Shown here: positions 1 through 64,000 of the stretch, one piece after another | How the letters are laid out: each line of letters opens with the position of its first letter | Numbering within the stretch: position 1 is the first letter of the stretch | DNA from: an uncultured Clostridia bacterium | GTDB lineage: Bacteria > Bacillota > Clostridia > Lachnospirales > CAG-274 | DNA: 64,000 nucleotides | Assembly: GCA_947591605.1 (NCBI GenBank) | Contig: CANQDF010000002.1 | Span: 1 to 64,000 of the forward strand | Direction of reading: 5' to 3' | The notes under the pieces: generated by a model | The model's database searches: none | What the model saw: only the letters and a program-made list of their open reading frames with translations | Told to the model about the DNA's origin: nothing | Program-made: the position numbers and the translations under genes

Positions 1-349
1 AATTTTTGAAAGCTTGCAGCTCTTTTTCTGCTGACTTACTTTGCTTTTTTTGAACTCCGATAACATTGAATTTATCGGCGTTCTAAACGCTGAACTATTG
101 TTGAAAAAATAAATTTGCCGAAAAACCTGCGCTCCGACTCTTTTTTTACAAAAAAGAGTATCTCCGCTTGTTTTTCTGCCCGTAAACGCTTCGCTACTAA
201 ATTTATTTTTTCTATGAACTAATCAGCGTTTTTGAATTGATTGGGATTTGAGTATTTGTTCTTTTCCGATTATTCAGTTTTCAATGTTCGCCTCTTTGCC
301 GAGCTGCGCCTTTTTGCGCCCTATGCTCAGCCGCTCTCTTTGCGACAGC
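1..349 (-). ncRNA. 5' leader of an rRNA operon (gene itself lies beyond the left edge)
   Basis: Reading the minus strand away from the promoter at 384-356, this stretch has no convincing gene. It carries the motif TTGAAAACTGAATAA (minus strand, 284-270), typical of Firmicutes pre-rRNA leaders and spacers. It also contains several short stems, for example CCGATA/TATCGG around 56-79 and GCGTT/AACGC just beside it, that look like processing stalks. I infer that 16S rRNA starts just left of base 1. The apparent plus-strand open frame from 241 crosses this region and is not used. Confidence 0.6.
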
Positions 350-355
350 TTAATT

Positions 356-384
356 ATATTATCACAATAAGCGCCGCTTGTCAA
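356..384 (-). promoter_or_regulatory. Strong sigma-A promoter of the leftward rRNA operon
   Basis: On the minus strand the -35 box TTGACA (384-379) and the -10 box TAATAT (361-356) are separated by exactly 17 bases. Transcription would start near 349 and run out of the window. The promoter and the leader motif downstream of it together point to a ribosomal RNA operon. Confidence 0.75.
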
Positions 385-564
385 GTACTTTTTTTAATTT
401 TTTATCACGACTGTGACGAATTTTATTTTAACATAGCTTTTTCGTCCTGTCAATTGCTTTTTAAGCCTTTTTGCAAACTTTTTTCGGCAATATACAAAAA
501 CGGTTTCGGCAGCCAGAGCTGTATTATAATGAATATTATTTCATATAATGTGCAAACTGTATAT

Positions 565-1002
565 ATGATGATAAAAAGAGGATTTATTTACGGAATTACG
601 GGATTGTTTTTTGAAGTAATATGGACAGGGCTGTGCTCGCTTTTTCACGGCGATCTCAGCCTTGCATCTCACACAGCGCTCATAATGCTGCCCATATACG
701 GCCTTGTGGTATTTATGGAGCCCATGTTCTTTACCCTTACAAGCCTTGGCATAAACCCGTTTTTAAGGGGCATATACTATGCGGCGCTGATTTTTGCCTG
801 CGAATATTTTTCTGGCAAGCTGCTCGGTCTGTTTAACCTGTGCCCGTGGAGGTACAGCGGCATTTACAGCATAGACGGTCTTGTAAGGCTTGATTACGCT
901 CCCCTTTGGTTTACGGCGGGGCTGGTCTACGAAAAAATATACCTTGTGTTTTTTGAAAAGGGAAAACCGGTGTTTTTTTCTCCCAAAAGCAAAAAAGCAT
1001 AG
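565..1002 (+). CDS. Putative multi-pass membrane protein, ABC_trans_CmpB-like
   Basis: About 145 residues with four likely membrane helices. It resembles the small integral membrane proteins annotated as putative ABC transporter permease (ABC_trans_CmpB family), whose function is not established. The open frame extends upstream to 241, but that part overlaps the divergent rRNA promoter and leader, so I place the start at one of two adjacent ATGs (565 or 568). No good ribosome-binding site is visible there. A TATAAT-like hexamer lies near 525, so a very short leader is possible. A family-A repeat follows about 80 bases after the stop. Confidence 0.55.
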   Translation: MMIKRGFIYGITGLFFEVIWTGLCSLFHGDLSLASHTALIMLPIYGLVVFMEPMFFTLTSLGINPFLRGIYYAALIFACEYFSGKLLGLFNLCPWRYSGIYSIDGLVRLDYAPLWFTAGLVYEKIYLVFFEKGKPVFFSPKSKKA

Positions 1003-1084
1003 CTCCGAACGTAAAAAACCGTTTTGCCTTTCCGTTTTATTATATTCAACAGATACAAATATGTTACGGTTTATTAAAAAAATT

Positions 1085-1445
1085 GGGGGTGTTGCAAAAC
1101 AACACCCCCTTGAATGAAATGCCAGTCGGCATTTCATTCATTTTTTCACAATGAACAAAGAGCCTCGTGCCTCCCGATGGTCGGCGACTCGCTCTTTTCC
1201 TCGGACGGGCAAAGCTCGTCCTGCGGATATTAGTCTGCGACGCCAAAGTTACTTGAATATATCCTGCAAGCAACCTTATCTAAAATTTTATTTCTTATTG
1301 AATAATTTAGTTTTGCGACAGCCCCAATTATATTTAATTAGTCTGCGACGCCAAAGTTACTTGAATATATCCTGCAAGCAACCTTATCTAAAATTTTATT
1401 TCTTATTGAATAATTTAGTTTTGCGACAGCCCCAATTATATTTAA
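1085..1445 (+). repeat. Family-A intergenic hairpin repeat, copy A1
   Basis: Starts with hairpin GGGGGTGTTG/CAACACCCCC (1085-1109). A second hairpin follows (1111-1140, arms TGAATGAAATGCC/GGCATTTCATTCA) and six T, forming an intrinsic terminator for the gene ending at 1002. After this comes the shared family-A body (GAGCCTCGTGCC..., TCCTCGGACGGG..., ending in TTTTGCGACAGCC). Related copies lie near 22.9, 33.0, 34.3, 37.1 and 43.3 kb. Small open frames inside are not conserved as proteins. Confidence 0.8.
1230..1445. repeat. 108-bp tandem duplication of the A1 tail
   Basis: Bases 1230-1337 and 1338-1445 are the same 108-base unit repeated head to tail with essentially no divergence. The unit corresponds to the end of the family-A repeat. 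The other copies have this tail only once. Confidence 0.9.
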
Positions 1446-1467
1446 AAGGATAATATTAGACCAATGA

Positions 1468-2460
1468 TTACACAAGATTTTCCTTAAAAAAGCTCTCGAG
1501 CTTATCAAAAGGTATGGCATTTTTTCCGCCTCCGTCATACAAATCGGTATGGACGGCATCGGGTATTATCATAAGCTCCTTGTTATCCGCATAAGGATTA
1601 TCCTTTACAATTGCGGCATAGGCATCCCTGCCGAAGTAACAGGAGTGAGCCTTTTCCCCATGTATTATGAGCACTGCGCTGCGTATCTCGTTTGCATAGC
1701 ATAAAATAGGCTGATTTAAAAACGACATACAGCCTATCTTGTTCCAACCGTCGTTGGAATTAAGCGACCTTGGATGGTATCCTCTGGGTGTTTTGTAATA
1801 GTCGTAATAATCCTTTACAAAGAAGGGCGCATCCTCGGGCAGTGGATCAACAACACCGCCGCCCGGCTCATAGCTGCCGTTTTTGTAATCTTTGATGCGC
1901 TGCGCATTAAGCGCCCTGCGTGCCTCATAGCGTGCATCGGCATTGTCGTCGGCGTCAAAATATCCTTTTGCGTTCACACGGCTCATATCGTACATTGTGG
2001 AGGCTGCCGCAGCCTTTATGCGTGTATCGAGTGCAGCTGCATTGAGCGCCATTCCGCCCCAGCCGCATATGCCTATTATGCCTATCTTCTCGGGGTCGAT
2101 ATTTTCCTGCACGGAGAGGAAGTCCACAGCCGCCTGAAAGTCCTCCGTGTTTATATCGGGAGATGCCATATATCTTGGCTGTCCGCCGCTCTCGCCCGTA
2201 AACGACGGATCAAAGGCTATGGCTGCAAAGCCCCTCTCCGCCATGGTCTGTGCATACAGCCCCGCCGCCTGCTCCTTTACTGCGCCGAAGGGACCGCATA
2301 CGGCAATTGCCGCAAGCTTACCCTCCGCATTGACGGGTGTATACATATCTGCGGCAAGCGTAATGCCGTATCTGTTTACAAAGGTTACCTTTTTATGCTC
2401 CGTCTTTTTGCTCTTTGGAAATGTTTTGTCCCATTCCTGTGTCAATTTAAGTTCTTCCAT
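1468..2460 (-). CDS. Alpha/beta hydrolase, dienelactone-hydrolase-like
   Basis: 330 residues with an alpha/beta-hydrolase core. The nucleophile elbow reads GICGWGG, so the residue in the nucleophile position is cysteine, as in dienelactone hydrolases and YcjY-like proteins, rather than serine. A catalytic histidine candidate sits in PDAVHTD near the C-terminus. No signal peptide, so cytoplasmic. Start ATG at 2460 is preceded by an AAGGACG-type site. It is the second gene of a two-gene unit with the small ORF at 2476-2697, divergent from a LysR regulator that probably controls it. Substrate unknown. Confidence 0.8.
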   Translation of the reverse strand: MEELKLTQEWDKTFPKSKKTEHKKVTFVNRYGITLAADMYTPVNAEGKLAAIAVCGPFGAVKEQAAGLYAQTMAERGFAAIAFDPSFTGESGGQPRYMASPDINTEDFQAAVDFLSVQENIDPEKIGIIGICGWGGMALNAAALDTRIKAAAASTMYDMSRVNAKGYFDADDNADARYEARRALNAQRIKDYKNGSYEPGGGVVDPLPEDAPFFVKDYYDYYKTPRGYHPRSLNSNDGWNKIGCMSFLNQPILCYANEIRSAVLIIHGEKAHSCYFGRDAYAAIVKDNPYADNKELMIIPDAVHTDLYDGGGKNAIPFDKLESFFKENLV

Positions 2461-2475
2461 TATAATACCGTCCTT

Positions 2476-2697
2476 TCATTTTTTTAGCTGCCACAGCAGG
2501 AAATCAACAAGATCTACCTTATCCTCGCAGTCGTGGAGCCTGTCAAGCAGAGTACGTTTATAGCCTCTTAACAGCCTTTCCGCCGTATCCGTCATACCGC
2601 CCGACAGCGCTTTTGATATTTCGTCCGACAGCTCGGTGCCGCAGCCCGTTCCCGCAAGACCTTCGAGCCACGCTCCTATATCCCGTTCTCCGTTCAT
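2476..2697 (-). CDS. Small hypothetical protein upstream of the hydrolase
   Basis: 73 residues, mostly helical, no recognised motif; the C-terminus is LLWQLKK. I choose the ATG at 2697 because AGAGGTG lies at the right distance before it. The alternative ATG at 2715 would place that site inside the gene. A promoter-like TATAAT is just upstream (about 2724-2729), with TTGGCG 18 bases further. The stop is 15 bases before the hydrolase start, so the two are cotranscribed and divergent from the LysR gene. Function unknown. Confidence 0.6.
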   Translation of the reverse strand: MNGERDIGAWLEGLAGTGCGTELSDEISKALSGGMTDTAERLLRGYKRTLLDRLHDCEDKVDLVDFLLWQLKK

Positions 2698-2760
2698 TCC
2701 TGCACCTCTTTTCATATTTGATTATACAGCATATATTTTTTATACGCCAATACAAATATT

Positions 2761-2776
2761 TCATATCGTGATATGA
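2761..2776. promoter_or_regulatory. Inverted repeat, likely LysR operator
   Basis: TCATATC-GT-GATATGA is a perfect 7+7 dyad in the divergent promoter region between the LysR gene and the hydrolase unit. It is placed where LysR-type regulators usually bind to control themselves and the divergent target. Assignment is inference. Confidence 0.55.
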
Positions 2777-2831
2777 ATTTTTTTCAATTCATGGTATAAT
2801 TATATAACAAAAGGCATAAGGGGATGAATTT

Positions 2832-3725
2832 ATGGAGCTAAGGACGCTTAAATATTTTTTGGAAACCGCAAGGGAGGAGAATATGTCAAAAGCTGCGGAA
2901 AGACTGCATGTTTCGCAATCGGCGCTCTCAAAGCAGCTCAAGGGGCTTGAGGCGGAGCTTGGCAAGCCGCTTTTCATACGGCACAGCTTTTCCATGGAGC
3001 TTACGGAGGAGGGCATGCTGCTGAGGAAGCGTGCGGAGGATGTTATATCCCTCACAGACAAAATATCGGCGGAGTTTTCCTCCATGGACGATATAATAGG
3101 CGGCAGCATTTACCTCGGCTGCGCCGAATCGTACCGCATAAAGCACCTTGCAAGGGTCATAAAGCAGTTCAAGCTGCGGTACCCGGATCTTCACTACCAT
3201 ATGACAAGCGGAGATACCGAGCAGGTGACCGAAAAGCTTGACAGAGGCATACTCGACCTTGCCGTTATAGTGGAAAAGCCCGATTACACCAAATACAATG
3301 CAATTAAAATGCCCGAATCCGACAAATGGGGGCTGTTGATGCCCTCCGACTGCCCTATGGCGCAAAAGGAGCATATCACATTTGAGGATCTCAAGGGTCT
3401 GCCGCTTTTCTGCTCCGAGCAGGGCTGGAGGGCGGATCTGCCTGCATGGTGCGGCAGCCGCATGGACGAGCTTAAGCTGGAGGGCTCGTTCAGGCTGGCA
3501 TACAACGGCTCTGTTTTTGTGCGTGAGGGTCTGGGCTATCTGCTCACCTTCGAGCACCTTACCGATAACGGCAGCGGACTTGTATTCCGACCTCTCTACC
3601 CCGCATTGGAAAGCGAAATGTATATCATATGGAAAAAACGCCAGGTTTTTACACCCATAGTGCGCCTTTTTATACAGGAGCTCAGGGACAGGCTCGAGCC
3701 TGCGGACGGCACCGACCAAAAATAA
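2832..3725 (+). CDS. LysR-family transcriptional regulator
   Basis: 297 residues. The N-terminal 60 residues form a typical LysR winged helix-turn-helix (FLETAREENMSKAAERLHVSQ...LSKQLKGLEAELG). The rest is a periplasmic-binding-protein-like effector domain. It is divergent from the hydrolase unit across a 135-base spacer with a dyad (2761-2776), the classical arrangement for LysR control of a neighbouring enzyme. Start ATG at 2832 has an AAGGGGATGA site. It is followed by hisS in the same direction after 88 bases without a clear terminator. Effector unknown. Confidence 0.9.
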   Translation: MELRTLKYFLETAREENMSKAAERLHVSQSALSKQLKGLEAELGKPLFIRHSFSMELTEEGMLLRKRAEDVISLTDKISAEFSSMDDIIGGSIYLGCAESYRIKHLARVIKQFKLRYPDLHYHMTSGDTEQVTEKLDRGILDLAVIVEKPDYTKYNAIKMPESDKWGLLMPSDCPMAQKEHITFEDLKGLPLFCSEQGWRADLPAWCGSRMDELKLEGSFRLAYNGSVFVREGLGYLLTFEHLTDNGSGLVFRPLYPALESEMYIIWKKRQVFTPIVRLFIQELRDRLEPADGTDQK

Positions 3726-3813
3726 ACCCGATACGGCAAAAAATAATTGCAAAAATTTACATATGGGGTTATTATATAATAGGAACAGAGTTGAAATATA
3801 AAGGAGAACAAAA

Positions 3814-5127
3814 ATGTCACAGGGAAAAACAAAACCGAGGATAATGCCCGGCTTTATGGAGCTGCTGCCCTCGGAGCAGATATTATTTAACAAAATGTAT
3901 GATACCATACGTGAGGTTTACGAGAGCTTTGGCTTTATGCCGCTTGATACGCCTGTGCTGGAGCTTTCGGAGGTGCTGCTGGCAAAGGCGGGCGGCGAAA
4001 CGGAAAAGCAGATATACCGCTTTACAAAAGGCGATACCGATATGGCTATGCGCTTTGACCTGACGGTACCCCTTGCAAGATATGTTGCGCAGCATGCGGG
4101 CGAGCTTACCTTCCCCTTCAAGAGATACCAGATGAGCAAGGTATACAGGGGGGAACGTCCTCAGAAGGGCAGATTCAGAGAGTTTTATCAGTGCGATATA
4201 GACATCATAGGCAGCGAGGAGCTTGACCTTGTATACGATGCCGAGATACCCGCAATAATCTACAATATATTTAAAAAGCTGGACTTTGGCAAGTTTACAA
4301 TAAGGCTTAACAACCGCAAGGTGCTTAACGGCTTTTTTGACAGCCTTGACCTTGGCGGCAGCATATCCGACATACTGCGCATTATAGACAAGATGGAAAA
4401 GATAGGCACCTCAAACGTACTCTCGGAGCTTAAGGCGCTTGGCATAGACGAGGACAGATCGGATAAAATACTTAAATTTATCACATCGGACGGCAATACG
4501 GATGCAAAGCTTACACGCCTTAAAACGCTCGGCATAGACAGCGAGGTGTTTAACGAGGGTATAGCGGAGCTTGAACAGGTTGCCGAATATATGCGTATGT
4601 TTGGCATAGACGAGGATTATTTTGAAATCGACCTGACCATAGCAAGAGGGCTTGACTATTACACGGGCACCGTCTACGAAACCGTACTTGACGAACACAG
4701 GGAGTTTGGCAGCGTTTGCTCGGGCGGACGCTATGACGACCTCACGGGCTACTACACAAGCAAAAAAATGCCCGGCATAGGCATATCCATAGGTCTTACA
4801 AGGCTGTTTTCTCAGCTTAAGGAGTCGGGGCTTATCGCCTCGCAAAAAAAGAGCCTTGTAAAGGCGCTTATAGCACCCATGCAGTGCAGCAGCGCATATG
4901 CGCTCAGGGCAGCCGACATGCTGCGCAGCTCGGGCATACCCACGGAGGTCTATTATGCGGACAAGGGCTTTAAGCACAAAATGAAGTATGCGGATAAGCT
5001 CGGCATACCCTATGTTGTCATAATAGGCACCGATGAGGAGGCGGCAGGCACAGTCACCGTCAAGGATATGGCTGCCGGAGAGCAAACCACGGTAAGCATA
5101 GAAAACATAACCAAAGTTATCAGATAA
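3814..5127 (+). CDS. hisS: Histidyl-tRNA synthetase
   Basis: 437 residues, normal length for bacterial HisRS. Charges tRNA-His with histidine in the cytoplasm. Class II core: motif 2 around FREFYQCDIDIIG, the histidine-specific segment GLDYYTGTVYE, and motif 3 GIGISIGLTRL. The C-terminal anticodon-binding domain follows (KALIAPMQ..., residues about 345-437). Start ATG has AAGGAG eight bases upstream. aspS follows 13 bases after the stop, the usual hisS-aspS pair. A TTGCAA...TATTAT promoter-like pair is present in the 88-base spacer before it. Confidence 0.97.
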   Translation: MSQGKTKPRIMPGFMELLPSEQILFNKMYDTIREVYESFGFMPLDTPVLELSEVLLAKAGGETEKQIYRFTKGDTDMAMRFDLTVPLARYVAQHAGELTFPFKRYQMSKVYRGERPQKGRFREFYQCDIDIIGSEELDLVYDAEIPAIIYNIFKKLDFGKFTIRLNNRKVLNGFFDSLDLGGSISDILRIIDKMEKIGTSNVLSELKALGIDEDRSDKILKFITSDGNTDAKLTRLKTLGIDSEVFNEGIAELEQVAEYMRMFGIDEDYFEIDLTIARGLDYYTGTVYETVLDEHREFGSVCSGGRYDDLTGYYTSKKMPGIGISIGLTRLFSQLKESGLIASQKKSLVKALIAPMQCSSAYALRAADMLRSSGIPTEVYYADKGFKHKMKYADKLGIPYVVIIGTDEEAAGTVTVKDMAAGEQTTVSIENITKVIR

Positions 5128-5140
5128 AGGAGATCATACA

Positions 5141-6922
5141 ATGGGAGAATTTATGACAGGCCTTAAACGCAGCTGCTACTGCGGCGAGGTAGGCGAAGGC
5201 ATGATAGGCAAGGAGATAACCCTTATGGGCTGGGTCAGCAGGAAAAGGGTATTCAGTCATTTTTCGTTTATACTGCTGCGTGACCGCACGGGCATAGTAC
5301 AGGTGGTCGTTGACGCCGACAACTCGCCCGAGGACGTGGTAAAAAAGGACAAGGAGATAAAAAGCGAGTATGTAATTGCCGTAAAGGGCAAGGTACAGGC
5401 AAGGACTGAGGAAAACATAAACGACAAGATGGCAACGGGCAGAGTGGAGGTAACGGTTGACGAGCTGAGGATATTGTCCGAGTCCGAAACACCTCCTTTC
5501 CAGGTCGAGGAGAGAGTGGATGTTTCCACCGAGCTCAGGCTCAAATACCGCTATCTTGACCTCAGGCGCCCCAATGTTGCCAAAAACATAATTATGCGCC
5601 ACAAGGCAGCCCGGATAATAAGGACCTTTTTAAGCGACGAGGGCTTTATAGAGATAGAAACGCCAATGCTCACAAAGTCCACACCCGAGGGCGCAAGGGA
5701 CTACCTTGTGCCAAGCCGTGTACACCCCGGCAATTTCTATGCGCTGCCCCAAAGCCCTCAGCTTTTTAAGCAGCTTTTGATGGTATCGGGCTTTGACCGC
5801 TATTTCCAAATAGCAAAGTGTTTCCGTGACGAGGATCTGCGTGCGGACAGGCAGCCCGAGTTTACGCAGATAGACATGGAGCTTTCCTTTGTCGATACCG
5901 AGGATATACTTGACATAAACGAGAGGCTCATAAAAAAGGTATTTAAGGAGATAAAGGGCATAGATATACCTACGCCTTTTGAGAGAATGCCATGGATAGA
6001 GGCTATGGAGCGTTTCGGCTCCGATAAGCCCGATGTACGCTTTGGCATGGAGCTTAAAAACATTACCGACCTTGTGGACGGCAGCGAGTTTGGAGTATTC
6101 CAAAACGCAATAGACGCAGGCGGCTCGGTAAGGGGCATAAATGCGGAGGGCTTGGGCTCTCTGCCGCGCAAGCAGCTCGACAAGCTGGTTGAGCTTGCAA
6201 AAACCTACGGCGCAAAGGGTCTTGCTTGGATAGTTGTAAACGAGGGCGGATATAAGACCACCATATCAAAGTTTTTTGACGATGACAAAATTTCGGAGAT
6301 AGCCGCCCGTTTTGAGGCAAAGGCAGGCGACCTTATACTCATCTGTGCGGATAAAAACAAGGTGGTTTATGACGCACTGGGCGCACTCAGGCTTGACTGC
6401 GCAAAGCGTCTGGAGCTTATCAAGGACGACGATTACCGCTTCCTTTGGGTAACAGAGTTCCCTATGCTTGAATACAGCGAAGAGGAGCAGCGCTACGTTG
6501 CCGTGCATCATCCGTTTACCGCACCTATGGACGAGGATCTGCAGTATCTTGACACCGACCCCGGCAGAGTGCGTGCAAAGGCATACGATATGGTGCTTAA
6601 CGGCTGCGAGCTTGGCGGCGGCAGCATAAGGATACACAGGCAGGATATACAGAGCAAAATGTTTGAGCTTTTGGGCTTTACGCCGGAGGACGCACAGGAG
6701 AGGTTCGGCTTTTTGCTGGATGCCTTTAAATACGGCGCACCTCCTCACGGAGGCTTGGCGTTTGGCTTTGACAGGATGATAATGCTGCTCTCCGGTGCGG
6801 ACAGCATAAGGGATGTTATGGCATTCCCAAAGGTCAAGGATGCAAGCTGCCTGCTTACCGATGCACCTAATGTTGTGGAACAAAAGCAGCTTGACGAGCT
6901 TGGAATAAGCATAAAAGAGTAA
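5141..6922 (+). CDS. aspS: Aspartyl-tRNA synthetase
   Basis: 593 residues, the length of bacterial-type AspRS with the GAD insertion domain. N-terminal OB-fold anticodon-binding domain (GWVSRKRVFSHFSFILLRDRTG). The catalytic core contains LPQSPQLFKQLLM, FRDEDLRADRQPEFTQIDME (motif 2) and the C-terminal GLAFGFDRMIMLL (motif 3). Cotranscribed with hisS; start ATG with AAAGGAG. Whether it is discriminating or non-discriminating cannot be decided here. A hairpin repeat of family B begins about 30 bases after the stop and may terminate the operon. Confidence 0.97.
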   Translation: MGEFMTGLKRSCYCGEVGEGMIGKEITLMGWVSRKRVFSHFSFILLRDRTGIVQVVVDADNSPEDVVKKDKEIKSEYVIAVKGKVQARTEENINDKMATGRVEVTVDELRILSESETPPFQVEERVDVSTELRLKYRYLDLRRPNVAKNIIMRHKAARIIRTFLSDEGFIEIETPMLTKSTPEGARDYLVPSRVHPGNFYALPQSPQLFKQLLMVSGFDRYFQIAKCFRDEDLRADRQPEFTQIDMELSFVDTEDILDINERLIKKVFKEIKGIDIPTPFERMPWIEAMERFGSDKPDVRFGMELKNITDLVDGSEFGVFQNAIDAGGSVRGINAEGLGSLPRKQLDKLVELAKTYGAKGLAWIVVNEGGYKTTISKFFDDDKISEIAARFEAKAGDLILICADKNKVVYDALGALRLDCAKRLELIKDDDYRFLWVTEFPMLEYSEEEQRYVAVHHPFTAPMDEDLQYLDTDPGRVRAKAYDMVLNGCELGGGSIRIHRQDIQSKMFELLGFTPEDAQERFGFLLDAFKYGAPPHGGLAFGFDRMIMLLSGADSIRDVMAFPKVKDASCLLTDAPNVVEQKQLDELGISIKE

Positions 6923-6951
6923 ATTATTTTGTACCTTAATATGATTAAGCT

Positions 6952-7395
6952 ATGCGTGGTTTTTAAAAAACCGCAAAAAATAAAGTGCAGTGCCCTGCTT
7001 ACGGTTTTTCAAGCTTAAAAGCTTGGGGAATTTATTGTTACTTTTCCCCGGGAAAAGTAAGCACAGAGGAACTTACGGGCATAGCCCGTAAGCGAACAGG
7101 GTACCCCTGTTCGTTCCACTGAGCGCCACGATTTCGATGCGCGGGGCACGGCTTAAAAGAATTTTTGCCTGCGGCAAAAACGCCCTGCGGGCGCCCGATT
7201 ACTTTTTTCGGGTTCACAAGGGGCTCTAAGTACCGCCCCTAAGAACCCCGTCAATATGTACACTTCTAAAAAATATGTTAAACGCCGCCTGTGGGACATA
7301 GGCGGCTACATATTTTTTGAAGTGTTTTTTTTAGCATTCACTTTGAGTTTAGCTTATATGTTGGTTTGCTTTGCAACAAAATGCAGAGTTTAACA
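6952..7395 (+). repeat. Family-B intergenic hairpin repeat, copy B1
   Basis: No gene is visible in this 540-base gap. It opens with a TGCG..GGTTTTT/AAAAACC..GCA hairpin and continues with AAGCTTAAAAGCTT and the palindrome TTACTTTTCCCCGGGAAAAGTAA. Next is a double hairpin (7072-7112), then CTAAGTACCGCCCCTAAG. It ends in a long three-part hairpin (7260-7325). The last part is identical to copy B2 (41.7-42.0 kb) and homologous to the inverted copy B3 (42.5-42.8 kb). The final 70 bases resemble one unit of the 98-bp tandem repeat after B2. Confidence 0.8.
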
Positions 7396-7461
7396 AAAAA
7401 CTTTCACACTTCTTTAATTCTTATATATAAAACCGTATTACAGCTTAGATCCTTTCTTCGG

Positions 7462-7665
7462 TTATTCTTCCTCAAAAATAAACAAATCGTTTGGAGTACA
7501 TTCAAATATCTGGCATAGTGCCTCCATAGTTTCATATCTTATTGACTTGGTTTTGTTGTTAAGCATATTGTTTAAATTTTGATAACTCATACCAAGCTGC
7601 ATAAACAGCCAATATTTAGATTTTTGTTTTTTCTCCAGTAAGCTTAAAACATTTAATTTTACCAT
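7462..7665 (-). CDS. Small XRE/Cro-type transcriptional regulator
   Basis: 67 residues, almost entirely one Cro/C1 helix-turn-helix (KYWLFMQLGMSYQNLNNMLN..., then IRYETMEALCQIFECTPNDL). Start ATG at 7665 is preceded by GGAGG at eight bases. Its upstream region is shared with the divergent stalk-domain gene and contains three CATTA-NN-TAATG-like palindromes (7677-7798), plausible operators for this repressor. More AT-rich than the flanking housekeeping genes, which suggests an acquired accessory block. Confidence 0.85.
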   Translation of the reverse strand: MVKLNVLSLLEKKQKSKYWLFMQLGMSYQNLNNMLNNKTKSIRYETMEALCQIFECTPNDLFIFEEE

Positions 7666-7676
7666 GCAAATGCCTC

Positions 7677-7798
7677 CATTATCTAATGTATTAATATGAT
7701 ATTAATTTATATGTTATGTAAAAATATAGATTATTTCATTAGATGATGAATTTATGGTATAAATTTGCTTGACTATCTTATGTTTTCATTATATAATG
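7677..7798. promoter_or_regulatory. Three palindromic operators and a divergent promoter
   Basis: Palindromes CATTATCTAATG (7677-7688), CATTAGATGATG (7737-7748) and CATTATATAATG (7787-7798) are spaced 60 and 50 bases apart. The rightmost covers the -10 box TATAAT (7792-7797) of a consensus-like rightward promoter with TTGACT at 7769-7774 and a 17-base spacer. The leftmost lies just before the XRE start codon. This is a layout for repression of both genes by the XRE protein (inference). Confidence 0.6.
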
Positions 7799-7911
7799 TA
7801 TACATAGGATAAAAATAAAGCAGGATATTTTATTTGCGTGATAAATACCGACGATATGCTTTATAACTATTAATCCTATGTTTTAAAAAAATATTTAAGG
7901 AGGACAAATTT

Positions 7912-8790
7912 ATGAAAAAATTTTCAGCTTTATTATTAAGTATGATTATTGCCGCAGGCACCTGTTTTTCAGTCTTCGGTGCAGAGGGGAAGATAGTAAA
8001 CGGCAAAACAATGGTACCTGTAAGAGGTGTGTTTGAAGAACTCGGCTTTACGGTGCAATGGGACAATGCTACAGCTACGGCAACTATCTCGGACGGAACA
8101 TACACCGTTGAAGTGCCAAAGGGCAAAACCTATTTTACTGTAAACAATCAATCTATAAAACCCGATGTCCCTCAGCAGGTAATAAACGGCAGTCTTTATC
8201 TGCCTTTAAGGGCTATCGGCGATGCTGTCGGGGCTGCCACAAGCTGGAATGATGCCAATAAAATGGCACATATAAGCTACAACGGAAAAGACGTTTATGT
8301 TAAATGCTCCGCCACTAATAATAACAATACAACAAATGCTAAACGTTCGGTCATAGGTGACCCGCATATATTTGATAGTGAATATGTTAAAGGTTTTTAT
8401 TACAAAAAAAATTCCGTAGATGGAGTTACTGTAGGTTTATTACTCCCATACTATGGAGAAAAGACAATAAAGTATGCAACAATGAATTTCACTTTTTACA
8501 ATGCAGTAGGAGATTTAGCTTATGACACTATTGACAGGCATTATAGGTACTCCTATAAACTTGTTGGTCCAATGGATCCAAAAGACCCCGGAATGATGCT
8601 AGATGGCATTCCTGTTATTCCAACTGCGGAGTTGGTCGGATACTTTACAACTTTGGATAAGGTCGTGTTAGACTCTGTTGATCTGGAATATATGGATGGC
8701 ACAAAGGAACATATTGTATCAGGTGTATCAACAACAACTGATATAGATGAGTATTACCATGAGCTTTCTGAAGAAATGCTTAAGAATTAA
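7912..8790 (+). CDS. Secreted stalk-domain protein (copper amine oxidase N-terminal-like)
   Basis: 292 residues. Signal peptide at 1-24 (MKKFSALLLSMIIAAG, cleavage after VFGA). A stalk domain of the copper-amine-oxidase N-terminal family follows at about 28-125 (two VxxRxxFEELG / LPLRAIGDAVG motifs with NG before them). The C-terminal region at about 150-285 resembles DUF5780-type domains (FTFYNAVGD..., VDLEYMDGTKE). These proteins are usually exported and cell-surface-associated in Clostridia; no catalytic function is implied. Start ATG with AAGGAGG. Divergent from the XRE gene and followed by the HEPN gene at 30 bases, probably one operon. Confidence 0.75.
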   Translation: MKKFSALLLSMIIAAGTCFSVFGAEGKIVNGKTMVPVRGVFEELGFTVQWDNATATATISDGTYTVEVPKGKTYFTVNNQSIKPDVPQQVINGSLYLPLRAIGDAVGAATSWNDANKMAHISYNGKDVYVKCSATNNNNTTNAKRSVIGDPHIFDSEYVKGFYYKKNSVDGVTVGLLLPYYGEKTIKYATMNFTFYNAVGDLAYDTIDRHYRYSYKLVGPMDPKDPGMMLDGIPVIPTAELVGYFTTLDKVVLDSVDLEYMDGTKEHIVSGVSTTTDIDEYYHELSEEMLKN

Positions 8791-8820
8791 GAATAATCTA
8801 TAAGCATGGAGGATTTAAAA

Positions 8821-9246
8821 ATGACAAAATATGATCACAAAATCTGTATTGATGAAGCAAATGCCTTTTATGAAACAGCAAAATTACTTGATGATTCTGA
8901 CGCAGTGGAATTTGCTTTATACAAAAAATATCCTTATTTTGTGAATACTTCATTTGCTTGCGAATTGTACCTGAAAGCTCTGCTGATAAAAAACTCGGAC
9001 AATTCCAAAATAAAAAGATCACATGATCTGGAAAGCTTATTTCATGATCTGGAACCAGAGCAAAAACAGGAAATTGAGAAAAAATACAGTGAAAAATGCC
9101 ACATACCATTAGATGAATTATTTAAAGCCGATAAAGACTCATTTGAAGAATGGAGATACGCATTTGAAAAACCGGTAGACGGAGAAGTAACAGCATTGTT
9201 AATATTTGCAGAAGTATTAAAAAACTTTTGTTCAGATGAGAAATAG
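8821..9246 (+). CDS. HEPN-domain protein
   Basis: 141 residues, all alpha, with the HEPN signature FACELYLKALLI followed by SHDLESLFHDL. I use the ATG at 8821 because GGAGG (8808-8812) lies eight bases before it. The upstream ATG at 8806 would overlap that site. The RxxxxH ribonuclease motif of toxic HEPN proteins is not seen and no nucleotidyltransferase antitoxin is adjacent, so it need not be a toxin. It shares a transcript with the stalk-domain gene and ends at a strong bidirectional terminator. Function unknown. Confidence 0.7.
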   Translation: MTKYDHKICIDEANAFYETAKLLDDSDAVEFALYKKYPYFVNTSFACELYLKALLIKNSDNSKIKRSHDLESLFHDLEPEQKQEIEKKYSEKCHIPLDELFKADKDSFEEWRYAFEKPVDGEVTALLIFAEVLKNFCSDEK

Positions 9247-9283
9247 GTGTTTATAACCAAATTATTGTGCAATAATATAACAA

Positions 9284-9324
9284 AAATGCTCCGAAAGTTA
9301 TTTGAACTATCGGAGCATTTTTTC
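9284..9324. terminator. Intrinsic terminator after the HEPN gene
   Basis: Stem AAATGCTCCGA (9284-9294) / TCGGAGCATTT (9310-9320) followed by a T run. The left flank is A-rich, so it can work in both directions. Confidence 0.85.
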
Positions 9325-9349
9325 TATCTTTTCCTCAGCTTTTCCGCAA

Positions 9350-9385
9350 AAGATCCCCCGCATTTGTGAAGATGCGGGGGATCTT
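9350..9385 (-). terminator. Terminator of the giant adhesin gene
   Basis: A 14-bp stem AAGATCCCCCGCAT / ATGCGGGGGATCTT just past the stop of the leftward adhesin gene. The U tail is short on the minus strand. Confidence 0.75.
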
Positions 9386-9415
9386 ATTATTGCCGTTAAT
9401 GCGGCTTATCTATTT

Positions 9416-12400
9416 TTACCTTGCCTTGCTCTGCTTTTTTACAAGCAATGCGCCAAGTATCACTGCAAGCAGACCGCTTATTGAAAGGGTTGCCATGTTG
9501 ACAGGCGAGCCTGTCTGTGGCAGTGTATCCGTGGACTGAGCATTTGCGGGTGTACCGCCCTGAGCAACAGTGCCGTCGTTTATCGAGCTGCCGCTGATGC
9601 TTACGTTTGTATCGGAATATCTGCCCGTATTATCCGATACGGAGCTGTCGCCGTAGCCGGTGATGCCTGCTTCGGCAGCGGGTATCTCCGTACCCTCGGG
9701 TGCAGCGCTATCATCGGGTGCAGCAGGTGTAATGTCGATATCCGTCTGAGGTACATCCTCGTATATATCGGGTATCTCGACAGGCTCATCCTCGGTGCGT
9801 GATACATCCTCGGATACATCTTCGGACACCTTCTCCGATACATCCTCGGACGATGCCTCGGATATTTCCTCAACATACTTGGTATCTGCCTTTCTTGACG
9901 AACCGCCGCCGCCACCGCCGCTCCTTGACGTGGTCTTGCGTGTGGTCACCTCTTCGGGTGCCTCGGTAGTGCCCTCCGTTGGCTGCTCCTCCGTTGTGGT
10001 GGTGCTGCTCTGTGAGCCGTCGGGCTCTTTTTCGGTAGTGCTCTCGGTATTTTCCGGCTCTGCGGAGCTTGGTTCCTCCGTATTAGGCTCGGCGGTGGTG
10101 CCCAGTGCGCCGCCGCTTGTTATATCATCGCCGCCGGGCTCTGTTGTGGTTCCCTGAGTAGGTGACTCCGTAGTAGCCTGTGTAGACTCATCGGTCGCAG
10201 CCTGAGTAGGTGACTCCGTAGTAGCCTGTGTAGACTCATCGGTCGCAGCCTGTGTAGGTGCTTCCGTAGTAGTCTGTGTAGATGCCTCGGTAGTAGCCTG
10301 TGTTGGCTTATGATCGGGACCCTGCGAATGAGTAGGAGCCTCTGTAGGTGCCTCGGTAGGCGCCTGTGTTGGAGCTTCCGTTGGAGCCTCTGTAGGTGCC
10401 TCTGTAGGTGCTTCCGTAGGTGCTTCCGTTGGTGCCTCGGTTGGTGCCTGTGTTGGTGCTTCCGTTGGAGCCTCTGTAGGCGCCTGTGTTGGTGCCTCCG
10501 TTGGAGCCTCTGTTGGTGCCTCTGTTGGTGCCTCTGTTGGTGCCTCCGTAGGTGCCTCTGTTGGAGCCTCTGTTGGTTCCTCCGTAGGTGACTCCGTAGA
10601 TGTTTCGCTGTACTGCTCGTTTGTAATACCTACAGTCTTTGCATCCTTACCGTCCACCGTTACCTTGTTTGTATCGTAGTGTGCAATAAATGTCTTGTCG
10701 TTGACGGTAAATGCAACTCCGTCCTTTACCTTATTGCCTGCACCGTCAAGCTCGAATACGTAGTAGTCCTTGTTGATCGTAAGACCCTCAAATACTACCT
10801 CGTTATTCTGTTCACCGTAATTGAGTGTTGCTTCCTCAAGATATTTTTCGTCGTTCTCGTTTGCGTAAAGACCGAAACGGAATGCCATATTAAGATCCTT
10901 CTCATATGAGGTAACGCTCTTCTTTACAATGATCTTTCCGGTGATAGGTGCATCCTCCATTATAACGGTGTTCTTGTCAACAAGGTCACCCTTTTCAAGA
11001 GTTTCGTTGTTTAACTTGCACTCGTATACATCGCCGTTTTCGTCAACGTAAATGTAAATGCTTTCTTCCTTAAGCTCGTAGCCGTCGGGAGCTGTTGTTT
11101 CGGTAAACTTGTAGTAGCCGAGCTTATCAAGCTTGAATGTTCCGTCTTCCTTGCCCGATGTCCACTCCTTTTTAGCTGCTCCGTCTACCGCTGTGCTGTC
11201 CGTCTTGGCTGTTCCCTTATTATCTACAGCCTCGACCTTAAGCCCTGCACCCTCGAGCTCATCGCCGCCGCCTACAGCACGTTTGCTGAATGTGACGTCT
11301 GCCTTTGACAGTGCGTCTTCCATTATAACGGTGTTTTTATCAACTTTGCTGCCCTTTTCAAGAGCTCCGTTGTTTAGCTTGCACTCGTATACATCGCCGT
11401 TTTCGTCAACGTAGATGTAAATGCTTTCTTCCTTAAGCTCGTAGCCGTCGGGAGCTGTTGTTTCGGTAAATTTGTAGTAGCCGAGCTTATCGAGCTTGAA
11501 TGTTCCCTCATCCTTGCCCGATGTCCACTCCTTGCTTGCCTTTCCGTCTACCGCTGTGCTGTCTGTCTTGGCTGTTCCATTATCATCTACAGCCTCGACC
11601 TTAAGCCCTGCACCCTCGAGCTCATCGCCGCCGCCTACAGCACGCTTGCTGAATGTGACGTCTGCCTTTTCGGGTGCGTCTTCCATTATAACCGTGTTCT
11701 CGTCAACCTTGCTGCCCTTTTCAAGAGTTCCGTTGTTTAACTTGCACTCGTATACATCGCCGTTTTCGTCAACGTAAATGTAAATGCTTTCTTCCTTAAG
11801 CTCGTAGCCGTCGGGGGCTGTTGTTTCGGTAAACTTGTAGTAGCCGAGCTTATCAAGCTTGAATGTTCCCTCATCCTTGCCCGATGTCCACTCCTTTTTA
11901 GCTGCTCCGTCTACCGATGTGCTGTCTGTCTTGGCTGTTCCCTTATTATCCACAGCCTCGACCTTAAGCCCTGCACCTTCGAGCTCATCGCCGCCGCCTA
12001 CAGCTCTCTTGCTGAATGTGACGTCTGCCTTTGATGGTGCGTCTTCCATTATAACGGTATTCTGGTCAACCTTGCTGCCCTTTTCAAGAGCTCCGTTGTT
12101 TAACTTACACTCGTATACATCGCCGTTTTCGTCAACGTAGATATATATGCTCTCTTCCTTAAGCTCGTAGCCGTCGGGAGCTGTTGTTTCGGTAAATTTG
12201 TAGTAGCCGAGCTTATCAAGCTTGAATGTTCCGTCTTCCTTTCCCGATGTCCACTCCTTTTTAGCTGCTCCGTCTACCGCTGTGCTGTCCGTATTGGCTG
12301 TGCCCTTATCGTCTACAGCCTCAACCTTAAGCCCTGCACCCTCAAGCTCGGCTCCGCCGCCTACAGCTCTCTTGCTGAATGTGACGTCCGCTCTTTCAAG

Positions 12401-15400
12401 TGCATCCTCCATAACAACTACGTTGCCGTCAACCTTTTGTGTATCCGCAGCAAGTCCCGTATCGGTCATCTCGCAGAGGTATACATCTCCGTTATTATCG
12501 ACATAGATGTAAATTGTTTCCTCATTTACGGCATAACCCTTTGGAGCCGTTGTTTCGGTAAAGCTGTAGTAATGATCCTGCTTGAGGGCAAACGTACCGT
12601 CCTCCTCGCCCGTTACCCAGCTTATTGTGTTATCCTTGTTGTTTATTGCATTGTCGGAGGTCGCCTTGCCGGACTTATCTATAGCCGCAAGCGTTATACC
12701 TGCGCCGTCAAGCTCCTCTCCGCCGCCTATTGCACGCTTGCTGAACCTGACTCCTTTGACCTCGTCATACATTACCACAGTGTTGGCGGTGTTTGGCTCC
12801 TGTGCCTTTACAAGCACCCTGTTGCCGCTGCCGTCATCGTAAACGGTACAATTGTATACCTTGCCGTCCTCATCCACAAATATATACATGGTTTCGGCTA
12901 CATTGTAACCGTCCGGAGCCGATGTTTCGGTAAATCTGTAGTAATTGTTCTTTTTAAGCTTAAATTTGCCGTCCTCGATAAGGCTGCCGTCCGAGTTTTT
13001 GGCGCCCGTTACCCAGCTCTTTTCATTTGTGCTGTAGTCGATAGCATCATTGCTCCACATATCTGCGAGCTTTTCATCTACCACACGGAGGGTTATCGCT
13101 GCGCCGTCGAGCTCCTTGCCGCCGCCCAGCTCACGCTTGCTGAATTCCACATCCGCATAGTTTGGTACGGTAGGCTCGTCAAACATGGTAACATTATCTC
13201 TTGCCGTTTCGTCGGGCACAAGGCCGTCCTCGCCCATGGTGCAGTACTGCACCATGCCGTCGCCGTTTATACGGAAGTAAATATCCTCGGCTTTATTGTA
13301 GCCCTTTGGAGGTTCTACCTCCGTAAGCCTGTAATAATCGCCCTTGTAAAGGGTATGCTTTGTGCTGCTTGTTATACTTACAGGGAAGGATCCGTCGTCC
13401 GTGGTTATATCCACACCGTATTTGTTTACCCAGTAAAGAGCAAGCTTAAAGCCGTATGACAGGTTCTTGCCCGTTTCAAGATCCGCCTTGTTTATGGCTA
13501 TCTCCGCAGCCTGACCCGTACCTGTACCTGAACCGTTTATATTGAACGAAAGCCTGAAGTTGGAGTTGTTTTCCTTATCGTTCCTCTTGTACCCCTGCAT
13601 ATAGGCTTCGTTTACAATATTGGTATCTTTTATATCGGTAATATTGTCTACATATGTTTCAAACCTGAGCACATACGCATCCCTGCCGTCGGGTATATTT
13701 ACAAGCAGATGATTTTCCTCATTTACGCTGTATGTAACAGAAACCTCTCCGCCTGCAGGCTTTACCGTGATATTGCCGTCCTTTATCTCCGCTTCGCCCT
13801 TATAGAGCTTTACGTTCCTTACCTTAAACACAGGGTCAAGCTCGTCAACGAGTACTGCATCGGTAAGCTCGGCCTTATTTGGGTTAATCTGTATCTCCCA
13901 GGCAGCATAGCTGTCGTTTCCGTTTGGATAAAGCTGACCGTTCTTTGTAATGTTGGGAGCCGATGGGATAGGTACGTCAAAGTGATTATCCACACTGACA
14001 TTGCCGTTGTCCGCCTCATAGGTCACATCCAGACCTATGCTGCCGTCATAGAGCTCATCCACATTGGCGTCCTTATCTGTCTTAAACTCAAAATGGAGGC
14101 TGTTGCTCTTGTCGCCGTCCCAGTTTTGATTTTGATGGTTGCTGAGGTCAACAATTATCTTGCCGTCCTCTTCCGTCACTTCACCCTCGCCGAATTCGGT
14201 AAGAGTTCCGTCTGAGCCCTTGAGCCATACCTTGCCGTCCGTAAAGCCCTCGGGTATATCAAAGGTAAGCTTGCCGTCGGTATACTTTTCGTTATCCCAG
14301 CCGCTGTTTACATCAATATCGCCCTCAAGCACACCTGTTTCGGAGTCATAGCTGCTGTCGCCGAGCTTTGCATACTTATCCGCATCAACGCCGCTTATGG
14401 AACCGCCTATGCTTACATCTGCGCCCACGCCTATGCCTTCACCTACGGAAGCGTCAAGGTGAGCATTGGTCGAGTTGAGGTTTCTCCACTCTCCGCTGTT
14501 GAGAGCGCCGTCCCTGATATGTACATCGGTAACAAACTCAACCTTTGCAGGACCCGTTATATCGCCCACATCCACTGTGAGCTTGTGTGTGTTTTCATCA
14601 TAGGTATATCTGTCCCTGCCGAGCACCTCGCCGTTTAATGTAACGCTGCCCTCAACAAGATCAAGGGTAACATCTCCGTCCCAGTCGCCCTTGGAAACAT
14701 CTATGGTGAGCTTTGTGCCGTCAAGAGGCACCTCGGACTCGTTTACGTTTACATCCCATGTTATGGTGCCGTTGAGCGGATTTGGTGATGCGCTTCCGCT
14801 AAGCACCTTAAGCTGAACACTGCCGGACGCCGATGCCTCATTCCTGACATCGCCCATCTCAAAGGCTGCCTTTGAGGTAAACAACCTGCCGCTGCCTATT
14901 ACATCGCCCATTGCCTCGGGCTTAATTACGCTGTCAAACACAAAGTCAAGCTCGTCCGAGCAGCCCTCCGACGCCCTGTAATATACCTTGCCGCTTGCAT
15001 CAACATAATAATTGCTGCCGTCAAGCTCCTCAACGGAGCCTGCCTTTTCAAGCGCCCTGCCGTTAAGCTCGGCGCCCTTTACATCGGCTGCGTCGTCACA
15101 GTCAAACTCTATAAGTGCGCCCGAAATATCCTGCTTGAATTTGTTTGCGGTAACAGGCCACTTAAGAGAATTTTCCTCCTTGTTGTATACAGGCGTATCC
15201 GCCTTTACATAACCAAGGTTATACCTTGCTTCACCCTCTGTATCGGAGAGGCTTTCATCTCCGCCCTTTGCGTATAAGGAGGCGTTGTTTTTAAGCGTGC
15301 CCTCCTTGCCGTAAAGGTTATCCGTTGCCTTTGTGCGGAACTCGATAACACTCCATGAGCCGTTTGCCCAGTCGGGCAGAACATAGGTAAGCACTCCGTC

Positions 15401-16195
15401 TTTATAGGTGACATTACCCACATTTGTACTGGAGTTGAATTTTAAACTGCCCTCAACATATTCTCCCGCATTGCTTGCACGCAGGTCGTCAACTATCTTC
15501 ATACCGCCGAGGTTTGCCTGATAATTGTCTGTCTGCAGGTTTATTGTCCATACAAACTCATCGGTCTTTTCGTCATAAGAACCGCCCTTGTAGATATGGG
15601 CATCAAATACGTCCGGCGAGCTGCTGTCCTTGTAGTGGAGCACTATCTGACCCAGATCGCCAAAGTCGAGCTCTACCTCGCCTCTGCTGCTGTCAAGCGC
15701 TTCCTTATGGATATTGGCGCTTATGACGAACTTGCCGGTGACCTCACCTATGTCTACGGCACCATCCTTTACAGTCACCGTAACATGACCATCAGCATCC
15801 ATATAAACAGACATGATCGTATCGTGTGTGCCCTCACGCTCTACCTTGATATTAGCCGTACCCGATGTGTCTATCACATCCGAGGGAACATCAAACTCAA
15901 AGGTATCCCCCTTTTGCACATCGCTTGGCAGCGTAAACTCAAACATAATGCCAAGCACATTGACTATATCAAACGGATTTGCATCCGAATCACCGAGGAT
16001 CCTTATATCTTCCCGGTTGTCTTTTTGCGCCTTCTGGTACGCCTCATAGTCAATTATTGTAACGTTTGTGATAATATCGTCGCTGTTGAGAGATGCCGCA
16101 AAAACATTTACGCCGACACACTGCAATATCATTACAAGAGCCGTAAAAAAAGCCGCAAATCTGCCCAACCGCTTATTTTTTGCAATTCTATACAC
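9416..16195 (-). CDS. Giant LPQTG-anchored adhesin with SpaA/CnaB-like repeats
   Basis: 2,259 residues from the GTG at 16195, which has AAGGGGGTG upstream. Starting there gives a clean signal peptide (about 1-32, basic start then FAAFFTALVMILQ, ending VFAAS). Residues about 35-930 are adhesin beta-sandwich regions like bacterial fibrinogen/collagen-binding proteins. From about 930 come SpaA/CnaB-like modules with FSK lysine and FTETTAPDGY glutamate signatures typical of isopeptide-forming domains. Four of these (1269-1752) are almost identical 121-residue units. A divergent module, a TEAP/TQAP-rich stalk, a Ser/Gly/Asp-rich region, LPQTG (about 2225), a hydrophobic segment and a basic tail follow. 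A sortase would anchor it to the wall; none is in this window. Ligand unknown. Confidence 0.9.
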   Translation of the reverse strand: MYRIAKNKRLGRFAAFFTALVMILQCVGVNVFAASLNSDDIITNVTIIDYEAYQKAQKDNREDIRILGDSDANPFDIVNVLGIMFEFTLPSDVQKGDTFEFDVPSDVIDTSGTANIKVEREGTHDTIMSVYMDADGHVTVTVKDGAVDIGEVTGKFVISANIHKEALDSSRGEVELDFGDLGQIVLHYKDSSSPDVFDAHIYKGGSYDEKTDEFVWTINLQTDNYQANLGGMKIVDDLRASNAGEYVEGSLKFNSSTNVGNVTYKDGVLTYVLPDWANGSWSVIEFRTKATDNLYGKEGTLKNNASLYAKGGDESLSDTEGEARYNLGYVKADTPVYNKEENSLKWPVTANKFKQDISGALIEFDCDDAADVKGAELNGRALEKAGSVEELDGSNYYVDASGKVYYRASEGCSDELDFVFDSVIKPEAMGDVIGSGRLFTSKAAFEMGDVRNEASASGSVQLKVLSGSASPNPLNGTITWDVNVNESEVPLDGTKLTIDVSKGDWDGDVTLDLVEGSVTLNGEVLGRDRYTYDENTHKLTVDVGDITGPAKVEFVTDVHIRDGALNSGEWRNLNSTNAHLDASVGEGIGVGADVSIGGSISGVDADKYAKLGDSSYDSETGVLEGDIDVNSGWDNEKYTDGKLTFDIPEGFTDGKVWLKGSDGTLTEFGEGEVTEEDGKIIVDLSNHQNQNWDGDKSNSLHFEFKTDKDANVDELYDGSIGLDVTYEADNGNVSVDNHFDVPIPSAPNITKNGQLYPNGNDSYAAWEIQINPNKAELTDAVLVDELDPVFKVRNVKLYKGEAEIKDGNITVKPAGGEVSVTYSVNEENHLLVNIPDGRDAYVLRFETYVDNITDIKDTNIVNEAYMQGYKRNDKENNSNFRLSFNINGSGTGTGQAAEIAINKADLETGKNLSYGFKLALYWVNKYGVDITTDDGSFPVSITSSTKHTLYKGDYYRLTEVEPPKGYNKAEDIYFRINGDGMVQYCTMGEDGLVPDETARDNVTMFDEPTVPNYADVEFSKRELGGGKELDGAAITLRVVDEKLADMWSNDAIDYSTNEKSWVTGAKNSDGSLIEDGKFKLKKNNYYRFTETSAPDGYNVAETMYIFVDEDGKVYNCTVYDDGSGNRVLVKAQEPNTANTVVMYDEVKGVRFSKRAIGGGEELDGAGITLAAIDKSGKATSDNAINNKDNTISWVTGEEDGTFALKQDHYYSFTETTAPKGYAVNEETIYIYVDNNGDVYLCEMTDTGLAADTQKVDGNVVVMEDALERADVTFSKRAVGGGAELEGAGLKVEAVDDKGTANTDSTAVDGAAKKEWTSGKEDGTFKLDKLGYYKFTETTAPDGYELKEESIYIYVDENGDVYECKLNNGALEKGSKVDQNTVIMEDAPSKADVTFSKRAVGGGDELEGAGLKVEAVDNKGTAKTDSTSVDGAAKKEWTSGKDEGTFKLDKLGYYKFTETTAPDGYELKEESIYIYVDENGDVYECKLNNGTLEKGSKVDENTVIMEDAPEKADVTFSKRAVGGGDELEGAGLKVEAVDDNGTAKTDSTAVDGKASKEWTSGKDEGTFKLDKLGYYKFTETTAPDGYELKEESIYIYVDENGDVYECKLNNGALEKGSKVDKNTVIMEDALSKADVTFSKRAVGGGDELEGAGLKVEAVDNKGTAKTDSTAVDGAAKKEWTSGKEDGTFKLDKLGYYKFTETTAPDGYELKEESIYIYVDENGDVYECKLNNETLEKGDLVDKNTVIMEDAPITGKIIVKKSVTSYEKDLNMAFRFGLYANENDEKYLEEATLNYGEQNNEVVFEGLTINKDYYVFELDGAGNKVKDGVAFTVNDKTFIAHYDTNKVTVDGKDAKTVGITNEQYSETSTESPTEEPTEAPTEAPTEAPTEAPTEAPTEAPTEAPTQAPTEAPTEAPTQAPTEAPTEAPTEAPTEAPTEAPTEAPTQAPTEAPTEAPTHSQGPDHKPTQATTEASTQTTTEAPTQAATDESTQATTESPTQAATDESTQATTESPTQGTTTEPGGDDITSGGALGTTAEPNTEEPSSAEPENTESTTEKEPDGSQSSTTTTEEQPTEGTTEAPEEVTTRKTTSRSGGGGGGSSRKADTKYVEEISEASSEDVSEKVSEDVSEDVSRTEDEPVEIPDIYEDVPQTDIDITPAAPDDSAAPEGTEIPAAEAGITGYGDSSVSDNTGRYSDTNVSISGSSINDGTVAQGGTPANAQSTDTLPQTGSPVNMATLSISGLLAVILGALLVKKQSKAR
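10140..10610 (-). repeat. Low-complexity TEAPTEAPT-encoding tract
   Basis: 12-base degenerate repeats encoding (T-E/Q-A-P) units, plus TTESPTQAATDES-type repeats, form a Pro/Thr-rich wall-spanning stalk of the adhesin. Confidence 0.9.
10940..12391 (-). repeat. Four 363-bp tandem repeats inside the adhesin
   Basis: Units 12391-12029, 12028-11666, 11665-11303 and 11302-10940, each 121 codons, begin with the codons for ADVTFSKRA and are nearly identical at DNA level. Such units can expand or contract by recombination and so change adhesin length. Confidence 0.9.
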
Positions 16196-16222
16196 ATTTT
16201 CACCCCCTTGATATACGATTGC

Positions 16223-16274
16223 GGGGACGTCCTTATGCACTCCGCACAAGCGATCGGGCGGAGCAGGCACCCCC
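16223..16274 (-). promoter_or_regulatory. Structured 5' leader of the adhesin mRNA
   Basis: Between promoter and start codon, the minus strand can fold into nested stems: GGGG/CCCC (16274-16271 with 16226-16223), GTGC/GCAT, and CTCCGC/GCGGAG (16263-16258 with 16045-type partner at 16245-16240). It matches no riboswitch class I recognise; its role is unknown. Confidence 0.4.
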
Positions 16275-16313
16275 GTGGTATAAAAAAGCAAAAAACTTTA
16301 TTATATTTAACTT

Positions 16314-16342
16314 ATTATATCAAAAATACAGACCGATTGCAA
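16314..16342 (-). promoter_or_regulatory. Adhesin promoter
   Basis: TTGCAA (16342-16337), 17-base spacer and TATAAT (16319-16314) on the minus strand. The implied leader is about 110 bases. Confidence 0.65.
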
Positions 16343-16414
16343 GGATAACGGGCGGCAAAAACTCTCAAATTATACGCCTCCAAGCACTGCTTTTTTTGTA
16401 TATAAGTACTATCT

Positions 16415-18016
16415 TCACATATTTACGGCACTCTCACGGGCAAGTGCTATGGACAGCACCTCCTCCGCCCTGTTAAGAAGCGATACCTGCTTGCCGCATA
16501 CCTCGTTTGCATTGCCCGAGGGTATATACACTCTTTTTGCGCCGGCAGCCAAAGCCGCACGCACCTTGCAGGCAGCACCGCCCACGGGCAGTATATCTCC
16601 CTTTAAGCCAAGCTCGCCCGTAAGCGCTATATCCCCTCTTACGGGTATGCCGTACACTGCCGAATACACCGCCAGCAGCATTGCGGCACCCGCAGACGGG
16701 CCGTCCGTTATCCTGCTCTCCGGGAAGTTTATGCTTATGCGGTAGTCCTCTGCCCTGAAGTCCGTGAGCTGCTCCAGTACATCCAGCACATTTTCGGCAG
16801 ACTCGTATATGCTGCCCCTCTTTTGCAGAGTGGAAACAGAGCCCTTTATGCTCTCGCTGTCGGCGGCTCCCCTTATTTCAAGGCCGCAGCCGCCTCTGCT
16901 CGCATTTGCCTCTATCTTAAGCACCCTGCCCTGCATGCCGCATACGGCAAGCCCGTTTACCACGCCTGTTCTTGCGGTGCCGTCCAAAACGGATATATTC
17001 CTTTTTGAGTATCCGCCCTCGCCTATTACCGTCCTTATATCGTCCTCGGTTATTATGCGCCTTTTTTCGGCTCTTGCCGCCGACCACGCATCCTGCACCA
17101 TACTCACGCATTCACGCCCGTTTGAGGCATACCCGCCTATTATGGACGGTACCCTTGCATCAAACTCCGTACCCAGCCTTAAAAGGCTGCGCCTTGCTAT
17201 AAGCTCCGTGCTGCCGCTGTCCAGCTCGTCAAAAAAAATCTCCCTGCATCGGCTGCGCAGGGCTGGCGGCAGCTCCTCGGGAGAGCGTGTTGTGGCGCCT
17301 ATCAGCCTGAAATCCGCAGGCATGCCGTTTTTGAATATATCATGTATATATCCGGGGATATTTCTGTCCGTGTTTGAATAATACGAGCTGTAAAAGCGCA
17401 CCTTGCCCTCCTCCAGCACCTTTAAAAGGCGGTTTAAATGGTAGGTGCCAAGCTCGCCTATCTCGTCCAGAAACAGCACGCCGCCGTGCGCCTTTGTGAC
17501 TGCTCCCGCCCTCGGACGGGGTACGCCCAGAGAACCGTATGCGCCCGCACCCTGGTATATGGGGTCATGCACCGAGCCGAGCAGAGGGTCTGCAATAGCC
17601 CTTTCGTCAAACTGCATTATGGTGGCGTCCGCCTCCACAAAGGGTGCGTCCGATTTGAACGGAGTACCCTCGGACTGCTTTGCAAGCTCCAGAGCTATCC
17701 TTGCCGCAGCGGTTTTGCCCACTCCCGGAGGGCCGTATATTATAACATGCTGCGGATTTTCGCCGCAGAGGGCGTACTTAAGCGCACGCATACCCCTTTC
17801 CTGCCCTATTATGTCGGAGGGCTGCTCGGGACGCAGTACCTCGGTAAGGGGCTTTGCAAGGCTTATTTCACGCAGCCTCCTGAGCTTTGCCGCCTCCGCA
17901 CTTGTATCCGACAAGCTTGTTTTGGCGCTTGTCCTGTCCTTTACCGCAAGCATAAAGTATATCGTCATTACCGCCGTTGCGGTGAGCTGAAGCAGTGTAA
18001 GAAAAATGTACAGCAT
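16415..18016 (-). CDS. lonB: ATP-dependent Lon-like protease LonB
   Basis: 533 residues. An N-terminal membrane helix (about 3-25) is followed by an AAA+ module with Walker A GPPGVGKT (95-102) and Walker B GGVLFLDEIGE (178-188). The S16 Lon protease domain has catalytic Ser441 in DGPSAG and Lys484 in PVGGAACK. The membrane helix, the short N-terminus without the Lon substrate domain, and the length match the sporulation-associated LonB of Bacilli and Clostridia. The substrate is not predictable. It lies downstream of ung, separated by a double terminator, so it is likely transcribed separately. Confidence 0.9.
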   Translation of the reverse strand: MLYIFLTLLQLTATAVMTIYFMLAVKDRTSAKTSLSDTSAEAAKLRRLREISLAKPLTEVLRPEQPSDIIGQERGMRALKYALCGENPQHVIIYGPPGVGKTAAARIALELAKQSEGTPFKSDAPFVEADATIMQFDERAIADPLLGSVHDPIYQGAGAYGSLGVPRPRAGAVTKAHGGVLFLDEIGELGTYHLNRLLKVLEEGKVRFYSSYYSNTDRNIPGYIHDIFKNGMPADFRLIGATTRSPEELPPALRSRCREIFFDELDSGSTELIARRSLLRLGTEFDARVPSIIGGYASNGRECVSMVQDAWSAARAEKRRIITEDDIRTVIGEGGYSKRNISVLDGTARTGVVNGLAVCGMQGRVLKIEANASRGGCGLEIRGAADSESIKGSVSTLQKRGSIYESAENVLDVLEQLTDFRAEDYRISINFPESRITDGPSAGAAMLLAVYSAVYGIPVRGDIALTGELGLKGDILPVGGAACKVRAALAAGAKRVYIPSGNANEVCGKQVSLLNRAEEVLSIALARESAVNM

Positions 18017-18034
18017 TATTTATGCGCCTCCCTC

Positions 18035-18088
18035 AAAAAAAACAATGCTCTTTACCCTAAAAAAACAATGCCCTTTATGAGAGCATTG
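18035..18088 (-). terminator. Two overlapping terminators sharing one 5' arm
   Basis: On the minus strand the arm CAATGCTCT (18088-18080) can pair with GGGCATTG (18073-18066), followed by seven T. It can also pair with AGAGCATTG (18051-18043), followed by eight T. Either hairpin would end ung transcription before lonB. Confidence 0.8.
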
Positions 18089-18113
18089 CCTTTTGAAAGA
18101 AAAATATACATCA

Positions 18114-18785
18114 TTACATCCAGTTTACGGGCTCTACACCCTTTTCCTCAAGAAATTCATTGCATTTTTTAAAATGTCCGCAGCCGAAAAAGCCCCTGTA
18201 TGCGGAAAGCGGACTGGGATGCGCAGCCTTTAAAACAAGGTGGAGCGGATTATCGAGCAGAGCCTCCTTTTTTTGCGAGGGTGCGCCCCAAAGCATAAAC
18301 ACTATGCTCTGCGGGAGAGTATTTATGTATTTTACGGTATTGTCGGTAAAGATCTCCCAGCCCCTGCCCTTATGGGAATTTGCGCTGCCCTGCCTTACCG
18401 TCATTACGGTATTCAAAAGCAGGACGCCCTGCCTTGCCCAATCCTCCAGAAAGCCGTCCCTGCGGTTCTCCCTGCCGTACTCCTCCGCTATCTCCTTAAA
18501 TATGTTTTTAAGAGAGGGGGGCAGCTTTTTCTGCTCCGTCGGTACGGAAAAGCAAAGCCCGTGCGCCTGTCCCGGCTCGTGATACGGGTCCTGCCCGAGT
18601 ATTACGGCTTTGATGCTTTGGGGCGAGGTCAGCTCAAAAGCGGAAAATATGCTTTCCTTTGGCGGATAGCACACTCCTGCGGAATACTCCGCCTCCACAA
18701 AAGCCATGAGAGCCTTGAAATAATCCTTTTGTTCCTCGGCTTTAAAAAAGCCCTCCCAACCGATGGGATAAGATGTGTTTATCAT
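18114..18785 (-). CDS. ung: Uracil-DNA glycosylase, family 1
   Basis: 223 residues, standard Ung length. Removes uracil from DNA to start base-excision repair. Water-activating motif GQDPYH (64-69, Asp66) and the DNA-intercalating HPSPLSAYRGFFGC segment near the C-terminus are both intact. I choose ATG 18785, which has GAGGAGG at seven bases; the longer frame to 18866 has no such support. The preceding YoaK-like gene ends 10 bases before this start, so the two are cotranscribed. Terminated by the double hairpin at 18035-18088. Confidence 0.96.
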   Translation of the reverse strand: MINTSYPIGWEGFFKAEEQKDYFKALMAFVEAEYSAGVCYPPKESIFSAFELTSPQSIKAVILGQDPYHEPGQAHGLCFSVPTEQKKLPPSLKNIFKEIAEEYGRENRRDGFLEDWARQGVLLLNTVMTVRQGSANSHKGRGWEIFTDNTVKYINTLPQSIVFMLWGAPSQKKEALLDNPLHLVLKAAHPSPLSAYRGFFGCGHFKKCNEFLEEKGVEPVNWM

Positions 18786-18795
18786 AATATCCTCC

Positions 18796-19545
18796 TCAAT
18801 GTCCGCCCGGTATGCGGTCGTGTGCATTTTTTTCCGTCTTAAGGTCGGCATAGGCAAGGTCGGCAAATATCATGAGCAGAGGTATTGCAGCCGCCCATAT
18901 GGCTCTGCCGCCAAGTCGGAGGCAAAGCAGAGTGGATATGACGCCGCCCAGCACAAATGCGGCAAGCATCCCAACATGCCTTAAAAGCCTCACCGCATGC
19001 TTTCTGCTGCGCTCCTTTACCGCCTTTACCGTATATATACCCGTCTGCCTGACGTGATTGGTGCAAAACACCGTTGCCATAGGCACCCTCTCGGCCTGAC
19101 GGAAGGTGTTGTACTGCATGGAACATATAAAATTGACCGTTACCTGCGCTATCCGGTCGGGCGCACTCTCGGGCAGAAAACCCAGCATTATGACAACTGC
19201 CGTTTCTATGCCGATAAGCACCGTGTCCCATCTTACGGGAGAATGCTTGCGCACGGGGCCCGCTATCGCCTCGGATATGACCGAGCCCAAAAAATATGCC
19301 GTCATGGGTATGAAATAATATGCGGCATGCGCAAACTCGCCCTTGCCCAGCGCCATTGAAAACAGCACAAAATTTGCCGTCTGCGCATTGCAGAACACGC
19401 CTCCCCTTATATTGTAGGTGTAGGCGCCGTATATGCCTGCAACAAACATAAGCGCAAGAAAGACCGACATTTTTTCACATTCCAAAAGCCCTATCGAGGG
19501 CAGCTGTGTATTATCTTCATCTTCGTAAATAGGTATGTTTTTCAT
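18796..19545 (-). CDS. YoaK/DUF1275-family membrane protein
   Basis: 249 residues with about six membrane helices and the family signatures GGVFCNAQTANFVLFSMALG near residue 45 and VFCTNHVRQTG near 155. DUF1275 (YoaK) proteins are bacterial inner-membrane proteins of unknown function. Start ATG at 19545 has GGGAGT upstream; the longer frame to 19608 is unsupported. First gene of a unit with ung, whose ribosome-binding site overlaps this stop region. Confidence 0.85.
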   Translation of the reverse strand: MKNIPIYEDEDNTQLPSIGLLECEKMSVFLALMFVAGIYGAYTYNIRGGVFCNAQTANFVLFSMALGKGEFAHAAYYFIPMTAYFLGSVISEAIAGPVRKHSPVRWDTVLIGIETAVVIMLGFLPESAPDRIAQVTVNFICSMQYNTFRQAERVPMATVFCTNHVRQTGIYTVKAVKERSRKHAVRLLRHVGMLAAFVLGGVISTLLCLRLGGRAIWAAAIPLLMIFADLAYADLKTEKNAHDRIPGGH

Positions 19546-19655
19546 GATGTACTCCCAAAGCTTTTTACGGTCAACAATATATGTATACCGCATACGCCGC
19601 ACGCCCAAAACTTGAAAGGCAGCGGATCTGCACGGACTAACAAAACAATTATATC

Positions 19656-19686
19656 AAAAAAATCGCCGCATTTAAACGGCGATTTT
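19656..19686 (-). terminator. Terminator after the small membrane protein gene
   Basis: AAAATCGCCG (19659-19668) / CGGCGATTTT (19677-19686). On the minus strand it is followed by a T run, just after the stop at 19696. Confidence 0.85.
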
Positions 19687-19695
19687 GATTTTTTA

Positions 19696-20157
19696 TCATT
19701 TTTTATTTTTTTCGGCTTTTTTTGCAGCCTTTTCCTTTGCCTTTTTCTCCTTGGAGGCAGTTTTCATCTCCTCGGCAGTCTTCATGCCGTGTACCTTTAT
19801 TATGTAAAGACCCGCTATATCTATTTTAAGGTTCTTTTTAAGCGGTATGGAATTGTAGATGTGCTTGTCGCAGATGAGCGTCACTATCTGAGGGCCTATC
19901 TTTGCCCTTACAAAGTACATCTTTATGAGCTTTGCCCTTGCGGGCAGATTATCGGTGACCGCCTTGGGCATACCGCTGACATTTGTTATTTTGTCGTGCT
20001 TTTTGTCTATTATAAAGGCATATTGCGTCATCCTCTGCTGGTTTATCACCGTATCCTGCTCTACCATCTTTTTGGTCGCCCAGCGGTACAAAAAGTACAG
20101 CGCAATACCCAGCACCACAACAATTATGGCTATCGTAAACAATGTATCGTAATTCAT
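19696..20157 (-). CDS. Single-pass membrane protein, unknown function
   Basis: 153 residues: one N-terminal membrane helix (about 6-25), a folded domain of about 90 residues (QYAFIIDKKHDKITNVSG...), and a very lysine/alanine-rich C-terminal tail (about 127-153). The tail could bind nucleic acid or acidic polymers. I do not recognise the family. Start ATG has GGGAGG just upstream. It lies between yyaC and the YoaK-like gene with its own terminator. Confidence 0.7.
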   Translation of the reverse strand: MNYDTLFTIAIIVVVLGIALYFLYRWATKKMVEQDTVINQQRMTQYAFIIDKKHDKITNVSGMPKAVTDNLPARAKLIKMYFVRAKIGPQIVTLICDKHIYNSIPLKKNLKIDIAGLYIIKVHGMKTAEEMKTASKEKKAKEKAAKKAEKNKK

Positions 20158-20267
20158 AAAAGACCTCCCTGTGTACAGCTGTGTATATACCTACACCCTG
20201 TGTTATCCCGATAAATATAATATAACAACACGGAGGGGTTAGTCAACCTAAATTTACAATAAAGAGC

Positions 20268-20852
20268 CTACACCTTCATATCGGTGCGGCTGCTGCGGCA
20301 AATATCCCCCGACATATCGATAACACGGCCGAGGCTGCCTGCAAGCGCCTCGCTTATTATATAGGAGAGGTTCATTACGCTGTTCAGCCTCACGGTTGAA
20401 AGGTTGTTGAGCGTATTGCCGTGGCACGAGCCCACTATGCCCGTTATGGAGAGCTGACCTACGGCGGCAAGGCATCTGTTTACGCCTGCGCCCGGTATTA
20501 TACTGCCCTCGGAGAGCGTTACGGAGCCTATGTGTGTGCCGAGGCAGGCGTCCACCGCTATTATATACGGGTCACTGTAGAGGGAGTTTATCTCCGACAC
20601 TATCTCGTGCAGGTTGAGGGCATGCACAGGCTTTTCCAGAGTGCCGTATACGTTCAGCCTGCTGCCGAATATACCCTGCAGGCGGCTGCCCGTTATGGGC
20701 CCCAGACAGTCGCCTGTAAGCCTGTCCGAGCCTATGCACAGCACAACGGGCACGGTGCCTGCGGGCATACGGGCTGTGATAAGGCCCGTAAGCGAGCCTA
20801 TGGGGTGGCTGTCGCAGGGGTTTATATAATATACCGGCTTTGAGGCTTGCAT
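20268..20852 (-). CDS. yyaC: Spore protease YyaC (DUF1256)
   Basis: 194 residues, close to the family length. It resembles the germination-protease-like YyaC/DUF1256 family of spore formers: VVLCIGSDRLTGDCLGPITG near the N-terminus, IIAVDACLGT in the middle and GIVGSCHGNTLNNLSTVRL later. These fit the aspartate-based GPR-type active-site fold. The start is ATG 20852, which has AAAGGAGAG at the right distance; the frame upstream to 20960 is unsupported. In Bacillus yyaC lies close to the origin too. Direct evidence of function in this organism is absent. Confidence 0.85.
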   Translation of the reverse strand: MQASKPVYYINPCDSHPIGSLTGLITARMPAGTVPVVLCIGSDRLTGDCLGPITGSRLQGIFGSRLNVYGTLEKPVHALNLHEIVSEINSLYSDPYIIAVDACLGTHIGSVTLSEGSIIPGAGVNRCLAAVGQLSITGIVGSCHGNTLNNLSTVRLNSVMNLSYIISEALAGSLGRVIDMSGDICRSSRTDMKV

Positions 20853-21117
20853 GTCAGCTCTCCTTTCGTACACGGGTCGGGTTTTATCTCGTTGTTTTAC
20901 GATTATATTTTCCACTCTTTTTGCAAAAATATGTACCACCCGATAAATTAATGAATACATACCGCCTTTACTGGTAAAATTTGTATTACGATTATTGTAA
21001 TACGGCGACAGGCTTTGGCAGTATTCGCACTTAAAAGGTGATAATATCCATATTGGTAAAAAAAACGGAAAAGCAGATAATGTTTTTTCGATAACTTATG
21101 ATGAAAGGGTGAAAAAT

Positions 21118-22227
21118 ATGAATGACGAAAAAAACATTTTGCCGACAAACGTAAAGCAGATAGGCAGCATATCTTCGGATGAGCGCATATATGTGGAGGA
21201 CTATGCAAATACATATTTGCAGCAGTATGCCGCAGCCGACCCAAGCAAGGAAAAGGCGGCGGTGTTTGTGGGCAGATGCCTTGAGGAAAACGGTGAAAGG
21301 ACGCTGCTTATAAGCGGTGTTATACAGGGCAAATATGCCGTAAGGCGCAGCGGCATAACCGAGATGACCGAAAAAACATGGCAGTATGTGGAAAAGCAGA
21401 TGAAGCTTTACTTTGAGGGCCTTGAGGTGCTGGGCTGGGCATATATACAGCCGGGCTTTGAGGATTACCTGAGCGACGGCATAATGGACTATCAGCGCAA
21501 AAATGCCGACAGAGGGCTTAAGGTGCTGTTTTTGAACGACCCTGCGGAAAAGCTTGGCAGCTTTTTTAAATGGGACGCCGAAAGCGAAACCTTTTCCACC
21601 GTAAGGGGCTACCTTATCTATTACGAAAAAAACGAGGGCATGCACGAATATATGCTTGAAAACAAGCTTAAGCGCATGGCAAAGGAGGATACCGCCACCA
21701 AAACGGAGGAGAGCACCGACGAGAAGATAGCAAGGACGGTGCGCACGCCTCCTGCAGGCAAAAGCCGTGTGTTTGCGGAGCAAAAGCGGCTCTCCAACCT
21801 GCTTGGCAGCGTCAGCTTTGTAATGCTTATGGTATGCTTTGTGATGGGTGCCGGGCTTATACGCAGCGACGAGCGCATAAACACGCTGGAAAACAAAATA
21901 GCCCTGCTCGAAAACGATATTGACGGGGTACAGAGCGTGTTTGCCTCCCAGACCCTTACGGAGCAGACGACCGCCGAGCAGACGACATTATCCGCCGTAC
22001 AGACGACCGCCGAGCAGAGCATACAGCCCGACGCACAGGCGGAGGCAAAGGCGGAGCCCGAGGAGGCTTATGTTTACTATACGGTAAAATCGGGCGACAC
22101 CATACTTAAAATATGCAAAAACGAGTACGGCAATGCAGGCAGGGTAAACGAGGTTCTGGAGCTTAACGGCATTGAGGACCCTGCAAGGCTGTATGTGGGC
22201 ATGGAGCTTAGGCTCCCTAAGGAGTGA
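21118..22227 (+). CDS. Membrane protein with MPN(JAB)-like and LysM domains
   Basis: 369 residues from ATG 21118 (AAAGGGTG upstream; the GTG at 21109 overlaps that site). Residues about 25-175 look like an MPN/JAB fold: GWAYIQPGFEDYLSD (106-120) aligns with the GWYHSHPGF..LS core of JAMM proteases, then KVLFLNDPAEK and GYLIYYEKN. The two metal-binding histidines are replaced by Tyr109 and Gln111, so it is probably not a protease. A membrane helix (229-247), a short coiled coil, a Thr/Gln-rich linker and a C-terminal LysM domain (320-367, VKSGDTILKICKN) follow. Its stop overlaps the ribosome-binding site of the histidine kinase gene, implying tight coupling. Confidence 0.7.
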   Translation: MNDEKNILPTNVKQIGSISSDERIYVEDYANTYLQQYAAADPSKEKAAVFVGRCLEENGERTLLISGVIQGKYAVRRSGITEMTEKTWQYVEKQMKLYFEGLEVLGWAYIQPGFEDYLSDGIMDYQRKNADRGLKVLFLNDPAEKLGSFFKWDAESETFSTVRGYLIYYEKNEGMHEYMLENKLKRMAKEDTATKTEESTDEKIARTVRTPPAGKSRVFAEQKRLSNLLGSVSFVMLMVCFVMGAGLIRSDERINTLENKIALLENDIDGVQSVFASQTLTEQTTAEQTTLSAVQTTAEQSIQPDAQAEAKAEPEEAYVYYTVKSGDTILKICKNEYGNAGRVNEVLELNGIEDPARLYVGMELRLPKE

Positions 22228-22231
22228 TGAT

Positions 22232-22876
22232 ATGGATTTTGACAGGGAGGCTGCCGCAGTACTGGCGCATGAGGTAAAAAACCCTCTGTCGCTGATACGG
22301 GCAAATATGGATCTTATAAAAGACAGGTTCAAGGGGAGCAAGGAGGAAAAATATGTTGAGCTTATCTACAGGGAGATAGACCGCATAAATGCAGTGGTAT
22401 CGGACTACGCAGCCAAAAAGGACGAGCGCAGCATAGTGTTTTTGGAGGATCTGCTCTGCGATGTGATAGACGAATACCATGTTACCGACAACAAGCGTGT
22501 GGAGTTTATCATAGAGGCAGCAGGCGGAGATATATGCGTATCTGCAAGCTACAGCAAGCTTTGCATACTGTTTTTTAATATACTCAAAAATGCGGTAGAG
22601 GCTGTGGAGGACAAGGGCAGCATACTTACCCGCATAGAACGCAGCGGCGATTACGCCGTTATATCGGTCACCGACAACGGCAAGGGCATTGACGAGAGCA
22701 TTGCAGCCGTTGCGGGCAGGCCGTATGTAAGCGACAAGGAAAACGGCATGGGGCTTGGGCTTGTTATATGCAAAAAAATAGCCGCAGAGTACGGAGGCGG
22801 CATCGGGCTTGAAAATATGCCCGAGGGCGGCTGCCGTGTTACCGTTACCCTTAAGGCATATACCGAGAGTGCATAA
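22232..22876 (+). CDS. Orphan soluble histidine kinase
   Basis: 214 residues, only the kinase core: phospho-acceptor His13 in AHEVKNPLSLIRANMDLI, N box IFFNILKNAVEA, G1 VTDNGKGID and G2 GMGLGLVICKKIA. There is no sensor domain or membrane helix, and no response regulator is nearby. Start ATG 22232; GGAG overlaps the end of the LysM/MPN gene, so the kinase is translated with it and may take its signal from that membrane protein. Similar minimal kinases in Clostridia feed Spo0A, but the target here is unknown. Followed after four bases by a family-A terminator repeat. Confidence 0.85.
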   Translation: MDFDREAAAVLAHEVKNPLSLIRANMDLIKDRFKGSKEEKYVELIYREIDRINAVVSDYAAKKDERSIVFLEDLLCDVIDEYHVTDNKRVEFIIEAAGGDICVSASYSKLCILFFNILKNAVEAVEDKGSILTRIERSGDYAVISVTDNGKGIDESIAAVAGRPYVSDKENGMGLGLVICKKIAAEYGGGIGLENMPEGGCRVTVTLKAYTESA

Positions 22877-22880
22877 AGGA

Positions 22881-23222
22881 GGGGGTGTTGCAGAACAACA
22901 CCCCCATGAATGAAATGCCAACATTTCATTCATTTTTTTACAATGAATAAAGAGATTCGTGCCAGCCAAAGGCTGGCGACTCTCTCTTTTCCTCGGACGA
23001 AAAGCACTTTTGGCTATGCCAAAAGCCGCCCTGCGGGCGTCCGCATTACTTTTTTGCGGTGCACAAGCAAAGCTCGTCCCCGTGGTCATGCTAATTTTCC
23101 CAAAGGGAAAATTACGCTGACTGCGGATTTTAGCCTGCGGCGCCAAAGTTACTTTAAGATATTTTGCAAGTAACATTATCTAAAATTCCATTTTTTATTG
23201 AATAATTTAGTTTTGCGACAGC
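22881..23222 (+). repeat. Family-A intergenic hairpin repeat, copy A2
   Basis: Hairpin GGGGGTGTTG/CAACACCCCC (22881-22905), then terminator ATGAATGAAATG/CATTTCATTCAT (22906-22933) with seven T, directly after the kinase stop. The body includes GCCAGCC/GGCTGGC and AATTTTCCC/GGGAAAATT hairpins and ends TTTTGCGACAG. It is nearly identical to copy A4 over its first 230 bases. Confidence 0.85.
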
Positions 23223-23258
23223 TCCAGTCGATAAAATATATTTTTTACAAAAAAAGTA

Positions 23259-23287
23259 TTGACCTTTTTATTTTTTGATGGTATACT
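23259..23287 (+). promoter_or_regulatory. Promoter of the c-di-GMP riboswitch transcript
   Basis: TTGACC (23259-23264), 17-base spacer, TATACT (23282-23287), about 35 bases before the aptamer. Confidence 0.75.
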
Positions 23288-23322
23288 GTAATCAATAAAC
23301 AATAATTGGTACACTATCAATA

Positions 23323-23398
23323 TGGGCAAAGCTGCCGAAAGGCAGTGACGCAAAGCCAGATGGGTCTAAGGTCTTTGGACTATGACAGCCGGTTGCCT
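23323..23398 (+). ncRNA. Cyclic di-GMP-I riboswitch (GEMM-I)
   Basis: The P1 arms GGCAA...TTGCC enclose a hairpin GCTGCC-GAAA-GGCAG with a GNRA tetraloop. The conserved joining sequence GACGCAAAGCC follows, then a second hairpin carrying the CTAAG/TATGA tetraloop-receptor pair and the closing GCCGG. This is the consensus architecture of class I c-di-GMP aptamers. No U-tailed terminator lies between it and the gene. The arms CCAAA (about 23460) and TTTTGG surround the ribosome-binding site, so translational control is possible. Confidence 0.92.
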
Positions 23399-23489
23399 GC
23401 TTATGCAGAGATGGGTATTTATTATTCATATTCAATAAGGGCATCATATTTGAAGTGACCAAACTATCTTACGAAAAGAGGTTTTGGTT

Positions 23490-23789
23490 ATGAAAAAATT
23501 TATGTTATCTGTTATCACTTTAGCAATGCTTGCAGCTGCGCCTACAGCGGCTTACGCACAGGCTACGGTTCAGACGCCTGCTCCCGCACAGACTGCCGCT
23601 CCTGCCGCAAAGGATCCCGCTGCCGTTATGGTCACAATTAACGGCGTTAAAATGACGCAAGCACAAGCAAGGCTCGTTATTCTGCAAAACATCAAAAACC
23701 ACAAGCAGATGACGCCCGAGGAAATGACTGCTTACGTTAACTCTCTTGAGGCTGCAGCCGAGGCTGAAACAGCTTCTCCCGCAAAATAA
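23490..23789 (+). CDS. Small secreted protein under c-di-GMP control
   Basis: 99 residues: signal peptide 1-23 (MKKFMLSVITLAMLAAAPTA, cleavage near AYA), an Ala/Pro/Gln-rich linker, then a helical domain (VMVTINGVKMTQAQARLVILQ..., MTPEEMTAYVNSLEAA). No known enzyme motif and no wall anchor. ATG 23490 has AGAGG at eight bases; a TTG two codons earlier is less likely. It sits 90 bases after a c-di-GMP-I aptamer and ends at a strong terminator, so it is a single-gene riboswitch regulon member, perhaps for surface or biofilm traits. Family not recognised. Confidence 0.75.
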   Translation: MKKFMLSVITLAMLAAAPTAAYAQATVQTPAPAQTAAPAAKDPAAVMVTINGVKMTQAQARLVILQNIKNHKQMTPEEMTAYVNSLEAAAEAETASPAK

Positions 23790-23819
23790 TGATGTAAGCC
23801 GATATTTAAAAGTTTAATT

Positions 23820-23850
23820 ACCCCCTCCGTATGTACTGCGGAGGGGGTTT
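23820..23850 (+). terminator. Terminator of the riboswitch gene
   Basis: ACCCCCTCCG (23820-23829) / CGGAGGGGGT (23839-23848) followed by TTTATT. Confidence 0.85.
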
Positions 23851-23870
23851 ATTGTGTCCACGCTTGCAGG

Positions 23871-23974
23871 CAGAGGAACTTGCGGGGGTACCCCGCAAGC
23901 AAACGAGGTACCCTCGTTTGTTCCTCGTAAATGCAAGCATTTCCTGCAATGGGGGTGTTGCAAACAACACCCCC
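23871..23974 (-). repeat. Hairpin cluster downstream of carB (B-type double hairpin plus A-type first hairpin)
   Basis: Contains CTTGCGGGG/CCCCGCAAG (23879-23899), AAACGAGG/CCTCGTTT (23901-23919), TGCAAGCATTTCCTGCA-type sequence and GGGGGTGTTG/CAACACCCCC (23951-23974), the last directly after the carB stop. The double hairpin matches that of B1 at 7072-7112 in geometry, with compensatory differences. Confidence 0.8.
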
Positions 23975-23979
23975 ATTAA

Positions 23980-26900
23980 TTACTTTCTCATATCTCGGTT
24001 TATATCAAATATATCAAGCTTATCCCTGTCGATATGCTTTTCCATTACCTCGACCATAGCGGTGAAGGTATCCATTGAGGTTATAAGCGATACGGAGCTT
24101 TCAACGGCGGTACGTCTTATCTTAAAGCCGTCCGATGTCTTGTTGTTGGCTTTTTTTGGTATGTCCACTATAAGGTCGACAACGCCGCTGCGTATCGTAT
24201 CTATAATATTGGGTACGCCCTCGCTTATCTTTTTTACCGTCTTTACATCTATGCCCGCATTGGCAATGGCTTTTGCGGTACCGCTTGTGGCAATAAATCG
24301 GCAGCCGAGTTTATCCAGCCTTTTTGCAAGCTCCACAAACTCCTCGTGATCCTTGCCTCTTACGGTGGCAACTATGGTGCTGCCCTTTTGTGGTATTGTC
24401 ATGCCTGCCGCAAGGAAGCCCTTGTAAAGCGCATTGTGCAGGTTGTAGCCCACGCCGAGCACCTCGCCTGTGGAACGCATTTCGGGGCCTAAGCTTACCT
24501 CCACCTGGGGCAGCTTTTCCGTAGAGAATACAGGCACCTTTACGGCAACAACATTGGGTATGTCGCAGATACCCGTTCCGTAGCCCATATCCTTGAGCTT
24601 TTCACCCAGCATTACCCTTGTTGCAATGTCTATAACGGGTACGCCCGTTACCTTTGTAATGTATGGCACGGTCCTTGACGAGCGTGGGTTTACCTCTATT
24701 ATGTTAAGCTCCCCGTTGTAATCGATAAACTGTATGTTTATCATACCTATTACCTTAAGCTCTACGGATATTTTTTTGGTTTCGTCCATTATCTGAGCTT
24801 TTATCTCGTCGCTTATATGCTGAGGAGGATAGATGGATATACTGTCGCCCGAATGTATGCCCGCTCTTTCAAGGTGCTCCATTATACCGGGAATGTATAC
24901 GTCCGTACCGTCGCAGATAGCGTCCACCTCAATTTCACGTCCGCTCAGATAGCGGTCTATAAGCACGGGGTTTTTGCTGTCCTTTTCAAACGCCTCCGCA
25001 AGGTACTTTACAAGCTCGTCCTTGTTGTAGGTTATCTCCATGCCCTGACCGCCCAGAACATAGCTTGGGCGCACCAGTACGGGGAAGCCCAGCCTTTCGG
25101 CAACGCTTATACCCTCGTCAATGCTCCATACGCCCTCACCCTTGGGGCGCTTTATATTGAGCTTTTCAAGTATCTCGTCAAACTTTTCCCTGTCCTCTGC
25201 GGCGTCTATCTGCTCCGGCTTTGTGCCGTAGATAGGTATATTCATCTCGTCAAAGAAGTTTGCAAGCTTTATTGCCGTCTGTCCGCCAAACTGCAGTATA
25301 ACTCCGTCGGGACGCTCCTTTTCCACCACGTTGAGCACGTCCTCTTCGGTAAGAGGCTCAAAGTACAGCTTGTCCGCAGTATCAAAGTCCGTACTTACGG
25401 TTTCGGGGTTGTTGTTTACTATTATGGTCTGCATGCCCGCCTTTTTGAGCGCCATAATGGAGTGAACGGAGCAGTAGTCAAACTCGATGCCCTGACCTAT
25501 GCGTATGGGGCCCGAGCCTATGACCATAACCTTTTTTCTGTCGGATATTACGGACTCGTCCTCCATATCGTAGCTTGAATAGTAATAAGGCGTAACAGCC
25601 TCAAACTCGCCTGCACAGGTATCTACCATCTTGTAAACGGGCATAATGTCATACTTTTGCCTGAGCTTGTATATATCGGGAGGCGTGCAGCCCACAAAGC
25701 GTGATATTGCCTTGTCCGAGAAGCCCTTTTCCTTGAAGTAGCGGAGGTTTTCCTCGTTAAAGTCCTCCAGCTTCATGCTCTTTAGCTCCTCCTCAAGCTT
25801 TACAAGGTTGTTTATCTTGTTTATAAAAAACGGATCCATACCCGTTATATCGCAAACCTTTTCCACACGGTAGTTGCGGCGCAGCATTTCGGCAAGGTCA
25901 AAAAGTCTTTCGTCATCGGGCACCTGCACCCTCTTTTTAAGCTCCTCTATAGAGCGCATGGCAGACGATTTTCTGTCCAGACCGTACTGACCTATTTCAA
26001 GAGAACGTATACCCTTTAACAGGGCTGCCTCAAAGCTCTTGCCTATGCTCATTATCTCTCCGGTCGCCATCATCTTGGTGCCGAGAGTCCTCTTTGCGCC
26101 GAAGAACTTGTCAAAGGGCCACCTTGGGAATTTGAGCACAACATAGTCTATTGTAGGCTCAAAGCAGGCAAAGGTCTTGCCCGTGACCGCATTTTTTATC
26201 TCGTCAAGGTTATATCCCAGCGCTATTTTTGCCGCAACCTTAGCAATGGGGTAGCCCGTCGCCTTTGAAGCAAGCGCCGAGGAACGGCTCACACGGGGGT
26301 TTATCTCTATAACAGCATATTTAAAGCTGTTTGGGTCAAGCGCAAACTGTACGTTGCAGCCGCCCTTTATCTCTATAGAATCAATTATGTCTATGGCGGC
26401 CTTGCGGAGCATCTGATACTCGTAATCGCTTAAGGTCTGCGCAGGTGCAACAACAATACTGTCGCCCGTATGTACTCCTACCGGGTCAACGTTTTCCATA
26501 GAGCAGACGGTTATACAGTTGCCTGCTCCGTCACGCATTACCTCAAACTCTATCTCCTTCCAGCCTGCTATGCTTTTTTCAATAAGCACCTGACCCACAC
26601 GGCTGAGGTGCAGACCCTGCGTGCATATCTCCCTGAGCTCCGCCTCGTTTTTGGCAATGCCGCCTCCGGTACCGCCAAGGGTGTATGCGGGACGCACTAT
26701 AACGGGGTATCCTATGCTCTCGGCAAAGCTTAAAGCCGATTCCACATCGGTAACTATATCGCTGTCGACTATGGGCTGGTTGGTACGCTCCATAAGCCTT
26801 TTAAAGCTGTCCCTGTCCTCGCCCTCCTTAATGGAGGCAATTGACGTACCTATCACATTAACATTGTATTTATCCAGTATGCCCTTGTCGTACAGCTCAC

Positions 26901-27198
26901 AGCTGAGGTTAAGGCCTGTCTGACCGCCCATGCCCGCAATAATGCTGTCGGGGTGCTCCTTTGCTATTACCTTTTCAAGAAAATCTACCGTAAGAGGCTC
27001 AATATAGGTATAGTGCGCCATGCCTATATCCGTCATTATGGTGGCAGGGTTTGAGTTTACAAGCACTACCTCCACGCCCTCCTCCTTAAGGGACTGGCAT
27101 GCCTGAGTGCCCGAGTAGTCAAACTCCGCAGCCTGCCCTATAACTATGGGGCCGGAGCCTATAACAAGCACTTTTTTTATAGAACTGTCCTTAGGCAT
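23980..27198 (-). CDS. carB: Carbamoyl-phosphate synthase large subunit
   Basis: 1,072 residues, full length. Makes carbamoyl phosphate from bicarbonate, ATP and ammonia delivered by CarA, for pyrimidine and arginine synthesis. Two homologous ATP-grasp halves are visible ([21 protein letters not shown] at the start and [20 protein letters not shown] near residue 555). The C-terminal MGS-type allosteric domain is at about 930-1072. Its ATG overlaps the end of carA by eight bases. Last gene of the pyrBCF-carAB operon. Confidence 0.97.
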
Positions 27199-28279
27199 TA
27201 GTCTTAACCTCCTCTATAATTTTTAAAAATCTGTCAAAAAGCATTTGCGTATCAAGCGGACCGGGGCTTGCCTCGGGGTGGAACTGTACCGAATATATGG
27301 GCTTTGTTTTGTGCCTGATACCCTCTATACTGCCGTCGTTTACGTTTATAAAGGTTGGCTCGACCTCGTCGCTTAAGTCGCACACAACATAGTTGTGGTT
27401 CTGGCTGGTGATGTATACCCTGCCCGTCTGCAGATCCTTTACGGGATGATTGCCGCCGTGGTGGCCGAATTTTAGCTTTGTGGTGTTGCAGCCAAGCGCA
27501 AGGCTTATAAGCTGATGACCCAGGCATATGCCAAGCACGGGCTTGCCGCTGTCAATAAGCGCCTTTACCGTTTCTATGACCTCGGGTATATCCTTTGGAT
27601 CTCCGGGGCCGTTGCCCAAAAAGAGTGCATCGGGGTTTACATCAAGTATCTCCTCTGCCGATGTAAATGCGGGAAATACGCTCAGCTTGCAGCCTCTTTT
27701 GGAAAGATCCCGCAGTATACCCTGCTTTATGCCGCAGTCCAGCACCGCAAGGTGGGTGCCTATGCCGTTTACCGTATAAGGCTTGTCTATTGTTACCTCC
27801 TTGACGGCATACACGTTGGTATAGGTATCAAACTTTTGCTTGATCTGGCTTGGCGTAAGGTCGTCCACTCTTGTGGTTATAATGCCCTTCATACAGCCCT
27901 TTTCCCTTATGGTTCTTGTAAGAGCCCTTGTATCTATGCCCTCAAGACCCATTATCTTGTTCTGCTTTAAAAAGCCGTCAAGCACCATCTCGCATCTCCA
28001 GTTGTTGGGCATATCGCATTTTTCCCTCACTATAAGGGCTTTGAGGAAAGGCTTTCTGCTTTCCATATCGTCAAGGTTTATGCCGTAGTTGCCTATAAGG
28101 GGATAGGTCATTGTAACTATCTGCCCCGCAAAGGAGGGGTCGGTAAGTGTTTCCTGATACCCGGTCATACCCGTAGTGAACACTACCTCTCCCACGGTTT
28201 CCTTTATATAGCCGAAGGCGCTGCCCTTGAACTTCATACCGTTTTCAAGTATCAGCTCTGCCTTTATGGTTTTTTCCAT
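27191..28279 (-). CDS. carA: Carbamoyl-phosphate synthase small subunit
   Basis: 362 residues. The glutaminase partner of CarB. N-terminal CPSase domain ([20 protein letters not shown]), then a class I glutamine amidotransferase with the nucleophile in GICLGHQLI and the His-Glu pair in [11 protein letters not shown]. Start ATG 28279 has AAGGAGA at a workable distance; the ATG at 28291 sits directly on that site. Overlaps carB by eight bases and follows pyrF with a small gap. Confidence 0.96.
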
Positions 28280-28281
28280 GG

Positions 28282-29214
28282 TCAAATACATCTCCTTAAA
28301 TCGTTTTTCATATCTATGCAGGCTTGCCTTGCCGCAAGAGCAAAGTCCTTTTCGTCGCCGAAGCAGTCCTTGTAGTTATCCTTTTGGTGGGCTGCTATAA
28401 TGCCTCTTGACGAATTTACTATTGCACCTATGCCGTTTTTGTCAAAGCACACCGCAAGATCCTCCGCTTTGCCGCCCTGTGCGCCGTAGCCCGGCACAAG
28501 GAAGAAGGTGTGAGGCATAAGCTCCCTGAGCTTTTTTGCCTGCTCGGGGTGGGTAGCGCCTACCACTGCGCCGATGCCGCTGTAGCCCTTGCTGCCCATA
28601 AGCTCTCCGCCCCATTTTTCAATAAGGCTGCCCATCTTTTGATAGACCGTCATACCGTCCGTTTCAAGGTCCTGTATCTCGCCGCTGTTTGGGTTTGATG
28701 TTTTGGCAAGTACAAAGATCCCCTTGTCGTAGTCCCTGCAGTCCTTTACAAACGGCGTTACGCCGTCGGAGCCGAGGTATGCGTTTATGGTTATAAAATC
28801 CTGCGCAAAATCGCTCTCAAAGGTGTTTTCGCCTATGTCGACCATACCTATGTGGCCGTCCGAGTAGGCCTCTGCGGTGGAGGCTATATCGCTCCTTTTT
28901 ATATCGCCTATTACAATAAGGCCCTTGCTCTTTGCATAGGCGCAGGTTTTTGCATATGCCTTAAGACCCTCTATGCCGTAGCGCTCATACATGGCTATCT
29001 GAGGCTTTACCGCCGGTACAAGGTCAAAGATGCGGTCTATTACAGCCTTGTTGAACTTATACATGGACTTTGCCGCAGCCTTTTTTGTAAAGCCGTATTT
29101 TTTGTAGTATTTTTCCGTAATATAAGCGGGTATATAGCTTAACCTTGGGTCAAGACCAACCACAGTCGGGTTGCCCGTATGTTCTATTTTGTTTATAAGC
29201 TCGTCTATTACCAA
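28282..29214 (-). CDS. pyrF: Orotidine-5'-phosphate decarboxylase
   Basis: 310 residues, the longer type-2 PyrF subfamily. Converts OMP to UMP, the last step of de novo UMP synthesis. TVVGLDPRLSYIP near the N-terminus and the catalytic segment GLIVIGDIKRSDIASTAEAY are intact. Start is TTG 29214: AAGGAGG lies eight bases upstream, whereas the longer frame to 29256 overlaps pyrC without a site. It ends within two bases of the carA start, so translation is probably coupled. Confidence 0.95.
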   Translation of the reverse strand: MVIDELINKIEHTGNPTVVGLDPRLSYIPAYITEKYYKKYGFTKKAAAKSMYKFNKAVIDRIFDLVPAVKPQIAMYERYGIEGLKAYAKTCAYAKSKGLIVIGDIKRSDIASTAEAYSDGHIGMVDIGENTFESDFAQDFITINAYLGSDGVTPFVKDCRDYDKGIFVLAKTSNPNSGEIQDLETDGMTVYQKMGSLIEKWGGELMGSKGYSGIGAVVGATHPEQAKKLRELMPHTFFLVPGYGAQGGKAEDLAVCFDKNGIGAIVNSSRGIIAAHQKDNYKDCFGDEKDFALAARQACIDMKNDLRRCI

Positions 29215-29227
29215 TGTACTCTCCTCC

Positions 29228-30517
29228 TTACCTAAGCCTGCCGTATTCGGCAGCAACTCTGCCGCCCACTATGGTGCAGGCTGCAATGCCTTTTACTCTC
29301 CTGCCGTGGAACGGTGTGTTTTTGCCCTTGCTGTACATTTTTTCCTTGTCTATGCAATACTCTCTGTCGGGGTCTATTACCGTTATATCGGCTCTCGAAC
29401 CTACGGAAAGATTGCCTATATCGCTTCTGCCGAGTATCCTTGCGGGGTTTGCGCTCATCTTTTCCACAAGCTCGTACTCCGTAAGCCAGCCGCCCTCAAC
29501 AAGCTCCGTTATTGCAAGGGGCAAAGCCGTTTCAAGCCCGATTATGCCGTTTGCCGCATTTTCAAACTCGCAGTTTTTCTCGTCTATGTGGTGCGGAGCG
29601 TGGTCTGTTGCAATAACCTCTATAATGTTATCTTTTAACGCCTGCTTAATTGCCTCAACGTCCTTTTTGCTCCGCAGCGGAGGATTCATCTTGAAGTTTG
29701 CGTCATACTCCGTTATATCCTCCTCCGACAAGGTAAAGTGATGAGGCGTCGCCTCAGCCGTTACCTTTACTCCTCTCTCCTTAGCCTGCCTTATAAGCTC
29801 CACACTGCCCGCAGTGCTTATATGGCAGAGATGTATGGGCGCACCCACGCTCTGCGCAAGTATCATATCCCTTGATACGATTACCTCCTCGCTGTCGCAG
29901 CTTATGCCCTTAAGCCCAAGCAGAGCAGCTCTGTCGCCTGCGTTTATCTGACCCTTGCCCGCAAGCAGCTTGTCCTCGCAGTGGTCAAACACGGGCAGGG
30001 CAAACATGCCCGCATATTTAAGGGCGGTTTTCATAAGGGCGGCATTTTCCACGCTTTTGCCGTCCTCGGACAGGGCGCATGCTCCCACGGCTGCCATCCT
30101 GCCTATGTCGGCAAGCTCCTCACCGTTTTGCCCCTTGGTTATTGCGCCTATGGGCAAAACGTTTACTGCCGCCTCTCTTTCCGCCTTGAGCTTTATATAC
30201 TCAACAACTATTTCGTTGTCGGTCACGGGGTTTGTGTTTGGCATTGCGCATATGGTGGTAAAGCCGCCCGCAGCGGCAGCCATGCTGCCCGTTTTTATTG
30301 TTTCCTTGCGCTCGTAGCCGGGCTCCCTCAGATGCACATGCAGGTCTATAAGCCCCGGCACCACCCATTTGCCCGCAGCGTCTATCACCTCGTCGGCCTC
30401 CGAGGATATATTGTCGTCAACAAGCTCTATGCTGCCGCCGTTTACAAGCACATCCTTGACCGAGTCGACGCCGTTTGCAGGGTCTATCACCCTGCCTCCC
30501 TTTATAAGCAGCTTCAT
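29228..30517 (-). CDS. pyrC: Dihydroorotase
   Basis: 429 residues, type I dihydroorotase. Closes carbamoyl aspartate to dihydroorotate. Metal-binding DLHVHLREPG at about 58-67, further ligands in the DHCEDKLLA and HICHLST-like segments, and ATDHAPHH near residue 300. Second gene of the operon, 12 bases after pyrB and 13 before pyrF. pyrD/pyrK (dihydroorotate dehydrogenase) and pyrE are not in this window. Confidence 0.96.
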   Translation of the reverse strand: MKLLIKGGRVIDPANGVDSVKDVLVNGGSIELVDDNISSEADEVIDAAGKWVVPGLIDLHVHLREPGYERKETIKTGSMAAAAGGFTTICAMPNTNPVTDNEIVVEYIKLKAEREAAVNVLPIGAITKGQNGEELADIGRMAAVGACALSEDGKSVENAALMKTALKYAGMFALPVFDHCEDKLLAGKGQINAGDRAALLGLKGISCDSEEVIVSRDMILAQSVGAPIHLCHISTAGSVELIRQAKERGVKVTAEATPHHFTLSEEDITEYDANFKMNPPLRSKKDVEAIKQALKDNIIEVIATDHAPHHIDEKNCEFENAANGIIGLETALPLAITELVEGGWLTEYELVEKMSANPARILGRSDIGNLSVGSRADITVIDPDREYCIDKEKMYSKGKNTPFHGRRVKGIAACTIVGGRVAAEYGRLR

Positions 30518-30529
30518 CTTATTACCTCC

Positions 30530-31450
30530 TCATCGGTTTGCATCGGTGAGCAGCTTAAGTATAGCCATCCTTACCGCAACACCGTTTTTGACCTGTATGT
30601 TTATTACCGAATTTTTGCCGTCCACTACCTCCGTAGCCAGCTCAACGCCCCTGTTTACGGGGCCGGGGTGCATGATAAGCACATCCTTTTTTGCGGATTT
30701 GAGCGTTTCCGCATTTATGCCGAAAAGGCTTGAATATTCCCTCAGACCGGGGAACGGCATATTTTTTTGCCTTTCAAACTGTATGCGCAGACCCATTATT
30801 ACATCCGCATTTGCTATGGCGCCCTTTATATCGCTTGTAACGTCCACGCCAAGCGAGCGCATGGAGCCGCTTATAAGCGTTGAGGGGCCTGCAAGAGTAA
30901 CGTTTGCGCCAAGCTTTGTAAGGCCGAAGGCGTTGCTCCTTGCCACCCTTGAATGCGATATGTCGCCCAGTATCGTAACGTTTAGCCCGTCAAAATGCTT
31001 TTTGTAATCCATAATGGTAAACAGATCCAAAAGCGCCTGCGTGGGGTGCTCGTTTGAGCCGTCGCCCGCATTTATGACGGAGGCGTTTACATTTCTTGCA
31101 AGCACATCTGCGGCGCCCGTCATACGGTGGCGTATTATCATTACGTTTATGCCCATCTGGTCAAGAGTTTTACCCGTATCTATAAGGCTTTCCCCCTTGT
31201 TTACGCTGCTTGTGGCAACACCCAGATCCTTTACCATGGCGCCCAGGTAATCGCCCGCAAGCATAAAGGACATCCTTGTCCTGGTAGAGTTTTCGTAAAA
31301 CATGGTAACGATGCTGCTTTTTTTAAGCTCGTCGCTCCTCAGCGAGGGGTTATCTATCTTTTCTTTCATTATCTTTGCGGTTTCAAGGATGGTCATTATC
31401 TCATCCTCGCTCAGATCCCTGAGCCCCAGAAGATCCTTCCTGGCAAACAT
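30530..31450 (-). CDS. pyrB: Aspartate carbamoyltransferase catalytic subunit
   Basis: 306 residues. Joins carbamoyl phosphate and aspartate. Carbamoyl-phosphate-binding FYENSTRTRMSF at about 51-62, HPTQALLDLFT and GDISHSRVARSN are all present. Start ATG 31450 has AAGGAGG. First structural gene of pyrBCF-carAB; no pyrI regulatory subunit is next to it. It follows a 265-base leader with a peptide and an attenuator (31545-31714), so expression is probably set by transcription termination. Confidence 0.97.
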   Translation of the reverse strand: MFARKDLLGLRDLSEDEIMTILETAKIMKEKIDNPSLRSDELKKSSIVTMFYENSTRTRMSFMLAGDYLGAMVKDLGVATSSVNKGESLIDTGKTLDQMGINVMIIRHRMTGAADVLARNVNASVINAGDGSNEHPTQALLDLFTIMDYKKHFDGLNVTILGDISHSRVARSNAFGLTKLGANVTLAGPSTLISGSMRSLGVDVTSDIKGAIANADVIMGLRIQFERQKNMPFPGLREYSSLFGINAETLKSAKKDVLIMHPGPVNRGVELATEVVDGKNSVINIQVKNGVAVRMAILKLLTDANR

Positions 31451-31544
31451 ATTAAACCTCCTTTTTGGGCAGCCCTATCCCGAATTTTTGGGGGAACAGC
31501 CCGATCTCGGTACATCAACGGCTCATCTGTCAAAAACGGTTATT

Positions 31545-31596
31545 AAAAAAGACAATAAAAAGGGTTTAAAAACACTCTTTCCATTGTCTTTTTTTT
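31545..31596 (-). terminator. Attenuator in the pyr operon leader
   Basis: On the minus strand AAAAAAGACAAT (5' arm within 31594-31583) pairs perfectly with ATTGTCTTTTTT (31556-31545). The stem can extend inward with G-U pairs and ends in a run of U. The stop codon of the leader peptide lies in the loop, so a ribosome finishing the peptide would block the hairpin. Confidence 0.85.
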
Positions 31597-31679
31597 GCAA
31601 ACATAAAAAATAAAATCAAATAAGAAAAAAACCATGACATATTGTTCTTATGAAGTTTGCAGCGGGACTTGATGAACAT
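31566..31679 (-). CDS. Leader peptide of the pyrBCF-carAB operon
   Basis: 37 codons, ATG 31679 to TAA 31568-31566, with a strong AAGGAGG eight bases upstream. The peptide starts MFIKSRCKLHKNN and has a hydrophobic, Phe-rich middle (WFFSYLILFF). That middle is encoded by a very U-rich stretch (7 T, then T-rich codons) just before the attenuator. The arrangement parallels the E. coli pyrBI leader, where low UTP slows RNA polymerase in the U-tract, the ribosome catches up, and the terminator cannot form. The peptide product itself need not have a function. Confidence 0.75.
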   Translation of the reverse strand: MFIKSRCKLHKNNMSWFFSYLILFFMFAKKRQWKECF

Positions 31680-31720
31680 AGCCGTTTCCTCCTTACCGTT
31701 GTATTTTGCTTATCTAATGA

Positions 31721-31749
31721 ATTTTAACATTTATACGGATAAATGTCAA
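31721..31749 (-). promoter_or_regulatory. pyr operon promoter
   Basis: TTGACA (31749-31744), 17-base spacer, TAAAAT (31726-31721) on the minus strand. The expected start is near 31714, about 35 bases before the leader peptide ATG. Confidence 0.8.
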
Positions 31750-31789
31750 CAAATTACGAGCAAAAAATCGGGCAAATTTTACGCAAATT

Positions 31790-32323
31790 TTACCCCCATA
31801 TAACGGAGCATATCCAGAGGCTTGCGAGTATGCCCGCAAGGTTGGCGGCAAGTGCGCCCCACAGGGTGTAGCGTGTTTTTGTTATGCCTGCCGCCATAAA
31901 ATACACGCTCATTGTATAAAACACCGTTTCGGTGCAGCTCATCATAACGGATACAAACCTGCCCGTAAAGGAATCGGGGCCGCAGCTTTTAAAAATATCC
32001 AAAAGTATGCCCGTGGAAGCCGAGGAGGATATAAGGCGCATAAACGTAAGCGGTATTGCCTCGGCGGGGTAGCCTATCCTCTGTGCGATCGGCTTAAGCA
32101 AACCCGTTACAAGCTCCGTAAATCCGCTTGCGTTGAGCACTCCCACCGCCACCATAAGCCCTATCATGGTGGGCAGTATGTTAAGCACCACAAAAAAGCC
32201 GTCCTTTGCGCCCTTTGTAAAGCTATCGTATATATCGATGCGCTTGCTGTAGCCGTAAAAGATTATGTATACAAAGACAAGCGGTATCATCATATCGGAT
32301 ATAAAGGTAACAGCCTTCAGCAT
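31790..32323 (-). CDS. spmB: Spore maturation protein B
   Basis: 177 residues with about five membrane helices, nucleoside-transporter-gate-like (VLNILPTMIGLMVAVGVLNASG, RLISSSASTGILLDIFK). SpmB works with SpmA in spore core dehydration in Bacillus. Start ATG 32323 overlaps the end of spmA by seven bases; the longer frame to 32509 lies inside spmA and is rejected. Confidence 0.92.
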   Translation of the reverse strand: MLKAVTFISDMMIPLVFVYIIFYGYSKRIDIYDSFTKGAKDGFFVVLNILPTMIGLMVAVGVLNASGFTELVTGLLKPIAQRIGYPAEAIPLTFMRLISSSASTGILLDIFKSCGPDSFTGRFVSVMMSCTETVFYTMSVYFMAAGITKTRYTLWGALAANLAGILASLWICSVIWG

Positions 32324-32904
32324 TTTTTCTTTTCCCTGCCTTCCGCAAGCTTTACAAATATAACGGATACTGCGGTGGATATAAGCGTGGTAAATATACC
32401 GGGGCCTATTATCTCGGAGGGATTGTGCGAGCCGTACTGCACCCTGTATGCAAGCAGGTTTACCGAAACAAGCTGCAGGGAGGACATATTTATCACCATA
32501 AACATACACATTTCACGGCTTGCCGTTTCCCCGTCCCTGCTGAGCCTTTTAAGCGCCTCCATGGCTTTAAGCCCCGGCGGCGTTGCAGCCCAGCCCAAAC
32601 CAAGAAAATTGGCTATAAAGTTTGCCGCTATGTGCCTCATTGCCTCGTGACCCTCCGGTATACGGGGGAACAGCCATTTAAGCAGAGGCATCAGCTTTTT
32701 TGTAAGCAGCTTCATCAGCCCTGCGTCCTCGCCTATGCGCATCATGCCCGTCCACATGGACAGCACACCCAGCATTGTTACCGATACGGTCACAGCCTCC
32801 TTTGCCGACTCTATCGCACCGTTGGTCACCTCGGGCAGCCTGCCCGTAAATGCCGCCGTCACCATACCTATTATTATCATTCCGCCCCAGATGTAATTAA
32901 GCAT
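32317..32904 (-). CDS. spmA: Spore maturation protein A
   Basis: 195 residues, multi-pass membrane protein with the SpmA pattern (MLNYIWGGMIIIGMVTAAFTG, NFIANFLGLGWAATPPGLKAM, MFMVINMSSLQLVSVNLLAYR). Paired with spmB by a seven-base overlap. Expected in the mother cell during sporulation. The promoter region upstream (32905-32980) has no recognisable sigma-A boxes, consistent with a sporulation sigma factor, though I cannot assign one. Confidence 0.92.
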   Translation of the reverse strand: MLNYIWGGMIIIGMVTAAFTGRLPEVTNGAIESAKEAVTVSVTMLGVLSMWTGMMRIGEDAGLMKLLTKKLMPLLKWLFPRIPEGHEAMRHIAANFIANFLGLGWAATPPGLKAMEALKRLSRDGETASREMCMFMVINMSSLQLVSVNLLAYRVQYGSHNPSEIIGPGIFTTLISTAVSVIFVKLAEGREKKKC

Positions 32905-32983
32905 AGCACACCTCGTTTTTTTATTATAATATGACGGCGCCGCATTTTAAATGACCCCCGTATATATTTTACACGGCACAGCT

Positions 32984-33190
32984 TGCAGGAAATGCTTACA
33001 TTTCCTGCATTTTTTTCAGAGTATAAAGAGATTCGCGCCTCGCTATCGCTCGACACTCCCTCTTTTCCTCGGACGGGCAAAGCTCGTCCTGCGGATTTTA
33101 GCCTGCGGCGCTTAAGTTACCTTAAAGTGTTTGCAAGTTTAATTTCTTAAAAATTCATTTTTTAATCTGTTTTTTAGTTTTTTGACAGTC
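32984..33190 (+). repeat. Family-A repeat, copy A3 (variant terminator arm)
   Basis: Starts with terminator TGCAGGAAATG/CATTTCCTGCA and seven T, then the AAAGAGATTCGCGCC body, TCCTCGGACGGGC and TAGCCTGCGGCG, ending TTTTTTGACAG. A palindrome CCGTGTAAATTTTACACGG and another GCATTTCCTGCA follow (to 33245). It is the same variant as the inverted copy A5. No gene is visible in 32905-33369. Confidence 0.8.
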
Positions 33191-33266
33191 TGCCCCGTGT
33201 AAATTTTACACGGCAGTTCCTAGTAAATGCAAGCATTTCCTGCAAAATATCTTAATATTTTTTAAG

Positions 33267-33295
33267 TTGACAATACATATATACTTTAGTATAAT
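33267..33295 (+). promoter_or_regulatory. Promoter of the stalk/PepSY gene
   Basis: TTGACA (33267-33272), 17-base spacer, TATAAT (33290-33295): full consensus. Confidence 0.85.
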
Positions 33296-33369
33296 CTGCT
33301 CAGAAAAAAGAATATTCAAGAATGAAAAAAAGCAGGTATTTCCTGAAAAAATTTTAAGGGGGTATTTTA

Positions 33370-34260
33370 ATGAAAAAAACAGGTTTTGCAGCTTTATCCG
33401 TCCTTGCGGTACTTTTGTCGGCAAATATTGCGGCGGCAGCGGATAACATAAGGGTAGTTGTAAACAATGAGGCTGTCGATTTTTCGGGCGATCAGCCCCC
33501 GGTCATAATAAACGGCAGAACTCTTGTGCCGTTCCGTGCGGTATTTGAAAAAATGGGAGCTTCGGTAAGCTGGGACAGCAGCGCCGAGGTATGCTCCGCA
33601 AGCCTTTCCGGCAGGGAGGTCAGCATAGGCATAGGCAGCACCGCCGTTTATGTAAACGGCAAAAACACCGTTACAAGCGATGTACCGGCGCAAATAATAA
33701 ACGGCAGAACAATGGTGCCTCTGAGGGTGCTCTCCGAGAGCGTGGGCGCCGATGTGAACTGGAACGCATCAACAAAGACGGTATCCGTCGCCACCGCTCA
33801 GACAACAGCAATAACCGAGGATAAGGCAAAGGCTATTGCGCTTGCAGACGCAGGTGTAACCGACGCCTCAAATGTGTATGTAAAGCTCGACAGGGAGCGC
33901 TACGGCAATGTATACGATGTTAAATTTTACAGCGGCAGTACCGAGTACGAATACGAGATAGACGCCGCAACGGGCAAGATATTGTCCGCAGACAGGGAAA
34001 AGGCAGACAACATACCTTTGCAGCCCGATACGCCCTCTGTAAGCCCCTCCGGAACCGTCACCGCAGATGACGCCCTGCAAAGGGCGCTTGCGGACGCAGG
34101 CCTGCAAAAATCGCAGATAAGCCGCTATAAGAGCGAGCGTGACTTTGACGACGGCAGGGAGCTTTATGAAATAGAGTTTTATTATAACGGAATGGAATAC
34201 AGCTACGAAATATCCGCCTCCGACGGCAGCATATTAAGCAAGGAAATTGATAGGGATTGA
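33370..34260 (+). CDS. Secreted stalk-domain protein with two PepSY domains
   Basis: 296 residues. Signal peptide 1-23 (MKKTGFAALSVLAVLLSANI, cleavage after AAA). Copper-amine-oxidase N-terminal-like stalk domain at about 25-140 (two INGRTLVPFRAVFEKMGA / INGRTMVPLRVLSESVGA motifs), then two PepSY-type domains (about 145-205 and 218-293, each ending YEIDAATGKIL / YEISASDGSIL). Likely surface-associated; PepSY domains are often linked to protease inhibition or modulation. Strong consensus promoter and AAGGGGG site before ATG 33370. Terminated by family-A copy A4, six bases after the stop. Confidence 0.85.
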   Translation: MKKTGFAALSVLAVLLSANIAAAADNIRVVVNNEAVDFSGDQPPVIINGRTLVPFRAVFEKMGASVSWDSSAEVCSASLSGREVSIGIGSTAVYVNGKNTVTSDVPAQIINGRTMVPLRVLSESVGADVNWNASTKTVSVATAQTTAITEDKAKAIALADAGVTDASNVYVKLDRERYGNVYDVKFYSGSTEYEYEIDAATGKILSADREKADNIPLQPDTPSVSPSGTVTADDALQRALADAGLQKSQISRYKSERDFDDGRELYEIEFYYNGMEYSYEISASDGSILSKEIDRD

Positions 34261-34265
34261 GTATC

Positions 34266-34610
34266 GGGGGTGTTGCAGAACAACACCCCCATGAATGAAA
34301 TGCCAACATTTCATTCATTTTTTTACAATGAATAAAGAGATTCGTGCCAGCCAAAGGCTGGCGACTCTCTCTTTTCCTCGGACGAAAAGCACTTTTGGCT
34401 ATGCCAAAAGCCGCCCTGCGGGCGTCCGCATTACTTTTTTGCGGTGCACAAGCAAAGCTCGTCCCCGTGGTAATGCTAATTTTCCCAAAGGGAAAATTAC
34501 GCTGACTGCGGATTTTAGCCTGCCTTACGGTATCGCTAAAGCCCTTTGGGCTTTACGCTGACGGCACTAAAGTTACCTTAAGGTGTTTTTTAAGTTTATG
34601 TTATCTAAAA
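34266..34610 (+). repeat. Family-A repeat, copy A4
   Basis: Hairpin GGGGGTGTTG/CAACACCCCC (34266-34290) and terminator ATGAATGAAATG/CATTTCATTCAT with T run, immediately after a stop codon. Nearly identical to A2 until about 34520, then replaced by a different GGTATCGCTAAAGCCC/GGGCTTTACGC segment, so the element is mosaic. Confidence 0.85.
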
Positions 34611-34629
34611 ATTAATTTATAATAAAACC

Positions 34630-34658
34630 TTGACACCGAAGCAAATATGTGATAAATT
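34630..34658 (+). promoter_or_regulatory. Promoter of the Abi gene
   Basis: TTGACA (34630-34635), 17-base spacer, TAAATT (34653-34658). Confidence 0.7.
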
Positions 34659-34713
34659 TATCATAGGGATAAGTAATAAATTACTCTTATCTGTATATAA
34701 TATTATGGAACGA

Positions 34714-34745
34714 ACTCCGGTGTCCTTCGGGCCCGGGGTCTTTTT
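34714..34745 (+). terminator. Terminator-like hairpin in the Abi leader
   Basis: ACTCCGG (34714-34720) / CCGGGGT (34733-34739), inner CC-TTCG-GG loop, then CTTTTTATTT. It lies between the promoter and the GGAGG of the Abi gene, so it may act as an attenuator (inference). Confidence 0.55.
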
Positions 34746-34758
34746 ATTTGGAGGAAAT

Positions 34759-35697
34759 ATGCAAAACAAAGTTTTTACTACATATGATCAGCAAATTGAA
34801 ATACTTAAAAATCGCGGTGTACAAATTGTTTCGGACAGCGACCTTTCCTTTGCATATGAGGTTTTACAAAAGGTAGGATACTACGGTTTGATCAATGGAT
34901 ATAAAGAGCCTTTTTTAGATAAACAATACATCGGAGCAGATGAGCATTATAAACCGGGCACTACCCTGCAGGAAATCCATGCCCTATATGAATTTGACAG
35001 AAATCTGAGGGATACCTTTATGTCCTTTATACTTAAATTTGAAACACATGTCAAAAGCACTATTTCATATGTGTTTTCCGAGGCATATGGTTATGACAAC
35101 TATCTATTGTATAAAAATTTTGATACGACTGCAGCAAAAGCAAATGAATATATATCCGAGTTGATTTCGGAAATAAACAGGCAAATTGCTTCACGCACCA
35201 AGGATCCATGTATATCACATTATTTGAATAACTATGGATATATTCCGTTATGGGTACTTAATAACATCCTTACCTTCGGTACCGTAAGTAAATTCTATAG
35301 CCTTATGAAATTACAGGAAAAAACTAAAGTGTCCAGAATATTTAAAATACAACCACACGATTTAGAGAATTTTTTAAAATACTTATCATCGGTAAGAAAT
35401 TTCTGCGCACACGGAAATAGAGTATTTTGCTATCGTTCCAATGCAAAAACACTTAATGACACCGTTTACCACAGTAACTTACAAATACCCAAACGCAAGG
35501 ATAATTATGTTCTTGGAAAAAAGGATTTATTTGCCGCAATGATAGCATTAAGAATTGTACTTTCAAATAACGATTACAGCAGATTAAAACGAAAGCTTAA
35601 AAAATGTATTACTATACTTTCAAAGCAAATCAATACATTGAGCGCAAGTGATATATTGTCTGAAATGGGCTTTCCCACAAACTGGACAAATCTTTAA
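34759..35697 (+). CDS. Abi_2 family (AbiD/AbiF-like) abortive-infection protein
   Basis: 312 residues, the usual Abi_2 length. Opening segment DQQIEILKNRGVQI...LQKVGYYGLINGY and the central FDRNLRDTFMSFILKFETHVKS are family hallmarks. A HEPN-type ribonuclease motif RNFCAH (R213-x4-H218) is intact, suggesting an RNA-cutting effector that acts on phage infection, as known for related Abi proteins. Start ATG 34759 follows TTTGGAGG; the frame upstream to 34630 overlaps the promoter. AT-richer than its neighbours and flanked by repeats, consistent with gene transfer. No partner gene adjacent. Confidence 0.85.
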   Translation: MQNKVFTTYDQQIEILKNRGVQIVSDSDLSFAYEVLQKVGYYGLINGYKEPFLDKQYIGADEHYKPGTTLQEIHALYEFDRNLRDTFMSFILKFETHVKSTISYVFSEAYGYDNYLLYKNFDTTAAKANEYISELISEINRQIASRTKDPCISHYLNNYGYIPLWVLNNILTFGTVSKFYSLMKLQEKTKVSRIFKIQPHDLENFLKYLSSVRNFCAHGNRVFCYRSNAKTLNDTVYHSNLQIPKRKDNYVLGKKDLFAAMIALRIVLSNNDYSRLKRKLKKCITILSKQINTLSASDILSEMGFPTNWTNL

Positions 35698-35830
35698 TTT
35701 TGTATACCATTTTCGTGCCATCACAAAATTAATATAAATTTCCTTTTTCGCAGTGGATCGTGACAGAGCGGTCATCGCTCTTGCACAGTTCAACGATATT
35801 TTAATTTAATTACTTTTTGACAATCTAAAA

Positions 35831-35867
35831 TGGGGATGCTTTAAACCGGCATCCCCAAATTTTTTTA
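35831..35867. terminator. Convergent terminator between Abi and Lrp genes
   Basis: TGGGGATGC (35831-35839) / GCATCCCCA (35849-35857) with eight T on the plus strand and a short T run on the minus strand. Confidence 0.85.
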
Positions 35868-36338
35868 TTCTCTTATTTTGTAAAAAGCGTCCCTATGATC
35901 CACACTGGTGGAAAAGGCTATCTGTGTTTTTGTTTTGCCAAAGCGCTGAAGCTCGCCTATAAAGCGGTCAAGCGACATGGTATCCTTAAACACCACCTCT
36001 ATCAGCATGGAAAAATCACCAGTAACGCAGCTGCACTCAACAACATTGTAGCAGCTCTCTATGTAAGGATAAAACTCCTGCTTTTGCGACGGATCCACCT
36101 CCAGGTTGATAAACGCCTTTACGTCATAGCCCAAGGCAGACGGGTTTATATGGGCATGATAGCCAGAAATTATGCCGTCCCTCTCCAGCTTGTCTATGCG
36201 TGAAGAAATAGCGGTGGGCGACAAAAAAACCGTATCGGCTATCTCCTTTACGGATATGCGTGCATTTGAGCGCATAAGCTCAATAATTTTAAAATCGGTA
36301 TCGTCTATTGGCTGATGTGAGTTATGTGTTTTTGCCAT
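35865..36338 (-). CDS. Lrp/AsnC-family transcriptional regulator
   Basis: 157 residues. N-terminal AsnC helix-turn-helix (DDTDFKIIELMRSNARISVKE...LSPTAISSRIDKLERDGII) and a C-terminal RAM effector domain (VKAFINLEVDP..., VECSCVTGDFSMLIEVVF). Start ATG 36338 is preceded by GAGGT at eight bases; the frame to 36368 is unsupported. Stands alone; target and amino-acid ligand unknown. Confidence 0.9.
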   Translation of the reverse strand: MAKTHNSHQPIDDTDFKIIELMRSNARISVKEIADTVFLSPTAISSRIDKLERDGIISGYHAHINPSALGYDVKAFINLEVDPSQKQEFYPYIESCYNVVECSCVTGDFSMLIEVVFKDTMSLDRFIGELQRFGKTKTQIAFSTSVDHRDAFYKIRE

Positions 36339-36625
36339 TGCTTTTACCTCAACTTTCCTTATGAACATATTTTATGACTATTTTTGTTTATTGTCAAGGG
36401 TTTTGCCTATAAAATGTATACATTGACCGCATACAAAAAGTTATCAACAGTACATAAAAAAATTTAAAAATTTTGCAGACATATCCACAAAAAAATAAAG
36501 TATTTACAAAATAGAGTTATATTTGTTAATATATGTCATAATTTTATGCTGGTTTATATATACCCCTCATGCTATAATTAATTATGTAAAGCAAAACAGA
36601 TAACTTTTACAAGGGGCGACTTGTT

Positions 36626-36898
36626 ACGGAAATACTTATAAGCAAAACAAAGCCGTATATTGACGAATACGGCGCAAAGAGGCAGCTCAGATACGAGCTT
36701 GCAAGCCGCATATGTCCGCTGGGCACTATATATGATATATATTGTATACGCTGTGGAGGCAAAGCCGAGGTATACCGAGGCGTAAGCCTTGACCGCACCC
36801 TTGCCTTGAAAATATTTGACGTAATATCGGATAAAATGGTAAGCCCCGAGCATCTTATCTGCATTATAGACGATCTATCAGACGACCTTGCTCAATAA
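36626..36898 (+). pseudogene. DUF6514-like small protein, start codon missing or frameshifted
   Basis: An open frame of 90 codons with coding-like composition: LRYELASRICPLGTIYDIY..., GVSLDRTLALKIFDVI and SPEHLICIIDDL match the pattern of DUF6514 proteins. No ATG, GTG or TTG occurs in frame between the upstream stop (about 36587) and residue 60. A TTG at 36621 after AAGGGG is one base out of frame; a single extra A near 36626 would join them. Either a point deletion, a sequencing error, or a non-standard start (ACG/ATA). A terminator follows at 36937 and TATAAT precedes at 36573, so it looks like a real transcription unit. Confidence 0.55.
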
Positions 36899-36936
36899 AA
36901 GCTTAAATCAATATATAAATACGATAAGTATAAATA

Positions 36937-36961
36937 AGAGTGCTGTTTGGTGCTCTTTTTT
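36937..36961 (+). terminator. Terminator after the DUF6514-like gene
   Basis: AGAGTGC (36937-36943) / GTGCTCT (36950-36956), with two wobble pairs, followed by six T. Confidence 0.7.
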
Positions 36962-36986
36962 ATTTTATGGCTTAAATAAAGGGTCA

Positions 36987-37199
36987 GACTGTCAAAAAAC
37001 CTAAAATCAGATTCAATAAATGATTTTTTAAGAGTTTAAACTTACAAAAGCACTTCAAGGTAACTTAAGCGCCGCAGGCTAAAATCCGCAGGACGAGCTT
37101 TGCCCGTCCGAGGAAAAGAGGGAGTGTCGAGCGATAGCGAGGCGCGAATCTCTTTATACTCTGTGAAAAAATGCAGGAAATGCTTACATTTCCTGCAAG
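36987..37199 (-). repeat. Family-A repeat, copy A5 (inverted)
   Basis: Reverse complement of the A3 variant: TGCAGGAAATG/CATTTCCTGCA at its right end, the CGGACGGGC and GCCTGCGGCG blocks, and GACTGTCAAAAAA at its left end. Next to it is a perfect 10-bp hairpin AGCGTGTCGA/TCGACACGCT (about 37198-37221). No gene is seen in 36899-37355. Confidence 0.8.
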
Positions 37200-37271
37200 C
37201 GTGTCGACTTTTTCGACACGCTGATAAAGGGTTTTTACCAAAAAAAAATAACCCCAATTTTAATAATTATG

Positions 37272-37300
37272 TTGCGGCAAAAATATTATTATGTTAAAAT
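37272..37300 (+). promoter_or_regulatory. Promoter of the large secreted protein operon
   Basis: TTGCGG (37272-37277), 17-base spacer, TAAAAT (37295-37300). Confidence 0.6.
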
Positions 37301-37355
37301 ATAAACAAGGGGGACAACGTTTAAAAACTATGTATTAAAAAGGAGGTAATAACTT

Positions 37356-39899
37356 ATGCAAAAATTTTTACGTATTTTTGCGCTTGCGGTAATTATGACA
37401 TTTGCAATGTCGGTTTTTGTCCATGCGGCAGAGGAAATTACCCAAGACACGACACTCGTTGCAGGTAAAACATATACGGATATTACCGTAACAGGCGGCA
37501 GCAGCAGTGACCCTATCACGATAACCATACCCGAAGGTGGTGTTACTGTAGCCAGCACAAAAGACAATAATGACTGTATAAAAATAACCAATGGCAGCTA
37601 TGCGGAAATAGTCGGCGGCGTTATATATCATAAAAATAACACTCCCGACTACTACACAACAAGCATAATAAATGTTGGAACCAATGCGCACCTTAAAATA
37701 TCCAATGTGACCATAAAGGGCGTATCCCAAGAAACAGACAGCACGGTATCAAGCTTAAATACATCTAACGTTACCAAAAACGAAATGATAAGCTATACCA
37801 TAAAGGTTGAAAACAACGGAGAGCTTACCTTGGACAAAGCTATACTTGAAAAGCAGGTAAGCCCATCACATTATGTTTTCTGCTCATGTATTTACAGTGA
37901 CGGTATATTGAATATACTTGATGCTACCATAAAAAACATTGTAACAAGAGGCGGCTACGGCATAATGATGATGAATGACAACTGCAAGACCACAATAAAG
38001 AAGGCTGTATTATATAACTGCGGTACGACAGTATACCATGCAAAGGGTACTCTTGAAATAGACGATGCTCTTATGGTCGGCGGATTCAAAGGCAACTACA
38101 ACAACTCCGGCAACTTTAAGGTAGGTACGATAGCTAACGACGTCGGAGCAACCGTTAAATGCAAAAGCGACAACATAGAAGTGCCTGTAAAGAAAGGCGA
38201 TACACTTGTGGCAAATCCTGCTCATGACCTGATAACAACAATAGACGACAAGGAATATTGCGATGTTTTCACAAACAACCAGTGGTATTTCCTTAATAAA
38301 GAAGAACAGCATCATTACTTAAAACTTGACACAAACGAGATGTATCTGGATAATGTCAACAAGCGTACAGGCTCTGTTGTTGCAACGGTAATATGTGCCG
38401 ATGGAGGTCATTCTCATGAACCTAAAATCACCGCAGAACCAAACGGCATACTTGAAATCACGGGACCGATCAAGACCCGCGGCGCAGATAAGTACAGATT
38501 CACTGTTGACGCATTAAACGCTCCGAAAAGTGCGGATGTAACCCTTACCGTAAGTGTAAACGACGGAACAGTAAAAGAAGAATGTATTGTACACGTTACA
38601 AAGGATGAAACTATAACCAACACCAATAAAACACTGAATGACGGTGAAACTCATTCAAACATTATAATTGACAACACAACTTCAAACAATCTTATCATTA
38701 CCGTAAACGGAAACGTAAATATCGCAAGCACAAATGATGATGCGTACATAACCGTTAAAAGAGGTAATGCAACAATAACAGGCAACGGAAAGCTTATCTT
38801 CCAAAATGCGGAGGGACTTGATGTTACATCACTTATAAAGGTGGAAAGCGGCGCATCTCTTACACTTGACGGCGGCGTTACCATTGACGGCTCCGATAAA
38901 CCGGTGCTTTACGGCATAAACAACAAGGGTGACCTTAGTCTTAAAAATTGTACAATAACAAATATTCAAGCCGACACAGATATAGAAGAAGACGGCATTA
39001 TATATAACAACGGTACAGGTGTAACCATAAACGGCGCTGTTATATACGGAAATACAGGCTATACCATATATGACTGTGAGGGCAAAAAAGCAACCTATTT
39101 ACAGAGCGGACTTGTGGCAGGCAAATTTACGGATGATTTTAAACCCGACAACTTCCTTATAGGTACGGTATCTCTCCCATCCGCAAATGCCACAGCTAAA
39201 ATAACAAGTAAATCACCACAGTCTGATACTCCTTATGTTGCGGAAAAAGTTAAAAACGGAGAAATGCTTATTGCACATAAAGACCATACCGTTACCGCAG
39301 AAATAAGCGGTAATGTTTATAAGAGTATTTATTCCTCAACAGCAAAGAAATGGGATTTTGCCGAGGCTACAAAACCTGTAGTATCGTTTGTAAAAGGTAA
39401 AAATGCAACAACAGCTAGTTACGCTACATCTGATTTTAGTAACTCGCACACAAGGACTAACGGAACAACGACAGTTCAAAAAGATATTACCAAAGATGCA
39501 AGCTCAAGCTCTGTATCCACAGCCTTTATAAAGGATACGGCAGCAAGCGGAGATACTGCATATATACTTTGTGATGTTGTTATCCCAAGCAATTCAAATG
39601 TATATATCAGAAATGCAGCTCCAATAGATAACTATCATAATACAGGTTTTTATTTAAATAATATAGCTGTTAGAGATGATTCCGGAAAAATATATCGTTC
39701 AAGCTCAACAAGCGAAAAAACATTCAAGTATAAGTTTACCGCAGACGGCAGCAAGGAGCAATACGGTATAATAATAGATAACCTTTATGCCGACGGCGCT
39801 GTTGCATACATGAGAGAATGCACCGAAGAACAGTATACAGCAGCAACGGATTATACCGTGGCAACAGCCGAAAGCGATACCGCAGCCGTATCTTTATAA
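37356..39899 (+). CDS. Large secreted protein, two beta-helix-like modules
   Basis: 847 residues. Signal peptide 1-24 (MQKFLRIFALAVIMTFAMSV, cleavage after VHA). Two related halves: about 25-330 and 410-690 each start with a GKTYTDITVTG / GETHSNIIIDN segment, run through short repeats typical of right-handed beta-helices (SLTLDGGVTIDGS..., LSLKNCTITNI), then share LVxGxF...xxGTI and AxVKxGxxLxAxxxHxxxxxI elements. The C-terminal about 150 residues are a different beta domain. No wall anchor, SLH or membrane tail is seen, so released or non-covalently bound. AAAGGAGG before ATG 37356. Followed 16 bases later by a small peptide gene. No enzyme active site recognised. Confidence 0.75.
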   Translation: MQKFLRIFALAVIMTFAMSVFVHAAEEITQDTTLVAGKTYTDITVTGGSSSDPITITIPEGGVTVASTKDNNDCIKITNGSYAEIVGGVIYHKNNTPDYYTTSIINVGTNAHLKISNVTIKGVSQETDSTVSSLNTSNVTKNEMISYTIKVENNGELTLDKAILEKQVSPSHYVFCSCIYSDGILNILDATIKNIVTRGGYGIMMMNDNCKTTIKKAVLYNCGTTVYHAKGTLEIDDALMVGGFKGNYNNSGNFKVGTIANDVGATVKCKSDNIEVPVKKGDTLVANPAHDLITTIDDKEYCDVFTNNQWYFLNKEEQHHYLKLDTNEMYLDNVNKRTGSVVATVICADGGHSHEPKITAEPNGILEITGPIKTRGADKYRFTVDALNAPKSADVTLTVSVNDGTVKEECIVHVTKDETITNTNKTLNDGETHSNIIIDNTTSNNLIITVNGNVNIASTNDDAYITVKRGNATITGNGKLIFQNAEGLDVTSLIKVESGASLTLDGGVTIDGSDKPVLYGINNKGDLSLKNCTITNIQADTDIEEDGIIYNNGTGVTINGAVIYGNTGYTIYDCEGKKATYLQSGLVAGKFTDDFKPDNFLIGTVSLPSANATAKITSKSPQSDTPYVAEKVKNGEMLIAHKDHTVTAEISGNVYKSIYSSTAKKWDFAEATKPVVSFVKGKNATTASYATSDFSNSHTRTNGTTTVQKDITKDASSSSVSTAFIKDTAASGDTAYILCDVVIPSNSNVYIRNAAPIDNYHNTGFYLNNIAVRDDSGKIYRSSSTSEKTFKYKFTADGSKEQYGIIIDNLYADGAVAYMRECTEEQYTAATDYTVATAESDTAAVSL

Positions 39900-39915
39900 A
39901 AGGAGGTTTGTTTAA

Positions 39916-40065
39916 ATGAAGGAATATACAAAACCCGAGCTTATGATAACAAGCTTTGACAATACGGACATGATAACCGCAGCAAGCACACCTGTGGCAA
40001 CAGCCAAGGATCTTATAAAGGTATCCTATAAGGATAATACAGGATTCAGTGTAGTTGAATTTTAA
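39916..40065 (+). CDS. 49-residue YxxP-type peptide
   Basis: Starts MKEYTKPELMITSFDNTDMI with AAAGGAGG 11 bases before the ATG, directly after the large secreted protein gene and before a terminator. The N-terminus (K-x-Y-x-x-P-x-L/I, then an acidic D-x-I-T-A) is the pattern of many short Clostridial peptides and recalls the YxxP leader element of lasso-type RiPP precursors. The C-terminal half is not Cys- or Ser-rich. No modification enzyme or transporter is nearby, so a RiPP role is speculative. Confidence 0.65.
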   Translation: MKEYTKPELMITSFDNTDMITAASTPVATAKDLIKVSYKDNTGFSVVEF

Positions 40066-40072
40066 AAAACGC

Positions 40073-40105
40073 TTCAGCAGGGGCATTGTCCCCTGCTGAA
40101 CTTTT
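40073..40105 (+). terminator. Terminator after the peptide gene
   Basis: TTCAGCAGGGG (40073-40083) / CCCCTGCTGAA (40090-40100) followed by CTTTTG. Confidence 0.8.
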
Positions 40106-40173
40106 GTATAGGGCAGCATAAATAAAATACCGCCTTATACAAAGGTTTTAACTTATTTTTTAAAGAATGCGAG

Positions 40174-40983
40174 ATGATAAAAATGCAATACAGGCAGCGT
40201 TTAAAGGAGCATAAAAGGGTAGTTATCAAAATAGGCTCCACATCGCTCACGCACGAAAACGGCAAGATAAACCTGCGCCGTATGGACAAGCTTGCATGGG
40301 TGGTATCCGATTTGAGAAACAGGGGTATTGACGTGCTTATTGTATCGAGCGGCGCAATAGCCGTGGGTGCCGACAAGCTGGGCTTGAGCGAAAGACCAAG
40401 GGACATAATAGGCAAGCAGGCGTCCTCTGCCGTAGGTCAGGCTATACTTATGCAGATATACGAAAGGTGCTTTGGTGAATACAACCAAAAGCTTGCCCAG
40501 ATACTGCTTACCAAGGGCGCCTTTGAAAATGCGTCCAAAAAGCGCAACGCACGCAACACCATAGACCGACTTTTTGAGCTTAAGGTGATACCTATAGTAA
40601 ACGAAAACGACACCGTAGCTACCGAGGAGCTGGACGAATTCAGCGACAACGACACTCTCTCCGCCTATGTAGCCGATCTTATTGACAGCGATCTGCTCAT
40701 AATACTGTCGGATATAAAGGGCTTGTACACCTCCGACCCCAACCTTGACCCCGATGCGGAAATAATCGACACCGTAACGGAAATAGGCAGGGACATATAC
40801 AAGATAGCAGGCGGATCGGCTTCTGCGCTGGGTACGGGCGGTATGGCAACAAAGGTGCATGCTGCGGAGCTGCTTTGCAGCAGGGGCATCGACATGGTAA
40901 TAGCTCACGGAGAGGATCCCGAAATAGTTTTTGACATACTGGACGGAAAAAATGTAGGTACTATGTTTGTGGCGTCATGCTGA
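40174..40983 (+). CDS. proB: Glutamate 5-kinase, PUA-less
   Basis: 269 residues: the amino-acid-kinase domain only (VVIKIGSTSLTHENGKI at the N-terminus, VSSGAIAVGADKLG, IVNENDTVATEE, LSDIKGLYTSDPN, GGMATKVHAAELL). The C-terminal PUA domain of longer ProB enzymes is absent, as in many Firmicutes. First step of proline synthesis. Start is ATG 40174 or 40183; neither has a strong site. proA is not adjacent, which is unusual. A DUF3592 gene follows 22 bases after the stop. Confidence 0.93.
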   Translation: MIKMQYRQRLKEHKRVVIKIGSTSLTHENGKINLRRMDKLAWVVSDLRNRGIDVLIVSSGAIAVGADKLGLSERPRDIIGKQASSAVGQAILMQIYERCFGEYNQKLAQILLTKGAFENASKKRNARNTIDRLFELKVIPIVNENDTVATEELDEFSDNDTLSAYVADLIDSDLLIILSDIKGLYTSDPNLDPDAEIIDTVTEIGRDIYKIAGGSASALGTGGMATKVHAAELLCSRGIDMVIAHGEDPEIVFDILDGKNVGTMFVASC

Positions 40984-41005
40984 TCGATCTTGCAAAGGGT
41001 TTAAT

Positions 41006-41701
41006 ATGGAAAGATACAAAATCAACAAAATATATATTTTTGTTTCGTCAATATTTGCCGGTATAGCGCTTTTTACGCTGTTTTTGTTTATATTGTGCTT
41101 TTTTTACGGCATAAGGCCCGGCGATATGTCGGCAAGCACGGACGCTGTTATAACCGACATACAAAGGATAACACACACAACAAAAAGCGGACATACCACT
41201 ACTACCGAAACTCATTACAATGTAGGCATAAGCTACGAGGTCGACGGTGTTACATATTTTGACAGCCTCGGTTATTACACTCCTTTTATGAGGGAGGGCG
41301 ACACTGTCAAGGTATACTACAACGAGGACGACCCGGAGGAAAATTTTTCATTCAGCATTATAAGTATGCTGCCTATGTTTATGGCTGTTGTCGTTTTTAT
41401 GCTGCCGCTTTTTTGCATACTTATACATGAGTTTACAAAGGGCAGGTACATAAACGGGCTTATAGAAAGCGGCAAGTTTATGCTTGCGGATGATTATGCC
41501 GAGGTAAATTCAAACGTAAAAGTAAACATGGTAAGGTACAAAATGCTGGAGATCACCTGTCATGACGAAAGCGGAAAGGAATACAAATTTTATTCCCGTC
41601 CGTACAAACCGGGTAATGCGCCGTTTAAGGCAGGAGAGCCTATAAAGGTATATGTAGACACGGAGAAAAATGTAAAAAAATACTACATAAGCGAAATATA
41701 A
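41006..41701 (+). CDS. DUF3592 membrane protein
   Basis: 231 residues with two membrane helices (about 8-32 and 118-140). An extracytoplasmic DUF3592-like beta domain lies between them (VGISYEVDGVTYFDSLGYYT...GDTVKVYYNEDDPEENF), and the C-terminal cytoplasmic part ends VYVDTEKNVKKYYISEI. Start ATG 41006 with AAGGG; the frame from 40967 overlaps proB. Likely cotranscribed with proB, with no obvious functional link. Family B repeat B2 follows. Confidence 0.75.
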   Translation: MERYKINKIYIFVSSIFAGIALFTLFLFILCFFYGIRPGDMSASTDAVITDIQRITHTTKSGHTTTTETHYNVGISYEVDGVTYFDSLGYYTPFMREGDTVKVYYNEDDPEENFSFSIISMLPMFMAVVVFMLPLFCILIHEFTKGRYINGLIESGKFMLADDYAEVNSNVKVNMVRYKMLEITCHDESGKEYKFYSRPYKPGNAPFKAGEPIKVYVDTEKNVKKYYISEI

Positions 41702-41746
41702 TATTGTGTTTATCTTAGTATCTTTGCAAGATATATAAGATAAACA

Positions 41747-42010
41747 ACGGTTTTGTAAAACCGTGAAAAATTAATAAAGTGCAGTGCCCTGCTTACGGGG
41801 TTTCAAGCTTAAAAGCTTGGGGAATTATTGTTACTTTTCTTGAAGAAAAGTAACCAAAAGACCCGCTACTTCCGAAGCGCGGGGCACGGCTTAGGGGCTC
41901 TAAGTACCGCCCCTAAGAACCCCGTCAATATGTACACTTCTAAAAAATATGTTAAACGCCGCCTGTGGGACATAGGCGGCTACATATTTTTTGAAGTGTT
42001 TTTTGTAGCG
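41747..42010 (+). repeat. Family-B intergenic hairpin repeat, copy B2
   Basis: Opens with ACGGTTTT/AAAACCGT, then AAGCTTAAAAGCTT, GTTACTTTTC/GAAAAGTAAC, CTTAGGGGC/GCCCCTAAG and the three-part hairpin 41934-41999. That hairpin is built of ACACTTC/GAAGTGT, AAAAAATATGT/ACATATTTTTT and GCCGCCT/AGGCGGC. A 69-codon frame inside (41828-42037) is a by-product of the repeat and is not called. Confidence 0.85.
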
Positions 42011-42300
42011 TTCAGTTTGAGTTTGGTTTATATGTGAGTTTGCTTCGCAATAAAATGCAAAGTTTTACAGAGTAATTTCAAGAATGAAGTAATGCAAGTT
42101 TTGCAGAATTCTGTTTGAGTTTGGTTTATATGTGGGTTTGTTTCGCAATAAAATGCAGGGTTTAACAAAATAATTTCAAGAATGAAGTAATGCAAGTTTT
42201 GCAGAGTTCAGTTTGAGTTTGGTTTATATGTGAGTTTGCTTCGCAACAAAATGCAAAGTTTAACAAAATAATTTCAGAAATAAAGTAATGTAAGACTTAC
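42011..42300. repeat. 98-bp tandem repeat, about three units
   Basis: Units begin at 42011, 42109 and 42207 with TTCAGTTTGAGTTTGGTTTATATG or a close variant, the third diverging at its end. A single related unit follows copy B1 at about 7340. The remaining 42300-42540 is AT-rich with an AGCTGC/GCAGCT hairpin (about 42350-42380) and no gene. Confidence 0.85.
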
Positions 42301-42539
42301 ATATACAATTTAAAATTTTTTCGATTTTGGAAATATGTATTAAATAAAATAGCTGCCTCTATGTTAAACATTAAAAGCAGCTAAAATTTTATATAATTTA
42401 ATATAAACATTAATATTTAAACTTACTGCTAAAAACAAGTAAAAATATTGTACATATCAGCATAAAATATTTATACCTTTTAATCTTCAGCCGTAGGCAA
42501 CCCACATATAAACTTTATTAAAATAGCTTGCTGCAAAAA

Positions 42540-42785
42540 GTATTTCAAAAAATCCGCAGCCGTCTATGTTAACAGACGGCGCTCAACGGATTTTGCAGAA
42601 ATACACACGCTTAGAGGGGTTCTTAGGGGCGGCACTTAGAGCCCCTAAGCCGTGCCCCGCGCTTCGGAAGTAGCGGCGCTTTTGGTTACTTTTCTCGTAG
42701 AAAAGTAACAATAATTCCACAAGCTTTTAAGCTTGAAACCCCGTAAGCAGGGCACTGTGCTTACTTTTCCCGGGGAAAAGTAAGT
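42540..42785 (-). repeat. Family-B repeat, copy B3 (inverted)
   Basis: Same order of blocks as B2 on the minus strand, including TTACTTTTCCCCGGGAAAAG, GTTACTTTTCTACGAGAAAAG, CTAAGTGCCGCCCCTAAG and the terminal three-part hairpin (42604-42540). Its arms differ from B2 but remain fully paired: GTATTTC/GAAATAC, AAAATCCG/CGGATTTT, GCCGTCT/AGACGGC. Lies directly downstream of the tRNA cluster. Confidence 0.85.
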
Positions 42786-42786
42786 T

Positions 42787-42810
42787 AAAAAAAAGTCCTT
42801 TAGGACTTTT
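42787..42810 (-). terminator. Terminator of the tRNA operon
   Basis: AAAAGTCC / GGACTTTT (42810-42791) followed by T run on the minus strand, ten bases after tRNA-Leu. Confidence 0.85.
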
Positions 42811-42819
42811 AAGGTAAAA

Positions 42820-42903
42820 TGCCGGTGACCGGACTCGAACCGGTACAGGGTTGCCCCCGAGGGATTTTAAGTCCCTTGCGTCTGCCAATTCCGCCACACC
42901 GGC
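42820..42903 (-). tRNA. tRNA-Leu (anticodon TAA)
   Basis: 84 bases with acceptor GCCGGTG/CACCGGC, D arm, anticodon loop CTTAAAA (anticodon TAA), a long type-II variable arm (CTCGGGGGCAACCC) and T loop GGTTCGAGTCC. Discriminator A; CCA is not encoded. Last of three tRNAs. Confidence 0.95.
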
Positions 42904-42911
42904 ATAAAAAA

Positions 42912-42984
42912 TGGGAACAATAGGGCTCGAACCTATGACCCTCTGCTTGTAAGGCAGATGCTCTCCCAGCTGAGCTATGCTCCC
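42912..42984 (-). tRNA. tRNA-Val (anticodon TAC)
   Basis: 73 bases: acceptor GGGAGCA/TGTTCCC, GCTCAGCTGGGAGAGC D arm, anticodon loop CTTACAA, T arm ATAGGTTCGAGCCCTAT, discriminator A. CCA not encoded. Confidence 0.95.
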
Positions 42985-42998
42985 ATATCTTATTTAAG

Positions 42999-43075
<77 letters not shown>

Positions 43076-43109
43076 ACATTTAATATACTCGCTTATTGGC
43101 GACTTAATT

Positions 43110-43138
43110 ATTATAAAACAAAACAAAAACAATGTCAA
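43110..43138 (-). promoter_or_regulatory. Consensus promoter of the tRNA operon
   Basis: TTGACA (43138-43133), 17-base spacer, TATAAT (43115-43110) on the minus strand, 35 bases before tRNA-Asp. Confidence 0.9.
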
Positions 43139-43182
43139 GCACTTTTTGCAATTTTTAACCCTGCATTTTGCATAAAAAAGAG

Positions 43183-43416
43183 GCTGTCGCAAAACTAAAT
43201 TATTCAAGAAAAAATGGAATTTTAGATAATGTTACTTTCAAAATATCTTAAAGTAACTTTGGCGCCGCAGGCTAAAATCCGCAGGACGAGCTTTGCCCGT
43301 CCGAGGAAAAGAGGGAGTCGCCAGCCTTTGGCTGGCACGAATCTCTTTATTCATTGTAAAAAAATGAATGAAATGTTGGCATTTCATTCAAGGGGGTGTT
43401 GTTTTGCAACACCCCC
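43183..43416 (-). repeat. Family-A repeat, copy A6
   Basis: On the minus strand: hairpin GGGGGTGTTG/CAACACCCCC (43416-43392) seven bases after the gyrA stop, terminator TGAATGAAATG/CATTTCATTCA with T run, GCCAGCC/GGCTGGC, then the family body ending TTTTGCGACAG. Confidence 0.85.
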
Positions 43417-43423
43417 TTGTATG

Positions 43424-45916
43424 TTATTCCTCATCGTCGGTGCCGTCACCGCTGTTGCTGTCTTCGTCGGATATAATATCCTCCTCGTTTATCTTTGCTA
43501 TACTCATTACGGTAACACCCTCGTCAATGTTTATCAGCTTAACGCCCTGCGCTATTCTGCCTACGGTGGAAATATCTCTTACCCTTATACGTATAATTAT
43601 TCCCTCGCTTGTAACAAGCATTAGCTCCTCACTGTCGTTTACCATGGCTATGCCTACGGCGTAACCCGTTTTTTCCGTCACCTTGTATGCCTTAAGACCC
43701 TTGCCGCCTCTTGACTGCACACGGAAGCTGGATGTATCGGTACATTTGCCGTAGCCCTTTTCGCTTACGATAAGCAGCTTTAAGCCATCCTCTATGACCT
43801 CTGCGCCTATTACCTCGTCGCCCTCGTTAAGGTTTATTGCCCTTACACCTGCGGCTGTCCTGCCGAGGTTTCTTAGATCGGACTGACTGAAACGTATTGC
43901 CATACCGAATTTTGTCGCAACAAATATATCCTTGTTTCCTTCAAGGGTGTGTACCGCAATAAGATCATCGTCATCTCTGAGGTTTATTGCCCTCAGACCG
44001 CCCGACCTTATATTTTTAAAGCTGTCTGCGCTTATCTTTTTGATAACGCCCTTTTTTGTTACCATTACAAAGCTTGTATTTTCGTCTATGTCCCTTACGG
44101 TAAGCACTTCCTCAATTTTTTCACCCTCGTCAAGGTTAAGGAGGTTGACAACGGGCGTACCCTTTGCGTTTCTGCCTGCCTCGGGTATCTGCCATGTTTT
44201 GGTGCGGTAAACCTTGCCCATATCGGTAAAATAAAGCATATTGCTATGGTTTGAGCTCAAGAAGAGATCCTTAACATAATCCTCCTCCCTTGTCTGCATA
44301 CCTATTATGCCTTTGCCGCCTCTGTTCTGGCTCTTGTAGGTGTCAAGGGGCAGCCTTTTTATATAGTTCATGGAGGTCATTGTAATTACGCTCATTTCGT
44401 CCTCAATGAGATCCTCCATATCTATTTCTCCCATATCCTGTACTATGGACGTAAGTCTTTCATCGCTGAAGCGATTTTTAATTTCGGTTATTTCACCCTT
44501 TATTACCTCATAAAGCTTGTTTTCATCGGATAAAATAAGCTCATACTCGGCAATTTTTACCTTAAGCTCGTCAAGCTCGTTGAAAAGCCTCTCCCTTTCT
44601 ATACCTACCAGAGCAATTACACGCATATTACAGATTGCTTCCGCCTGTATATCGGTAAAATCAAACCTTTCGATAAGTCTTTCCTTTGCCTCGGACTTAA
44701 CACGGGACGACCTTATTATGTTTAATACCTCGTCTATGTTGTCGATAGCCTTTACAAGACCCTCCACTATATGGATGCGTGCCTGTGCCTTTTTAAGGTC
44801 AAAAAGGGTACGCCTTGTTATTATCTCCTCCTGATACTTAAGATAATAATCCAGCATTTCCTTAAGGTTTAAAATGCGTGGTACGCCGTCTACTATTGAA
44901 AGAAAAATTATGGAATATGTTTCCTGAAGCTGACTGAATTTATAGAGCTGATTTAAAACTATCTCCGCATTGGCGTCCTTTTTGCACTCAATTACAATTT
45001 TTATCTCCGCCTTTTGGCTGTAATCGTTTACATCGCTTATACCTTCAACACGCTTATCCTTTACAAGCTCGGCTATCTGCTTTATGAGCTTTTGTTTGTT
45101 TACCTGATAGGGTATCTCGGAGATAACTATTTCCTCTCTGCCGTTGGGCTTTACCTCTATCTCCGCCCTTGCCCTAAGCTTAAGCCTGCCTCTGCCTGTC
45201 CTGTAAGCGGAGGAAATGCCGCCCGTGCCGTAAATTATGCCGCCTGTGGGAAAATCGGGGCCCTTTATAAGCGCCATAAGCTCGTCAATATCGGTATCCC
45301 TGTGCTCCTCTATATGGTTGTCTATCATTTTTATAATGGCGTTTATTACCTCCGTAAGGTTATGAGGAGGTATATTTGTTGCCATACCCACGGCGATACC
45401 GCTTGAGCCGTTTATAAGCAGATTGGGTATCCTGGAGGGCAGCACAACGGGCTCCTTAAATTCACCGTCGTAATTATCTATAAAATCTACGGTATCCTTG
45501 TCTATATCCCTCAGCATCTCCATGCTTATTTTTTGGAGCTTTGCCTCGGTATAACGTGACGCTGCGGCGCCAAAGCCGTCTATGGAGCCAAAGTTGCCGT
45601 GGCCGTCCACAAGCATATACCTCATATTGAAGTCCTGCGCCATCCTTACCAGAGCATCGTATATTGAGGAATCACCGTGAGGATGATATTTACCCATTGT
45701 ATCGCCCACTATACGGGCGCATTTTTTATAGCCCTTTGAAGGGTCGAGGTTAAGCTCGTTCATAGCGTAGAGGATACGCCTCTGTACGGGCTTAAGTCCG
45801 TCCCTTACATCGGGCAGAGCCCTTGCAACTATAACGCTCATGGCATAGTCGATGTAAGAGCTTTTCATTTCCTCGGATATTTCTATTTCGGTTATTTTAT
45901 CAAATTGTTCTTCCAC
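43424..45916 (-). CDS. gyrA: DNA gyrase subunit A
   Basis: 830 residues. The breakage-reunion subunit of gyrase. Catalytic tyrosine in [10 protein letters not shown] (about residue 123); [25 protein letters not shown] at the N-terminus. The C-terminal DNA-wrapping domain holds GyrA boxes QNRGGKG and QSRGGKG, which separate it from ParC. Acidic tail [15 protein letters not shown]. Start ATG has AGGAGGAG. Follows gyrB after 12 bases; ends at family-A repeat A6. Confidence 0.98.
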
Positions 45917-45928
45917 AAATGCTCCTCC

Positions 45929-47833
45929 TTATACATCAAGGGTTGCAAAATTTGCATTTTCCTGAATAAAAATTCGTCTTGGCTCCACATCGTCGCCCAT
46001 AAGCTGGGAGAATATTTCGTCCGCAATACGTGCGTCCTCTATGGTAACACGCTTTAAAATACGGTTTTTGGGATCCATGGTGGTTTCCCACAGCTGATTG
46101 TAATCCATCTCGCCAAGACCCTTGTAACGCTGTATAGGCTTCATGCCCTCGGAGCCTATCTCGGCAATTATCCTATCTCTTTCCTCATCGCTGTAGGCAT
46201 AGTATTCTCCCTTGCCCTTTTCAAGCTTGTAGAGAGGAGGCTGAGCAAGATATACATGCCCGTCCTCTATTATCTGCTGCATAAATCTGTAAATAAAGGT
46301 GAGCAAAAGGGTGGCTATATGCGCACCGTCTACATCGGCATCCGTCATAATGACTATTTTGTTGTAGCGCAGATTGTCTATATTAAAATCGTCCCTTATG
46401 CCCGTACCGAATGCCGTTATCATGGAGCGTATCTCTTCGTTGCCCCATATTCTCTCCTCGCTTGCTTTTTCCACATTCAATATTTTTCCTCTTAAGGGAA
46501 GTATTGCCTGCGTCCTGGAATCCCTTGCCTTTACAGCCGAACCGCCTGCGGAATCACCCTCGACTATATATATCTCGCAGTTTTTGGGGTCCTTGTCGGT
46601 GCAGTCGGTAAGCTTGCCGGGCAGCCTGCCTATATCCAGAGCGGATTTGCGCTTTACAAGCTCCTTAGCCTTTCTTGCAGCCTCCCTCATTCTGGATGCC
46701 GTAAGCGCACTGTCGTAAATTATCTTTGTAATATTTGGGTTTTCCTCCAAAAAATACTGTAAATTTTCGGCAAAAACAGCCTGGACTGCGTTTGTTGCGG
46801 CGGAATTGCCGAGCTTTGTCTTGGTCTGACCCTCAAACTGGGGCTCCGATATTTTTATGCTTATTATGGAGGTAAGCCCGGATCTTATATCATCGCCTGT
46901 GAGCTTGTCGTTGTCCTTTAAAAGACCCGCTTTTTTACCGTAATCGTTTATGGTTTTGGTAAGCGCATTTCTAAAGCCCGTAACATGCGTGCCTCCGTCG
47001 GTGGTATTTATGTTGTTTACATAGGAATAGCAGTTTTCTATTTCGCCGTCATTATGCTGAAAGGCTACCTCTACCTTTATATCGTCCTTAAAGCCCTCGC
47101 AATAAAATATACTGTCGTATATGGGCTGCTTGCTGCGGTTTATATGCTGTACAAACTCCTTTATACCGCCGTCATAGTGGAACACCTTTTCCTTGCTTTT
47201 GCCTTCCCTTTCGTCCTTAAGGGTTATTTTTACGCCCTTTGTAAGGAAAGCCGTTTCCTGAAGGTGATTTTTAAGCGTTTCAAAATTAAACTCCGTATCC
47301 TCAAAAATTTCGGCGTCGGGCTTGAACCTTACATAGGTGCCGGTTTTATTTTCGTCGCAGGTGCCCTTTTCGGTAAGCTTATCCATTACCTTGCCTCTTT
47401 GATAATGCTGCTCGTAAATTTTTCCGTTGGAAAAGATATTTACCGTAAGCCATTCGCTCAGGGCGTTTACAACGGATGCGCCCACGCCGTGCAGACCTCC
47501 GCTCACCTTATATACGCCGCCTCCGAATTTGCCGCCTGCATGAAGTATGGTAAATACCACTTCTACCGCAGGTATGCCCTTTTGGGGGTGTATGCCTATG
47601 GGTATGCCTCTGCCGTTATCCAGCACAGAGATCGTGCCGTCGTCATGTATTGTAACGTTTATATCCGTACAAAAGCCCGCAAGAGCCTCGTCAATGGAAT
47701 TATCCACAATTTCATACACACAGTGATGAAGACCCCTTGCCGAAGTGGAGCCTATATACATACCGGGTCTTTTTCTTACGGCCTCAAGACCCTCCAAAAT
47801 TTGTATTTGACTTTCGTTATATTCCTGCTGCAT
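45929..47833 (-). CDS. gyrB: DNA gyrase subunit B
   Basis: 634 residues. GHKL ATPase ([52 protein letters not shown]), transducer domain with KTKLGNS, and TOPRIM metal site ([18 protein letters not shown]). The short form lacks the Gram-negative insertion. ATG 47833 has AAGGAGA at the right spacing; the frame to 47857 is not needed. In the 150-base gap to recF a TATAAT (about 47962) suggests its own promoter. Confidence 0.98.
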
Positions 47834-47982
47834 TTTTATCTCCTTACAAAAAACCAAATATAGATATACCCTATAATACTTTATTTTTCGTTTTTAAGGC
47901 ATTTTAGTTTTCATTCGATACCTACCACACCAAAACAGAAAAATTTTAATATAGGTTAATTATAACACAAATTAAAATATTT

Positions 47983-49059
47983 TTAAAGTATTTTTCCTTT
48001 TTTTATGTTGAAAATTTTTGATTTTGAAGATATATCCTTTATCGAATCCTCAATACCCGTACAGGTTATTATTGTCTGCATATCGCCTATGGCATTTATA
48101 AGGCTTTGCTGCCTCTGCTTATCCAGCTCGGAAAGCACATCGTCAAGCAAAAAAACGGGATTCTCCCCCCGTTCGGATCTGATAAGCTCTATTTCCGCAA
48201 GCTTGGTGCTTATGCAGGCGCTCCTCTGCTGACCCTGCGAGCCGAAGAGCCTTGTATTTTTGCCGTTTATAAAAAACACGACATCATCCTTGTGTACGCC
48301 GTGGGAGGTAGAACCCGTTACAATATCTCTTTCATGGTTTTTTTTAAGCTTTGATATAAAGTCCTTTTCCGAAACATCGTTTTTATATTCTATACAAAGC
48401 TCCTCTGCCCCGGACGATATTTTTTTATGGATCCTGCACGCAAACAAATTAAGCCCTTCAATAAAGCTGCGACGTATTTTTATAAGCTTTACGCCGCATT
48501 CGCTAAGCTGACAGTCGTAAATATCCAGCAGCTCGTATTGTTTTTTGCTCTTTTGAAGATCCTTTAAAAGGTTATTGCGCTGTTTTAAAATTTTATAGTA
48601 TTTTTTTAAATTGTAGTAGTAGATATTGTTTATCTGACATATTTCTATATCCATAAAACGGCGTCTTTCGGACGGACCGGATTGTATAAGCTGCAGATCC
48701 TGCGGGCCGAAAAATACCACATTAAGCACCCCGAATAGATCTCCGAGCTTTTGTATAGGCATGCCGTTTACGTTTATCGTCTTTTTTTTGCCGCCGTCAA
48801 GGTGTATATCTATTTTATCCGTATACGGCAGCCCCAGCCTGAGCATAATATGAGCCTCGTCCTCGGAAAAGGCTATTATATCTTTGTCGGTAACGCAGCT
48901 TCTGTGGCTCCTGCCTGTCGAACACATATAAACGGCCTCAAGTATATTTGTTTTGCCCTGGGCGTTTTTGCCGTAAATTATATTAAGACCCGGGTCAAAT
49001 TCTATCTCTGCTTTTGATATATTTCTGTAATTGCACAGATCCAAGCTTTTAATATACAT
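47983..49059 (-). CDS. recF: DNA replication and repair protein RecF
   Basis: 358 residues. SMC-like ATPase that helps load RecA at gaps. Walker A GKNAQGKTNILEA at about 33-45, FFGPQDLQLIQSGPSERRRFMD in the middle, and signature/Walker B SQGQQRSACISTKLAE...NPVFLLDDVLSELD near the C-terminus. Start two bases after the S4-domain gene, the usual dnaN-S4-recF order of Firmicutes. Confidence 0.97.
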   Translation of the reverse strand: MYIKSLDLCNYRNISKAEIEFDPGLNIIYGKNAQGKTNILEAVYMCSTGRSHRSCVTDKDIIAFSEDEAHIMLRLGLPYTDKIDIHLDGGKKKTINVNGMPIQKLGDLFGVLNVVFFGPQDLQLIQSGPSERRRFMDIEICQINNIYYYNLKKYYKILKQRNNLLKDLQKSKKQYELLDIYDCQLSECGVKLIKIRRSFIEGLNLFACRIHKKISSGAEELCIEYKNDVSEKDFISKLKKNHERDIVTGSTSHGVHKDDVVFFINGKNTRLFGSQGQQRSACISTKLAEIELIRSERGENPVFLLDDVLSELDKQRQQSLINAIGDMQTIITCTGIEDSIKDISSKSKIFNIKKGKIL

Positions 49060-49061
49060 CT

Positions 49062-49280
49062 TCAGTCATCCCGCCTGCAGGCCATATATTCCGTTCCGTC
49101 AAATTCCATAATATCCCCGTCGTATACCTTTTTGCCCCTCATGGTGCAAACCTCGCCGTTTAGCTTTACCTCTCCGTTTTGTATAAGCATTTTTGCATCG
49201 GAGCCCTGGCTTATTATATCCGCAAGCTTCATAAGCTGCTGCAGCTTTACAAACTCGGTATGAAAACAGACCTTTTTCAT
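49062..49280 (-). CDS. S4-domain RNA-binding protein (YaaA/RlbA type)
   Basis: 72 residues, one S4 domain (LMKLADIISQGSDAKMLIQNGEVKLNGEVCTMRGKK). Found between dnaN and recF in most Firmicutes; binds RNA, probably ribosomal. Translation is likely coupled with recF, two bases away. Confidence 0.93.
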   Translation of the reverse strand: MKKVCFHTEFVKLQQLMKLADIISQGSDAKMLIQNGEVKLNGEVCTMRGKKVYDGDIMEFDGTEYMACRRDD

Positions 49281-49292
49281 AAAAATGCCTCC

Positions 49293-50393
49293 TTAAAGCT
49301 TTAAAGGCAGTATAAGATATTTATATTCGTTTTTATCTGTGCTTTTTATTATGCAGGGGCTGAGAGCCGACATAAAGTTAAGCACAATAATATCGTCCTC
49401 TATATTTTTTAATACGTCTATTATATAGTTTGCATTAAAGCTTATTTTAAGGTTTTCTCCCTCCGCTTCAATGCTTACCTGCTCAAAAACCTCGCCTATT
49501 TCGGCTTTTGAGGTTATATCCATTACAGAGGATGTTATATCAAGCGTAACGGGAGCCTTTTTTGGATCCTTTACTATGAGCACAGCCCTTTCAAGCGCAC
49601 GCAAGAGCTCCTCTCTGTTTGCCTTTACTATCGTATTGGCATCGGCATTGAAGAGATTTTCATATTCCATATACCGGCCGTCTATAAGCCTGGATACCAT
49701 TGTGCATGTGCTCATCTCAAAAAGAGCATGCCTGTCCTTTATATAGATATTGATGTATTCGTCCTCGCCCGAGGGAGCTATATTGCTTATTTCTCCGAGC
49801 GTCCTGGCAGGCACTATAATATCCTTGTATGTGCTGTATTCCGCCTCTGCCGTGCGGAAGCTGACCCTGTAGCCGTCTATTGCGACTATATTTATTTTGC
49901 TAGGAGATATTTCCAAAAATTCGCCGGTGAGCACGGGCCTTGTATCCTCGCTTGCGACAGAAAAAATAGTCTGCTTTATAATATTTTTAAATACCGTATT
50001 TTTTATTTTAAGAAAATCGTCCTTTTCCACCTCCGGTGGCTGAGGAAACTCGGCACCGGGATGTCCCATAAGCTTAAACTCGGCACGTCCGCTTTTGATA
50101 ACGGCACAGTTTTTTTCGTCAACGGAAATGTTTATATCCCTTTCGGGCATATTTCTTATTATGTTTGAAAACAGCCTTGAATCCAGCGCAACGCTGCCAA
50201 GCTCGTATACCTCCGCCTCTATGTTTGCGGTTTCTATGCTTAGCTCAAGGTTATTTGCCATAAGGCGAAAGCCCTTTCTGTCGGAGATAAGGAGTATACA
50301 TTCAAGTATGGGCTGAGTTGTTCTCTGTGCAACTGCCTTTGAAACTATGGATATGTTGTTTGTAAGTAATTCTTTTGAGCAGGTAATATTCAT
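49293..50393 (-). CDS. dnaN: DNA polymerase III beta sliding clamp
   Basis: 366 residues in three clamp domains. Encircles DNA and tethers the replicase. N-terminal LLTNNISIVSKAVAQRTTQPILECILL and the C-terminal IVLNFMSALSPCIIKS...YLILPLKL are typical. AAGGAAGG precedes ATG 50393. Separated from dnaA by a 287-base spacer that holds the unwinding region of oriC. Confidence 0.98.
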   Translation of the reverse strand: MNITCSKELLTNNISIVSKAVAQRTTQPILECILLISDRKGFRLMANNLELSIETANIEAEVYELGSVALDSRLFSNIIRNMPERDINISVDEKNCAVIKSGRAEFKLMGHPGAEFPQPPEVEKDDFLKIKNTVFKNIIKQTIFSVASEDTRPVLTGEFLEISPSKINIVAIDGYRVSFRTAEAEYSTYKDIIVPARTLGEISNIAPSGEDEYINIYIKDRHALFEMSTCTMVSRLIDGRYMEYENLFNADANTIVKANREELLRALERAVLIVKDPKKAPVTLDITSSVMDITSKAEIGEVFEQVSIEAEGENLKISFNANYIIDVLKNIEDDIIVLNFMSALSPCIIKSTDKNEYKYLILPLKL

Positions 50394-50423
50394 TTTTTTA
50401 TCCTTCCTTAATGTGTAAAAAAA

Positions 50424-50657
50424 TTATCCCCATATATTTTGAGGCGGTGTTGTATAATATATAATAATATATAATACAGTAGTAGTAGCAGTAGGGGCTG
50501 TTATTTTGTTGAAAAGCAGCCCCGTTACGTTATTTAAGCCGTTTTTTATGAGGACAAAATGTTTATTGCGGTGTTAAAAATTGTATATTTATCCTCATTA
50601 ATCCACAATAAAATTTATTTTTTTTAATTGTTTGTTTTTGTCAACAGCTTGTCCACA
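50424..50657. other. oriC unwinding region (DnaA boxes, DnaA-trio, AT-rich DUE)
   Basis: In the dnaA-dnaN spacer, read from the dnaA side: near-consensus DnaA boxes TTGTCCACA (50649-50657), TTGTCAACA (50638-50646), TAATCCACA (50599-50607) and TTATCCTCA (50589-50597). Next come a GC patch GGGGC (50494-50498), then trinucleotides TAG/CAG (50477-50494: CAG TAG TAG TAG CAG TAG), then an AT-only stretch (50451-50476). This order matches the Bacillus subtilis basal unwinding system. A GGGGCTG/CAGCCCC hairpin (50494-50523) adjoins the trios. Another box TTATCCCCA is at 50424-50432. Confidence 0.85.
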
Positions 50658-50680
50658 TACAATTTACATAGGATTGTTGA

Positions 50681-52039
50681 TCATTTGCCGGTTATTATCT
50701 TTTCTATATCGGAGATGGTTGTGCCGAATTCAATGCTTTCGTCAATTTTTTTGCCGACTGTTTCAACGGCGTGCATAACTGTGGAATGATCCTTGCCGCC
50801 AAAGCTGTTGCCTATGCTTACAAGGGTTTCGTTAAGCAGCTTTCTGCAAAGGTACATGGCTATCTGTCTTGCAAGGGCAAGGTCCTTTGTTTTCTTTTTG
50901 GAGCAGAGGTCCTCGAGTGTAAAGTTGTAATAGCCTGCTACGGTGTTTTGTATATATTCTATGGTTATCTCCGGTTTGGAGGAGCCTATTTTATCCTTTA
51001 AAGCCGTCATTGCAAGGTCAAGGGTTATCTCGTTTGGGTTTGAGGTAAGCTTTGAATATGCTATTACGGTGGTAAGCACGCCCTCCATCTCTCTTACGTT
51101 GCTTTTTACGGATTCGGCTATGTAGTTGAGCACCTCTATGTCGATGTTTATACCCTGGTTTTCAGCCTTTTCCTGCAAAATGGCTACCCTTGTTTCAAGG
51201 TCGGGCGAGCTTATGTCTATCGTCATGCCGCTTGCCAGCCTTGATACAAGCCTGTCGGTAAGGTTTTGTATATTTGAGGGGTGGCGGTCGGAGGTTATAA
51301 CTATCTGTTTGCCCTTTTCCCACAGATCGTTAAAGGTAAAGAAAAATTCCTCCTGTGTGCCTATTTTATCGGATATAAACTGTATATCGTCAATTAAAAG
51401 CACATCCAGCTCACGGTATTTTTGCCTGAATTTTTCCGGCCCGTTGTTGTTTTTGTTTCTTATGGCGCTTATAAGCTCGTTTGTAAAGGTTTCGCAGGAA
51501 ACGTAAAGCAGCTTTACCTTTGGGTTGTTTTTATATACCTCGTTGCCTATTGCGTGCATGAGATGAGTTTTTCCCAGTCCGACGCCGCCGTATAAAAACA
51601 GCGGATTGTATGACGAGCCGGGGTTTTGCGATACTGCGACCGCAGCGGCGTGCGCCATCTGGTTATTTTTGCCCACAATAAAGTTTTCAAAGGTGTATCT
51701 GGGCATAAGGCCGTTTTCCATACGGAGCACGTTGTTTTTGTACGGCTTTATTTCCTCCCGGTAGTCTTCGGTTATTTCGGATATATCGTCGGAGCTTAAA
51801 ACTATTTTTACGTTTATGGGTCTTCTGCCGTTTACAAAGGATATTGCCCTTTCTATGGTTTCGATATATTTATCCTCAACTACCTCCTTTATAAAAGTAA
51901 ATTCGGTTTCAAGTATAAATGCGTCGTTTGTCATGCTTACGGGTACAAGCCCCTTTATCCATGTATCAAATATCAATTCGCTAAGCTGGCTTTTGAGTAT
52001 TTCAAGAGCCTGCTCCCAGTATTCGTTATATATTTCCAT
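50681..52039 (-). CDS. dnaA: Chromosomal replication initiator DnaA
   Basis: 452 residues. N-terminal DnaD/helicase-interaction domain (WEQALEILKSQLSELIFDTWIKGL), AAA+ core with Walker A GGVGLGKTHLMHAIGN and Walker B VLLIDDIQF, and the C-terminal DNA-binding helix-turn-helix with GGKDHSTVMHAVETV. ATG 52039 follows GGAGG at six bases; longer versions to 52111 overlap a DnaA-box region. First gene of the leftward replication cluster. Confidence 0.98.
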   Translation of the reverse strand: MEIYNEYWEQALEILKSQLSELIFDTWIKGLVPVSMTNDAFILETEFTFIKEVVEDKYIETIERAISFVNGRRPINVKIVLSSDDISEITEDYREEIKPYKNNVLRMENGLMPRYTFENFIVGKNNQMAHAAAVAVSQNPGSSYNPLFLYGGVGLGKTHLMHAIGNEVYKNNPKVKLLYVSCETFTNELISAIRNKNNNGPEKFRQKYRELDVLLIDDIQFISDKIGTQEEFFFTFNDLWEKGKQIVITSDRHPSNIQNLTDRLVSRLASGMTIDISSPDLETRVAILQEKAENQGINIDIEVLNYIAESVKSNVREMEGVLTTVIAYSKLTSNPNEITLDLAMTALKDKIGSSKPEITIEYIQNTVAGYYNFTLEDLCSKKKTKDLALARQIAMYLCRKLLNETLVSIGNSFGGKDHSTVMHAVETVGKKIDESIEFGTTISDIEKIITGK

Positions 52040-52112
52040 AATCATCCTCCAAAAAATAATGCGGTTTATAAATGCCGCCTTGATAATGTCATTGTTTTTT
52101 TTGGTGCACAAA

Positions 52113-52190
52113 TGTTGATAACTTAAAATAAAGGCTTATTAAGCTGTATTTTGTTATAAAAATAACAACTTATCCACAAACTTATCAACA
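52113..52190. other. oriC upstream DnaA-box cluster
   Basis: TTATCCACA (52170-52178, consensus) and TTATCAACA (52182-52190) in one orientation and TTATCAACA inverted at 52121-52113, just upstream of dnaA. With the dnaA-dnaN spacer this gives a bipartite origin. These boxes also likely autoregulate dnaA. The rest of 52191-52453 is AT-rich and holds the rightward promoter. Confidence 0.85.
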
Positions 52191-52306
52191 AATTGTTAAT
52201 AGATTCAAATTTTTATGGTATTATATCAGTAATTTTTAACAGCAAACTTATGACCCTATTATACCATAAAATGTGTTTTATTGCATTAACTTTTTTTATA
52301 ATTTTA

Positions 52307-52334
52307 TTGAAAATAATAAAAACTGTGTTATAAT
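52307..52334 (+). promoter_or_regulatory. Putative promoter of the rightward operon
   Basis: TTGAAA (52307-52312), 16-base spacer, TATAAT (52329-52334), about 115 bases before the fumarase alpha gene. Confidence 0.55.
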
Positions 52335-52453
52335 TATTTAAGAATAATATTAAATTGTGTCAAAAGGCTGCGGATGCAGGCATTTTATGCGGGAGTCTGT
52401 CACAAGAGATTATCATTCAATTTTTATAATTTGCTGTTTTAAGGAGAAATACT

Positions 52454-53296
52454 ATGAGAGAGGTCAATGTAAGTAAAATAACGGACTGTATAAAAAGGCT
52501 TTGTATAGATGCCAACTGCTCTCTTAACGATGATATTTATTTTTCGCTTAAAAACTCGCTTGAAGGTGAAAAATCGCCCATAGGCAGGGATATTTTAAAT
52601 CAGATAATAAAAAATGCCGACCTTGCAAGGAAAAAATGCAAGCCCATATGTCAGGATACGGGTATGGCGGTCATTTTTATTGAGATAGGCCAAGATGTAC
52701 ATATTACGGGAGGTTCCCTTACCGACGCCGTAAACGAAGGAGTAAGACAGGGCTATAAGGACGGCTTTTTAAGGAAGTCCGTTGTGGGAGATCCTCTTAT
52801 AAGAGTAAATACCGGGGATAATACTCCCGCCGTAATTCACTATAACATTACGGAGGGGGATAAGATAAAAATAGATGTTGCTCCAAAGGGCTTCGGCTCC
52901 GAAAATATGAGCAAAATATATATGCTTAAGCCCTCAGACGGCATAGAGGGCGTTAAAAATTCGGTAATAGACTGCATTAAAAAAGCAGGCCCCAATCCGT
53001 GCCCTCCTATGGTAGTGGGAGTCGGCATAGGAGGTAATTTTGAAAAATGCGCTTGTCTTGCAAAAAAGGCTCTTTTGCGCCCCGTCGGTTCCTCGTCGGA
53101 TATACCTTATATTGCCGATATGGAAAGAGAACTTTTGGTGCGTGCCAACAAGCTTGGCATAGGGCCACAGGGTCTGGGCGGCAGCACTACGGTGCTGGGT
53201 ATCAATATAGAAGCCTTTGCTACCCATATAGCGGGTCTGCCCGTTGCGGTAAACATAAGCTGCCATGTAACAAGGCATAGATCTGCGGTCATATAA
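52454..53296 (+). CDS. Fumarate hydratase class I, alpha subunit
   Basis: 280 residues, matching the N-terminal (alpha) subunit of two-subunit iron-sulfur fumarases/tartrate dehydratases. Interconverts fumarate and malate. Cluster ligand candidates Cys66 (KPICQDTGM), Cys199 (GNFEKCACLAKKAL) and the C-terminal CHVTRH are intact. ATG with AAGGAGA upstream. Its beta partner is at 56502, after two unrelated genes, although the two subunits are normally adjacent. Confidence 0.9.
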   Translation: MREVNVSKITDCIKRLCIDANCSLNDDIYFSLKNSLEGEKSPIGRDILNQIIKNADLARKKCKPICQDTGMAVIFIEIGQDVHITGGSLTDAVNEGVRQGYKDGFLRKSVVGDPLIRVNTGDNTPAVIHYNITEGDKIKIDVAPKGFGSENMSKIYMLKPSDGIEGVKNSVIDCIKKAGPNPCPPMVVGVGIGGNFEKCACLAKKALLRPVGSSSDIPYIADMERELLVRANKLGIGPQGLGGSTTVLGINIEAFATHIAGLPVAVNISCHVTRHRSAVI

Positions 53297-53341
53297 TACA
53301 GTGCCGAGGACAAAACTTTATTATAGTACAGAGGAAAAGTT

Positions 53342-54892
53342 ATGAAAAATGTTGTTGTGATAGGTGCGGGTCCTGCGGGACTTACGGCTGCCCTTGAGCT
53401 TTTAAAAACAAAAAGCGGTTTTAATGTTACCGTAATTGAGGAAACGGACGAATTCGGAGGCATATCCAGGACCGTTAAGCATAACGGCAACAGGATGGAT
53501 ATAGGCGGACACCGCTTTTTTTCAAAGGACGAAAGAATAATGAAGTGGTGGTCGGAGGTAATGCCCATACAGGGCGCTCCCTCGTATGACGATAAAAAGC
53601 TCGGCAGGAGCAAGCCTCTTTCACAGGGCGGCCCCGATCCCGAAAAAACGGACAGGGTAATGCTTGTAAGGCAGAGGGTATCACGCATATATTACCTTAA
53701 AAAATTTTTTGATTATCCCGTATCGATGAAGCTGCAAACCTTTAAAAATATGGGTCTTGTGCGCACCCTGAAGGCAGGCTTCAGCTATTTGTATTCGGCA
53801 GTTTTCAAGCTTAAAGAGGATTGTCTTGAAAATTTTTATATAAACCGCTTTGGCAGGGTGCTTTATTCAATGTTTTTTGAGGGCTATACGGAAAAGCTTT
53901 GGGGCAGGCATCCCCGTGACATATCTGCCGATTGGGGAGCACAGAGGGTAAAGGGTCTGTCCGTGCTTGCCGTTATAAAGGATATGCTCTCAAAGCTTGT
54001 CCCAAACAAAAACAGAGTGGTGGAAACCTCTCTTATAGAGGAATACATATATCCAAAGCTCGGCCCCGGTCAGCTCTGGGAAACCGTTGCGGACGAGGTA
54101 AAAAAAGCGGGCGGAGAGTTTATCTTAAATGCGTTCGTAACCAAAATAAACAGCGAAAGCAATACCGTAAAATCCGTGGTGTATGTAAAGGATAACAAGG
54201 AGCATACCCTGTGCGCCGATTATGTAATATCCTCCATGCCTCTTAAGGACCTTACTATAGGACTTGGCAGCATCGTGCCGGAAAATATAAAAAATATAGC
54301 CTTGGGCTTGCCGTACAGGGATTATGTTACGGTCGGTCTGCTTACGCATAAGCTCAATTTAAAAAACGAAACAAATATAAAAACCCTTAACAATATTGTA
54401 CCCGACTGCTGGATCTATGTCCAGGATACGGGTGTAAAGCTGGGCAGAATACAGATATACAACAATTGGTCGCCTTATATGGTAAAGGATCCCGACAATA
54501 CGGTATGGATAGGGCTTGAATATTTTTGCGACGAGGGTGACGATTTTTGGAATATGTCAGACGATGAGTGTATGTCCTTTGCCTGTGACGAGCTTGTTAA
54601 AATGGGTATAATATCAAGCAGGGACGATGTTATGGATACCAACAGGATAAAGGTAAAAAAGGCTTATCCCGCTTATTTTGACACATATAATGAAATAGAC
54701 GATCTTATAGAGTATTTAAACGGTTTTGATAACCTTTACTGCGTAGGCAGAAACGGTCAGCATCGCTACAACAATATGGATCACAGCATGGCTACCGCTT
54801 TTGAGGCTGTCGGAAATATTATAAGCGGCAGAAGAGATAAAAGCAATATCTGGAATGTCAATACCGAAAAGGAATACCATGAGGAAAAATAA
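53342..54892 (+). CDS. FAD-dependent oxidoreductase, UDP-galactopyranose mutase/amine-oxidase-like
   Basis: 516 residues. N-terminal FAD Rossmann motif VIGAGPAGLTAALELL and ETDEFGGISRT, then GGHRFFSKDERIMKWW. It belongs to the NAD(P)/FAD-dependent oxidoreductases of the protoporphyrinogen-oxidase/GLF-like group that often accompany glycosyltransferases and polyprenol or polysaccharide genes. The C-terminal CVGRNGQHRYNNMDHSM is conserved in that group. The stop overlaps the start of the next gene by one base, so the two work together. Substrate unknown. Confidence 0.8.
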   Translation: MKNVVVIGAGPAGLTAALELLKTKSGFNVTVIEETDEFGGISRTVKHNGNRMDIGGHRFFSKDERIMKWWSEVMPIQGAPSYDDKKLGRSKPLSQGGPDPEKTDRVMLVRQRVSRIYYLKKFFDYPVSMKLQTFKNMGLVRTLKAGFSYLYSAVFKLKEDCLENFYINRFGRVLYSMFFEGYTEKLWGRHPRDISADWGAQRVKGLSVLAVIKDMLSKLVPNKNRVVETSLIEEYIYPKLGPGQLWETVADEVKKAGGEFILNAFVTKINSESNTVKSVVYVKDNKEHTLCADYVISSMPLKDLTIGLGSIVPENIKNIALGLPYRDYVTVGLLTHKLNLKNETNIKTLNNIVPDCWIYVQDTGVKLGRIQIYNNWSPYMVKDPDNTVWIGLEYFCDEGDDFWNMSDDECMSFACDELVKMGIISSRDDVMDTNRIKVKKAYPAYFDTYNEIDDLIEYLNGFDNLYCVGRNGQHRYNNMDHSMATAFEAVGNIISGRRDKSNIWNVNTEKEYHEEK

Positions 54893-56490
54893 TGGAAAAT
54901 AAGTTTTTTCTTAAGCTTTGCTCCCTCAATAATAGGGAAAATAGATGCGTTTTGGGCTGTACCCTTATATTTTTGAGCCTGATTGCCGTAATTTTTTATA
55001 TTTTCGGCGGTGCAAGGTCGGAGATGCACGCAGACTGCATAGATACCCTTATGTGGGCAAATGCGTCTTATACAAGCGGTTCTCTTTTTAACAAGGGTTT
55101 TGGCTATGCCTGCCTGCTGCCGTTTGGAGGTCAGCTTTTAATGCTGCCCTTTATATGTATATTCGGTTTTTCGTATTCGGCTCATACGGCAGGTATGGTG
55201 CTTTTTGCACTTATATTTATATCCTCGCTTGTTTTTATGTTTAAAAATATGGGTCTTTCCTTATTTAAGACAGGCTTATCGGTATTTTCCTTTGTTATGT
55301 TTACCTTTGCAAGCGCCAAGCTGAGGGAAATATTCTGGGGGCATATAATTTATTATTCGCTCGGTCTTATGTTTCTTTTTGTGGGTATGGGTCTTGCGTT
55401 AAAAATATTAAAGGGTAAAAAGGCGTTTATACCCATAATACTTATTTTTATATGGACGGCACTTTGCGCCACGGACGGCATACAAGCGCTTACAATATAC
55501 ATACTTCCGCTTTGTGCGGGGCTTTTGGGCTTTATTGTATTTAACTTTGACAGAAAACTGTTTGACAAAGGCAACATAAATACAGCCTTTACCGCCTGCA
55601 TAATACTGCTTGCCGCTGTGTTTGGCAGGGTAATTATGGGCTTTGCCTCAAAGGGGATAGCACAGGGCTATGCCGATGCCTATTCCATGTTCGGCAAGAC
55701 CACGGATTGGTTTGATAACCTTTCCAAGCTGTTAAAAAGCCATTATACGCTGCTTGGCGTAAGCGTAAACGGCAAAATGCCCATAATGAGCTATGACGGT
55801 GTATTAAATATTTTAAGGATAATTTTTGCCACTGTTGTTGCTGCTGCGCCTTTTTTTGGCATAGTATATTATACAAGGCTTAAAAATGCTGCGGTAAAGC
55901 TTTTTGTTATTGTGCATTTTACGGCTGTGTTTCTTATTATGATAGGCTGGGTATTTGGCAAAATATCGGGCGCAAACTGGAGGCTTGTACCTATAGAGGC
56001 AACGGGTCTTATACTTACCGTACTTCTTTTTTACGAGCTGTGTTCTGCGGGCATTTATTCAAGACTCGGCAATATTTTAACGATACCTGTAATTATATAC
56101 TGTTTTATATCTGTAATTAATTTATTTTCAATACCCATAGGCTTTTCAAACAATGTATTGTATGACGAATTGTCTTTGCTTGAAAAAAACGGCTGCACCT
56201 ACGGTTATGCCACATTTTGGTATGCAAACCCCATTACCGCAATAACCGATAACAAAATAAAGGTAAGGGGCGTTAAGATAGAGGACGACGGCATAGCCTA
56301 CAGAAGCTATCAGAGCGATAAAAGCTGGTATGACGGTGTGACAAAGCCGGACGAAACATATTTTATACTTCTTGACTATGACGAATACGAAAATTTCAAT
56401 GCCGATAAATATCCGGTTGAAAGTATAATAATAGATAAAGGCTTTGCGCTTATTATATTGGATGAAAACATAGATCTGCTTAAAAAATAG
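54892..56490 (+). CDS. Polytopic membrane protein, possible envelope glycan function
   Basis: 532 residues with about eleven membrane helices (first at about 21-41) and a soluble C-terminal region of about 110 residues (ending FNADKYPVESIIIDKGFALIIL). The first outer loop is acidic (EMHADCIDTLMWANASY), reminiscent of GT-C type membrane glycosyltransferases, but I see no decisive motif. Its ATG overlaps the stop of the FAD enzyme gene (TAATG). Followed by fumarase beta after 11 bases. Function unknown. Confidence 0.65.
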   Translation: MENKFFLKLCSLNNRENRCVLGCTLIFLSLIAVIFYIFGGARSEMHADCIDTLMWANASYTSGSLFNKGFGYACLLPFGGQLLMLPFICIFGFSYSAHTAGMVLFALIFISSLVFMFKNMGLSLFKTGLSVFSFVMFTFASAKLREIFWGHIIYYSLGLMFLFVGMGLALKILKGKKAFIPIILIFIWTALCATDGIQALTIYILPLCAGLLGFIVFNFDRKLFDKGNINTAFTACIILLAAVFGRVIMGFASKGIAQGYADAYSMFGKTTDWFDNLSKLLKSHYTLLGVSVNGKMPIMSYDGVLNILRIIFATVVAAAPFFGIVYYTRLKNAAVKLFVIVHFTAVFLIMIGWVFGKISGANWRLVPIEATGLILTVLLFYELCSAGIYSRLGNILTIPVIIYCFISVINLFSIPIGFSNNVLYDELSLLEKNGCTYGYATFWYANPITAITDNKIKVRGVKIEDDGIAYRSYQSDKSWYDGVTKPDETYFILLDYDEYENFNADKYPVESIIIDKGFALIILDENIDLLKK

Positions 56491-56501
56491 GAGGATATTT
56501 A

Positions 56502-57053
56502 ATGAAGATAAGTATTACAACGCCTGTTACACGGGATAAGGCACGCTCGTTAAAGGCGGGCGATATTGTGGAGATAACGGGTGTTATATATACGGCAAGG
56601 GACGCTGCGCACAAGCGTATGCTTGAAAATTTGGATAAGGGGATACCCCTGCCTGTGGATCTTACCGACAATACCATATATTTTGCGGGGCCCGCTCCCG
56701 CAAAGCCCGGTGAGGCGATAGGCTCCGTGGGGCCTACCACAAGCTACAGGATGGACGCCTATTCTCCCAGAACAATTGAGCTTGGGCTCACCTGTATGAT
56801 AGGCAAGGGTGCCAGAAATAAGGCTGTTACGGACGCAATGAAAAAGTACGGAGCAGTTTATATAGGCGCCGTAGGCGGAGCAGGCGCTCTCATAAGCGAG
56901 TGCGTAAAAAGCTGCGAGGTTGTCGCATATGAGGATCTCGGCTCCGAGGCAATACACAGGCTTGAGGTCGAAGCCTTCCCCGGTATAGTTATAATTGACA
57001 GCGAGGGAAATAATCTTTACGAAACCGAACCCCCTAAATATGCCGAGAAATAA
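56502..57053 (+). CDS. Fumarate hydratase class I, beta subunit
   Basis: 183 residues, the C-terminal (beta) subunit of class I fumarase. DIVEITGVIYTARDAAHKRM near residue 22, YFAGPAPAKPGEAIGSVGPTTSYRMD, and AVGGAGALISECVKSCEVVAYEDLGSEAI. It needs the alpha subunit at 52454 for activity. AGGAGG before ATG. All genes from 52454 to 57053 are co-directional with small gaps, so alpha and beta can still share a transcript. Confidence 0.92.
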   Translation: MKISITTPVTRDKARSLKAGDIVEITGVIYTARDAAHKRMLENLDKGIPLPVDLTDNTIYFAGPAPAKPGEAIGSVGPTTSYRMDAYSPRTIELGLTCMIGKGARNKAVTDAMKKYGAVYIGAVGGAGALISECVKSCEVVAYEDLGSEAIHRLEVEAFPGIVIIDSEGNNLYETEPPKYAEK

Positions 57054-57103
57054 CAGGGCTTTGGTTTTATGATTTTATAATAAATAAAAAAGGAGTGTTT
57101 TAA

Positions 57104-58462
57104 TTGAGCGGTTTAAAGGTAGTTATACTTGCTGCGGGACAGGGTACACGCATGAAGTCAAAGGTACCCAAGGTGCTGCATAAGGTTCTGGATAAAACTA
57201 TGGTGGATTATGTTATAGATGCCTCGGTTGAGGCAGGCGCCGAGGATATATGCGTTATAGTGGGTCATCAGTCTGCAATGGTAAAGGCTATGATCGGCAC
57301 AAGGGTAAAATTTGCCCTGCAAAAGGAGCAGCTCGGCACGGGCCATGCGGTGATGCAGGCAGGCGATTTTATCAGCGACGGCAATATACTTGTGCTTTGC
57401 GGCGATACTCCCCTTATCCGTCCGGAAACCATAAAGGAGCTTTCCGATATGCACAATTCGGGCGGCAGCGATGTTACCGTTGTATCGATGAAGGCGGACG
57501 ATCCTACGGGCTACGGCAGGATAGTGAGGGAAAATAATGCTTTTGCAAAAATAGTGGAGCAAAAGGACGCCGACGAGGAGCAGAAAAAGATAAACGAGGT
57601 AAACACAGGCGTTTACATCTTTAAAGCGGACGCCCTTAAGGCTGCCTTTGAAAAGCTTTCCAACAACAACTCTCAGGGTGAATATTATCTTACCGATACG
57701 CTTGAAATAATAAAAAACAACGGCGGTAAGGTGGATATTATGGCTGCGGAGGATGCGGACGAATTTCTCGGCGTAAACAGCAAGCTGCAGCTTTCGCAGG
57801 CAACCGATATAATGAAAAAGCGTATCAATGAGTATCATATGCTCAACGGCGTTACCATTATGGACCCCGAAAACACATATATCGGTATTGATGTTAAAAT
57901 AGAACCCGATACTATCATCTATCCGGGCTGCATGCTGGAGGGTAAGACCGAAATAGGCACCGATTGTATTATAGGGCCTAACTGCCGCATACAGTCGAGC
58001 ATAATACACAACGGTGTTACCGTACAGTCCTCGTTCCTTATACAGGCGGAGGTGGACAATTATTCCACGGTAGGTCCTTTTGCTTATCTGAGGCCTAACT
58101 CAAAAATAGGCGAGCATGTAAGGATAGGCGATTTTGTCGAAATTAAAAACTCAAACATAGACGACGGCACAAAGGTAAGCCATCTTACATATGTAGGTGA
58201 TTCCGATGTTGGCAAATGCGTAAACTTTGGCTGCGGTACCGTTACGGTAAATTATGACGGCAAAAACAAATTCCGCTGCAAAATAGGCAACAATGTCTTT
58301 ATAGGCTGCAACTCAAACCTTGTTGCTCCCGTTGAGATAGAGGATAATGCGTATACCGCTGCGGGCTCCACAATAACCAAAAATGTGCCCGAGGGCTCGC
58401 TTGCAATTGCTCGTTCAAGGCAGGACAACAAAGAGGGCTGGAGAAACAGATCCGGCAAATAA
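57104..58462 (+). CDS. glmU: Bifunctional GlmU
   Basis: 452 residues. N-terminal uridylyltransferase (VILAAGQGTRMKSKVPKVLH, LCGDTPLI) and C-terminal left-handed beta-helix acetyltransferase (YPGCMLEGKTEIG..., LRPNSKIGEHVRIGDFVEIKNS). Makes UDP-N-acetylglucosamine for the wall. Start codon is TTG 57104 with AAAGGAGTG upstream. WecB encoded downstream uses its product. Confidence 0.96.
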   Translation: MSGLKVVILAAGQGTRMKSKVPKVLHKVLDKTMVDYVIDASVEAGAEDICVIVGHQSAMVKAMIGTRVKFALQKEQLGTGHAVMQAGDFISDGNILVLCGDTPLIRPETIKELSDMHNSGGSDVTVVSMKADDPTGYGRIVRENNAFAKIVEQKDADEEQKKINEVNTGVYIFKADALKAAFEKLSNNNSQGEYYLTDTLEIIKNNGGKVDIMAAEDADEFLGVNSKLQLSQATDIMKKRINEYHMLNGVTIMDPENTYIGIDVKIEPDTIIYPGCMLEGKTEIGTDCIIGPNCRIQSSIIHNGVTVQSSFLIQAEVDNYSTVGPFAYLRPNSKIGEHVRIGDFVEIKNSNIDDGTKVSHLTYVGDSDVGKCVNFGCGTVTVNYDGKNKFRCKIGNNVFIGCNSNLVAPVEIEDNAYTAAGSTITKNVPEGSLAIARSRQDNKEGWRNRSGK

Positions 58463-58482
58463 TATTTTAAAGGGAGAAAGTT

Positions 58483-59082
58483 ATGAAGCTGAAATATTTA
58501 TTTTTTACTGCGGCTGTTTTTTGCCTTTTGGCTGCGGCTCCCGTTTTTGCGTCTGACACGTCGATCACAACAGACAGTGCGGTTTTAAAAAATGATGTTA
58601 TAACGGTAAGCGGCAAAATTTTAAACCCTGTAAGTACGCAGCAAATAACAATTCTGGCAACGGATGCAACAGGCGATGTATATAATTACGAAAGCCCGGT
58701 TTATCTTGACCAGATAGATGCGGTTTTGGACAGGGACGGCGGTTTTACATACAGCTTTAACGCTGCAGGGCTTTCGGGCGATAAGGTGTATATAGTAAGG
58801 ATTGGCGGTACCGATATAGACGTACCTGCTCAGATGGTTGTTTTATCCTCGGATGAGGGTGAAAAAAAGCTGCTTTTGGGAGATGCGGATCTTGACGGAA
58901 AAATAACCGCAAACGATGCCGCAATTACTCTTGAAGAGGTTATTTTTCATCTCGACAGCATCACCGAGGAGCAGCGTGAGGCAATGAAGGTGACAAAATC
59001 GGATATTATTACCTCAAACAATGCTGCACTTATCTTTTACAAGGCATATAACAGTACATATAAATTTCCTGCGGAAGAATAA
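58483..59082 (+). CDS. Secreted protein with dockerin-like C-terminus
   Basis: 199 residues. Signal peptide 1-24 (MKLKYLFFTAAVFCLLAAAP, cleavage after VFA), a beta-rich domain (about 28-125), then a dockerin-type pair. The first repeat GDADLDGKITANDAAITLEEVI has a good calcium-loop pattern. The second (VTKSDIITSNNAALIFYKAY) lacks the first loop aspartates. Could bind a cohesin on the surface; none is in the window. Lies between glmU and wecB with gaps of 20 and 14 bases, an odd companion for precursor enzymes. Confidence 0.7.
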   Translation: MKLKYLFFTAAVFCLLAAAPVFASDTSITTDSAVLKNDVITVSGKILNPVSTQQITILATDATGDVYNYESPVYLDQIDAVLDRDGGFTYSFNAAGLSGDKVYIVRIGGTDIDVPAQMVVLSSDEGEKKLLLGDADLDGKITANDAAITLEEVIFHLDSITEEQREAMKVTKSDIITSNNAALIFYKAYNSTYKFPAEE

Positions 59083-59096
59083 CGAGGTATAGGGCT

Positions 59097-60242
59097 ATGG
59101 ATAAAATTAAGGTTATGAGTATTTTTGGCACAAGACCGGAGGCAACAAAAATGGCTCCTCTTATAAATGCCATGAAAAAGTGTGATGATATTGAACAAAT
59201 TGTGTGTGTTACGGCGCAGCATAGAGAGATGCTTGACCAGGTGCTTGAGATTTTTGATCTGCACCCGGATTATGACCTTGATATAATGACTCAAAGGCAG
59301 ACACTCACGGACATAACTGTCCGTGCGCTCCAAGGCCTTGAGGGCGTTATGAAGGAGGCAAAGCCGGATCTTGTGCTTGTACACGGTGATACTACCACTA
59401 CATTTGCGGGCAGCCTTGCAGCCTATTACAGCGGCATAAAATTAGGCCATGTTGAGGCAGGCCTGCGCACATATGACAAATATCAGCCCTTCCCGGAGGA
59501 GATGAACCGCAGGCTTACGGGCGCTATTGCAGATCTGCATTTTGCACCCACAAAGCTTGCCAAGGAGCACCTGCTTAAGGAAAATATCTCTCCCGAGGGC
59601 ATATTTATTACGGGCAATACTGCGGTAGACTGCCTTAAAACCACAATACAGCCAAATTTTAAATTTGATGTGGAGCTGCTTAACAATATTGATTATAAAA
59701 ACAAGCGTGTTATTACAATGACAGCCCATAGGCGTGAAAACCTCGGGGAGCCTCTGGAAAACATATGCAGGGCGGTTCTTAGGCTTGTCGAAGCATACGA
59801 GGATACGGAGGTAGTTTATGCCGTGCACTTTAACCCTGCCGTAAGAGAGGTTGCAAACAGGGTGTTGGGTAACCATGACAGGATACACCTTATTGACCCC
59901 CTCGATATTAAAAATATGCACAACCTTATGAACCTAAGCTATATGGTTATGACGGACAGCGGCGGATTGCAGGAGGAGGTACCTTCTATGGGCAAGCCCG
60001 TGCTTGTGCTGCGCAATGTGACGGAGCGACCCGAGGGTGTAGAGGCAGGCACTTTAAAGCTTGCAGGGGTAAACGAGGACGAAATATTTGCACAGGCAAG
60101 CGAGCTTTTGGATAACAAGGATGTTTACAATGCAATGGTTGCAAGCAAAAATCCGTTTGGTGACGGATATGCTGCCGAAAGGATAACGGAGGCTATAAGG
60201 TATCACTTTGGATTAAGAAGTGACAGACCTGAAGACTATTGA
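59097..60242 (+). CDS. wecB: UDP-N-acetylglucosamine 2-epimerase
   Basis: 381 residues, non-hydrolysing epimerase. Converts UDP-GlcNAc to UDP-ManNAc for teichoic acid or surface polysaccharide. GTRPEATKMAPLI at the start, VHGDTTTTFAGSLAAYY, GHVEAGLRTYDKYQPFPEEMNR and DSGGLQEEVPSMGKPVLVLR are all canonical. Its TGA stop is followed immediately by a perfect parS site. Confidence 0.95.
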   Translation: MDKIKVMSIFGTRPEATKMAPLINAMKKCDDIEQIVCVTAQHREMLDQVLEIFDLHPDYDLDIMTQRQTLTDITVRALQGLEGVMKEAKPDLVLVHGDTTTTFAGSLAAYYSGIKLGHVEAGLRTYDKYQPFPEEMNRRLTGAIADLHFAPTKLAKEHLLKENISPEGIFITGNTAVDCLKTTIQPNFKFDVELLNNIDYKNKRVITMTAHRRENLGEPLENICRAVLRLVEAYEDTEVVYAVHFNPAVREVANRVLGNHDRIHLIDPLDIKNMHNLMNLSYMVMTDSGGLQEEVPSMGKPVLVLRNVTERPEGVEAGTLKLAGVNEDEIFAQASELLDNKDVYNAMVASKNPFGDGYAAERITEAIRYHFGLRSDRPEDY

Positions 60243-60258
60243 TGTTTCACGTGAAACA
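60243..60258. promoter_or_regulatory. parS site 1
   Basis: TGTTTCACGTGAAACA, the perfect 16-bp ParB-binding palindrome, starts at the base after the wecB stop. The same 22-base context recurs at parS site 2. Confidence 0.97.
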
Positions 60259-60495
60259 ATATAAGGCAAGGGATAATTATAACTATCCTTTGCCTTTATT
60301 TTTATTTACAGGTAAATGCTTTTTTACAAAATGCTTGATAAATGTATTGTTATATTTAACCTATTATATAATATTTTATTGTCAAGATAAGTTATAATTT
60401 AATTTTATACAAAAAAACAACAATAAAACAAACAAATTTCTAACATAAAATATTAAAATACACCTTTAAAATAATAACGATCTATGATATAATTT

Positions 60496-60585
60496 AAACG
60501 ACAAGTAAGTTCACTGCCAAAGGCAGTGAGAACTTACTTTTGAGTTTGGAACAAACTCAAAGGCTTCGTCAGAAGCCTGTCGTTT
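60496..60585 (+). repeat. Perfect four-way-junction inverted-repeat structure
   Basis: Outer stem AAACGACA (60496-60503) / TGTCGTTT (60578-60585). It encloses three hairpins: a 16-bp arm with a 2-base bulge (AAGTAAGTT and CACTGCC paired with GGCAGTG and AACTTACTT, 60503-60539), TTGAGTTTG/CAAACTCAA (60540-60560) and AGGCTTC/GAAGCCT (60561-60578). Practically no base is left unpaired between arms. A GTACGC..GCG..GTAC hairpin follows (60590-60611). In 60259-60777 I see no gene. Confidence 0.8.
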
Positions 60586-60625
60586 ATGAGTACGCAGCGA
60601 AAGCGGAGTACGAATATCATTAATT

Positions 60626-60655
60626 CGACAAGTAAGTTCACTGCCTAAAAGGCAG
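60626..60655 (+). repeat. Partial second copy of the junction's first arm
   Basis: CGACAAGTAAGTTCACTGCC repeats bases 60499-60518 exactly, followed by TAAAA-GGCAG, after which similarity ends. Confidence 0.85.
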
Positions 60656-60718
60656 ATATAGCCTATCAAGGTCAAAGCAGTCTTTCACAAACAGGCTGTA
60701 TTTATATATAAAATATAT

Positions 60719-60749
60719 ACCTATAAGCTCACATACGCTTATAGGTTTT
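60719..60749 (+). terminator. Hairpin with T run before parA
   Basis: ACCTATAAGC (60719-60728) / GCTTATAGGT (60737-60746) followed by TTTT. It sits 29 bases before the parA start, so it is either the end of the upstream unit or an attenuator of parA. Confidence 0.65.
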
Positions 60750-60777
60750 ATATGCTGTACAAAAGAGGTGAAACAAG

Positions 60778-61545
60778 TTGGGACAGGTTATAGCTGTTGC
60801 AAACCAAAAGGGCGGCGTCGGCAAAACAACTACGGCTATCAATTTATCTGCTGCGCTTGCGGCAAAAAATAAAAGGGTTCTTTTAATTGATTCCGACCCA
60901 CAGGGCAATGCAACTACGGGCTTTGGTATAAGCAAAAATCAGGTTAAAAATACATTTTACGATTTATTGATGGATAATGCGGAGTTTATCGATACAAAAA
61001 TGCGCATTGATCTTTTTAATTCGCTTGATATTTTACCTACCGATATACAGCTTTCGGGCGCCGAGGTGGAATTGATAGATTTTGACGACAGGCAGTACAT
61101 ACTTAAAAATATCCTTAACAAAAACTGCGTAAGGGAGCTGTACGACTATGTCATTGTAGATTGTCCACCCTCGCTAAATATACTTACGCTTAATGCGCTT
61201 GTTGCCTGTGACGAGGTGCTGATACCTTTACAGTGTGAGTTTTTTGCAATGGAGGGTTTAAGCCAGTTTATACATACCTACAATCTGGTCAAAAAAAGGC
61301 TTAACTCCCTAATCAAAATTAAAGGTATCGTGTTTACCATGTATGATTCCCGCACAAATCTGTCAATGCAGGTGGTGGAGGAGGTAAAAAAGTTTATGGG
61401 CAGCGGCTATATGTACTGCATTGTACCAAGAGCGGTGCGAGTGGGTGAAGCGCCCAGTCACGGTCTACCAATTAACCTATACGACCCCAAGTGCCCTGCG
61501 ACCTACGCTTACGAAACACTTGCCGAGATGGTTGACGATGAATAA
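60778..61545 (+). CDS. parA: Chromosome-partitioning ATPase ParA (Soj)
   Basis: 255 residues. Deviant Walker A KGGVGKTTTAINLSAALA near the N-terminus, DSDPQGNATTGFG and DYVIVDCPPSLNILTLNAL. Works with ParB-parS to segregate origins and, in Bacillus, to regulate DnaA. Start is TTG 60778 with AGAGGTG. parB follows after 15 bases. Confidence 0.97.
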   Translation: MGQVIAVANQKGGVGKTTTAINLSAALAAKNKRVLLIDSDPQGNATTGFGISKNQVKNTFYDLLMDNAEFIDTKMRIDLFNSLDILPTDIQLSGAEVELIDFDDRQYILKNILNKNCVRELYDYVIVDCPPSLNILTLNALVACDEVLIPLQCEFFAMEGLSQFIHTYNLVKKRLNSLIKIKGIVFTMYDSRTNLSMQVVEEVKKFMGSGYMYCIVPRAVRVGEAPSHGLPINLYDPKCPATYAYETLAEMVDDE

Positions 61546-61560
61546 AAGGAGTTAAATAAA

Positions 61561-62454
61561 ATGTCTTTAAAAAAAGGTTCCGGTTTAGGAGGGAGAGGCG
61601 TTAACGCCCTCTTCGGCGAGGAGAATGTTACTTCCGCTGCGGCAGAGGATAACGGCTTGACCGAAATAAGTATAAATAAAATTACAAACAATGTAAACCA
61701 GCCCAGAAAGGTTTTTGACGATGAAAGCCTCAACGAGCTTGCGGAAAGTATTAAGGAAGTTGGTATTTTGCAGCCTCTTACCGTAAAGGAGGTTGAAAAC
61801 GGATACGAAATAATTGCAGGTGAAAGACGCTGGAGGGCGGCAAGGCTTGCAGGGCTTTCCACCGTGCCCGTAATAATAAAAAAGCTCTCCGAGCTTGAAT
61901 CCCTCGAGGCAGCTCTTATAGAAAATTTGCAGCGTGTTGACCTTAACCCCATGGAGGAGGCTCAAACCTACAAAAGGCTTTCTGCCGAGTTTAATTTAAG
62001 CCAGGAGGATATAGCCTCAAGAGTGGGCAAAAGCAGAGCGGTTGTTGCAAACGCAATGAGGCTTTTAAACCTTGACTCCCGTGTGCGTGATTTTGTCAGC
62101 GAGGGCAGGCTCAGCAACGGCCATGCCAGAGCATTGCTCGGTATATCGGACGGCAACGCACAATACGAGCTTGCCGAAAAAATTATTGAAGAGGAGCTAA
62201 GCGTAAGGCAGACCGAGGAAGCTGTAAAGGCGGCAAACGAGGTTGTTCAACACCCTGCCGAGGCAAAAAAGGGCGGCATTAAGGATCCGGAGGCAATAAG
62301 GGCATATCTCTCCTTGGCAAAGGACCTTAAATCTGTTTTGGGCGCCAAGGTAAATATAAAAAACGGTAAAAACAAGGGTAAAATAGAGATAGAATATTAT
62401 TCCGACGACGAGCTTGAAAGGCTTGTAGGGCTTATTAAAAGCATTAATTGCTGA
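61561..62454 (+). CDS. parB: Chromosome-partitioning protein ParB (Spo0J)
   Basis: 297 residues. N-terminal KGLGRG-like segment (GSGLGGRGVNALFGE), CTP-binding box GERRWRAARLAGL, central helix-turn-helix (LSQEDIASRVGKSRAVVANAMRLL) and a C-terminal dimer domain (KNKGKIEIEYYSDDELERLVGLI). Its own parS site 2 begins at the base after its TGA stop. Confidence 0.97.
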   Translation: MSLKKGSGLGGRGVNALFGEENVTSAAAEDNGLTEISINKITNNVNQPRKVFDDESLNELAESIKEVGILQPLTVKEVENGYEIIAGERRWRAARLAGLSTVPVIIKKLSELESLEAALIENLQRVDLNPMEEAQTYKRLSAEFNLSQEDIASRVGKSRAVVANAMRLLNLDSRVRDFVSEGRLSNGHARALLGISDGNAQYELAEKIIEEELSVRQTEEAVKAANEVVQHPAEAKKGGIKDPEAIRAYLSLAKDLKSVLGAKVNIKNGKNKGKIEIEYYSDDELERLVGLIKSINC

Positions 62455-62470
62455 TGTTTCACGTGAAACA
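62455..62470. promoter_or_regulatory. parS site 2
   Basis: TGTTTCACGTGAAACA directly after the parB stop codon, in the spacer to the DUF4446 gene. Confidence 0.97.
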
Positions 62471-62493
62471 ATATTTATAAAGGGGACTTTTTT

Positions 62494-63120
62494 GTGATAG
62501 AAATTATAAACGCATATCTGCCATATGTTTTAGCAGGGCTTATAGGGCTTAATGTTGTGTTAATTTTGGTTTTGGTATGCTTCATAAATAAGGTGTCAAG
62601 GCTTCAAAGGCGTTTTGAGCGCTTTATGACGCCAAACAGTAAAAACCATAACGTTGAGTCAATGCTGCTTGACAACATCAAGCTTTTAAACGAAATAAAA
62701 AATGTAAACGAAAGATTGCAGTATGAGCAGGAATATATAAACAACAGGCTCAAAACCTGCATACAGTATATGGGTATGGTAAGATACAATACCTTTGAGG
62801 ATGTCGGCGGCGACCTTTCGTATGCAATTGCACTGCTTGACGAGGATAAAAACGGAGTTGTGCTCAACTCGCTTTATTACAGACAGGGCTGCTACACCTA
62901 CGGCAAGCCTATAATTGCAGGCGAAAGCAAATATCAGCTTAGCCCCGAGGAGCAGGAGGCTATAGATAAAGCAATTGCAGGCTTTAAGCCCGAAAAAAAG
63001 GAAACTGCCCGTAAAAAAATTGTTTTAAAGGGACATAAACACAAAAAACAGGAGCCTGTTCAGGGTGATAAAATGATAGTAAAAAACGGCGCACGCAGCA
63101 ACGAAGCGGCGGGTGCCTGA
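62494..63120 (+). CDS. DUF4446 family membrane-anchored protein
   Basis: 208 residues. One N-terminal membrane helix (about 10-32), a coiled-coil region (about 35-85), the conserved DUF4446 core MVRYNTFEDVGGDLSYAIALLDEDKNGVVLNSLYYR and a basic C-terminal tail. Commonly found directly downstream of parB in Clostridia; function unknown, but the context suggests a link with chromosome segregation or the envelope. Start is GTG 62494 with AAAGGGGAC. Confidence 0.85.
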   Translation: MIEIINAYLPYVLAGLIGLNVVLILVLVCFINKVSRLQRRFERFMTPNSKNHNVESMLLDNIKLLNEIKNVNERLQYEQEYINNRLKTCIQYMGMVRYNTFEDVGGDLSYAIALLDEDKNGVVLNSLYYRQGCYTYGKPIIAGESKYQLSPEEQEAIDKAIAGFKPEKKETARKKIVLKGHKHKKQEPVQGDKMIVKNGARSNEAAGA

Positions 63121-63182
63121 CCAAAAAACACCCGTGTATACAGACTTAATATAACATTGAATAAAAATGTACAGTTTTAAGT

Positions 63183-63213
63183 AAAATACCGCCGTATTTA
63201 ACGGCGGTATTTT
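63183..63213 (+). terminator. Terminator of the parAB-DUF4446 unit
   Basis: AAAATACCGCCG (63183-63194) / CGGCGGTATTTT (63202-63213). Confidence 0.9.
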
Positions 63214-63351
63214 GATGTCCGCAGTTCGGGGGAAAACCGCAGACCGGGCCATACTTTGGGCGCAGCCTCTGCAATAATAAGGAAAAGATAATTCCTTATA
63301 CACCTATTATTTCCAAAAAAATTAATTATACACATAAATTTAAAAAAAGTC

Positions 63352-63379
63352 TTGAAAAATTTTCCGCAGGTGGTATAAT
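63352..63379 (+). promoter_or_regulatory. serS promoter
   Basis: TTGAAA (63352-63357), 16-base spacer, TATAAT (63374-63379). Confidence 0.7.
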
Positions 63380-63439
63380 AATAACATAGGTGGAAATGAT
63401 GCTTATGTTTAAAATATCCGCCGCCAAATTAAATATTAA

Positions 63440-63650
63440 AGCGCTTGAGGAAGAATAAGCCAATGGGGTCCATTACAGAGAGTCCGCATTTTGCTGTAAG
63501 CGGATATGGGCAGCAGGGTGTTCCGCCTTCCGAGCTTGTTGGGTGATAAATCCAAAGGGTGTGCCCTTTACAGCACATCAAAGACACATATGTAATTTGG
63601 GTGGCACCACGGTTAAACTCGTCCCATTGTTGGGTCGGGTTATATTTTTT
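63440..63650 (+). ncRNA. T-box riboswitch controlling serS
   Basis: Stem I region with the GAGGAAGAATAAG opening and AGAGAGTCCGC motif, the T-box core TGGGTGGCACCACGG (63598-63612), then a terminator AACTCGTCCC (63616-63625) / GGGTCGGGTT (63632-63641) with ATATTTTTT. Uncharged tRNA, here expected to be tRNA-Ser from the downstream gene, would favour read-through. I could not fix the specifier codon by eye. 63214-63351 holds nothing recognisable. Confidence 0.92.
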
Positions 63651-63669
63651 ATAGGAGGAATTTTTAACT

Positions 63670-64000
63670 ATGTTGGATATTAAATTTGTCAGGGAAAATC
63701 CCGATGCTGTAAAGGAAAATATCAAAAAAAAGTTTCAGGATAACAAGCTGGAGCTTGTAGATAAGGTAATAGAGCTTGACTCACAGGTAAGAGCCGCTCA
63801 GCAGGAGGCGGACAGCCTGCGTGCCAACCGCAAGAACCTTTCAAAGCAGATAGGCGCCCTTATGGGTCAGGGCAAAAAGGACGAGGCAGAGGCTTTAACA
63901 CAGTCAAAGGCGCAGCAGGACGACCGCCTTGCCGAGCTTGAAACGCAGGAAACGGAGCTCAGAGCCGAAATAACAAAAATAATGATGACAATACCCAATA
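63670..64000 (+). CDS. serS: Seryl-tRNA synthetase, N-terminal part (cut by window end)
   Basis: First 110 residues only. Starts MLDIKFVRENPDAVKENIKK, followed by the long antiparallel coiled coil (VDKVIELDSQVRAAQQEADSLRANRKN and KKDEAEALTQSKAQQDDRLAELE) that binds the long variable arm of tRNA-Ser. The catalytic class II domain lies beyond the window. AGGAGG before ATG 63670; under T-box control. Confidence 0.96.
   Translation, partial: MLDIKFVRENPDAVKENIKKKFQDNKLELVDKVIELDSQVRAAQQEADSLRANRKNLSKQIGALMGQGKKDEAEALTQSKAQQDDRLAELETQETELRAEITKIMMTIPN

Follow-up and report, generated by a model that had tools for sequence, protein, structure and literature searches.

A probable leader-peptide attenuator of the pyr operon in Clostridia that lack PyrR

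PyrR is the usual regulator of pyr genes in Firmicutes. In PyrR attenuators (RF00515), as in the Bacillus pyr operon, premature termination controls the pyr genes and the PyrR loop lies next to the terminator; in PyrR translational repression of the mycobacterial type, the loop overlaps the Shine-Dalgarno (SD) sequence of the structural gene. Attenuators of the trp/his type place a leader ORF upstream of a terminator, with a run of codons specific for the product and an antiterminator. In the E. coli pyrBI operon, which is preceded by the leader pyrL, low UTP slows RNA polymerase and the following ribosome blocks the terminator (PMC10135430, PMC5021804). Bacillota are classed among the species in which RNA polymerase outruns the ribosomes ('runaway' transcription; PMC13323073, PMC7858274), and this should make ribosome-gated attenuation useless in the phylum.

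We analysed a 64,000-nt stretch of DNA (the window) from an uncultured gut-type Clostridia bacterium, on whose minus strand all the features of a pyr leader and operon are found (Table 1). The five genes, in the order pyrB-pyrC-pyrF-carA-carB and without pyrI, all score above their NCBIfam cut-offs, so that the pyrBCF-carAB operon named in the first-pass annotation stands; the real start of pyrF may lie downstream of the annotated TTG. That annotation had also described a consensus promoter, an AAGGAGG, a 37-codon peptide with a U-rich second half and a perfect 12-bp hairpin with the stop codon in its loop and ending in U6, and we could locate every one of these parts. The promoter is the best of four found (1.4 in shuffles) and is followed by TCATTAGATAAGCAAAATAC, with no U-run of at least three at the presumed transcript start, as placed from the promoter only. 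The SD core (AAGGAGG, 31694-31688) precedes an ORF for the peptide MFIKSRCKLHKNNMSWFFSYLILFFMFAKKRQWKECF, whose UAA (31568-31566) lies inside the terminator loop. The terminator is of the A/U-tract type, with arms AAAAAAGACAAU (31594-31583) and AUUGUCUUUUUU (31556-31545), the T6 belonging to the 3' arm, and an inner GGAAAG/CUUUUU able to lengthen the stem. An Rfam search of the window matched no family at the leader, and RF00515 was not found. No comparable leader was seen upstream of pyrE and pyrKD of the same genome. Elsewhere in the window we noted a c-di-GMP-I riboswitch (23315-23400, plus strand, 73.7 bits) ahead of a secreted-looking protein of 101 aa (23484-23789), and a 2291-aa surface protein (9416-16291, minus strand) in which repeated SpaA-like domains, a stretch rich in proline and threonine and, at the C-terminus, an LPQTG sortase signal can be recognized by eye.

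Table 1. Features of the pyr leader and operon in the window
Feature	Position	Strand	Evidence
Putative leader promoter of the pyr operon, TTGACA, 17 bp, TAAAAT	31721..31749	-	11/12 matches to consensus
Leader SD region GUAAGGAGGAAAC, 5' strand of the predicted SD/anti-SD hairpin	31684..31696	-	predicted pairing
Leader ORF, 37 codons, ATG start	31566..31679	-	frame kept in 46/49 pyrR-less relatives
U-rich tract, proposed UTP-sensitive slow-down region	31599..31632	-	26 of 34 nt are U, by direct count
Putative anti-Shine-Dalgarno GUUUUUUUCUUAU, within the U-tract	31620..31632	-	cognate pairing statistics
Intrinsic terminator (putative attenuator), 12-bp stem + U6	31545..31594	-	kept in 49 pyrR-less + 27 PyrR-family loci
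pyrB, aspartate carbamoyltransferase catalytic subunit	30530..31450	-	NF002032, 369.8 bits, cut-off 263
pyrC, dihydroorotase	29228..30517	-	TIGR00857, 458.5 bits, cut-off 279
pyrF, orotidine-5'-phosphate decarboxylase	28282..29256	-	TIGR02127, 258 bits, cut-off 110.6
carA, carbamoyl-phosphate synthase small subunit	27191..28291	-	NF009475, 474 bits, cut-off 221
carB, carbamoyl-phosphate synthase large subunit	23980..27198	-	NF003671, 1547.7 bits, cut-off 599

The closest described counterpart is pyrBI, with which the locus shares a leader peptide, encoded between the promoter and the structural gene and served by an SD of its own, a U-rich second half, an intrinsic, U-tailed terminator that a ribosome on the ORF can reach, a position directly upstream of pyrB, and no evident need for a specific peptide or for specific amino-acid codons. 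In the fold of the E. coli leader the SD is likewise paired, with a UUUUUCUUCCCG tract, though no more strongly than in shuffles (z -0.32, a single sequence). Several features differ, however. The stop codon lies in the stem or loop here and 3 nt before pyrB in pyrL (135 nt), the terminator is of the A/U-tract type and not GC-rich, and the U-run at the transcript start, which in E. coli serves UTP reiteration as an accessory layer, is not seen at the presumed start. Unlike pyrBI, the element is found in Bacillota, ahead of a pyrBCF-carAB operon without pyrI, shows significant SD/anti-SD pairing and probably descends from a version controlled by PyrR (both discussed below). By inspection, peptide, terminator and operon differ, and the leader is unrelated in sequence to that of E. 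coli; we propose that the locus likely works like pyrBI, and do not claim common descent of the element.

For comparison we used 40 Clostridia loci from a genome scan, with pyrB 70-92% identical, and further loci obtained by searching 295 whole genomes of the order. We examined as much as 450-730 nt ahead of each pyrB and reduced the set to 86 distinct leaders, 76 of which carry the pyr terminator ([AG][AG]CAAT-type 5' arm, -TTG[TC]C-T5-6). Forty-nine loci are pyrR-less: those of the window's own family (f1), those of f17, a family with records under the names Neoanaerotignum, Coprocola and Tyzzerella An114, and one f19 locus (family labels are those of the search tool). We chose the leader starts blind, by SD strength and start codon only and ignoring ORF length, with 200 shuffles as control. 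In 46 of the 49 pyrR-less loci the leader frame proved to run uninterrupted as far as the stem, compared with 14 and 15 for the other frames and a mean of 12.9 (maximum 22) in shuffles, and in 24 of 27 loci of the PyrR families it is open to the terminator (other frames 1 and 1; shuffles 2.6). The three exceptions among the 49 are L031, whose contig contains Ns, L123 and L156. In the pyrR-less relatives the stop lies at a median of 8 nt into the stem, and 43 of the 49 ORFs have their end within a span from 25 nt ahead of the stem start to 45 nt past it. Since the stop is not tied to one of the three hairpin frames, it is its position that is kept, and not the frame in which the stem is read. 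In 43 of 46 homologous leaders there is a promoter with at least 9/12 matches, at a median of 39 nt upstream of the leader start. The first-pass annotation had called for alignment of related leaders and had named a lack of conservation as its refutation; this outcome did not occur, as start, SD, open frame, U-tract and terminator all turn out to be kept in 46 of the 49 pyrR-less loci. Because nearly every sampled relative that has an orthologous pyrB shows the same layout ahead of this gene, and because the exact terminator is found only at pyrB (once per genome, in the 9 of 48 family genomes matching the pattern), the layout goes beyond chance, and we consider a chance origin to be ruled out by these comparisons. 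At L018 the terminator stands ~540 nt upstream of pyrB, and at L026 none was found upstream of this gene.

A stop codon in the stem is no proof of gating by itself, because stop codons in Bacillota often adjoin terminators (PMC13323073, PMC7858274). The leader might accordingly be an ordinary small protein gene with its own terminator, with pyrB served by constant read-through or by another promoter and no regulation involved. Against this, the peptide is poorly conserved and yet its frame and stop position are kept. Between close relatives, pN/pS of the leader peptide is 0.63 in the pyrR-less families and 0.82 in the PyrR families; pyrR-less leaders range from 19 to 50 aa, several sister pairs have only 22-40% of leader residues in common, and the peptide of the window is 36% identical to that of its nearest relative, L011. 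Moreover, the leader is tied to pyrB in several families, and in other families a PyrR loop is placed on its SD. An unregulated small gene is thus hard to credit. As the peptide is nearly free to change and variable in length, it would be translation that matters and not the peptide product; what has been kept would be the ability of a ribosome to start, run and stop at the terminator.

The tract ahead of the terminator is rich in U. In 46 relatives, U makes up 0.50-0.63 of the 40 nt before the stem, against a background of 0.37 upstream, and the U-tracts of pyrR-less leaders contain more U than those of the families with a PyrR loop (0.54 vs 0.44, p=1.5e-6). This preference extends to synonymous codons: in counts that ignore shared ancestry, third-position U (Phe, Tyr, Ile, His, Asn, Asp, Cys) reaches 0.79 in leaders and 0.54 in pyrB of the same contigs, and the Ile, Ser and Leu codons of leaders are shifted to AUU, UCU and UUA/UUG, the Phe codons likewise turning to the U-rich form. 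A synonymous bias across amino acids argues for base content and not for one amino acid. It bears on whether the leader could be an attenuator of the trp/his type, sensing for example Phe- or Arg-tRNA through an antiterminator hairpin. Phe does supply 20% of the final 18 codons, and every one of 36 leaders contains it, but Phe and pyrimidines are unconnected, U-rich synonyms of Ile and Ser are also preferred, Arg is not enriched, and there is no codon run for a product of the operon, which makes pyrimidines and carbamoyl phosphate. Nor did we find specific complementarity between the U-tract and the 5' arm of the terminator: cognate pairing (-5.65 kcal/mol) is weaker than non-cognate pairing (-6.20 kcal/mol), and an antiterminator formed by these two was rejected. 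With the enriched residues following U content and no antiterminator pairing, we rejected amino-acid attenuation as a most improbable account of the leader.

The U-tract is predicted to pair with the ribosome site of the leader. In the window, GUAAGGAGGAAAC (31696-31684) is predicted to pair with GUUUUUUUCUUAU (31632-31620) with a probability of ~0.99 for a leader ending at 31600, which falls to 0.60 with a longer leader; the whole fold from SD to U-tract is no stronger here than in shuffles (z -0.41). Across the pyrR-less leaders, pairing of the U-tract with their own SD and its variable flanks is stronger than in dinucleotide shuffles (mean z -1.67, p=1.4e-10), and in the PyrR families it is not significant (z -0.21). 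Further, pairing of a pyrR-less SD with its own tract is 2.65 kcal/mol stronger than with the tracts of other species (p=3e-7; p=2e-6 with 38 non-redundant loci), a gain that is absent from the PyrR families and from three control regions. Simple counts do not discriminate, with a pairing probability of at least 0.5 in 43 real, 33 shuffled and 39 swapped cases for 46 leaders. Since 33 of 46 shuffled tracts also reach this value, U-rich tracts pair with any purine-rich SD; base composition alone gives much of the pairing, and only the extra strength of the cognate pairs is significant. These covariation-like statistics support a second role for the U-tract of the pyrR-less families, as a putative anti-Shine-Dalgarno, and this doubling is new here. 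For leaders of f31, f76 and f97, the advantage of cognate pairs is no more than suggestive (p=0.09, n=15). We also observed in f17 leaders, for example L034, L035 and L037, a strong hairpin at -215 to -154 from pyrB (-19 to -21 kcal/mol) that ends in AAGUGCU followed by a U-run and is perhaps a pause hairpin. The f17 peptide motif GISAFFFQ resembles MRDIGAFFYY of the PyrR families.

Given the pairing, the same ribosome gate could in principle answer to general translation capacity (initiation rate, ribosome supply, ppGpp), the U-richness serving only to pair with a purine-rich SD. An anti-SD within the U-tract would alone favour pyrimidines, and the f31 and f76 leaders, which have less U (0.3-0.5), still keep ORF and terminator. 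However, the U-tract extends beyond the anti-SD, and U lies far above C: C/(C+U) is 0.20, and 44% of the paired SD G's stand opposite U, though C would pair better. The synonymous U bias in the leaders and the presence of the element on the pyr operon only likewise point away from a general signal, which we regard as unlikely.

The first-pass annotation had seen no clear PyrR-binding loop at this leader, and none could be found there or at any of the 49 pyrR-less loci. The search for pyrR that it had suggested gave nothing above the cut-off in the source genome (98.8% complete; best match 43.5 bits, cut-off 138), in the 48 genomes of f1 or in any genome of f17. Only sub-threshold matches to RF00515 were obtained in the source genome; the best of them adjoins, by eye, mraZ-like and PucR-like genes, and we took it as a chance match. 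On the other hand, pyrR is present in 58 of the 295 genomes of the order, including f2, f7, f8, f21, f22 and f24. In these six families a PyrR loop (CCUUUAA..UYGRUCCnGnGAGRYC..AAAAGG) lies 39-44 nt upstream of the leader start, its 3' arm being the SD of the leader itself (23 loci listed), and the leaders are longer, with the frame running to the terminator before pyrB. Sites of this hybrid PyrR/leader-peptide layout are L114-L160 (f2, f7, f8, f21, f22, f24), L231, L233, L259, L260, L262 and L263. In most of the sister families the loop stands on the leader SD, well over 100 nt before the terminator, and not next to the terminator as in RF00515 attenuators, with which the common ground is premature termination controlling pyr genes and, in related families, a PyrR loop in the same leader. 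The placement over an SD recalls the mycobacterial type, but the target would be a leader ORF whose translation controls a terminator, and the window itself has neither loop nor pyrR.

One could also think of a PyrR-like or other unknown RNA-binding regulator, or a riboswitch, acting on the leader, since PyrR, judging by the loop, acts on the same leader in related families. But pyrR and its loop are missing as described, no Rfam family matches the leader, and leader sequence and length are too variable for a conserved aptamer, so that such a factor has little probability. In the pyrB tree, f1 and f17 group together (97/90), with f19 next to them, nested among PyrR-bearing families. Because the pyrR-less clade is nested among families with the loop on the leader SD, the ribosome-gated terminator is probably older than the loss of PyrR and outlived it. 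The simplest history would be an ancestral attenuator with PyrR on the leader SD, in which PyrR and its loop were lost once and the ribosome-gated terminator was retained. A terminator without any remaining sensor would be expected to decay, and the pyrR-less one did not. We also noted at L172 (G016) two PyrR loops upstream of pyrB, one before a terminator and the second overlapping the SD of pyrB itself. A second pyrB-pyrC pair was observed at L007 1483-3700 (G000 contig C45), behind lspA-rluD. It looks catalytically dead, with SVRAK in place of the STRTR motif of the ATCase, CxK in place of the HxH of the dihydroorotase and Gly in place of the catalytic Asp of TDHAPHH; similar matches adjoin pyrR in G037, G023, G100 and G141, and the pair is retained in pyrR-less genomes.

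We propose that the element is a transcription attenuator gated by translation of the leader peptide, with UTP as the most likely signal and with the U-tract as both RNA polymerase brake and anti-SD, a reading to which we would give a probability of roughly two in three. A ribosome translating the leader would end at the stop in or next to the terminator, cover its 5' arm and block termination, and the pyr genes would be read; should translation of the leader fail or come too late, the hairpin would form and transcription would end. Synthesis of the 34-nt U-tract before the terminator should need mostly UTP, and at low UTP RNA polymerase would slow and the ribosome would gain time to load and catch up. 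Once transcribed, the U-tract may pair with the ribosome site and start codon region of the leader and shut out late ribosomes; at high UTP the polymerase would pass quickly, the ribosome site would be hidden and the terminator would form. Since the gate needs only initiation before completion of the U-tract, it could work even where the polymerase generally outruns the ribosomes. That leader translation would decide between termination and read-through is well supported by the comparative data; UTP as the signal and the kinetic role of the U-tract we infer. In the sister families that bear pyrR, the same gate would be closed by PyrR at the leader SD, where loop and gene are present and binding is presumed from what is known of the PyrR family.

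The pyrBI-style leader-peptide attenuator of the first-pass annotation is supported by these results: frame, U-tract and terminator are maintained together, pyrR and its loop are absent, and codons favour U whatever the amino acid. Beyond it go the PyrR loop on the ribosome site of the same leader in related families, the U-tract as anti-SD, and the similar leaders found elsewhere in the class. More tentatively, at somewhat less than even odds, the pyr terminator of Clostridia may be gated in general by access to the leader ribosome site, PyrR closing the gate in most pyrR-bearing families of the order and the U-tract, as brake and anti-SD, having taken over where PyrR was lost, so that a race between ribosome loading and synthesis of a UTP-demanding tract would stand in for a protein sensor. 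Neither an anti-SD gate nor PyrR on a leader SD is reported in the open-access literature searched, which does not cover the main reviews of pyr regulation, and priority is not established. If true, both represent new kinds of attenuator architecture, and this in a phylum supposed to be without transcription-translation coupling. The maintenance of the leader for translation into the terminator across dozens of Clostridia, with and without PyrR, suggests contact between ribosomes and RNA polymerase, at least near the beginning of transcripts, and the leader offers compact constructs for testing such coupling in Bacillota. It also suggests that a metabolite sensor such as PyrR can be lost while its gate stays, and the repertoire of PyrR would gain loops acting on leader peptides.

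Finally, a class-wide sample shows that leader and terminator recur before pyrB without a PyrR loop in f76, f97 and f31, the last including a pyrR-less genus; those of f54 and f47 have the loop, placed on the SD of the leader. Starts were again chosen blind here, and family-specific patterns served to locate the stems; all 22 of these leaders have a frame that runs as far as the stem, against 3 and 6 for the other two frames. Lachnospiraceae-type pyrB (f6) has no such leader. In f76 (L227, L246-L251) the leader ORF lies between pyrR and pyrB; at L227, L246 and L247 the terminator stem begins with the UAG stop of this ORF, and at L248 the ORF continues beyond the terminator to an end that overlaps the start of pyrB, a position that E. 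coli pyrL comes close to.
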